Below are positions 1 to 35,976 of a DNA stretch of 35,976 nucleotides, in pieces (position 1 is the stretch's first letter; each line of letters begins with the position of its first letter). The stretch comes from a bacterium (GTDB taxonomy: Bacteria; Patescibacteriota; Minisyncoccia; Minisyncoccales; DAOWIS01): assembly GCA_030640805.1 (NCBI GenBank), contig DAOWIS010000021.1, positions 1 to 35,976 on the forward strand. The letters run 5' to 3'. Both the position numbers and the translations under genes were made by a program. Below the pieces are notes generated by a model. The model saw nothing but the letters and a program-made list of their open reading frames with translations. It was not told the DNA's origin and searched no databases.

Positions 1-1
1 A

Positions 2-916
2 GTATTATCCTCAAAGCTCGCATATAGTAACGGAGAACAGAAAATTAGACGCGCCCCAGGCGAAATAGCTCTTCCTTATTATTTCAATAAAGATAGTAAG
101 GATAATATCTATATAGCAGACTTACTAGGACAAATTAAAGTTTTTGATTCCAGTGGAAACTTTGAATTTTCTTTTCAACCACAGGGTAGTGTAGATGATT
201 TAGTTGTTATGGAAATAGACGGTGTTAAAATTTATGTTGTTGTGAATGATTTAGCTTTTGACGAAAAAGATAATCTCTATATTAAAGCATCTCTCTCTAC
301 GGGTAGTTATTTACTCCAATATGAACCTGAATATACTTTGCCATATCGAAAGAGAATTCCAATTCATTGGGAAGAATTACCTAAAACTGCATTTAGTGCT
401 ATATATATCATTAATAATAAAATATATATACCAGGTGCAGGCCAAGATAGTTGGATTAGTTATCTTATAGGAGTAATTGATAATGGCATTCTAAAAGAAA
501 CACCCTTGGCAGAATTTCAGGGAATTCTTGGCTCAACGAGTGGTAATTGGTATAAAGTTGAAATAACAGAAAAATTTAAAAAGGGCACAATAACCATTTT
601 AGATTCATCTGGCACTGTATTGCGAACTATTATTTTAGAAAGGGAAGGATTAGTTTCAATGGGGTTTTTAGGAGAAGACCAAAATGGCAACATCTATATC
701 CAAATAGAAAAAACCAAGGAATCTGGAACTGGTGTAGAATTAGAGGTTCATAAATTTGATTCAGTAGGTAATAGTTTGACTATTCTCAGCATTCCAAACA
801 CCAATTATACCCTTTGGTCAAATAAACTTCTTTTAGTTAGTAAAGATGGTACCGTTTGGCAAGTATTACCAGCAGATGACGGGTGGTATATAAATAAATG
901 GAGTACAATTTATTGA
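2..916 (+). CDS. beta-propeller/NHL-like repeat protein, 5'-truncated by the window edge
   Basis: Frame 2 is open from base 2 through the listed ORF (upstream translation VLSSKLAYSNGEQKIRRAPGEIALPYYFNKDSKDNIYIADLLGQIKVFDSSGNFEF...). Repeated 'D..DNIYIAD..GQIKVFDSSG' / 'DEKDNLYI' / 'EDQNGNIYIQ' motifs resemble NHL/propeller blades. Confidence 0.6.
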   Translation, partial: VLSSKLAYSNGEQKIRRAPGEIALPYYFNKDSKDNIYIADLLGQIKVFDSSGNFEFSFQPQGSVDDLVVMEIDGVKIYVVVNDLAFDEKDNLYIKASLSTGSYLLQYEPEYTLPYRKRIPIHWEELPKTAFSAIYIINNKIYIPGAGQDSWISYLIGVIDNGILKETPLAEFQGILGSTSGNWYKVEITEKFKKGTITILDSSGTVLRTIILEREGLVSMGFLGEDQNGNIYIQIEKTKESGTGVELEVHKFDSVGNSLTILSIPNTNYTLWSNKLLLVSKDGTVWQVLPADDGWYINKWSTIY

Positions 917-1030
917 GTTTTAGGTTAGTGTCTTAGGTATATAATTACAATCTATCCTTGAAGTATAGGTTTTTGGTCAGTTAGTGAGATAAATTAAAAC
1001 TTTTAAAAAATTCAAAAATTTTTAAATTTT

Positions 1031-1091
1031 GCTCTGTCATTTTACATTTTTCATTTTACATTTTGCATTTGACTGAGCGAAGCGAAGGAAC
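1031..1091 (+). repeat. leader repeat abutting the rpsU start codon
   Basis: GCTCTGTCATTTTACATTTTTCATTTTACATTTTGCATTTGACTGAGCGAAGCGAAGGAAC-GTG. Confidence 0.85.
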
Positions 1092-1304
1092 GTGGTTAAA
1101 GTAAAAAAAAGAGAAGGAGAAGTAACAGGGAGTTTAATAAGGCGTTTTTCACGTTCTGTTCAACAGAGCGGTATTTTACTTGAGGTTCGAAAAAAGAAAT
1201 TTTATCAAAAACCAAAAAATAAAAAACAAAGAAGACAAAGTGCTTTAAGGAAATTAGAACTTAAGAAAAAATACGAACAATTAAAAAAATTAGGTAAGGC
1301 GTAA
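1092..1304 (+). CDS. rpsU: 30S ribosomal protein S21 (bS21)
   Basis: 70 aa, very basic, 'LIRRFSRSVQQSGILLEVRKKKFYQKPKNKKQRRQSALRK'; GTG start. Confidence 0.85.
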   Translation: MVKVKKREGEVTGSLIRRFSRSVQQSGILLEVRKKKFYQKPKNKKQRRQSALRKLELKKKYEQLKKLGKA

Positions 1305-1478
1305 CCCAACTTTGTCAGAAATATGCCAAAGTTGAGAAACTCTAAATCCTAATATCTAAATCCTAAACAATATCTAATTCTCTAATTCTTTAAATCTCAA
1401 ACTCTTTAAAATATTGGGATTTGGGATTTTGGAATTTGTTTAGAAATTCGGATTTCGGATTTAGGATTTTTAAGAATC

Positions 1479-2693
1479 ATGTCTCGAAGTCGTTTTATCA
1501 CTGGCCTCGATGTCGGTACTACTAATATTCGAATTATAGTCTTGGAGTTAAAAAAGAATTCTAAGCCCCGAGTGGCGGCTGCTGCGTCTTATCCTTCTTT
1601 TGGATTGCGACGGGGAGTGGTAATAAATATGACTGAAGCTAGAGAAAATATCTCTTGCTGTTTGAAAAAAGCGGGAGAGATTTCTCAATCTTCTCTTAAA
1701 AAGGTTTATGTAAATATTGGAGGGAATCACATTTCTATTATAGGAAATAAAGGAGGAGTAGCAGTTTCTCGAGCCAATGGTGAGGTCTCTGAAGGAGACA
1801 TAGAGAGAGTAATTAATGAAGCTAAAGCAATTTCTATTTCCCCGAACAAAGAGCCGCTTCATACTATCCCCCAGAAATACAAATTAGATGATCAGGAGGG
1901 GATAAAAGATCCCTTAGGAATGCACGGAGTAAAATTGGAAGTAGACACTTTAATTATTTGCGGAGGAACTCCTCATATTAAAAACCTTACTAAAACAGTA
2001 TTTGAAACCGGGATTGAGATTCAGGATTTAGTATTTTCTCCTTTAGCGATTTCTTCTGCTCTTCTCTCTTGTCGTCAAAAAGAGTTAGGAACGATGATTT
2101 TGGACTTAGGAGGAGGAACAACCAGTTTTGCGGTTTGGGAAGAAGGAGATTTAATTCATGCCGTTGTTTTACCTATTGGCGCTTCTCATATTACCAATGA
2201 TATTGCCATAGGGCTCCGTATCTCCTTAGATCTAGCCGAACAAATAAAAATTAAATATGGCTACTGTCTTCCAAGGGAGATGACTAGGAAAGAGATAATT
2301 GATCTCTCTGAATTTGGAGAAGAGGGAAAATTTCTAAAGAGAGAGGTCTCAGAAATTATAGAAGCCAGGTGGTCGGAAATTTTTGATTTAGTGAATAAAG
2401 AATTAAGAAAGATTGGCAGAGAAAAACTTCTACCGGCTGGAGTAATTCTTGCTGGTGGAGGAGCAAAAAGCCAAGGAATTGTGGAATTAGCCAAAAGAGA
2501 ATTAAAACTTCCTTGTTTTATCGGTTCTTTCCAATTAGAAGGAATCTCTTCTCAATTAGATAACATCTTATTTGCTAATGCTTTAGGCTTAGCTTTTTAT
2601 GGAATTAGGGAAGGGATTGATGGATTCGGAGTTTCCAGAGAACAGAATCTCTTTTCAAAAGTGAAAAGATGGTTTAAGACATTTTTGCCTTAA
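1479..2693 (+). CDS. ftsA: cell division protein FtsA
   Basis: Actin-fold motifs GLDVGTTNIRIIV, ILDLGGGTTSFAVW, ILAGGGAKSQGI; C-terminal amphipathic tail VKRWFKTFLP. Confidence 0.93.
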   Translation: MSRSRFITGLDVGTTNIRIIVLELKKNSKPRVAAAASYPSFGLRRGVVINMTEARENISCCLKKAGEISQSSLKKVYVNIGGNHISIIGNKGGVAVSRANGEVSEGDIERVINEAKAISISPNKEPLHTIPQKYKLDDQEGIKDPLGMHGVKLEVDTLIICGGTPHIKNLTKTVFETGIEIQDLVFSPLAISSALLSCRQKELGTMILDLGGGTTSFAVWEEGDLIHAVVLPIGASHITNDIAIGLRISLDLAEQIKIKYGYCLPREMTRKEIIDLSEFGEEGKFLKREVSEIIEARWSEIFDLVNKELRKIGREKLLPAGVILAGGGAKSQGIVELAKRELKLPCFIGSFQLEGISSQLDNILFANALGLAFYGIREGIDGFGVSREQNLFSKVKRWFKTFLP

Positions 2694-2723
2694 ATATTAA
2701 AGTAAATTAGAAACTAGAAAATA

Positions 2724-2758
2724 AAAAAACAGGGTTGGAACTCCCTGTTTATTTTTTT
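2724..2758. terminator. bidirectional intrinsic terminator between ftsA and ftsZ
   Basis: AAACAGGG-TTGGAACT-CCCTGTTT with flanking A and T runs between convergent genes. Confidence 0.75.
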
Positions 2759-2857
2759 ATACGCGATGCAAGTTACGAATGGCACACGAATGTATAAATT
2801 AAAAGATTAAAAAATTATTCGTAAATTCGAGCGGGATTTGTAATTAGAGTCGCTTTA

Positions 2858-3949
2858 TTATTTTTTCTTTCTTCTCAAAAAAGCCGGAATTTCCCATTCT
2901 TCTTCTTTTTTTTCTTCCTCTGATTTAATTTTTTCCTTATTTTCTTTATTAACTATAAGAGGAATATGATTTTTTATATTTTGATTAGAGGAAGAAATAT
3001 TACTGAACCCGGTAGCAATAACCATTACTTTAATTTCTCCTTTTCTTAAGTTATCATCTTGGGTTGCTCCAAAAATAACCTTAGCTTCCGAATCAATATT
3101 TTCGGTGATAATTTTAGCCGCTTCATTTACCTCTGACATTGCTAAGTCTTCTTTACCGCTAACATTAAAAAGCACTCCCTTTGCTCCGTCTATGGAGAAT
3201 TCTACCAAAGGAGAATTAATGGCCGCTCGGGCTGCTTCAATTGCTCTTTGTTTACCTTTGGCTTTTCCGATACCCATTAAAGCCGGCCCAAACTGCATTA
3301 TAGTTCTAATATCAGCAAAATCAACATTGATTATCCCCGGAATAGTAATTAAATCTGATATTCCCTGAACTCCTTGTCTCAAAACATCGTCGACAATAGA
3401 AAAAGCAGAAATCAAAGGAGTTTTTCTTTCGATAATAGAAAGTAATTTGTCATTGGGAATAGTAATTAGAGTATCAACTTTATCCTTTAGTCGAGAAAGT
3501 CCTTCCTCAGCAATTTGAGCTCTTATCACTCCTTCAAAAAAGAATGGCTTAGTAACCACGGCAATAGTCAGAGCTTTGTTTTCTTTGGCTATTTCTGCTA
3601 TCACCGGTGAAGCTCCTGTCCCGGTTCCGCCACCCAATCCTGCAGTCAAGAATATCATATCTGTTCCCTGAAGAGCTTCTTTTATTTCTTCTCTATCCTC
3701 CTCGGCTGCCTGCCGACCAATTTCTGGATTCATTCCTGCTCCCAAGCCTTGAGTAAGATTCTTGCCGATATGGATTTTTTGGGGAGCAACAGAGTGGTGA
3801 AGATCTTGAGCGTCAGTGTTGATAGTAATAAATTCTATTCCTTGAATTTTAGATTTTACCATTCGCGAAACAGCATTTCCACCGCCACCTCCTATTCCGA
3901 CGACTTTTATCCGAGCAAAAGTTTCAATTTCTGGTTTAACTTGAGCCAT
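2858..3949 (-). CDS. ftsZ: cell division protein FtsZ
   Basis: VVGIGGGGGNAVSRM, GLGGGTGTGASPVIAEIAKE tubulin signature; start taken at MAQVKPEIE (3949) rather than the longer ORF start. Confidence 0.96.
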   Translation of the reverse strand: MAQVKPEIETFARIKVVGIGGGGGNAVSRMVKSKIQGIEFITINTDAQDLHHSVAPQKIHIGKNLTQGLGAGMNPEIGRQAAEEDREEIKEALQGTDMIFLTAGLGGGTGTGASPVIAEIAKENKALTIAVVTKPFFFEGVIRAQIAEEGLSRLKDKVDTLITIPNDKLLSIIERKTPLISAFSIVDDVLRQGVQGISDLITIPGIINVDFADIRTIMQFGPALMGIGKAKGKQRAIEAARAAINSPLVEFSIDGAKGVLFNVSGKEDLAMSEVNEAAKIITENIDSEAKVIFGATQDDNLRKGEIKVMVIATGFSNISSSNQNIKNHIPLIVNKENKEKIKSEEEKKEEEWEIPAFLRRKKK

Positions 3950-4018
3950 ATTCCCTCGCTTTACTCGGTCAAATGCAAAGTTCAAAATGAAAAATGCAAA
4001 ATGATAGAGCAAAATTTA
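3950..4018 (-). repeat. leader repeat abutting the ftsZ start codon
   Basis: minus strand TTTTGCTCTATCATTTTGCATTTTTCATTTTGAACTTTGCATTTGACCGAGTAAAGCGAGGGAAT-ATG. Confidence 0.85.
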
Positions 4019-4202
4019 AAATTATTTATTATTTAATCAATTTTGAGTTTTGAATTGTTGTTTTGCCTTTTTCGCTTTACGTTTTTACTTCCCTTCATTA
4101 TACCTATTTTAAAAAATTAAGCAAGACCTAAGAAATTTATCTACAGTTTGACCTCTCTTCTTTTATAGAATAAAATGAATTATACTGTTATAATTTTGGC
4201 TT

Positions 4203-6302
4203 ATGGAGAATAAAATTAACAAAATTAAAAAGCGTGACGGCAGAATAGCGGATTTTGAGCAACAGAAGATTACTGATGCTATTTATAGGGCATTGACGGC
4301 TACTCAACAAGAGGATGGTAAAAAATCCAAAAAACTTTCTGATAAAGTAATAACCTTTTTGAATAGGCGATTTAAAGGGGAAGAAATTCCTAAGGTTGAA
4401 GAGGTTCAGGATATAGTAGAGGAAGTTTTAATTTTAGAGAACCTAATAGAGACCGCCAAGGCCTACATTTTGTATAGAGAGCAGAGAAGAAGGATAAGAG
4501 AGGTGGTAAGGGTGAGCGAGGAAGCGGTAGACAGGATTGATCAATATTTAGAAAAACTTGATTGGGAAGTTCAAGAAAATGCCAACATGGCTTTTTCTTT
4601 ACAAGGATTGAATCACTATGGAGTATCTTATATTGTTAAAAAATATTGGTTAAACAAGATTTATCCCGAAGAAATTAGGCAAGCACATGAGTTGGGTGAT
4701 TTCCATTTGCATAATTTAGACACTTTATCATGTTACTGTATGGGTTGGGACCTGTACGACCTTTTATTAAAGGGATTTGGGGGAGTTTCTGGAAAAGTAG
4801 AAACAAAACCAGCAAAACATTTTAGAGCAATATTAGGTCAGGTAGTAAATTTTCTTTATACGGTTCAAGGTGAATGTGCAGGGGCAGTGGCTTTTTCAAA
4901 CTTTGATACTCTTTTGGCTCCTTTTATTCGCTATGATAATTTGAACTACCAGCAGGTAAAGCAATCTCTCCAAGAATTTTTATTCAACATGGCAGTTCCC
5001 ACCCGGGTAGGGTTCCAATGTCCTTTTAGTAATCTCACTTTAGATCTTAAACCTTCTCCGGCATTTGCCAAACAACCAGTAATTATTGGAGGTGAGCTTC
5101 AAAAAGAAACTTATGGTGAATTTGAGGAAGAGATGAAAATATTTGATAAAGCTCTTTACGAAACGATACTTGAGGGAGATAAAAGTGGAAGACCTTTTCA
5201 TTTTCCCATTCCCACAATAAACATTACTAAAGACTTTTCTTGGGAAGAACCTTCTTTCGATCTAATTTTTGAAGCCTCAGCTAAATATGGAACAAATTAT
5301 TTCGCCAACTACATCAATTCCGAAATGAAACCTGAGGATGTTAAAAGCATGTGTTGCAGGCTTCGTTTGGATCTAACAGAACTTTATAATCGAGGTGGGG
5401 GAGGACTTTTTGGATCAGGGAGTTTGACTGGCTCAATTGGAGTAGTGACAATTAATCTTTCTCGGATTGGCTATCTTTCTAAGACCAAAAAAGAATTTTT
5501 TGAAAGATTAGCAAAACTGATGGATTTAGCTAAAGAGAGTTTAGAAATTAAAAGGAAAACCATTGAAAGCTTTATTGAAAAAAGTTTATATCCTTATTCA
5601 AAATTTTATTTGTCGGGAGTGAAAAAGACAAAAGGAGAGTATTTTACTAATCATTTTTCAACCATTGGTTTAGTTGGGATGAATGAAGCTTTGTTAAACT
5701 TTATTGGCGAGAACATTACTTCAAAAAGAGGTAGAAAATTTACTTTAGAAGTTATGGATTTTATGAGGGAAAAATTAGTGAAGTACCAAGAAGAAACTAC
5801 CCACATCTATAATTTGGAGGCTACGCCAGCTGAATCAACTGCTTATAGATTAGCGCTAAAGGATAGAGAAAAATATCCTGATATTATAACCGCTGGCACA
5901 AAAAAGACACCATATTATACAAATTCTAGTCAGCTACCAGTTAATTATACCAACGATATTTTTGAGGCCTTGAAACTCCAGGATGAAATCCAATGTCGCT
6001 ACAGTGGCGGTACTGTCCTCCACCTCTTTTTAGGAGAAAGAATTTCTGATATCCGAACAGTAAAATCCTTAGTTAAAAAAGTTTTTGAGAACTTTAAATT
6101 ACCCTACATTACCATTACTCCAACCTTTTCAATTTGTCCTACCCATGGTTATGTAAACGGAGAGCATTTCTATTGTCCAAAGTGTACTATTAAGCAACCC
6201 TGCGAGGTTTACTCACGAGTGGTTGGCTACCTCCGTCCTGTAACACAGTGGAATACTGGCAAACAAGAGGAATTTAAAGAAAGAAAAGAATTTAAGATTT
6301 AA
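4203..6302 (+). CDS. nrdD: anaerobic ribonucleoside-triphosphate reductase
   Basis: N-terminal ATP-cone (KRDGRIADFEQQKITDAI); zinc site SICPTHGYVNGEHFYCPKC; glycyl radical motif SRVVGYLRPVTQWNTGKQEEF. Confidence 0.95.
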   Translation: MENKINKIKKRDGRIADFEQQKITDAIYRALTATQQEDGKKSKKLSDKVITFLNRRFKGEEIPKVEEVQDIVEEVLILENLIETAKAYILYREQRRRIREVVRVSEEAVDRIDQYLEKLDWEVQENANMAFSLQGLNHYGVSYIVKKYWLNKIYPEEIRQAHELGDFHLHNLDTLSCYCMGWDLYDLLLKGFGGVSGKVETKPAKHFRAILGQVVNFLYTVQGECAGAVAFSNFDTLLAPFIRYDNLNYQQVKQSLQEFLFNMAVPTRVGFQCPFSNLTLDLKPSPAFAKQPVIIGGELQKETYGEFEEEMKIFDKALYETILEGDKSGRPFHFPIPTINITKDFSWEEPSFDLIFEASAKYGTNYFANYINSEMKPEDVKSMCCRLRLDLTELYNRGGGGLFGSGSLTGSIGVVTINLSRIGYLSKTKKEFFERLAKLMDLAKESLEIKRKTIESFIEKSLYPYSKFYLSGVKKTKGEYFTNHFSTIGLVGMNEALLNFIGENITSKRGRKFTLEVMDFMREKLVKYQEETTHIYNLEATPAESTAYRLALKDREKYPDIITAGTKKTPYYTNSSQLPVNYTNDIFEALKLQDEIQCRYSGGTVLHLFLGERISDIRTVKSLVKKVFENFKLPYITITPTFSICPTHGYVNGEHFYCPKCTIKQPCEVYSRVVGYLRPVTQWNTGKQEEFKERKEFKI

Positions 6303-6307
6303 TATCT

Positions 6308-7015
6308 ATGATTATTGGCGGTCTTCAAAAACTTACATTAATAGATTACCCTGGCAAATTAGCAGCCACGGTTTTTTGTATTGGCTGTAATTTTCGCTGT
6401 CCCTGGTGTTATTCAGCAGAATTAGTTTTACCGGAAAAGATTAAACTCCAGCCCAAAATTTCAGAAAAAGTTTTCTTCAATTTTCTAAAAGAAAGACAAG
6501 GGTTGCTAAAAGGTGTTGTTTTGTGTGGAGGAGAGCCAACTATTCATCAAAATCTACCAGAGTTTATAAAGAAGATAAAAAAATTAGGATATTTAGTAAA
6601 ACTTGATACTAATGGCTCTAATCCTAAAATGCTCAGAGAATTGATTAATAAAAAATTAATAGACTATGTAGCAATGGATATTAAGGCACCAAAAGAAAAA
6701 TATAAGAAAGTTGTTGGAGGTATTGGAATTGATGGAATTGTTGGAAATATTCAAAAAAGCATTGATATTTTGAAAGAAAATAAAATTGATTATGAGTTTA
6801 GAATGACGGTGGTTCCCACTATTCATACAAAAAAGGATATTATTCAAATTGCAAAAGATATTTCGCCAGCCAGAAGGTTTTATCTCCAAAATTTTCGACC
6901 AGAAAAAACAATAGATCCAAAATTTGAAAAAATTAAACCCTATCCAAGGGATTATTTAATTGAGATTCAAAAAGCTATTTCTTCCTTTTTTGAGATTTGC
7001 CGGATAAGAGAATAA
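6308..7015 (+). CDS. nrdG: anaerobic RNR activating protein, radical SAM
   Basis: GLQKLTLIDYPGKLAATVFCIGCNFRCPWCY (CxxxCxxC-type cluster motif) and GGEPT; directly downstream of nrdD. Confidence 0.9.
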   Translation: MIIGGLQKLTLIDYPGKLAATVFCIGCNFRCPWCYSAELVLPEKIKLQPKISEKVFFNFLKERQGLLKGVVLCGGEPTIHQNLPEFIKKIKKLGYLVKLDTNGSNPKMLRELINKKLIDYVAMDIKAPKEKYKKVVGGIGIDGIVGNIQKSIDILKENKIDYEFRMTVVPTIHTKKDIIQIAKDISPARRFYLQNFRPEKTIDPKFEKIKPYPRDYLIEIQKAISSFFEICRIRE

Positions 7016-7030
7016 TTTTTTTAATCTATG

Positions 7031-7061
7031 GAGGTTCAACCTCCATAGGAGGTTGAACCTC
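7031..7061. repeat. perfect inverted repeat, 14-bp arms
   Basis: GAGGTTCAACCTCC-ATA-GGAGGTTGAACCTC; overlaps a second palindrome TATGGAGGTT-C-AACCTCCATA (7027-7047). Confidence 0.9.
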
Positions 7062-7069
7062 GTAAATTT

Positions 7070-7654
7070 ATGCTCTATTCTCGGTCAATAGTTAAGATAT
7101 TAATTAATGGCGGTATTGGAGTTTTACCTACTGATACCCTCTATGGTTTAGTTGGTCAAGCATTATCTAAAAGAGCAGTTTCAAGAATTTATAAGTTGAA
7201 AAAAAGAAATCCCAGAAAGCCAATGCTAATTCTTATAGGATCAATTAAAGACCTAAATTTATTTAAAATTAAATTTAGCAAGAAAAGGCAAAATTTATTA
7301 CTTAAATTCTGGCCGGGTAGAGTGAGCATTATTTTATCTTGCTCTCCCAAAAAATTTTCTTATCTTCATCGAGGAATAAAAACTTTAGCTTTTCGCTTGC
7401 CAAAAAAGTTAAGCTTAATCCGTTTATTAAGAAGAACAGGTCCTTTAGTGGCTCCAAGCGCTAATCCAGAAAGATTAAAACCAGCCAAAACCATAAAAGA
7501 AGCAAAAAAATATTTTGGTGATAAAGTTGATTTTTATTTTAGTCAGGGAAAACTAATATCTTTACCTTCGACTTTGATTGCTATTAAAAATGGCAAAATT
7601 ATTATTAAGAGAAAAGGAGCTTTTGATTTGAATTTACGAAATTTACGGAGTTGA
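7070..7654 (+). CDS. tsaC: L-threonylcarbamoyladenylate synthase (Sua5/YciO/YrdC family)
   Basis: GGIGVLPTDTLYGLVGQAL, YKLKKRNPRKPMLILI, GPLVAPSAN motifs. Confidence 0.88.
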   Translation: MLYSRSIVKILINGGIGVLPTDTLYGLVGQALSKRAVSRIYKLKKRNPRKPMLILIGSIKDLNLFKIKFSKKRQNLLLKFWPGRVSIILSCSPKKFSYLHRGIKTLAFRLPKKLSLIRLLRRTGPLVAPSANPERLKPAKTIKEAKKYFGDKVDFYFSQGKLISLPSTLIAIKNGKIIIKRKGAFDLNLRNLRS

Positions 7655-7686
7655 GCCTCGGAAAGCGTTCAGCGGAAGTCAATCAA

Positions 7687-7720
7687 AAACCGCCCTGACT
7701 CTAGTCGGGGCGGTTTGTTT
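7687..7720. terminator. bidirectional intrinsic terminator
   Basis: AAACCGCCC-TGACTCTAGTC-GGGGCGGTTT between convergent genes. Confidence 0.75.
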
Positions 7721-7745
7721 TAAAATTTAGTTTGTAATTCAGTGG

Positions 7746-9032
7746 TTATTCTTTCTCTATTGACTTTACAGTATTAGTTTCCAAATCTATAGTAACTTGG
7801 TATTTCTCATTAATGCTTTCTTTTTCTAATACTATAGTAGCTGTTCCTACTTTTGCCGTTTCACTTATTCCTTCTTCTGTCTCAGTTTTACTGATAACTT
7901 GTTTTGATTTAACAACCTCTAAAATCTCATAATCGTTGTCTCCAAGTATCTCTTTTAATTTTTCATTCTCTTGAGCGGTTTTCTCCAGCACTTCAGCAAA
8001 GAGTTTTTTCTGGTCAACAGTAATGCCCTCATTTGGTTCACTCTTTTTAATAATATAGGTAGGTATTTCTTTTTCGGGAACAGCAGGAGAAATATGGATC
8101 TGAGATCCTACTCCTTCGGTAGTAAAGCTTACTACTCCTTCTATTATTCCTATGGTCGGATTAACCGTGATAATATCCTGTTTGTCTTTACTTTTAAAAA
8201 TCACATTAATCCTTTTGCCTTCTTTTTCAACAGAAGCAACTGTCATTTCTCCGTTTCTTTCTTCTAAATAAAGTTTAGATGAAGGCATCGGTTTGACAAT
8301 TATTTCCCTTTCTCTTATATCTGGAATCATTTCCTGAATTTTGGAGTCACTCTGGGCGATTTTTATTGCCTTTGTTTTCTCTTCTTCAGTTAAAAAAGAC
8401 ATAGGAATGTGTAGTTTCGCTTCGTATTCTAATACTTCTTCTTCCGTAAGAATTTCCATTTCGACGGCTCCTTTTCTATCAATTTCAGACCCAATCTTCT
8501 TTAATTCCTTTACTTCCCTTGTTTTAAGATCTATTTCAGCAACCGAGCCAGAAAAAAATTGAGGTTCTCCTTTTTCAGTTAATGTTATTCCAAAACGCAC
8601 ACCAGATTTAGTGGTAAGAGTTCTTTCTGCTAACTCAGCAGGCATTTTTTCTTCCGGCATAGTAAGTAAAACGTATGCTTTACCATCTTGCAGTTTTACT
8701 TGTTTAATCTCTACACCATATTCTTCCATCATTTTCTGAATTTGAGGGTCATTTTTGGCGATTTCCATTGCTTTGGCTATTTGTAATTTTGGTTGGATTA
8801 TAGTAAAGCCCACCACTAAAATTAAAGCCAGAGCAACGCTAGCGGGAACTAATCTTTTTGTCCAAAACATAATTGGTTTTTTCTTAAAATATCCAGAGTC
8901 CTGCCCGTAATGCTTCGCGTAGCGATGCAGGCGGGTAAGCAGAGCCATTTTGAGTCGTTGTTTATGGTTCTGAATTTTAATTTCTGGTGTTTTTATATTC
9001 TCTAATTTTTTGATTAAGTCTTCTTGTTTCAT
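7746..9032 (-). CDS. anti-sigma-factor-like single-pass membrane protein
   Basis: Directly downstream of an ECF sigma gene; short cytoplasmic N-terminus, one TM helix (VPASVALALILVVGFTII), long extracytoplasmic domain. Confidence 0.5.
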   Translation of the reverse strand: MKQEDLIKKLENIKTPEIKIQNHKQRLKMALLTRLHRYAKHYGQDSGYFKKKPIMFWTKRLVPASVALALILVVGFTIIQPKLQIAKAMEIAKNDPQIQKMMEEYGVEIKQVKLQDGKAYVLLTMPEEKMPAELAERTLTTKSGVRFGITLTEKGEPQFFSGSVAEIDLKTREVKELKKIGSEIDRKGAVEMEILTEEEVLEYEAKLHIPMSFLTEEEKTKAIKIAQSDSKIQEMIPDIREREIIVKPMPSSKLYLEERNGEMTVASVEKEGKRINVIFKSKDKQDIITVNPTIGIIEGVVSFTTEGVGSQIHISPAVPEKEIPTYIIKKSEPNEGITVDQKKLFAEVLEKTAQENEKLKEILGDNDYEILEVVKSKQVISKTETEEGISETAKVGTATIVLEKESINEKYQVTIDLETNTVKSIEKE

Positions 9033-9133
9033 ATCTCTGGATACTTAAAATGTTTTATTATTACCTTTTCCGACCTTTGTGAGCATCTTTTGATGCTCTG
9101 TAAACATAACGCCTTTGGTCGAAAAAGGTTGCA

Positions 9134-9685
9134 CTATTCCATTAATCCTCTTAACTTCTTCAATCCTCGATGAAGTAAAGATTTTATTGTCCCTTCTTTT
9201 TTCCCTAAAATTTCGGCAATTTCTTTAATTTTCTTTTTCTCAAAAAATCTCAAGGTGATTACTTCTTGGTATTTTATGGGAAGTTTGGAGATTTTTTCTT
9301 GAAGCATTAAAAAATCCTGATGTCTTTTTAGTTCTTGTTCAGCCTCAAGGATTTCATTAGAGGGGTTTGAAATAGCAATTGGCTCTGGAATTTTCTCTAA
9401 AGAAACTGGTTTATATTTATTCTTTCTAAAATAGTTAGCAATTTCATTATTGGCTATTCTGTAAAGCCAAGCAGAGAAAGGGATATTCTGCCATCTAAAT
9501 TGCCAGAGTTTCTTCAGGGCTTTGAAAAATGTCTCTGAGGTTATATCTTGAGTAATTTCTAAATTAGCCACTCTCTTTAATGTGTAGCCAAAGATTTTGG
9601 AATAATACTGCTCATAGAGTTCACCAAAGATTTCTGGATTTTTCTTGGCTTCTTTGATTAATTCTCTTTCTTTCCTTAATTCCAT
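9134..9685 (-). CDS. ECF-type RNA polymerase sigma factor (sigma-70 family)
   Basis: Region 2 YEQYYSKIFGYTLKRV...AQ-like DITSETFFKALKKLWQF...FSAWLYRIANNEIANYFRK; region 4 LPIKYQEVITLRFFEKKKIKEIAEILGKKEGTIKSLLHRGLKKL. Confidence 0.9.
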   Translation of the reverse strand: MELRKERELIKEAKKNPEIFGELYEQYYSKIFGYTLKRVANLEITQDITSETFFKALKKLWQFRWQNIPFSAWLYRIANNEIANYFRKNKYKPVSLEKIPEPIAISNPSNEILEAEQELKRHQDFLMLQEKISKLPIKYQEVITLRFFEKKKIKEIAEILGKKEGTIKSLLHRGLKKLRGLME

Positions 9686-9773
9686 ATCAAAAACATAGGA
9701 TTTTCATCCTTACTTTAACACAACGCAGAAAATTCTAAAAGGTTGCATTTTTTTGTGAATGCCATTTTAATAA

Positions 9774-9802
9774 TTGTGAGTGGTTTTCTGATATGTTATA
9801 AT
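9774..9802 (+). promoter_or_regulatory. sigma70-like promoter TTGTGA-17-TATAAT
   Basis: TTGTGA at 9774-9779, TATAAT at 9797-9802. Confidence 0.6.
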
Positions 9803-9807
9803 GAGCT

Positions 9808-9884
9808 TGCCAGACAATTTCTAACAGCGTCCAATAAGGAGGAGCAACAATTTTTGCAAATCCGAGCTTTTATTCGGATTTTTA
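9808..9884 (+). ncRNA. putative short transcript ending in an intrinsic terminator, upstream of comEC
   Basis: Promoter above; terminator AAATCCGA-GCTTTTAT-TCGGATTTTT at 9858-9884; contains GTCCAATAAGGAGG. Confidence 0.4.
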
Positions 9885-9919
9885 TTTGAATTTTATAAAT
9901 TTTAATTAAAATTTAGTTA

Positions 9920-11482
9920 ATGACAAAATCTAAGATTTTTTTGTATTTTTGTTTATCTTTTATTTTTGGTATTTTTCTGAATTCTTTAGTTTCTATTTCC
10001 CAGTTAGCAATGCTGGGAATTTTGTTTTTTGGGATTCTTTTGATTTCGGTATTTTGGCCCTTCGACAAGCTCAGGGTAAACTCTGGGAGAAAACATTTAG
10101 TAGTGGTTGGTTTTTGTTTGTTGATTTTAGTTTTAGGAGCTTGGCGGCATCAAACCTCTCAATCAAGAATTTTTAATAATGAATTAAGAAACTACATAGA
10201 TAGTAATAAAGAAATTACTCTTTTGGGAAGAGTTTCTTCTGAGCCAGATATCAGAGATAGTCACATTAAACTAATAATTAAAATAAAAGAAATTCAGCCC
10301 CAAAACAACGATTTCAAAATTTTAAAATTAAAAAGAGAAGAAAAAGTTTTAGTAACCACTCAAAGATATCCTGAATATAGACACAATGACCAATTAAAAA
10401 TTACTGGTTTTTTAAAAACTCCCCAAGTTTTCGATGGTTTTAATTACAGGGATTATTTAGCCAAAGATGGAATTTATTCAGTAATGTATAATTCTGAGAT
10501 TCAATTATTAAATAGAAAAAACTATGGAAGTCCGACTTCAATAGTATATGCTAAGATTTTGGATTTAAAAAATAAATTAAGAGAAAGTATCTATGGTTCT
10601 TTGAGTCCGCCTCAGTCCTCAATTTTGGGAGCAATGATTTTAGGGGATAAAAGAAAAATGTCAAATGACCTCAAAGAGAAATTAAATATAGTTGGTCTTC
10701 GTCACATTACAGCAATTTCCGGGATGCACATCACTATTATTACTTTTGCCTTAATGTTTTTGGGAACTACCTTAGGTCTTTGGCGAGGTCAGGCCTTTTA
10801 TTTTGCTATAATAATTTTAATCTTATTTATAATTATGATTGGAGCACCGGCTTCGGCAATTCGAGCTGGAATTATGGGAGGACTTTTACTTTTAGGGCAG
10901 AAATTAGGTAGATTAAGCACTTCTTCTCGAGCCGTAGTTTTTGCTGCTGCTCTAATGCTTTATTTCAATCCTTTGCTTTTAAGATTGGATGTTGGTTTTC
11001 AACTTTCTTTTTTAGCGGTAATGGGTATTATTTATCTGATGCCGATTTTCCAAAATTGGCTAAAGAAACTTCCTAATCCAAAGATATTTCCTCTTCGCTC
11101 GCTTTTAGTTATGAGTTTAGCTGCTCAAATTTTTACTCTGCCGATTTTGGTTTATAATTTTGGCAGAATGTCTCTGGTTGCTCCAATTACCAATATTTTA
11201 GTTGTGCCTTTTTTGCCTCTTGTTATGGGACTGGGATTTCTTTTTGCTTTTATTGGAATTATCTGGCAGCCAATAAGTTGGGTTCTATCCTGGCCTTGTT
11301 GGCTGGTTTTAACCTATATTTCTAAAATAGTGGACGGATTTTTTTCTTTTTCTTTTGCTTCATTAACTTTTCAAATCTCCTGGCTTTGGCTCATAATTTT
11401 ATATTTAATTTTAGGGGTTGCCACCTGGTATCTGCGCAAGAAATTTGGCAGAGATAATCTATTACCTTTCAATTATTCCTAA
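9920..11482 (+). CDS. comEC: ComEC/Rec2 DNA-uptake channel, competence domain
   Basis: Multi-TM; GLRHITAISGMHITIITFAL and APASAIRAGIMGGL motifs. Confidence 0.9.
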   Translation: MTKSKIFLYFCLSFIFGIFLNSLVSISQLAMLGILFFGILLISVFWPFDKLRVNSGRKHLVVVGFCLLILVLGAWRHQTSQSRIFNNELRNYIDSNKEITLLGRVSSEPDIRDSHIKLIIKIKEIQPQNNDFKILKLKREEKVLVTTQRYPEYRHNDQLKITGFLKTPQVFDGFNYRDYLAKDGIYSVMYNSEIQLLNRKNYGSPTSIVYAKILDLKNKLRESIYGSLSPPQSSILGAMILGDKRKMSNDLKEKLNIVGLRHITAISGMHITIITFALMFLGTTLGLWRGQAFYFAIIILILFIIMIGAPASAIRAGIMGGLLLLGQKLGRLSTSSRAVVFAAALMLYFNPLLLRLDVGFQLSFLAVMGIIYLMPIFQNWLKKLPNPKIFPLRSLLVMSLAAQIFTLPILVYNFGRMSLVAPITNILVVPFLPLVMGLGFLFAFIGIIWQPISWVLSWPCWLVLTYISKIVDGFFSFSFASLTFQISWLWLIILYLILGVATWYLRKKFGRDNLLPFNYS

Positions 11483-11484
11483 AT

Positions 11485-12384
11485 ATGTCATCTAATAAAA
11501 AACTTTTTCTTTTATTAATTCTTTTCATAACTACTATTTTAGTCTGGATTGCTGTTTTTATTATCTCTCAAGATGATTTTCTTGAAGTTAATTTTTTTGA
11601 TATTGGTCAAGGAGATAGTATTTTCATTGAGACGCCGAAGGGAAATCAAATTTTAATTGATGGAGGACCAGATAGCACTATTTTAGAAAAATTAGGCAAA
11701 GAAATGCCTTTTTGGGATAGAACCATAGATTTAGTAATTCTGACCCATCCGGAAAAAGACCATATTAAAGGACTTTTAGAGGTTTTAAAAAGATATCAAG
11801 TTGAAAATATTTTATGGACCGGAGTTTCTTGCAGTAGCAGTTTGTGTAGAGAGTGGCAAGATTTAATTTTGAAAGAAGGAGCTAATATAAAAATTGCTCA
11901 GGCTGGTCAAGTATTAAAAATGGGGAAAGGAGTTTATTTTAATATTCTTTATCCCTTTGAAAATTTAGAAGGGAAAGAAGTTAAAAACTTAAATAATACT
12001 TCTATTGTTTTTCGTTTAGTTTTTAGAGAAAATTCTTTTCTTTTTACCGGAGATACCTCAAAATCAATAGAATATCAGCTTCTTATTTGCGCAAATTCGT
12101 GGTCAAATTCGGGCAAATTCCTAATTCTGGATTCCGATGTTCTAAAAGTTGGTCATCATGGAAGTAAAACCTCCAGTTCTCAAGAATTTTTGGAAAAAGT
12201 TTCACCCGAGATTGCCGTAATTCAGGCAGGAAAAGACAATTCTTATGGTCATCCTCATCAGGAGGTCTTGGAAACCTTAGCCAAGTATGATATAAAAGTG
12301 CTAAGAACCGACCTCAACGGAGACATTAAAATAATATCTAATGGAATAAAACTTTATGAGAAATGTTCAGTTTCCAATTTTTAA
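11485..12384 (+). CDS. ComEC C-terminal metallo-beta-lactamase-fold protein as a separate ORF
   Basis: One TM, then VNFFDIGQGDSIFIETPKGNQILIDGGP, LTHPEKDHIKGL, FLFTGDTSK, DVLKVGHHGSKTSSS. Confidence 0.88.
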   Translation: MSSNKKLFLLLILFITTILVWIAVFIISQDDFLEVNFFDIGQGDSIFIETPKGNQILIDGGPDSTILEKLGKEMPFWDRTIDLVILTHPEKDHIKGLLEVLKRYQVENILWTGVSCSSSLCREWQDLILKEGANIKIAQAGQVLKMGKGVYFNILYPFENLEGKEVKNLNNTSIVFRLVFRENSFLFTGDTSKSIEYQLLICANSWSNSGKFLILDSDVLKVGHHGSKTSSSQEFLEKVSPEIAVIQAGKDNSYGHPHQEVLETLAKYDIKVLRTDLNGDIKIISNGIKLYEKCSVSNF

Positions 12385-13423
12385 AACTAAAATTGAGGGA
12401 GTAAGCCAAAAATTTAATTTAGCCAGTCCCAAAGAGAGAGAGGCCTATTTTAAATTGAAGGCGGGGCCAGAGATTGAAAAATTAAGAAGATATCTAAAGA
12501 ACAACAGTTTTATTGCTTATCTTTTGGGGAAAAAGAATTCTGGCAAAGGAACTTATGCCAAGATGTTTGGAGAGATAGTGGATCCCGAAAGAATAGGGCA
12601 TTTTTCTATTGGGGATATGGTAAGAGAGATCGATAGTGAATTGGCAGATAAAGAAAAAAGGAAAGAAATATTTAATTTTTTAGAAAAGAATTATCGAGGC
12701 TGGATTTCTCTTGAAGAGGTCTTTAATATTTTAGAGAAAAGGAGCATTAAAACCCTTTTGCCCACAGAATTAATTTTAGCTTTAGTTAAAAGGGAAATAG
12801 CCAAGAGGAAAAAGAAAGCTCTTTTTATTGATGGTTTTCCTCGTGACTTAGACCAAATTTCCTATTCTTTGTTTTTCCGGGATTTAATTGGTTATCGAGA
12901 AGACCCAGATATTTTTATTTTAATTGATGTTCCAGCCGAGGTAATTAATGAAAGAATTAAATGGAGAAGAGTTTGTCCTCTTTGTAAAACTTCAAGGAAT
13001 TTAAAATTACTCCCTACTTCAAAGGTAAGATATGATGAAAAGAAAAAAGAATTTTATTTAATTTGTGACAATCCAGGTTGTCGAGAGGAAATTATGGTTG
13101 CCAAAGAAGGGGACGAGAAAGGCATTGAACCAATAAAGAAAAGATTGGAGATGGACGAAAAATTAATACAACAATCTTTTTCCCTTCACGGCATTCCTAA
13201 AATTCTTTTAAGAAACTCTATTCCAGTCAAAGAAACAAAGAAATATGTTGATGATTATGAGATTACTCCCCAATACTCTTTCCAGTGGGACGAAAGAGCC
13301 AAAAAAGTAAAAATAAAAGAAAGTCCTTGGATTATTAAGGACAAGGAGGGAGTAGAATCTTTTAGTTTATTAGCCGCGCCAGTGGTAGTTTCTTTGATAA
13401 AACAGATGGCCGAGAAAATTTGA
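12356..13423 (+). CDS. adenylate kinase-like nucleoside monophosphate kinase
   Basis: P-loop GKKNSGKGTYAKMF, ALFIDGFPRDLDQI, Cys-containing LID (CPLC...CDNPGC). Confidence 0.75.
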   Translation: MRNVQFPIFKTKIEGVSQKFNLASPKEREAYFKLKAGPEIEKLRRYLKNNSFIAYLLGKKNSGKGTYAKMFGEIVDPERIGHFSIGDMVREIDSELADKEKRKEIFNFLEKNYRGWISLEEVFNILEKRSIKTLLPTELILALVKREIAKRKKKALFIDGFPRDLDQISYSLFFRDLIGYREDPDIFILIDVPAEVINERIKWRRVCPLCKTSRNLKLLPTSKVRYDEKKKEFYLICDNPGCREEIMVAKEGDEKGIEPIKKRLEMDEKLIQQSFSLHGIPKILLRNSIPVKETKKYVDDYEITPQYSFQWDERAKKVKIKESPWIIKDKEGVESFSLLAAPVVVSLIKQMAEKI

Positions 13424-13475
13424 CACCCCTTCGCGATGAACCCTATTGCTTGCCATCGGGGCATTCTGATTGAGG

Positions 13476-13505
13476 TTGACAGGGGTTTTTCCATTTTGCT
13501 ATAAT
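13476..13505 (+). promoter_or_regulatory. sigma70 promoter TTGACA-18-TATAAT
   Basis: TTGACA 13476-13481, TATAAT 13500-13505. Confidence 0.8.
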
Positions 13506-13510
13506 AAAGA

Positions 13511-13678
13511 TGGTTCTGTTACAAATTGGCAAGATTTTGGGTTAAACTGTTTTTAGAGGGAGTTCTACATTATCTAAACTCGTGGGTTTGGATTGCGGAC
13601 ACCCACCTGATTTTTAGCCGAAATTCTGCTTGAGTAGCAGAGCCACTAAAAAAACATCAATACTCTGATGTTTTTTTA
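13511..13678 (+). ncRNA. ssrS: stand-alone structured RNA, candidate 6S RNA
   Basis: Own promoter and terminator (AAAAAAACATCA-ATACTC-TGATGTTTTTTT). Closing helix GGTTCTG/CAGAGCC, internal hairpin GTGGGT...ACCCAC. 'GCGGACACCCACCTGA' resembles the E. coli 6S segment 'GCGACGACACATTCACCTTGA'. Confidence 0.6.
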
Positions 13679-13836
13679 GTTAATTCTATTTAAATTTTAT
13701 TTTTTTCTAAGATGATTTTTTCTATTAATCTTATCTTTTTTATTTTTTCTTCTAATATTTTTACCATAGATTTTATTTTAGTAAAATTTCGTTTAATTGC
13801 GAAGCAATTACAGCGAACGAAGTGAACGGTTCGTTT

Positions 13837-13913
13837 TGGTCGGGGCACCCGGACTCGAACCGGGAATCGCACGCACCCCATGCGCGCATGTTAACCAATT
13901 ACACTATGCCCCG
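13837..13913 (-). tRNA. tRNA-Pro(GGG), CCA encoded
   Basis: Cloverleaf: acceptor CGGGGCA/TGCCCCG with C1-G72, anticodon arm CGCGC-ATGGGGT-GCGTG, T arm CCCGG-TTCGAGT-CCGGG, then ACCA. Confidence 0.93.
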
Positions 13914-13917
13914 CAGG

Positions 13918-14106
13918 CTACTTTGTTTTTCCCATTGCTTTGATGCACTTTGCGCAGGCTTTTACTCTTTTGCCGGAGGGCAAACGAACCCATTGTAAAT
14001 TGGGATATTTTCTTTTTTTGGAAGTAGGATTATATTTGCCCCTTAATTTCTTCCGTGTTATACTTTTTATATAACTTTTGCCGCAAATAGCACAAATTTT
14101 TGCCAT
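13918..14106 (-). CDS. rpmB: 50S ribosomal protein L28
   Basis: MAKICAICGKSYIKSITRKKLRGKYNPTSKKRKYPNLQWVRLPSGKRVKACAKCIKAM, zinc-ribbon type. Confidence 0.88.
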   Translation of the reverse strand: MAKICAICGKSYIKSITRKKLRGKYNPTSKKRKYPNLQWVRLPSGKRVKACAKCIKAMGKTK

Positions 14107-14148
14107 AATATATAATATTATAGCATTATTTTTATTTTAGCAACATTT

Positions 14149-14790
14149 ATGGAAATTATCAGTTTAGTTTTTATCATCATCATTTTTCTTTTCTCGGTGG
14201 TTATCCACGAGGTTTCTCATGGGGCAATGGCTAATGCCTTGGGTGATCCAACTGCCAGATTAATGGGTCGGTTAACTCTAAATCCCCTGAAACATTTAGA
14301 CCCAATAGGTTCAGTTATTGTCCCTTTATTTTTAATTTTAATTTCTTTGGGAACAGGAGGAGGAATTATTTTTGGTTGGGCAAAGCCAGTTCCCTTTAAT
14401 CCTTATAATTTAAGAGATCAAAGATGGGGTCCGGCTAAAGTAGCGGCAGCTGGGCCGGCAGCTAATTTTTTGGTGGCTTTGGTATTTGGTTTATTTATTC
14501 GATTTTTTCCTCTTTCTCTATTTCCCATAACTCAGAATCTTTTAGTTCTTTTTAGTTATATTGTTTGGGTAAATCTTCTTTTAGGAATATTTAACCTACT
14601 ACCAATTCCTCCTTTAGATGGCTCCCATATTTTATTTGCTCTTTTACCCGCTTCTCTGGAAAACTTAAAACTTACTTTACAAAAATATGGCTTTATAATT
14701 TTAATATTTTTTATTTTTCTTTTTTTTCAATTATTAATTCCCCTGATTCAATGGATTTTTCAATTTATAGTTGGCTATTCTCTTTTCTGA
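14149..14790 (+). CDS. site-2 protease family (M50) membrane metalloprotease
   Basis: FSVVIHEVSHGAMANALGDPTARLMGRLTLNPLKHLDPIGS, NLLPIPPLDGSHIL. Confidence 0.92.
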   Translation: MEIISLVFIIIIFLFSVVIHEVSHGAMANALGDPTARLMGRLTLNPLKHLDPIGSVIVPLFLILISLGTGGGIIFGWAKPVPFNPYNLRDQRWGPAKVAAAGPAANFLVALVFGLFIRFFPLSLFPITQNLLVLFSYIVWVNLLLGIFNLLPIPPLDGSHILFALLPASLENLKLTLQKYGFIILIFFIFLFFQLLIPLIQWIFQFIVGYSLF

Positions 14791-14825
14791 TGCCCATAAT
14801 ACTCAGCCTCAGCGCTAAAAAATAA

Positions 14826-16424
14826 ATGAAATATTATTTAAATATAGGGCGAGCCAGTGACCTTAAAAATTCCAAAGAAAGAAGAATTTACCGTTTTTTA
14901 GAGATTTTGCCCGGCGCTTTTTCTTGGCTTACTTTAGGACTTTTAGTCCTTTTTTCTTGGCTGATTCCTTTTTGGGTGGCTATTTTTGCTTTGGTTTTTT
15001 GTATCTACTGGATTTTAAAAACAATCTATTTAAGCATTCATACCAAGATTGCCTATAATAAGATGAGGGAAAATGAAAGGACTGATTGGATAAAGAAAAT
15101 CCAAAATCTCCCGATCAAAGATCGAGGATCCTTGACTAAAATCGGGACAAAATCTAATATCCAAAAAAACTGGAAAGATATTTATCATTTAGTCATAATT
15201 CCTCTTTATAAAGAGCCGTTAGAGATAACTAGAAATACTTTTAAAGCCTTAGAAAAATGTGATTATCCTAAAGAGAAAATGATAGTAATTCTAACCTACG
15301 AGCAGGGGGGAGGAAAGAAAACAGAAAAGGTAGCTAATATTATCCAAAAAGAATTTCAAAACAAATTTTATAAGTTTCTATTAACAGGGCATCCTTTTGG
15401 ACTTCCTGGAGAAATAGCTGGAAAAGGAGCCAATGAGACCTGGGGAGGGAAAAAAGCCAAAGAGAAAATTATTGATCCTTTAGATATTCCTTACAAAAAC
15501 ATTATTGTTTCTTGTTTCGATGCTGATACTGTGATTTACCCAAAATACTTTAGTTGTCTTACTTATCATTATTTAACTTGCAAAAATCCCCAAAAAACCA
15601 GTTTTCAACCTATTCCTCTTTTTATAAATAATATCTGGGAAGCGCCAGCTATTTCTAGGATAACATCTTTTTCTGCTACCTTTTGGCATTGTCTAAGTCA
15701 GGAGAGACCGGAAAAGAATCGTACTTTTTCTTCTCATTCTATGTCTTTTCAGGCCTTGGTAGATGTTGGATTTTGGCAGACAAACGTTGTTTCTGAAGAT
15801 TCCCGGATATTCTGGCAATGCTTTTTATATTTTGACGGAGATTACGAAGTGAACTCCCTTTATTATCCAGTAGCTATGGATGCCAATGTGGCTAAAACTT
15901 TCTGGAAAACTTGCTTTAATATTTATAAACAGCAAAGGAGGTGGGGTTATGGAGTAGCTGATGTTCCTTATTGGCTTTTTGGTTTTTTAAAAAATAAAAA
16001 AATCCCCCTTAAGAAAAAATGGCGATATGGTTTTTTCACTTTTGAGGGATATCATTCCTGGGCCACTAATGCTTTAATTATATTTTTATTTGGTTGGCTT
16101 CCCTTAATTTTAGGAGGAGAAAAATTTAACACTACTCTTTTGTCTTACAATTTACCAATTTTAGTTAGAGTTTTAATGACCATTGCTATGATTGGATTAG
16201 TTTCTTCGGCTTTTCTGGCTATTAAACTTTTACCTCCCCGGCCGCTCCAATATGGTAAATGGAAATATTTAGTTATGGTTTTCCAGTGGTTTTTAATTCC
16301 TGTTAGTTTAATATTTTTTGGTGCTTTTCCTTGCTTAGATGCCCAAGCTCGCCTAATGTTTGGTAAGTATATGGGCTTTTGGCCAACGGAAAAAGTAAGA
16401 AAAGAAAAACGATTAAGCGATTAA
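14826..16424 (+). CDS. membrane glycosyltransferase family 2-like
   Basis: VIIPLYKEP, SCFDADTVIYPKYF, VSEDSRIFWQCF, QQRRWGYG plus several TM segments. Confidence 0.82.
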   Translation: MKYYLNIGRASDLKNSKERRIYRFLEILPGAFSWLTLGLLVLFSWLIPFWVAIFALVFCIYWILKTIYLSIHTKIAYNKMRENERTDWIKKIQNLPIKDRGSLTKIGTKSNIQKNWKDIYHLVIIPLYKEPLEITRNTFKALEKCDYPKEKMIVILTYEQGGGKKTEKVANIIQKEFQNKFYKFLLTGHPFGLPGEIAGKGANETWGGKKAKEKIIDPLDIPYKNIIVSCFDADTVIYPKYFSCLTYHYLTCKNPQKTSFQPIPLFINNIWEAPAISRITSFSATFWHCLSQERPEKNRTFSSHSMSFQALVDVGFWQTNVVSEDSRIFWQCFLYFDGDYEVNSLYYPVAMDANVAKTFWKTCFNIYKQQRRWGYGVADVPYWLFGFLKNKKIPLKKKWRYGFFTFEGYHSWATNALIIFLFGWLPLILGGEKFNTTLLSYNLPILVRVLMTIAMIGLVSSAFLAIKLLPPRPLQYGKWKYLVMVFQWFLIPVSLIFFGAFPCLDAQARLMFGKYMGFWPTEKVRKEKRLSD

Positions 16425-16481
16425 GAGATTGAGAGATTTTTATTCTTAATTAACTTAATCTCTTAATCAACTTAATTAACT

Positions 16482-18710
16482 TCACTCCAAATGTACTCTT
16501 TTCTTGAATTCTTTAAGTTTTTCTAAAAGCAGGGGATATTTTTCTAAATTTGGTTCTTTCTCTAAAATTAAGTTCGCTTCTTGGCGGACTTTTTTTATAA
16601 GAGGCAGGTCAGATAGGTTCCGCATAGTAAAATCGGGGATGCCTGACTGTCTTGTTCCGAAGAAATCGCCTGGTCCTCTAATTTTTAAATCTTTTTCAGC
16701 CAATTCAAATCCATTTTCACAGGTAAGAATTGCTTTTAATCTTTGATAGGTTTTTTTGGCCGGAGAATCAGTAAGCAGAAAACAATAAGATTGATGAAGT
16801 CCTCTTCCTACTCTGCCTCTGAATTGATGAAGCTGAGCCAAACCGAATCTATCTGCTCCCTCTATCATCATTATTGTGGCATTAGGAACATCTATTCCTA
16901 CCTCAATTACTGAGGTAGAAACCAAAATATCACTTTTTTTCTTTTTGAAATTTTTCATTATTTTTTCCTTTTCTTTACTTTTCATTTTACCATGGAGCAT
17001 TTCTACTTTTAGGTCTGGAAAAATTTCCTTTGATAATTTTTTATATTCCTCTTTTACTGCTTTTACCTCTGACCAACTTAGCATTTCTTTGTTTGTGATT
17101 TGTGATTTGTAATTTGCCTGCCCCGTTAGATGTTTACTATCTAACGGGGTGAATGATTTGTGATTTGTAATTTGGGATTTTTCAATTCTTGGGCAGATGA
17201 CAAAAATCTGTCTTCCTTTTTCAACTTCTTTTTTTATAAAATCATAGGTTTCTTTTCTGGCTGTCGGTGGAACAATTTTGGTAATAATTTTTTGTCTGCC
17301 TTTTGGCATTTCATCCAAAAGGGAAAGATCTAAGTCGCCATAAACAGTAAGAGCCAGACTTCGGGGAATAGGAGTAGCAGTCATTGACAGTAAATGAGGG
17401 ATAGTTCTTGTTTCTTGTTTTTGATTACTGCTGGCTAACTTGGCTCTTTGTTCTGTTCCGAATCGATGCTGCTCATCAATAATAACCATTCCTAAATTTT
17501 TAAATTTCACTTTTTCCTGAATTAAAGCATGAGTGCCTATTACCAGATCAATCTTTTTACTTGCCCCGTTATACTTTTTAAGTGTAATGGGGTCTAAAAT
17601 TTGCTTGAGAAATTCCTCACGTTTTAGATCTTTTAGTTTTGTTTTTTTAATTTTACTTTCTTTTCCAGTTAAAAGACCAATAGTTATTTTGAAATTTTTT
17701 AATAATTTTGAGATCTCCTGAAAATGCTGCTGGGCTAAAATTTCAGTTGGTGCCATAAAAGCCACCTGCCAGCCAGCCGAAATAGTATTAAGAGCAGCCA
17801 TAACCGCTACTACGGTTTTTCCCGAACCAACATCTCCTTCCAGTAGCCGAGACATAGGATAAGATTTTTTTAAATCTTGAATAATTTCCCAAGTGGCTTT
17901 ACGTTGAGCATCAGTGAGTTTGAATGGCAGATTAGCGCTAAATTCTTTAATTAATTGAATATTTTGAAGGACCTGGGGCGCTTTTTCTCTTTGAAGACGC
18001 TTTTTTGTTTGTAATCTTTCTAACTGAATTAAGAAAAGTTCCTCGAAAGCAAATCTTTGACGGGACAATTCAGCCATTTTTTTGTTTTTGGGAAAATGGA
18101 TTTGCCAAAGAGCAAGGGAGAGATCTAAAATCTTCTGCCTTTTTTTTATTTCTGGCGGCAGAAAATCCTTAAGTTCAGGAATAATTTTTTCCAGAAGAGG
18201 CTTTAAGATATATCTTAACCAGCGGGAAGAAAGCCCCTCGGTTTCCGGATAAACCGGCACCAATCGCGCCGTATGAGCTAAACTTGAAACTTGAAACTTG
18301 AAACTTGAAACTTTTTCATAGGCTGGGCTGGATAAATAAAGACCCTCGTTAGTAAAACTTACTTTTCCTGACAAACTGACTATTTGACCTGGTTTTAAAT
18401 TATTTACCAAAAAAGGCTGGTTAAACCAAATAACTCGGATGGCTCCAGTTCCGTCTTCTATTAAGGCCTCAGTAATAACTATTCTTTTTTTCCAGGTTCG
18501 GCTATTTTTGATTTCTAAGATTTTTCCCTGGATAGTTGCTGTTTCTCCTGCCTTTACTTTGTTGATGGAAATAATATTAGTGAAATCATCGTAGCGATGA
18601 GGAAAATGGAAAAGAAGGTCAGAGACCTTCTTAATTCCAAGTTTATTAAGTTTCTTGATATAAGCTGGACCTATTCTGGGAATTTCTTCAATTAGAGCAT
18701 TGAGAGTCAT
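16482..18710 (-). CDS. recG: ATP-dependent DNA helicase RecG
   Basis: LEGDVGSGKTVVAVMAAL, MVIIDEQHRFGTEQRAKL, LSMTATPIPRSLALTVYGDLDLSLLDEMPKGR, RVGRG; start taken at MTLNALIEEI. Confidence 0.95.
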   Translation of the reverse strand: MTLNALIEEIPRIGPAYIKKLNKLGIKKVSDLLFHFPHRYDDFTNIISINKVKAGETATIQGKILEIKNSRTWKKRIVITEALIEDGTGAIRVIWFNQPFLVNNLKPGQIVSLSGKVSFTNEGLYLSSPAYEKVSSFKFQVSSLAHTARLVPVYPETEGLSSRWLRYILKPLLEKIIPELKDFLPPEIKKRQKILDLSLALWQIHFPKNKKMAELSRQRFAFEELFLIQLERLQTKKRLQREKAPQVLQNIQLIKEFSANLPFKLTDAQRKATWEIIQDLKKSYPMSRLLEGDVGSGKTVVAVMAALNTISAGWQVAFMAPTEILAQQHFQEISKLLKNFKITIGLLTGKESKIKKTKLKDLKREEFLKQILDPITLKKYNGASKKIDLVIGTHALIQEKVKFKNLGMVIIDEQHRFGTEQRAKLASSNQKQETRTIPHLLSMTATPIPRSLALTVYGDLDLSLLDEMPKGRQKIITKIVPPTARKETYDFIKKEVEKGRQIFVICPRIEKSQITNHKSFTPLDSKHLTGQANYKSQITNKEMLSWSEVKAVKEEYKKLSKEIFPDLKVEMLHGKMKSKEKEKIMKNFKKKKSDILVSTSVIEVGIDVPNATIMMIEGADRFGLAQLHQFRGRVGRGLHQSYCFLLTDSPAKKTYQRLKAILTCENGFELAEKDLKIRGPGDFFGTRQSGIPDFTMRNLSDLPLIKKVRQEANLILEKEPNLEKYPLLLEKLKEFKKRVHLE
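17121..17149. repeat. palindrome inside recG (11-bp perfect arms), flanked by a 20-bp direct repeat
   Basis: CCCCGTTAGAT-GTTTACT-ATCTAACGGGG; GATTTGTGATTTGTAATTTG at 17097-17116 and 17155-17174. Confidence 0.9.
17564..17592. repeat. second palindrome of the same family inside recG
   Basis: CCCCGTTATACTT-TTT-AAGTGTAATGGGG, 11 of 13 Watson-Crick pairs. Confidence 0.8.
18280..18312. repeat. tandem heptamer (AAACTTG) inside recG
   Basis: aaacttg repeated about 4.7 times; translated as VSSFKFQVSSL. Confidence 0.9.
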
Positions 18711-18901
18711 AGAGAAAATGCCAAATGCCAAATGAAAAATGCAAAATTATAATTCAAAATACTAACCAGTCGCTTCGCTCCTCTTTAATTATGAAGTAAT
18801 TACAGCGAATAAAGTGAGCGGTTCCGTAATTGCGAAGCAATTAAGTAAAATTATAATTTTTAACTTTTCACTTTTAATTTTTAATTTGAGCGAAGCGATT
18901 G

Positions 18902-18973
18902 TGCCCTCAAGAGGAATCGAACCTCTATTTCAAGATCCGCAATCTTGTGTTTTATCCGTTAAACTACGAGGGC
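18902..18973 (-). tRNA. tRNA-Arg(GCG)
   Basis: Acceptor GCCCTCG/TGAGGGC, anticodon arm CAAGA-TTGCGGA-TCTTG, T arm AGAGG-TTCGATT-CCTCT. Confidence 0.85.
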
Positions 18974-18974
18974 T

Positions 18975-19382
18975 TTATTCCTTTTCTTCAAGATGTTTTA
19001 AAAGAAAATTTTTTATTTTTTCCTTGTTCTTATCCTTAAATGGCAAATGGAGATAAGGTAGATAGAATTTTTTATGTTTAATAAGAATTTCATTTTGAGT
19101 TTCCGAAAATCGAAAATAATCTAAGCTGGAAAAAGAATTAAAAGTTTTTTCTATAGTTATTCCTTTTGAATCTAAAATAAATTTAATATTTTCTTGAGAT
19201 TTAAAATAATAAAAATAAAGAATAATTGCTCCTAAGGCGATGACTATGGCCCCTAAAAAATTTTTGGTGAAGATTAAAAAAGCAATGATAATTAAAGCCA
19301 AAGGAATTAGCCAAATTAACCATTCTTTTGGATAAGACCTAAATCCAGCCATTTCCCATTCAATTTTTTCCTCTTTTTCCAT
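18975..19382 (-). CDS. small membrane protein of unknown function (two TM helices then a PH-like cytoplasmic part)
   Basis: LIWLIPLALIIIAFLIFTKNFLGAIVIALGAIILYFYYF followed by a soluble domain. Confidence 0.5.
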   Translation of the reverse strand: MEKEEKIEWEMAGFRSYPKEWLIWLIPLALIIIAFLIFTKNFLGAIVIALGAIILYFYYFKSQENIKFILDSKGITIEKTFNSFSSLDYFRFSETQNEILIKHKKFYLPYLHLPFKDKNKEKIKNFLLKHLEEKE

Positions 19383-19524
19383 TTTTTTTGAACTAATATC
19401 TACTTTTTTAATAGCATATTTTTTTTAACTGAACAAGCGCAAAAGTTTAATCTTTGAAAATCTCCAAGTTTTTTTATTTAAAATATTATGATATAATGGA
19501 GATATAGCAAAACTTGTAATTCTT

Positions 19525-20499
19525 ATGAGAGTTTTTTTCCTTAGAGGGAAACAAAAGGAGTTTATTTATACAATTCTTTCAAAGATTTCAGTTAAAGAAG
19601 CTGCCGCTTTGTGTAATCTTTCTAAAAGGACAATTAGGGACTGGCGTCGTGAAAAATTTTCAGTGGATCTTAATGCCCTTCGCAAATTATGTAAAAAAAC
19701 CGGTGTTTCATTTCCTTCTAATATTAAATTAAGGGACCGTTATTGGTACGTAGGTTATGGTTCATCTGCTGGCGGTATAGCTGTATTTAAAAAATATGGT
19801 AGAATCGGAGGAGATCCAGAATATCGAAAAAAGAAATGGTATGAATGGTGGGAGAAGAAAGGGAAATTTATTGATAAGTCTATATTTAGAAGAAAGCCGA
19901 TAAAAAAACCTGATAAGTCTACTAATTTAGCGGAGTTCGTTGGAATCATTTTAGGAGATGGAGGCATAAGCCCCAGACAAGTTCATATAACTTTACATAA
20001 TAAAGATGACAAAGAGTATATAAAGTTTGTCTGTAAACTTATAAGAGATCTTTTTCAAAGAATACCTAGTGTAAACAAACATAGCAATCCTTTAGTTTCT
20101 AGGATAGTTATTTCTAGTATGGATTTAATCGATTGTTTGATTGAATTGGGTTTAAAAATGGGGAATAAAGTTAAACAACAAGTGGATATCCCAGATTGGA
20201 TTAGGCAAAATAAGTTATATTCGATTGCTTGCGTTCGAGGACTTGTTGACACTGATGGATGTGTTTTTACCCATCGCTACAAAGTAAATAGTAAACTTTA
20301 TAGTTATAAAAAACTTTCCTTTACAAGTTATTCTAGACCACTTCGAAAATCTGTGTTTAATATTTTGAAAAGCAATGGATTAAATCCTAGATTGGCTCAA
20401 AATAGAGATGTGCGCCTTGATAGTATAAAAGATATGCAAAGATATTTTCAATTTATTGGGTCTCATAACCCAAAACACTTGAATAGATATTTTAAATAA
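19525..20499 (+). CDS. stand-alone LAGLIDADG homing endonuclease with N-terminal helix-turn-helix
   Basis: Two LAGLIDADG-like helices: LAEFVGIILGDGGIS and IACVRGLVDTDGCVF; N-terminal VKEAAALCNLSKRTIRDWRREKF HTH. Confidence 0.85.
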   Translation: MRVFFLRGKQKEFIYTILSKISVKEAAALCNLSKRTIRDWRREKFSVDLNALRKLCKKTGVSFPSNIKLRDRYWYVGYGSSAGGIAVFKKYGRIGGDPEYRKKKWYEWWEKKGKFIDKSIFRRKPIKKPDKSTNLAEFVGIILGDGGISPRQVHITLHNKDDKEYIKFVCKLIRDLFQRIPSVNKHSNPLVSRIVISSMDLIDCLIELGLKMGNKVKQQVDIPDWIRQNKLYSIACVRGLVDTDGCVFTHRYKVNSKLYSYKKLSFTSYSRPLRKSVFNILKSNGLNPRLAQNRDVRLDSIKDMQRYFQFIGSHNPKHLNRYFK

Positions 20500-20527
20500 G
20501 GTATACTAAAATAAATTTTGATATTGA

Positions 20528-20616
20528 GGAGGAGTCGGATAATTGGTCATTCCACGAGTTTGCTAAACTCGCGCGGTGTAAAAAGCCGCTTGTGGGTTCG
20601 AGTCCCACCTCCTCCG
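20528..20616 (+). tRNA. tRNA-Ser(GCU)
   Basis: Acceptor GGAGGAG/CTCCTCC, discriminator G, anticodon arm CGAGT-TTGCTAA-ACTCG, long variable arm, T arm GTGGG-TTCGAGT-CCCAC. Confidence 0.93.
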
Positions 20617-20960
20617 CTATCCTTCGCCAAGGCTACGGAATAGCTTCGCTAAATCAAATTATGTATTATGTTTATATTTTATGGAGTTCAAAATCTAAGA
20701 TTTTTTACTCTGGTTATTCAGAGAATTTAAGAAAAAGATTGGAAGAACATAATAAAGGATTATCTAAAGCTACAGTTCCTCATCGTCCTTGGAAGATCGT
20801 ATTCTATGTAACATTTGAAAGTAAAAAATTAGCCAAAGATTTTGAACTCTATCTCAAAACAGGATCAGGTAAAGCATTTGCTTACAAAAGATTAGTTGAT
20901 GTAGCCTTGAAGAAGGATACTAAGAGGTGATAAGGTATTCCGAAGTTTTAACGAAGGATA
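20617..20960 (+). mobile_element. putative tRNA-3'-end-targeting element: terminal inverted repeats around one GIY-YIG ORF
   Basis: TIR-L TATCCTTCGCCAAGGCTACGGAATA (20618-20642); TIR-R TATTCCGAAGTTTTAACGAAGGATA (20936-20960); 20 of 25 complementary. Flanking direct repeat CCCACCTCCTCCG (20604-20616) / CCCACCTTCTCCG (20961-20973). Confidence 0.75.
20661..20930 (+). CDS. GIY-YIG nuclease domain protein (UPF0213/YhbQ-like)
   Basis: MYYVYILWSSKSKIFYSGYSENLRKRLEEHNKGLSKATVPHRPWKIVFYVTFESKKLAKDFELYLKTGSGKAF; start taken at MYYVYIL, since the longer ORF start lies inside the tRNA. Confidence 0.9.
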   Translation: MYYVYILWSSKSKIFYSGYSENLRKRLEEHNKGLSKATVPHRPWKIVFYVTFESKKLAKDFELYLKTGSGKAFAYKRLVDVALKKDTKR

Positions 20961-21110
20961 CCCACCTTCTCCGTTGTCTTGAGTGACTGTTCAAACGACC
21001 GAGCGGGGTCAAAAAATCGCCAAGAAGCATTCTTTTATTTTGTTTGAATTTATGCTAAAATAAAATTGTTATTATGGATATTGTTCTTTTAAATTAGAAA
21101 GGAGACTAAA

Positions 21111-21326
21111 GTGACTTTGACAAAAAAGCAAGAAGAGGAATTAGATAAGAAATTAAACGAGCTTTTTCCTCAAAGAGGACTTGATTATACTGACCCTGAG
21201 ACCATGAGGAATATGTTCAGAGATTTTTGGTCTAGCAGAATTGATCGTTTGACTAAAGAACTTAGAAAAGTAGATCAAGCTCAGGCTGAATCATTAGCTT
21301 TGTCAATGACGAAAGTTGTGATTTAA
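21111..21326 (+). CDS. small charged hypothetical protein
   Basis: 71 aa ORF, GTG start, preceded by GAAAGGAG and followed by a terminator hairpin. Confidence 0.55.
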   Translation: MTLTKKQEEELDKKLNELFPQRGLDYTDPETMRNMFRDFWSSRIDRLTKELRKVDQAQAESLALSMTKVVI

Positions 21327-21358
21327 ATCTGTATTTTTTTAACATCTAATTCCAAAAG

Positions 21359-21388
21359 AAAGAGAGTTCACGAAAAAACTCTCTTTTA
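21359..21388 (+). terminator. intrinsic terminator
   Basis: AAAGAGAGTT-CACGAAAA-AACTCTCTTTT. Confidence 0.7.
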
Positions 21389-21546
21389 ATTTTATTCCAA
21401 TCTAATGTTCTAAATGTGTCCAATAAGGAGAGCCAAAACAAAAAGCCCATCGCTGGGCTATTTTTATTTTGTTTGTATTTTCTTGACAGGGTTGCTATAA
21501 TAATTATAGAGTATATAGATTGTGGATAACTAAAATTTGTGTAATT

Positions 21547-22239
21547 ATGTCCACGCCAACTACTAAAATTAGAAAACTTCCATCAAAATGGCTCAAGGAG
21601 GAATACACTAATGAATTTGTTCTCTTGGGCTTATTTTATTTTGCACAGAAATGTGAATATGAACTTGGAAGAATGCAAACCGTTAAAGTCTTATGGAAAT
21701 TTAAAAGTTTAGTTCAAAAAAAATTAGGATTACAGGCATATTATACAGAAGCATATAAAGATAAACACGGTAAATTTAACAAAGAATTTTATGACCAACT
21801 AAATAATCTCAAAACCGCAGATTTTATTGAAACCTTTGGGGCTTCACCATTAGAAAAATTTAGAATTAGCCCGAAAGGGATGAAGATATTTGATGAGTTT
21901 AGCGTAGAGGATGAGAAGACTAAATACGCTTTACAATTAGTAAAATCACATTTAGATTATATTGTCAAAGAACACGGTAAAAAGCCAGCCATACTTCTAG
22001 AAGAAGACCATAAAGACATTAAAGATATTGATGAACTACCAACACAAGATGAAGATATTATTTTGTGCTCCAATCTTAAACCAAATCAAATTAAACACCA
22101 ATTTTTATTTAATGACCAAGAAACTCTTGATTGGGCAGTAGCAATTGGTATCGGGGAAAGAAAAAAAACAGAAGAGATTATGCCAGAAAACTTATTGCCC
22201 AAGAACCAAAAAGAGGCATATAAAATCTTGGGTTTATAA
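21547..22239 (+). CDS. hypothetical protein, winged-helix-like N-terminal half; first gene of a two-gene cassette
   Basis: Long ORF; 'LLGLFYFAQKCEYELGRMQTVKVLWKFKSLVQKKLG...KFNKEFYDQLNNLKTADFIET...FRISPKGMKIF' has a wHTH-like layout. Confidence 0.6.
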   Translation: MSTPTTKIRKLPSKWLKEEYTNEFVLLGLFYFAQKCEYELGRMQTVKVLWKFKSLVQKKLGLQAYYTEAYKDKHGKFNKEFYDQLNNLKTADFIETFGASPLEKFRISPKGMKIFDEFSVEDEKTKYALQLVKSHLDYIVKEHGKKPAILLEEDHKDIKDIDELPTQDEDIILCSNLKPNQIKHQFLFNDQETLDWAVAIGIGERKKTEEIMPENLLPKNQKEAYKILGL

Positions 22240-22245
22240 GTCTCT

Positions 22246-22680
22246 ATGCTTAATGATTTAGAAATCCAGAAGAGATGTTTTACTAATAGAAGATTCGTTC
22301 AATCAGTAATAGAATTGAAAAAACGCCATCCTAATAGTGGATTTAGCCAATTACTTAGAGAATCATTTGAAGAAATTATAAAAATTGCAGAAAATCCTGA
22401 TAAAAACAGTGTGTTTAGAAGTAAACGCTATGCTGAGTATTTTACAGAAGAAACAGGGATTACTCTTGAAAGAGGTAATCCTTTTTATATAGCTTTGTTT
22501 AGTAGAAGTCTTTCCATCAATATTATTTTTCTTTTGTTAGAAGAATGTAGAAACTGGAAGTATATACCCCTCCTTACAAGAGGTGTAGATGGTTTAACGG
22601 AAAGCCATATTGTTTGTGTTTTTGACTTATTTGATTTTTCAAGAAATGAAAGTCTTTTTAGGATAAGAAAGCGAAAGTAA
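22246..22680 (+). CDS. hypothetical protein, second gene of the cassette
   Basis: 144 aa ORF starting 6 nt after the previous stop. Confidence 0.55.
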   Translation: MLNDLEIQKRCFTNRRFVQSVIELKKRHPNSGFSQLLRESFEEIIKIAENPDKNSVFRSKRYAEYFTEETGITLERGNPFYIALFSRSLSINIIFLLLEECRNWKYIPLLTRGVDGLTESHIVCVFDLFDFSRNESLFRIRKRK

Positions 22681-22785
22681 TAAATGATATAGGTAAAACG
22701 GAGTTAGTTCTATTTTCGCTTTTCACATTTCAGTCAACCAATGAGTTGAATGATATAGTAAAATATGATAGCCTTACTATTAGAC

Positions 22786-22976
22786 TCGTGGACTTAAACC
22801 TGCCTGCCGGTAGGCAGGTCTGGTATGTGAATATACTCCTCTTGTTGCTGGAATATGGTTCTGACGTTGTCCACGATGTCCCGTTGTCTTGAGCGCAGTT
22901 CGAGAGACCGGGAGGAACCTCGAATCGGAATAAAGACTCGTAAAAAAGCCCTGATCTGTAAGAACAGGGCTTTTTT
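22786..22976 (+). ncRNA. structured repeat copy A, ending in an intrinsic terminator
   Basis: Closing helix TCGTGGAC (22786-22793)/GTCCACGA (22869-22876), hairpin GTAT-GTGAAT-ATAC, then GTTCGAG/CTCGAAT hairpin and terminator AAAAAAGCCCTG...CAGGGCTTTTTT (22942-22976); most of 22786-22883 is repeated at 24952-25029. Confidence 0.5.
22799..22818. repeat. palindromic insertion CCTGCCTGCCGGTAGGCAGG inside repeat copy A
   Basis: Near-perfect palindrome present in copy A and absent from the same point in copy B. Confidence 0.8.
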
Positions 22977-23000
22977 GTTTGAAAAAATTTAGTTTCATCC

Positions 23001-24764
23001 TCAATTAGGATGAAGATTCTTGTTGACGACCCAATAAACAGCAGCAATATTGTTCTCATCAAGGCCAGGAGCAAAATCTGTTACAACCTTGAGAGCACCA
23101 TCCAAGTCTACATCCTTATAAGCCCTGACTAAGCGATTCGAAACTTCAATTAAGGCATTGATGATCCGATCGCTACCAGCTATTTCTTTGTCCATGTGGA
23201 GTTTCTCGTTTTGTATAGTCAGTAGCCCTTGAGGTATAAGCACAGTAACTAAAGTCATGGCTGTATTTGTATAAGGCTTCATAGTAGGGTCTTCGAAATG
23301 GTGTTTCTCCAGCCGTCTGATTATGTCACCAAGAAGGTAGGCAGATAATTTGAGGTAGACAGATTGATCCAGCGAGTTCTCTTTGATAGCATTTTGGATA
23401 CCAATAATCCCAAAGAGGGTTGCTTTTGTCTCTTCGAACTTGGGTTTTTCAGTACCAAATACCTCAAGGAGATTCTCGGTGATTAGAAGTGGATGAGCCA
23501 GTTCGTGACTGGTGACAGCACAGAATTGAAGATCCAAATCTGAAGCAAGCAGAGCCCAGGAAAGAGTTTCTTCGCTAAGGCAGGATTTAAGTAGGCTTTT
23601 AAAGCGAGCCAATCTCTTATCCATTGAATCAAGATCGATAAAGATCTTCATTCCTTTGGCTTGAGCTTTAGGCCTATTAGGAACGGACTGGCCGGCAAAT
23701 CGAAAATCTATACCTTGGCCACCGTTAACAACGGTGAAGAAAGCTCCTACATCGATGCCATCCAATCTTGCCTTAGCAACCTCACCATCGACATTGATGC
23801 CATATTGCTCCATTGCCTTTCTCATTAGGCTGATTTCATCACTGTAATCAGTCAAGCGAAAGGATACCCGATATTCAGGACTTATCTGAACTGGATGATG
23901 GTAACCCCATTCCATCATATGGACTGGAACAACCCGTTTTTCTCGACCAATTCTAACCCAAGCCAAGTCAACTTCTGTCCAAAGGTCTTCCATTGAGCTA
24001 AGATCTACGTTGCCTAAAGCCCTATAAAGAGCATTAAAATAATCTCGATAGGCCTTTTGATCCTGATGTAAATTCTCAAGAACATAGAGTAGGTTCGCAC
24101 GAATAAACCTTATTTCCTCTGGAAATACTAAGGCAAGGGGTTTTTCTTGGCAAGACTCCAGCAATTTCTTAGTTAGAGGTTCCTCGATAAAAGACCCATC
24201 ATCTTTAACGAGAATCGAGTAGTGGTCTTTAAACTTGCTTTCTTTAATGGAATCCTTGAGTTTATCATTCTCCTCAAGACCCTGGCGGTAGGGAATAGTC
24301 ACCCATTTCCACCACTTGGCAAAGAGAGCATCGAATCCCAACCCAATATTGTATCCGCTTAACATAATCAGGCGTTCGGTCTTGTTCAGGTCAAGATGTA
24401 GAAAAACTATCCTCCCTAACATCTTGTTTTGTGCCTGCATACAGGGTAACACTACTTTGTCATAGAAAGTTCCCAAAATAACTGGGTTACCTTTGGGGAG
24501 ACTTTCTCTTTCGTTTGTCCGCCGAGCAGCATATTCAACGCAAGCCATGAGAGGAGCGTCAAAACCCATAAGATCGACCATCTTCATGATAAAATCATTT
24601 ACCGAGGCGTCTTTCATAAAAAAATCGTCGCTTTCCTTAAGTGCTTTTTTCACTGTTTCTTGGAAGGGAACTCCCATCATTCTCTCAGAACCTATTCGGG
24701 GATGTTTTTCAAGAAGAAAGTTCTGAAATTCAGCAGCTAAGCCAACTAAAGTTTGGCTACCCAT
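23001..24764 (-). CDS. putative zinc metallopeptidase resembling bacterial M49/dipeptidyl-peptidase III-like proteins
   Basis: HExxH in AVTSHELAHPLL followed by FEETKATLFGIIGIQNA (EExKA-type third-ligand helix); strong SD aaaggagg. Confidence 0.55.
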   Translation of the reverse strand: MGSQTLVGLAAEFQNFLLEKHPRIGSERMMGVPFQETVKKALKESDDFFMKDASVNDFIMKMVDLMGFDAPLMACVEYAARRTNERESLPKGNPVILGTFYDKVVLPCMQAQNKMLGRIVFLHLDLNKTERLIMLSGYNIGLGFDALFAKWWKWVTIPYRQGLEENDKLKDSIKESKFKDHYSILVKDDGSFIEEPLTKKLLESCQEKPLALVFPEEIRFIRANLLYVLENLHQDQKAYRDYFNALYRALGNVDLSSMEDLWTEVDLAWVRIGREKRVVPVHMMEWGYHHPVQISPEYRVSFRLTDYSDEISLMRKAMEQYGINVDGEVAKARLDGIDVGAFFTVVNGGQGIDFRFAGQSVPNRPKAQAKGMKIFIDLDSMDKRLARFKSLLKSCLSEETLSWALLASDLDLQFCAVTSHELAHPLLITENLLEVFGTEKPKFEETKATLFGIIGIQNAIKENSLDQSVYLKLSAYLLGDIIRRLEKHHFEDPTMKPYTNTAMTLVTVLIPQGLLTIQNEKLHMDKEIAGSDRIINALIEVSNRLVRAYKDVDLDGALKVVTDFAPGLDENNIAAVYWVVNKNLHPN

Positions 24765-24819
24765 CTTAAAATCCTCCTTTCTGATAAATTATTCTTTAAC
24801 TAAATTACATTTCTAATTT

Positions 24820-24831
24820 TTAAAGTGCCAT
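24820..24831 (-). promoter_or_regulatory. three-codon leader ORF (ATG GCA CTT TAA) with near-ideal SD, upstream of the M49-like gene
   Basis: minus strand ATAAGGAGGAAATT-ATGGCACTTTAA, between the promoter and the main ORF start. Confidence 0.5.
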
Positions 24832-24868
24832 AATTTCCTCCTTATTTTAGGGATTTTTTCTATACTAT

Positions 24869-24897
24869 AGAATAGCGGATATTTATAAGTTTGTCAA
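24869..24897 (-). promoter_or_regulatory. sigma70-like promoter TTGACA-17-TATTCT for the M49-like gene
   Basis: minus strand TTGACA (24897-24892), TATTCT (24874-24869). Confidence 0.75.
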
Positions 24898-24951
24898 AAA
24901 GAAACACCGAAATGTGAGTTGCAGGGTGGGGTAAAATGTGATAAACTAAGC

Positions 24952-25057
24952 TTGTGGACTTAGATCTGGTATGTAAATATACTCATTTGATTGCTGGATT
25001 ATGGTTCTAACATTGTCCACGATGTCCCGCATAAATTTTTGCATCAGCAAAAATTTA
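24952..25057 (+). repeat. structured repeat copy B plus terminal hairpin
   Basis: TTGTGGAC...GTCCACGATGTCCCG homologous to copy A; then TAAATTTTTGC-ATCA-GCAAAAATTTA (25032-25057). Confidence 0.75.
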
Positions 25058-25099
25058 TCCCTAAATACAAATTACTCACACTAATTACAAAAAGATAAT

Positions 25100-25184
25100 G
25101 GAGGGTTGCGCTGAATGGCAAAGCACTGGTCTTGAAAACCAGGGGGTATTTATATCCTTGCAGGTTCGAGTCCTGCACCCTTCT
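25100..25184 (+). tRNA. tRNA-Ser(UGA)
   Basis: Acceptor GGAGGGT/ACCCTTC, anticodon arm CTGGT-CTTGAAA-ACCAG, variable arm, T arm GCAGG-TTCGAGT-CCTGC; discriminator reads T, atypical for Ser. Confidence 0.85.
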
Positions 25185-25224
25185 CTTTCTTAGGGGGTCG
25201 CGAAAAACAGTTTTGCCAGATATG

Positions 25225-25257
25225 GTACCGTAGGTTCGAATCCTACTCCCGCCGCCA
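25225..25257 (+). pseudogene. 3' fragment of another tRNA (T arm + acceptor + CCA), no 5' half found
   Basis: GTAGG-TTCGAAT-CCTAC TCCCGCC G CCA; the matching GGCGGGA 5' strand is not present upstream. Confidence 0.7.
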
Positions 25258-25357
25258 TCCTTCGCTATAGCTACGGAATGGCTATTATGTATTACGTAGC
25301 CTCGAAGAAGGATATTGAGAGGGGTGAATAGGTATTCCGAAGCTTTAGCGAAGGATA
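25258..25357 (+). mobile_element. internally deleted (MITE-like) copy of the GIY-YIG TIR element
   Basis: TIRs ATCCTTCGCTATAGCTACGGAAT / TATTCCGAAGCTTTAGCGAAGGATA around a 14-codon remnant ORF MYYVASKKDIERGE*; perfect 16-bp direct repeat CCTACTCCCGCCGCCA at 25242-25257 and 25358-25373. Confidence 0.8.
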
Positions 25358-25372
25358 CCTACTCCCGCCGCC

Positions 25373-25410
25373 AACAACAAAAAACGGGGTTAACCCCGTT
25401 TTTTGTTGTT
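25373..25410. terminator. intrinsic terminator, 19-bp perfect arms
   Basis: AACAACAAAAAACGGGGTT/AACCCCGTTTTTTGTTGTT. Confidence 0.85.
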
Positions 25411-25485
25411 TCATGCCTGCCCTGCACCGAACTGGTGTGGGATTCATGCTTCATGCTTCATGCTTCATACTTCATGTTTTATGTT

Positions 25486-26205
25486 TTACTCTCTTGCTAC
25501 CACTACTCCCCAGATTTCTTGAGCGCCAGATTCTTTTAAAACTTTGGCGCATTCTTCCAGAGTGGAGCCGGTGGTATAAATGTCGTCAATCAAAAAAATT
25601 TTCTTTTTTCTAATTTTTTCTTTGTTTTTACAAAAAAATGCTCCTTTGATATTTTTTTGACGTTGTTTAGCTTTTAGTTCTATCTGGGGTTGAGTTTTTC
25701 TTGTTTTAATAAGACAATCTGTTTCCAGAGAAATTTTAAAATATTTTGTTATTTCTTTGGCAATCTCTTCGGATTGATTAAATCCTCGCCATTTTTCTCT
25801 TTTTTTATCTAAGGAAACAGGAACTAATATAAATTGAGAAATATTTTTGAAAGATAGGGGATTTTGATTTAGGAGGAAAAAATGGGCAATAATCAAAGAA
25901 GCCAAAGGTTGAGATAATTCTTTTATAAGGGGCGGATATTTAAATCGGGAAATTGCCTTTTTAATCAAGGGATTTTGGTAAGAGGTGGCAAAATAAAGAC
26001 CAGAGAGGTTAGTTTTTGCCTTGCAGGGCTTACAAGTAAAACCATCAGGAATCCTTTTTTTACAAACTGGGCAAAATTGGTATTCCAAGATCTCAAGCGT
26101 AGAAAGGCAGTCCGGGCAAAGATAGGTTGCTTCTTTTTGACAGCCAAGACAAAATTTTGGGAAAAGAATATCTAAAATAAAACTCCTTAATTTAGAGAAT
26201 TTCAT
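25486..26205 (-). CDS. comFC: ComF family phosphoribosyltransferase-like protein
   Basis: LFPKFCLGCQKEATYLCPDCL zinc motif; C-terminal IFLIDDIYTTGSTLEECAKVLKESGA PRTase motif. Confidence 0.9.
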   Translation of the reverse strand: MKFSKLRSFILDILFPKFCLGCQKEATYLCPDCLSTLEILEYQFCPVCKKRIPDGFTCKPCKAKTNLSGLYFATSYQNPLIKKAISRFKYPPLIKELSQPLASLIIAHFFLLNQNPLSFKNISQFILVPVSLDKKREKWRGFNQSEEIAKEITKYFKISLETDCLIKTRKTQPQIELKAKQRQKNIKGAFFCKNKEKIRKKKIFLIDDIYTTGSTLEECAKVLKESGAQEIWGVVVARE

Positions 26206-26406
26206 ATTTCGTATTGATAATTTAGCATATAGTTAATAAAAATAATAAATTTCTAATTTCCAATTTCCAATGAATGATTTAATTTTTAATTTTAAAACAT
26301 TAATTTATTAAAAATTCATTGAAAATTGAGAATTGAGAATTGAAAATTAAGTTTCACTTATCCACAATTATAAATTTACCATAATTATGATATAATAAAA
26401 AAGATT

Positions 26407-27504
26407 ATGCTGAATATTTTTAAATTTTTAAAAAGAGAAAAAAGAGGAATAGGGATTGACATTGGCACTTCGGCAATAAAAATGGTAGAATTAAAAGGGA
26501 GGAAAGGATGTATTAAACTTTCTGCTTACGGAGAGTTCCAGAGATCTATATTTCCTAACAAACAGAGTTTTCAAAGTGGTCCCCTGTATTTATTAGAAGA
26601 AGAGGCAGCTCGAATTATTAAATTAATAAAAAATGAAGCTCAGATAAAATCTCGAAAAGCAGTAATGTCTATCCCTGTCTTTTCTAGTTTTTTTACTACT
26701 ATTACTTTGCCCTCTTTGCCAAAAGAAGAAATTACTGATGCTATTTCATTTCAAGCCAGACAATATATTCCTGTTCCTATTTCTGAAGTAGTATTGGATT
26801 GGAGCATTTTGAAATCTAAACCCCCACACCAAAATTTTGGTAGCGGAGGCAAGAAAGAAAAAGATCGAAATAATATTGATGTCTTGGTGGTGGCGGTACC
26901 GAACGAGGTGGTAAATAGATATGTTCGAATAGCCCAGCTTGCAGATATTGAATTATCAGCCCTTGAGGTAGAGACTTTTTCGTTGGCAAGATCTTTTTCC
27001 AAAGAGGATGATTCATCTTTTCTAATTATTGATTTTGGAGCAAATTCTACTAGTATAAGCATAATACGTAGAGGATCAGTTTTGATGGCTTATAGTCTTA
27101 ATTTCTCGTCAGCTAGATTTACTGAATCAATAAGTAAATTTTTAGAGTTAGAACCCAAAAAAGCAGAAGAATTGAAAAGAAAACAAGGGCTTCAAGATAA
27201 AGACACAATAGCTCCAATTATTTTACCTTTAATAGACAGAATTATCTCTGAAGTGGAAAAAATAGTAGATAATTATCGACGGAAACAAAAAAAAGAACTT
27301 AGGATTAAAAAAGTGATTATAGCGGGAGGTATGGCTAATTTGCCCGGCCTTAAAAATTATTTAGAAGAGAAATTAAAAAAGGAAATTGAGATTGGCAACC
27401 CCTTTTTAAATATTAAGACCCTGCCTATTCTTTCTCCAGTACTAAAGCAAATCGGACCTTCTTTTGCAGTAGCGGTAGGGATAGCGATGAGAGAACTTGA
27501 GTAA
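26407..27504 (+). CDS. pilM: type IV pilus assembly protein PilM
   Basis: GIGIDIGTSAIKMVEL, SFLIIDFGANSTSISIIRRG, VIIAGGMANLPGLKNYL. Confidence 0.92.
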   Translation: MLNIFKFLKREKRGIGIDIGTSAIKMVELKGRKGCIKLSAYGEFQRSIFPNKQSFQSGPLYLLEEEAARIIKLIKNEAQIKSRKAVMSIPVFSSFFTTITLPSLPKEEITDAISFQARQYIPVPISEVVLDWSILKSKPPHQNFGSGGKKEKDRNNIDVLVVAVPNEVVNRYVRIAQLADIELSALEVETFSLARSFSKEDDSSFLIIDFGANSTSISIIRRGSVLMAYSLNFSSARFTESISKFLELEPKKAEELKRKQGLQDKDTIAPIILPLIDRIISEVEKIVDNYRRKQKKELRIKKVIIAGGMANLPGLKNYLEEKLKKEIEIGNPFLNIKTLPILSPVLKQIGPSFAVAVGIAMRELE

Positions 27505-27574
27505 GTTGAAAATTAAAAGTGAAAAGTTAAAAATTACAATTTAAAATTCAAAATTGATTAAATTATAAATATTT

Positions 27575-27644
27575 TTACATTTTGCTCTATCATTTTGCAT
27601 TTTTCATTTTGAACTTTGCATTTGACTGAACGAAGTGAAGGAAC
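27575..27644 (+). repeat. leader repeat abutting the pilN start codon, nearly identical to the ftsZ copy
   Basis: TTTTGCTCTATCATTTTGCATTTTTCATTTTGAACTTTGCATTTGACTGAACGAAGTGAAGGAAC-ATG. Confidence 0.88.
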
Positions 27645-28178
27645 ATGCCTGAGAAAAAAATTACCTTAGTTCCCAAGAAAGAAAAATTTAGAAAAGGTCC
27701 TTCAAAAATTCTTATCCAAATTGGAATGGCAATTTTGATTATAGTTATTTTGGGACTTCTTGGAATTAAAATTTATCAGAGAATTTTAATCAGTAATTTT
27801 AGTTCATTAACTTCTACCCTAAAAAGTTTAATTGAACAAAGAGACAAAAAATTAGAGAAAGAGATTTTGATCGCCGGTCAAAAACTTTCCAATATTGACA
27901 TTCTCTTAATGCGACATGTTTATTCTTCAAAATTATTTAATTTCCTAGAAGAGAATACCCATCCTCAGGTAAGTTTATCGGGGTTTTCTAGCAATATGAA
28001 AACTATTTCTTTGTCTGGGAGAACTGTAAGCTTTGAAATTCTTTCTAAGCAAATTACTATCTTTTCTCTTCATTCCCAGGTCTCTAAAGTAATTTTGAAC
28101 AATGTTTCTTTTTCTCCTCAAGGAGGAGTAGATTTTAGTTTAACAATTAATATTAAACCACCTTTAATAAAAGATTAA
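27645..28178 (+). CDS. pilN: PilN-like inner-membrane protein
   Basis: One N-terminal TM, position after pilM, ferredoxin-like C-terminal region. Confidence 0.6.
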   Translation: MPEKKITLVPKKEKFRKGPSKILIQIGMAILIIVILGLLGIKIYQRILISNFSSLTSTLKSLIEQRDKKLEKEILIAGQKLSNIDILLMRHVYSSKLFNFLEENTHPQVSLSGFSSNMKTISLSGRTVSFEILSKQITIFSLHSQVSKVILNNVSFSPQGGVDFSLTINIKPPLIKD

Positions 28179-28191
28179 ATATTTAACTTTC

Positions 28192-28252
28192 GCTTTTTCA
28201 TTTTTCATTTTGCATTTTTCATTTTGAATTTGACCGAGCGAAACGAGGGAAC
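28192..28252 (+). repeat. leader repeat abutting the pilO start codon
   Basis: TTTTTCATTTTTCATTTTGCATTTTTCATTTTGAATTTGACCGAGCGAAACGAGGGAAC-ATG. Confidence 0.85.
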
Positions 28253-28801
28253 ATGGCTCCAAAATTAATTTTATTTCTTTGTCTAATCATTGTTTTTATC
28301 TTAGTCTACTTTTTAATACTACCTGATTATCAGGCAGTAAAAGAGATTCGGGCTAAAATTAAACAAACCAAGATTTTAATTTCTCAAGAAGGAATACTCA
28401 AGGAAAGATTTTCTAATCTTGCTAATAAATACCAAGAAAGGAAAGATGATTTCACTAAGTTAAATGAGATTATGCCTGAAGAAAGAGAGTATCTTTTACT
28501 TTTAGTTCAATTTCGGAATTTAGCTTCAGAGCAGGGAGTAATTCAGAGTGGATTAAGCATAGGAGGAATTCAGGCAGCGAGTGGCGGAGAAAAAACTAAT
28601 TTAGGGAAAGTGCCGATTAGTCTTAATATAACCGGTTCTTATTCTTCCATTAAATCTTATCTTAGAGCCTTAGAAAGTAATTTAAGATTGACCGATGTTA
28701 CTAATCTTAGTTTTTCTCCTACTCAAAGAGAAAAAGCTCCAACCGAGGGAGTTTCTATTTATTCTTTAGGAATTCAAGCCAATGTTTATAGCTTACAATA
28801 G
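28253..28801 (+). CDS. pilO: PilO-like inner-membrane protein
   Basis: N-terminal TM then coiled coil; 'PISLNITGSYSSIKSYLRALESNLRLTDVTNLSF' typical of PilO. Confidence 0.8.
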   Translation: MAPKLILFLCLIIVFILVYFLILPDYQAVKEIRAKIKQTKILISQEGILKERFSNLANKYQERKDDFTKLNEIMPEEREYLLLLVQFRNLASEQGVIQSGLSIGGIQAASGGEKTNLGKVPISLNITGSYSSIKSYLRALESNLRLTDVTNLSFSPTQREKAPTEGVSIYSLGIQANVYSLQ

Positions 28802-28934
28802 TTAAAAGTTAAAGGTCCAAAATTAAAAGTTTCAGTTCAAAGTTAAAAACCAATGGAAATATTTTTAACTTTTCATTTTTAACTTTAAACTTGACTGAGC
28901 CCAAGCGAAGCAAAGCGAGCGAGGGCGAAGGAAC

Positions 28935-29249
28935 ATGGTTATTTTACCTACTGAAGAAAAACCCAAAAAATTAATTTTTAGAAATTTTATTTTTATTCTA
29001 ATAACTTTAGTCATTATAGGAGGGCTGTTTTACTTTTCAACAATGGGCACTCCTTCTCTTCCTGTATCAGTTGTAGAAACCTCTATTATAAAATTAGATG
29101 ATATTGATAAGATAGAGAAAAATTTGGGGATTTTGGATAATCCAAAACTTAGTTCTCTTTATTCTTTTGGAAGATTGCCAACCCTAAAAGAAACCCTGAT
29201 TGATATTGAAAAAGGAATAGGAAGAGAAAATCCTTTTCTTCCTTACTAA
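28935..29249 (+). CDS. small PilP-like membrane protein
   Basis: TM segment and C-terminal 'GRENPFLPY'; position between pilO and pilB. Confidence 0.45.
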   Translation: MVILPTEEKPKKLIFRNFIFILITLVIIGGLFYFSTMGTPSLPVSVVETSIIKLDDIDKIEKNLGILDNPKLSSLYSFGRLPTLKETLIDIEKGIGRENPFLPY

Positions 29250-29279
29250 CTTAAAATAAATAGGAAGATTGTCTTATCT

Positions 29280-31037
29280 ATGGCGAAGAAAAATTTTCTT
29301 GAATTTTTAATCAAAAAAAATTTAGTAAGAAAAGACCAACTATTGGTTTTAAAGAAAGAAAGCAAGACATCAGACAAACCAATAGAAACTTTGATTTTAG
29401 AAAAAGGAATATTATCCGAGAAAGAATTTACTAAAGCTAAAGGAGAATTTATAGGTGTTCCCTTTCGACAAATGCCAGCCGGAGAGGAAATCCCACCTAG
29501 TGTCTTAGAGGAAATTCCGGAAGAAGCAGCTCTTCACTATAAAATTATTCCTTTAAATAGAAAAAATCATATTTTAGAGATAGGAATGGTAGATCCTGAA
29601 GATTTTAAAGCGAGAGAAGCTATAAAATTTATTTGTCTCCGTCATAAATTAAAATCTGAAATTTATATTATCGCTTCTTCTAATTTTTACGAGGTGGTTA
29701 AAAAATACAGGACTCTAAGAGAAGAAGTAGGAACTGCTTTAAAAGAATTAGAAAAAGAGTTGGAAATAGAAAAAAAGGAAAAGATTCGTCCTGTCCGTCG
29801 AAGGAAGGAAATAGAAAGAGTTATAGAAGAGGCGCCTGTCTCTAAAGTGGTAGCAGTAATGTTAAGGCATGCTGTGGAAGGGAGAGCTTCCGATATTCAT
29901 ATTGAGGCATCTGGGGATAGAGTGAGAGCAAGATTTAGAGTTGATGGAATTCTTTATGCTAGTATTTTTCTTCCTTTGAAAATATTACCGGCTATAGTTT
30001 CAAGAATAAAGATTCTTTCTAATTTACGGATTGATGAAACAAGAGTTCCTCAAGATGGAAGATTCCATACTGAAATAATAGGCAAAGGCATTGATTTTAG
30101 AGTTTCTACTTTTCCTACTGCCCAAGGAGAGAAAGTAGCGATAAGAATTTTAGATCCTACGGCTGGAGTTAAAACTCTTTCTCGGTTGGGACTTAGTGGA
30201 AAAAGTTTAGAGATTATAGAAAAGGGGATAGAAAAGCCATTTGGATTGATATTTTTGAGCGGACCTACCGGATCAGGCAAAACAACCACTCTTTATGCTA
30301 TAATGAATATACTTAATAAGGAGCAGGTTAACATTGTTACCTTGGAGGATCCGGTGGAATATTATTTAGATGGCGTTAATCAATCTCAAATTCGTCCAGA
30401 AATTGGTTATTCTTTTGCTTCCGGACTTAGACAGGTAGTAAGACAAGACCCTGATGTTATTATGGTGGGAGAGGTTAGAGATGAGGAGACAGCATCTCTG
30501 GTTACGCACGCTGCTCTAACCGGTCATATCGTTCTTTCTACTCTTCATACAAACGATGCAGTGGGAGTGATTCCTCGCTTAATTGACTTAGGAATTCAGC
30601 CATTTTTAATTCCGGCTTCTTTAAATTTAGCTGTGGCTCAGAGATTAGTAAGAAAATTATGCCCAGAGTGCAAAGAAAAAATAAGACCTCATCCTAAAGT
30701 AGAGAGGATTATTCGGGAAGAGATTTCTAAGTTACCTGAGGAAGTTAAAAAAGAGATAAAAATTTCTGCTCCCATTTATATTTATAAAGCCAGGGGATGT
30801 AAGAATTGTTTAAATAAAGGAACCAAAGGAAGAATAGCTATTTTTGAGGCATTGTCTATGACTTCCCAACTGGAAAAAATAATTTTAGAGGAGCCGAGTG
30901 AAACTAAAATTAAAGAAGAAGCCAAAAGGCAAGGAATGATTACTATGAAGCAAGACGGGATTTTAAAAGTTTTAGAAGGAATTGTCTCGATGGAGGATGT
31001 TTTGAAAGTGGTAGAGGTAACCGAGGAACAATTTTAA
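29280..31037 (+). CDS. pilB: type IV pilus assembly ATPase PilB/GspE
   Basis: Walker A GPTGSGKTTTLYAIM, VTLEDPVEYYLDGVNQSQI, tetracysteine CPEC...CKNC. Confidence 0.95.
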   Translation: MAKKNFLEFLIKKNLVRKDQLLVLKKESKTSDKPIETLILEKGILSEKEFTKAKGEFIGVPFRQMPAGEEIPPSVLEEIPEEAALHYKIIPLNRKNHILEIGMVDPEDFKAREAIKFICLRHKLKSEIYIIASSNFYEVVKKYRTLREEVGTALKELEKELEIEKKEKIRPVRRRKEIERVIEEAPVSKVVAVMLRHAVEGRASDIHIEASGDRVRARFRVDGILYASIFLPLKILPAIVSRIKILSNLRIDETRVPQDGRFHTEIIGKGIDFRVSTFPTAQGEKVAIRILDPTAGVKTLSRLGLSGKSLEIIEKGIEKPFGLIFLSGPTGSGKTTTLYAIMNILNKEQVNIVTLEDPVEYYLDGVNQSQIRPEIGYSFASGLRQVVRQDPDVIMVGEVRDEETASLVTHAALTGHIVLSTLHTNDAVGVIPRLIDLGIQPFLIPASLNLAVAQRLVRKLCPECKEKIRPHPKVERIIREEISKLPEEVKKEIKISAPIYIYKARGCKNCLNKGTKGRIAIFEALSMTSQLEKIILEEPSETKIKEEAKRQGMITMKQDGILKVLEGIVSMEDVLKVVEVTEEQF

Positions 31038-31265
31038 AGAGTTTTGTCTGCGAAGACAAGCCCTGAAGCAAAGCGAAGGGCGAAGTCTGAACGGATACAA
31101 AACCTTTACCCCGCACTTATTTTGCCATTTTTAAATTTAATATAGTTGAAATAATCATCGAGATAAGTTAGCTCTCGCGGTGCAGTGGCTGAATAAGCCC
31201 GACCGAAGGGAGTGCACCGCCTCAATATTATTTTGCAAAATAAGGGCTGGGGTGGATTATACTCT

Positions 31266-31637
31266 ATGGCCTACATTCTTTTAATTGAAGACGATCCATT
31301 TGTGGCTGACATTTATGTGACTAAATTTACCGAGGTCGGACTTACTATAGATTTAGCCCGGGATGGCAAAGAAGGTCTTGAAAAAATTAAAGAGAAAAAG
31401 CCAGATCTTGTTCTTTTAGACATCTTATTGCCCAAGTTAGGGGGACTCGAATTGTTAAAAATAATGAAAAAAGATCTAAAATTTAAAAATATTCCAGTAA
31501 TTTTATTAAGTAATTTAGGGCAAAAAGAAGATGTAAAAAAGGGACTGGAACTGGGAGCAAGTGATTATATTATAAAAGCTAATTTTACCCCTACTGAAAT
31601 GGTAAATAGGGTAAAAGATTTACTAAAAGCAGAATAA
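31266..31637 (+). CDS. single-domain response regulator (REC)
   Basis: YILLIEDDPFVADIY, PDLVLLDILLPKLGGLELL, LGASDYIIKANF; start at MAYIL rather than the longer ORF start at 31212. Confidence 0.92.
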   Translation: MAYILLIEDDPFVADIYVTKFTEVGLTIDLARDGKEGLEKIKEKKPDLVLLDILLPKLGGLELLKIMKKDLKFKNIPVILLSNLGQKEDVKKGLELGASDYIIKANFTPTEMVNRVKDLLKAE

Positions 31638-31759
31638 CGCAGATAACAAGCAGAGAGACGCAGAAATTCAGCGTTTATCTGCGTTGATATTAGCGTGAAG
31701 GGAGCGAAGCCCTGAACCATACGGTTCAAGGCGAAGCGACCGATCTGCTTCTACAAATT

Positions 31760-32827
31760 ATGGTTGATTATCAAAAAAAATTAGAAGAGCTTTTGACTGA
31801 TTGTATAAACAAGAATTCTTCCGACCTTCATATTTCGGTTGGAAGATATCCAACTCTAAGGATTGACGGAGGATTAGTGCCTTTGTCCGAACAGAAAATA
31901 CTAACACCCGGAGATAGCGAAGGATTGGCTTTTACTCTGATGTCAGAAGAAGAAAGACAAAGATTTCTAAAAGAAAAGGAAATTGATTTTTCTTATAACC
32001 TAAAAGGAAAAGCTAGGTTTCGAATTAATGTTTATCTTCAAAGTGGATTTATTAGTATTGCCTTTAGACATATTCCTTCAGTCATTAAAACGGTGGAAGA
32101 ATTAAACCTTCCATCTATTTTACATCGCTTTGTTAAGCCTACCCAAGGATTTGTATTAGTAGTAGGACCATCGGGTCATGGAAAATCCACAACACTGGCT
32201 GCCTTAATTGATGAGGTAAATCATTCTCGAACTGAACACATTATTACCATCGAAGACCCTATTGAATATGTATTTTTACAGGATCGTTCTATTATAGATC
32301 AAAGAGAGGTTTTTCAGGATACTCGAAGTTTTGCTAGTGCCCTGCGCGTTTCCTTTCGTCAAGATCCTAATATATTAATGGTGGGAGAAATGAGGGATTT
32401 GGAGACAATGGCTACTGCTCTCACTGCTGCCGAAACAGGCCATCTGGTCTTTTCTACCCTTCATACTAATAATGCTGCCCAGACCATTGATAGGATTATT
32501 GATAGTTTTCCTGCCAACCAACAAGACCAGGTGAGGGTTCAACTTGCGGGTAATCTACTGGGAGTAATTTCCCAACGGCTTATTCCCCAGATTGAAAAAG
32601 GGCGAGTTCCGGCCTGTGAGGTAATGATTGCTAATGCTGCCGTGAGTAATATAATTAGAGAAAGGAGAACCCATGAGTTAGATTTAGTAATTTCTACCAG
32701 TGCTGAAGAAGGAATGATCTCTCTTAATAGGTCTTTGGTGAATTTAGTACAAAGTAGCGAAATAACACTGGAAGATGCCAAGAGGTATTCCTTGAATCCG
32801 GTAGAGTTGTTAGCAATGATAGACTAA
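31760..32827 (+). CDS. pilT: twitching motility ATPase PilT
   Basis: SSDLHISVGRYPTLRIDG, GPSGHGKSTTLAALID, VGEMRDLETMATALTAAETGHLVFSTLHTN. Confidence 0.95.
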   Translation: MVDYQKKLEELLTDCINKNSSDLHISVGRYPTLRIDGGLVPLSEQKILTPGDSEGLAFTLMSEEERQRFLKEKEIDFSYNLKGKARFRINVYLQSGFISIAFRHIPSVIKTVEELNLPSILHRFVKPTQGFVLVVGPSGHGKSTTLAALIDEVNHSRTEHIITIEDPIEYVFLQDRSIIDQREVFQDTRSFASALRVSFRQDPNILMVGEMRDLETMATALTAAETGHLVFSTLHTNNAAQTIDRIIDSFPANQQDQVRVQLAGNLLGVISQRLIPQIEKGRVPACEVMIANAAVSNIIRERRTHELDLVISTSAEEGMISLNRSLVNLVQSSEITLEDAKRYSLNPVELLAMID

Positions 32828-33089
32828 AATCAAAATGCAAAAATCAAAATGCAAAATGATAAGTTAAAAGTCAAAGAGAAATTTCTATTAAACCTGAAAT
32901 CCTAAACCCGAAGCCCGAAAAAATATCCAATATCCAATACCCAACCAGTTTTAAATAATTTTAGTCATTGGGATTTAGGATTTTGTTCGGATTTCGGATT
33001 TGGTCATTAGGATTTATATCAATTCTCTTTACATTTTGAATTACATTTTGACTTTTGAGATTTGATTTTTGAATTTGAGCAAAGCGAAT

Positions 33090-34292
33090 ATGCGTTTTAA
33101 TTACAAATCTAGAACTTCAGAAGGAGAGATTCAGGCAGGAACAGTAGAAGCCAGTACTCACCAGGCAGCCTTAGATATTCTCCGGCGCCGTCATTTAGTA
33201 GTTACTAGTTTGGAAAGTGCTAAACGTCCTTTTTATGCTAAAAAAATTAAATTTTTTGAAAGGATTACAACTAAAGATATAGTGATATTTTCTCGTCAAT
33301 TAGCAGTACTTTTTAATTCAGAAATTCCTTTAGTAGAGGCCCTTAGAACTTTAGCCGAGCAAACCAAAAATAGAGCTTTTGAGATTAAAATTTTTGGAAT
33401 AGCAGAAGATGTAGACGGAGGAATGCTTTTTTCAAATTCTCTTGCTCGTTATCCGAAGATATTTAATAAATTTTATATAAATATGATAAAATCAGGGGAG
33501 GTAGCGGGAAATTTAAGTGAGGTTTTAGAGTATTTAGCCGACCACACAGAGCGAGAATTTAATCTTAATGCTAAAATTAAAGGAGCGATGATTTATCCAT
33601 CTTTTATTATTGGAATGTTGATATTAGTAGGGATAATAATGCTTCTTTTTGTTGTTCCTAATTTAGTGGAAATTTTTGAGGAATCTGGGGTTAAACTTCC
33701 TTGGACAACTAAGACCTTAATTTTTACAAGTGATTTTGTTTGTTCCTGGTGGTGGCTTTTGTTATTGGTAATTGGAGGACTTATAGGAGGAATTATATGG
33801 TATAAAAAAACACCAGAAGGTAAAGATATTTGGGACAGAATTGTTTTAGAATTGCCTATTCTGGGCAACATTGCCCAGAAGATGTATTTATCTCGATTTT
33901 CCGAAAATTTAGCTACTTTAATTAAAGCCGGGATTCCTATTACTCAAGCTTTAGAAATTACGGCAGGTATTATAGGGAATAATATTTATCAGAAAATCGT
34001 TTTAAAAGCCCGAGTAGCAGTAAGAAGAGGGGAGACCATAAGTTCGGTTTTAGCTAAGGAAATTGATATTCCTCCGGTAGTTACTCAAATGACTGCAGTG
34101 GGAGAAAAGAGCGGAAAATTAGATAGTATTTTATTAAATTTAGCTAAGTTTTATCAGGAAGAAGTAGATAGAATAGTGAATAATTTAGTAGATATAATCC
34201 AGCCAGTTTTAATTGTAATATTGGGAATATTTGTAGGACTATTTGTAGCTTCTATTCTTTTGCCAATTTACAATTTAGCTGGTACAATGTAA
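33090..34292 (+). CDS. pilC: type IV pilus inner-membrane platform protein PilC/GspF
   Basis: FSRQLAVLFNSEIPLVEALRTLAEQ, RFSENLATLIKAGIPITQALEI; start at MRFNYKSR. Confidence 0.94.
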   Translation: MRFNYKSRTSEGEIQAGTVEASTHQAALDILRRRHLVVTSLESAKRPFYAKKIKFFERITTKDIVIFSRQLAVLFNSEIPLVEALRTLAEQTKNRAFEIKIFGIAEDVDGGMLFSNSLARYPKIFNKFYINMIKSGEVAGNLSEVLEYLADHTEREFNLNAKIKGAMIYPSFIIGMLILVGIIMLLFVVPNLVEIFEESGVKLPWTTKTLIFTSDFVCSWWWLLLLVIGGLIGGIIWYKKTPEGKDIWDRIVLELPILGNIAQKMYLSRFSENLATLIKAGIPITQALEITAGIIGNNIYQKIVLKARVAVRRGETISSVLAKEIDIPPVVTQMTAVGEKSGKLDSILLNLAKFYQEEVDRIVNNLVDIIQPVLIVILGIFVGLFVASILLPIYNLAGTM

Positions 34293-34437
34293 AGGAGTTC
34301 CCTACGAATTACGAATTTTTTCGAATTACGAATATTTGTATATAACGCATTAGTAATTTATAGCCTTAAGATAAAATTAGCCGAGAAAATAACAAAGGTC
34401 GATAATAATCGAAAATAAAAAAAACTAAAAATTAAAT

Positions 34438-34884
34438 ATGAAAAAACGCGGATTCACTTTAATCGAACTTTTGGTGGTAATTGCCATTATTGGAATTTTA
34501 GCCGGAATTATTATTGCTTCAACCGGAACTGCTCGGAGGCAGGCTCGCGATTCCAAGAGAATAGCTGATGTTAATCAGATTTTAACTGCTTTAGCTTTAT
34601 TTTATATGGATACAGATGGTTGGCCTGCCAATCTCACTCCCGGCGCTTCAGCATTGGAACCTGATTATATGCCGAGAGTCCCCCTGGATCCTGATGGTGT
34701 GGATTATGTTTTGATGACAGTTGTTAATAGTGCCTGTGTTCAGACTCAAGATTGGGATGCTGCTGGTTCTGGTCCGGCTAATACAGGTGAAGAAGGTGAT
34801 ATTGATCCTGCTGCTTTGGAAACTATTGCTGGTTGTGATGATACTTGTGATGTTGATAATTACTGTATGGCAGTCACTCCGTAA
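34438..34884 (+). CDS. pilA: type IV pilin
   Basis: KKRGFTLIELLVVIAIIGILAGIIIASTG class III signal. Confidence 0.93.
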   Translation: MKKRGFTLIELLVVIAIIGILAGIIIASTGTARRQARDSKRIADVNQILTALALFYMDTDGWPANLTPGASALEPDYMPRVPLDPDGVDYVLMTVVNSACVQTQDWDAAGSGPANTGEEGDIDPAALETIAGCDDTCDVDNYCMAVTP

Positions 34885-35085
34885 ATTATTCTTTGCAGTG
34901 CAACCTTTATTGCTTTGTTTTAGGGAAAAGAGATTATAGGTTGGTATCTGGGAATGATATAAATGTCAAATTCCCAATGACAAATGTCAAATGAATTATT
35001 AAATGACTAAATGACAAATTAAATTTTAATATTTAGATATTTGTCATTCATTTGTCATTTGGATTTAGTCATTAGTCATTGTTTT

Positions 35086-35547
35086 ATGAAAGGTTTTACT
35101 CTAATTGAGCTTATAGTGGTAATTGCTATTATTGGAATTTTAGCTGGGATTATTGTTGTGGCTACCGGAGGTGCTCGGACATCAGCCAGAGATGCCCGAA
35201 GAGTAGTTGATCTTCAGGAAGTTCAAATAGCTTTAGAGATGTATTATAATGTTTATCGTTCTTATCCTGATGATAGTGGTAGTCCTGCCGATTCCTACGA
35301 TAATTTAAAGGATTATTTAGTTCCTAATTATCTTAGTGTTCTTTCTAAGGATCCAAAGGATGAGGACCCTTATAAATATGGCTATTGCGCTAGCGGTACG
35401 GCTGCCTATGTTCTCTGGGCAGGTCTTGAGCAATATGAGGATTCTTTAGATAATGATTACGATACTGATCTTGAAAATTGCAGTTGTGCTATTGAAACTG
35501 AAGGCGGAGGAGCACCTCCCTATGAGTATTGTGTAAAAAATCCTTAA
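35086..35547 (+). CDS. pilA: second type IV pilin
   Basis: MKGFTLIELIVVIAIIGILAGIIVVATGG; start at 35086 rather than 35041. Confidence 0.92.
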   Translation: MKGFTLIELIVVIAIIGILAGIIVVATGGARTSARDARRVVDLQEVQIALEMYYNVYRSYPDDSGSPADSYDNLKDYLVPNYLSVLSKDPKDEDPYKYGYCASGTAAYVLWAGLEQYEDSLDNDYDTDLENCSCAIETEGGGAPPYEYCVKNP

Positions 35548-35557
35548 AGATTTGCTG

Positions 35558-35976
35558 ATGATAGGTATTTCGATTCTTTTTGTTTTTCTTTTTGGGATAA
35601 GCATTGGTAGTTTTTTGAATGTGGTGATAGATAGAACCCCGGCTGGGAAAACCCTCCGGGGTTATTCTTATTGTCCTTTTTGCCGAACCACTTTGAAATG
35701 GTATGATTTAATTCCTATTTTAAGTTTTTTAATACTGCGAGGAAAATGCCGTTATTGTAAAAAACCAATAAGTATTCAGTATCCATTAGTAGAGCTTGCT
35801 ACTGGAATTCTATTTGTTTTGAGTATTAAGTATCAAGTATTAAGTATCAATTTTCAAAATTTACTTGTTGCTTGTTTCTTGTTGCTTGTCGCTTGTTTCC
35901 TAATTGTCATTTTTGTTATTGATCTTAAGCATTTTATTATTCCTGACAAAATAATTTATCCAGCTATTGGGATTGC
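35558..35976 (+). CDS. pilD: prepilin peptidase PilD, 3'-truncated by the window edge (not in the ORF track)
   Basis: Open frame to the end: MIGISILFVFLFGISIGSFLNVVIDRTPAGKTLRGYSYCPFCRTTLKWYDLIPILSFLILRGKCRYCKKPISIQYPLVELATGILF...VIFVIDLKHFIIPDKIIYP. Confidence 0.93.
   Translation, partial: MIGISILFVFLFGISIGSFLNVVIDRTPAGKTLRGYSYCPFCRTTLKWYDLIPILSFLILRGKCRYCKKPISIQYPLVELATGILFVLSIKYQVLSINFQNLLVACFLLLVACFLIVIFVIDLKHFIIPDKIIYPAIGI

Follow-up and report, generated by a model that had tools for sequence, protein, structure and literature searches.

A shortened GIY-YIG element with hairpin ends behind a tRNA pseudogene in a Patescibacteria genome

We found that a 102-bp unit, hereafter copy 2, is a shortened copy of a mobile element of the ultra-small Patescibacteria that sits at tRNA 3' ends and carries a GIY-YIG nuclease. 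It lies in a window of 35,976 nucleotides, the whole stretch of DNA analysed, which is contig C8 of a 721-kb genome (49 contigs, 97% complete). The locus is best explained, and we consider this probable, as the deletion remnant of a small, low-copy, hairpin-ended Patescibacteria element that has a GIY-YIG nuclease as its only gene and inserts at tRNA 3' ends. At the level of sequence comparison, the boundaries of the element, its single gene, the duplication of tRNA nucleotides 61-74, the empty sites, the switches of host tRNA and the hairpin pairing are established, and we infer that the nuclease is the mobility enzyme.

The two copies in the window

Copy 2 is flanked by two exact copies of the tRNA end CCTACTCCCGCCGCCA (16/16 identity in the repeat analysis of the window), which confirms the duplication reported by the sequence-only reading (Table 1). 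The bases CA at 25256-25257 serve both as the first two bases of copy 2 and as the end of the left repeat. Its inverted ends (25257-25286 versus 25327-25356, 30 nt) are 87% complementary; the outermost bases of the left hairpin (25254-25255) are tRNA nucleotides 73-74, and the final two bases of the right hairpin are C61-C62 of the tRNA-end repeat. When copies 1 and 2 are aligned base by base, as the sequence-only reading had proposed, the ORF of copy 2 lacks 231 bp of the copy 1 ORF (20661-20930) in frame. The deletion corresponds to copy 1 coordinates 20670-20900, with a 2-nt ambiguity, and joins ATGTATTA(T/C) to GTAGCC. Direct reading bears out a remnant ORF between inverted ends whose nuclease body was deleted while both termini were kept. 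Identity to copy 1 is 89% over 27 nt for the C-terminal remnant and 86% over 43 nt for the right end, and, because the ends of copy 2 differ from those of the intact copies, copy 2 did not arise recently from copy 1. Copy 2 separates the terminator downstream from the tRNA-like sequence, and locus L117, compared with the empty site L119, is arranged alike.

Copy 1 lies behind an intact tRNA-Ser(GCT), with an inexact flanking repeat (CCCACCTCCTCCGC versus CCCACCTTCTCCGT), and a third, intact copy is found on contig C38, its ORF being 61% identical to that of copy 1. Directly upstream of tRNA-Ser(GCT), window positions 19525-20499 hold a 324-aa ORF with weak matches to LAGLIDADG homing endonucleases and to a helix-turn-helix (HTH) domain.

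Table 1. Features of copies 1 and 2 and of their host sequences in the window
Feature	Coordinates	Strand	Basis
tRNA-Ser(GCT), host of copy 1, intact	20528..20617	+	tRNA calling (ARAGORN/Rfam)
Copy 1 left repeat (tRNA nucleotides 61-74)	20604..20617	+	sequence reading, repeat catalogue
Copy 1, full-length, 343 bp	20618..20960	+	sequence reading, repeat analysis
Copy 1 GIY-YIG nuclease gene, 89 aa, sole gene of the element	20661..20930	+	PF01541, 60.8 bits
Copy 1 right repeat CCCACCTTCTCCGT	20961..20974	+	sequence reading, repeat script
tRNA pseudogene (probably tRNA-Tyr-like), host of copy 2	25194..25257	+	not called by ARAGORN/Rfam; fold; by-eye comparison
Copy 2 left direct repeat (tRNA nucleotides 61-76)	25242..25257	+	exact 16-bp repeat
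Copy 2 left-end hairpin, GC/CATCC...GGAATGGC (slash, border to the tRNA end)	25254..25282	+	covariation (37 left ends), folds
Copy 2, solo and internally deleted, 102 bp	25256..25357	+	direct reading and repeat analysis
Remnant ORF ATGTATTACGTAGCCTCGAAGAAGGATATTGAGAGGGGTGAATAG (MYYVASKKDIERGE, then stop), in-frame deleted nuclease gene	25287..25331	+	direct reading; repeats shared with copy 1
Copy 2 right-end hairpin, GGTATTCC...GGATA/CC (slash as above)	25331..25359	+	covariation (37 right ends)
Copy 2 right direct repeat (second tRNA end)	25358..25373	+	exact 16-bp repeat
Perfect palindrome with T run, terminator	25373..25410	+	inverted repeat, 19 nt, 100%

The sequence-only reading had taken the host of copy 2 for a second tRNA target; the tRNA-end repeat is there, but the host is not an intact tRNA. 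The T arm and the 3' strand of the acceptor are present at 25194-25257 and the D arm and anticodon region are gone. As neither ARAGORN nor Rfam calls a tRNA there, as the fold consists of the T arm and a variable-arm-like stem only rather than a cloverleaf, and as none of the listed tRNA genes of the genome is a called tRNA ending in CCTACTCCCGCCGCC, the host of copy 2 is assigned to the tRNA pseudogenes. It is probably tRNA-Tyr-like (GGGGTCGCG...CGTAGGTTCGA-TCCTACTCCCG), judged by eye beside the L097 tRNA-Tyr; an intact tRNA-Tyr(GTA) is found elsewhere in the genome at C13:11484. Rfam accepted nothing over the element and the pseudo-tRNA, and its Plastid-psbl-rps4 match (27.6 bits versus a gathering threshold of 68) was set aside as a reflection of the T-arm-like sequence.

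Sites and mobility of the element family

Relatives of the nuclease were gathered from the same order and from named genomes, with nearly all named-genome matches falling in Patescibacteria. We observe about 40 distinct tRNA-sited loci across Patescibacteria in which a GIY-YIG gene of about 89 aa, or its deletion remnant, lies directly behind a tRNA, with tRNA nucleotides 61-74 recurring past the right end, usually exactly. In most of the nuclease relatives first gathered, the gene has the direction of the tRNA in front of it, and the final 13-17 nt of that tRNA are found again, unchanged, past the right end. The element is approximately 330-450 bp long, with two related hairpin ends and one gene, and its host tRNAs are Gln, Asn, Ser, Gly, Glu, Trp and Asp. 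This one architecture at about 40 loci supports the earlier proposal of a shared element with defined ends at independent tRNAs. The repeat starts in nearly all copies at C61, the first base of the 3' strand of the T stem, directly behind the T loop, and ends in most at nucleotide 74, while elements starting with CA restore the CCA end of the tRNA. Counting from the catalogue, the repeat is exact over 14 nt or more in about 27 of the roughly 40 tRNA-sited copies; shorter exact repeats of 12-13 nt occur in four, single-mismatch repeats in six, and repeats with two or three mismatches at L174 and L179, and about ten tRNA-sited copies have an imperfect or shortened repeat. Occurrence within the order is patchy, the protein being found in 11 of 247 genomes at E<=1e-20 and the end motif in 15 of 247.

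As a control, tRNA genes without the left-end motif behind them were searched for a repeat of the 61-74 14-mer within 700 bp, which was found in 1/73, the sole positive being L063, itself an element locus. Where the motif is present, 22/35 tRNAs show the 14-mer repeat by script, which mis-registered several others, and the end motif read backwards has 0 matches in all genomes searched; the architecture of copy 2 is therefore not due to chance. An independent set of 384 class genomes gave 18 left-end matches outside the window, of which 12 lie directly behind a called tRNA, the remaining six being one tandem partial copy and five unexplained matches that include hairpin-only remnants; the copies thus sit largely at tRNA ends and not at random sites, as the sequence-only reading would have it. 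Tandem partial copies are found at L031 and L046. At L063:1271-1830, we observe a tRNA-Gln, a terminator-like hairpin, a second tRNA-end copy, the element and a third tRNA-end copy, the insertion being behind a tRNA-end copy and not behind the tRNA itself. The hosts at L062 and L104 have no tRNA call, and the sequence upstream of the element resembles the intron in the tRNA-Asn of this genome, so that one tRNA may hold an intron and the element together. An intron of about 280 nt, which looks like group I, interrupts the tRNA-Asn(GTT) of this genome (G000 C17:1700-2500, L164).

Upon comparing orthologous sites, filled in one genome and empty in another, the unit behaves, as far as sequence can tell, as a mobile element. 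In G144 a tRNA-Gln is followed directly by a terminator, with no element, whereas its congener G143 has, behind the tRNA, first the element, then a second 14-nt tRNA end and then a terminator that is like that of G144 in 23/25 bases. The tRNA-Gln linked to ftsX carries the element in G150 but not in the congeners G145, G149 and G151. Filled and empty sites are represented by L117 versus L119 and by L105 versus L106-L108, and, since they come from different species of one genus, none of the empty sites is base-exact. Across the 29 typed rows of the nuclease tree, the type of host tRNA has to change at least 11 times, a rough figure because the resolution of the tree is poor (2 of 27 branches starred), and despite these changes the repeat of tRNA-sited copies is always from the isoacceptor class of the present host. 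No nuclease relatives were found in IMG/VR, the PLSDB plasmids or the INPHARED phages, hence nothing points to a phage or a plasmid as the vector.

These observations bear on ordinary homing, in which the nuclease would cut tRNA ends and a donor carrying the same tRNA would supply the element through homologous recombination. Homing is a classic role of GIY-YIG enzymes, and spread among orthologous tRNAs would look alike, as in an all-tRNA-Gly group of four; homing, however, copies a fixed site, creates no 14-nt duplication and does not move an element between tRNAs of different sequence with the end of the new tRNA on both sides. With no intron or intein involved, and weakened by the changes of host tRNA and by the paired hairpin ends, this reading is quite unlikely.

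A search for further solo copies returned L082, L092 and L179 in relatives, each with a tRNA-end repeat, in addition to hairpin-only copies behind tRNAs at L099, L101 and L176. Copy 2 has the structure of a MITE, that is, terminal inverted repeats and a target duplication with no complete gene, and it retains both ends and a perfect repeat; together with the solo copies in relatives, this speaks for movement in trans by an intact copy, which would make copy 2 a true MITE, as the sequence-only reading had suggested. We consider this unlikely, however, and did not uphold the suggestion of a trans-mobilisable, MITE-like derivative: there is a single solo copy in the genome instead of several near-identical ones, the junctions of L082, L092 and L179 all differ, no solo with the junction of copy 2 occurs in 246 relatives, the ends of copy 2 are unlike those of copy 1, and a deletion in place explains the same picture equally well.

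At seven copies (C38, L044, L051, L059, L060, L064 and L083), a tRNA 61-74 end lies on the right of the element and non-tRNA sequence on its left, a pattern that simple target-site duplication, as part of our preferred explanation, does not account for. In all seven, the left flank closes with the same four bases as the right-hand tRNA end, and several left flanks have GTTCYAANNTCGTCC twelve bases ahead of the element, at T-loop-like spacing (compare TTCGAATCC-N12 in tRNAs). Either the tRNA end was carried by the element or the left end triggers adjacent deletions, and both would fit. A doubtful though possible reading is accordingly that the right tRNA end is part of the mobile unit, like an att core, with a circular or single-stranded intermediate recombining with a matching tRNA end, and that off-target sites need match only the last four bases (71-74). 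The right-hand 61-74 end of the seven copies agrees with it, as does the right flank of the C38 copy, which equals the end of the resident tRNA-Gln(CTG) over 16 nt. It predicts mixed repeats upon a host switch, yet across the at least 11 switches no end of a foreign isoacceptor is seen at tRNA-sited copies; moreover, the element encodes no integrase, and deletions adjacent to the left end are an alternative for the off-tRNA copies.

A repeat of about 120 bp is one non-tRNA left neighbour of the element, being found to the left of the C38 (L004) element and, without the element, at window positions 22816-22883 and 24962-25029, at L123:2293 and at L174:2899. It comprises a stretch resembling a promoter, a T-loop-like GTTCYAACNTCGTCC and an end with varied hairpins or terminators behind it, and its other strand reads as a conserved peptide ending (IVDDVRT...EYIYIPDL). 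Behind one of its copies, at window 25029-25058, lies a second hairpin family (ATAAATTTTTCG...CTCAAAATTTGAG), also observed directly behind tRNA 3' ends in L133 (tRNA-His) and L148 (tRNA-Asp).

The other GIY-YIG genes of the genome (C7, C25, C3 and C28) were rejected as members, having different surroundings without such repeats. One of them (L001, C7:16736-16945) lies behind tRNA-Gln(TTG) at C7:17037-17108, with a long unrelated palindrome between (GCCGCGT...ACGCGGC), and is perhaps a second lineage of tRNA-associated GIY-YIG elements. Short CCTTCGCTAAAGCTTCGGAGG-like palindromes, of which the genome has many inside protein genes (L014, L015, L016, L019 and L020), resemble half of an element end but were likewise not counted, lacking the paired end and the tRNA-end repeat; they recall REP or Rickettsia palindromic elements.

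The hairpin ends and the nuclease

Next, we consider the ends, for which the consensus is GC/NATCYTTCGCYAARGCTWCRGAATNGC on the left and RGTRNTCC...GGAYA/CC on the right (the slash marks the border to the tRNA end). Both ends fold back, and the stems take in two tRNA bases each, 73-74 at the left end and 61-62 at the right. Across 37 right ends, three variable pairs are 100% Watson-Crick (best of 2,000 shuffles, 82%), with exchanges that include A-T/G-C/C-G at one position, C-G/A-T and C-G/T-A; the inner arms were picked by eye next to a fixed motif, a choice somewhat biased towards pairing. Watson-Crick pairing holds for 96% of the variable pairs in 37 left ends of the common class (best shuffle, 70%), a count that leaves out a smaller class, mostly at tRNA-Gly, whose stem stays within the element. 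The left inner arm follows the tRNA discriminator, GC being matched by GC and AC by GT (L027, L058 and L059); among the five left ends at AC-ending tRNAs, the other two (L176 and L184) have an unchanged inner arm and A-C at the outermost pair. Single short ends have unremarkable DNA folding energies (z about 0), and so the pairing claim rests on covariation and not on energy. The right-paired bases C61-C62 hardly vary among tRNAs, and the T arm of a tRNA likewise has GG-loop-CC at its top, for which reason we suggest that the right end is a mimic of this arm.

The hairpins could instead be RNA signals, the unit being a 3' trailer for tRNA processing or termination with the nuclease gene as a passenger, a reading that we judge very unlikely. 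The left hairpin does start at the tRNA 3' end and include nucleotides 73-74, hairpin-only copies lie behind tRNAs at the three loci named above, and tRNAs have terminators behind them, but the second tRNA end, the matching right hairpin and the patchy occurrence are left unexplained, and congeners live without the unit.

The copy 1 nuclease belongs to the GIY-YIG superfamily (PF01541, 60.8 bits versus a cut-off of 22.6), and the catalytic residues Y5, G18, R26, H30 and E62 are invariant in 27 members. In the AlphaFold2 model of the 89-aa protein (mean pLDDT 91), the Foldseek top match is UPF0213 BH0048 (1ZG2, E 1.9e-3), also the closest solved structure by profile (E 5e-10). The nearest structures after UPF0213 are SLX1 and I-TevI, with Foldseek E-values of only about 2e-3, and none of the NCBIfam models is above cut-off. 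The Ssn nucleases, which are specific for certain single-stranded, repeat-associated sequences, belong to the UPF0213/COG2827 proteins, which are likewise small stand-alone GIY-YIG domains associated with palindromic repeats; the difference here is that the gene, the paired hairpin ends and the tRNA-end repeat form one transposon-like unit. GIY-YIG nucleases are known from homing, restriction and repair and, together with a reverse transcriptase, from Penelope retroelements; to our knowledge, no GIY-YIG protein acting alone is a known transposase.

Proposed mechanism and relation to known systems

Under the explanation that we prefer, an element that inserts at tRNA 3' ends, the nuclease would recognise the folded single-stranded hairpin ends and the matching T-arm hairpin in the tRNA gene, with the inner hairpin arms acting as short guides for the flanking bases. 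It would cut one strand immediately 5' of C61 and the other immediately past nucleotide 74, and host repair or replication would complete the insertion, with the tRNA preserved and a 14-nt repeat added; ligation or resynthesis would demand host enzymes, which counts against this explanation. Copy 2 would have lost its nuclease gene through the 231-bp in-frame deletion, before or after insertion. More tentatively, and with somewhat more doubt than belief, we propose a new class of autonomous DNA elements that have a stand-alone GIY-YIG nuclease as their only protein, move via folded single strands and pair the inner arms of their hairpins with C61-C62 and 73-74; in the same proposal, since the hairpin arms read the flanking tRNA nucleotides, the T arm of any tRNA gene would be a landing site.

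When set against known systems, the element as an assembly fits no known class tested; its nuclease fold is already known. I-TevI-type GIY-YIG homing endonucleases share the catalytic fold and residues and the site-specific spread, but not the paired hairpin ends, the duplicated target or the many host tRNAs, and the element has no intron or intein; homing-endonuclease elements are without terminal repeats or target duplication, whereas ends and repeats are found here at about 40 loci. Tyrosine-integrase tRNA islands resemble it in their tRNA 3'-end target, intact host tRNA and duplicated tRNA end; the element, however, is about 340 bp long, its repeat of about 14 nt starts exactly at nucleotide 61, and no tyrosine or serine integrase is encoded within its 330-450 bp, the single ORF being the GIY-YIG gene of about 89 aa. 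IS200/IS605 (IS608) and TnpAREP/REP systems likewise have hairpin ends, base pairing between element and target, small palindromic derivatives and one small nuclease (PMC5934647, PMC6006769, PMC8266576). In contrast to IS200/IS605 and REP/RAYT, the element has no Y1 (HUH) transposase, its only ORF being GIY-YIG, and has a 14-nt direct repeat where direct repeats are not expected; its related inverted hairpin ends and tRNA targets also differ from those of IS200/IS605 and REP. Endonuclease-containing Penelope retroelements are similarly mobile with a GIY-YIG nuclease, but the element is without reverse transcriptase and has DNA-type inverted ends (PMC3846280). No prior description of the element was found in the literature, which is weak evidence, as most subscription papers were outside the scope of the search.

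Overall, if this proposal is true, mobility by a GIY-YIG nuclease alone would be a new transposition chemistry, the small GIY-YIG genes of Patescibacteria would have a function, and the T arms of tRNAs would form a compact, self-described target set for a hairpin-guided nuclease. As the hairpins covary, the guide idea is open to a direct in vitro test with short oligonucleotides.
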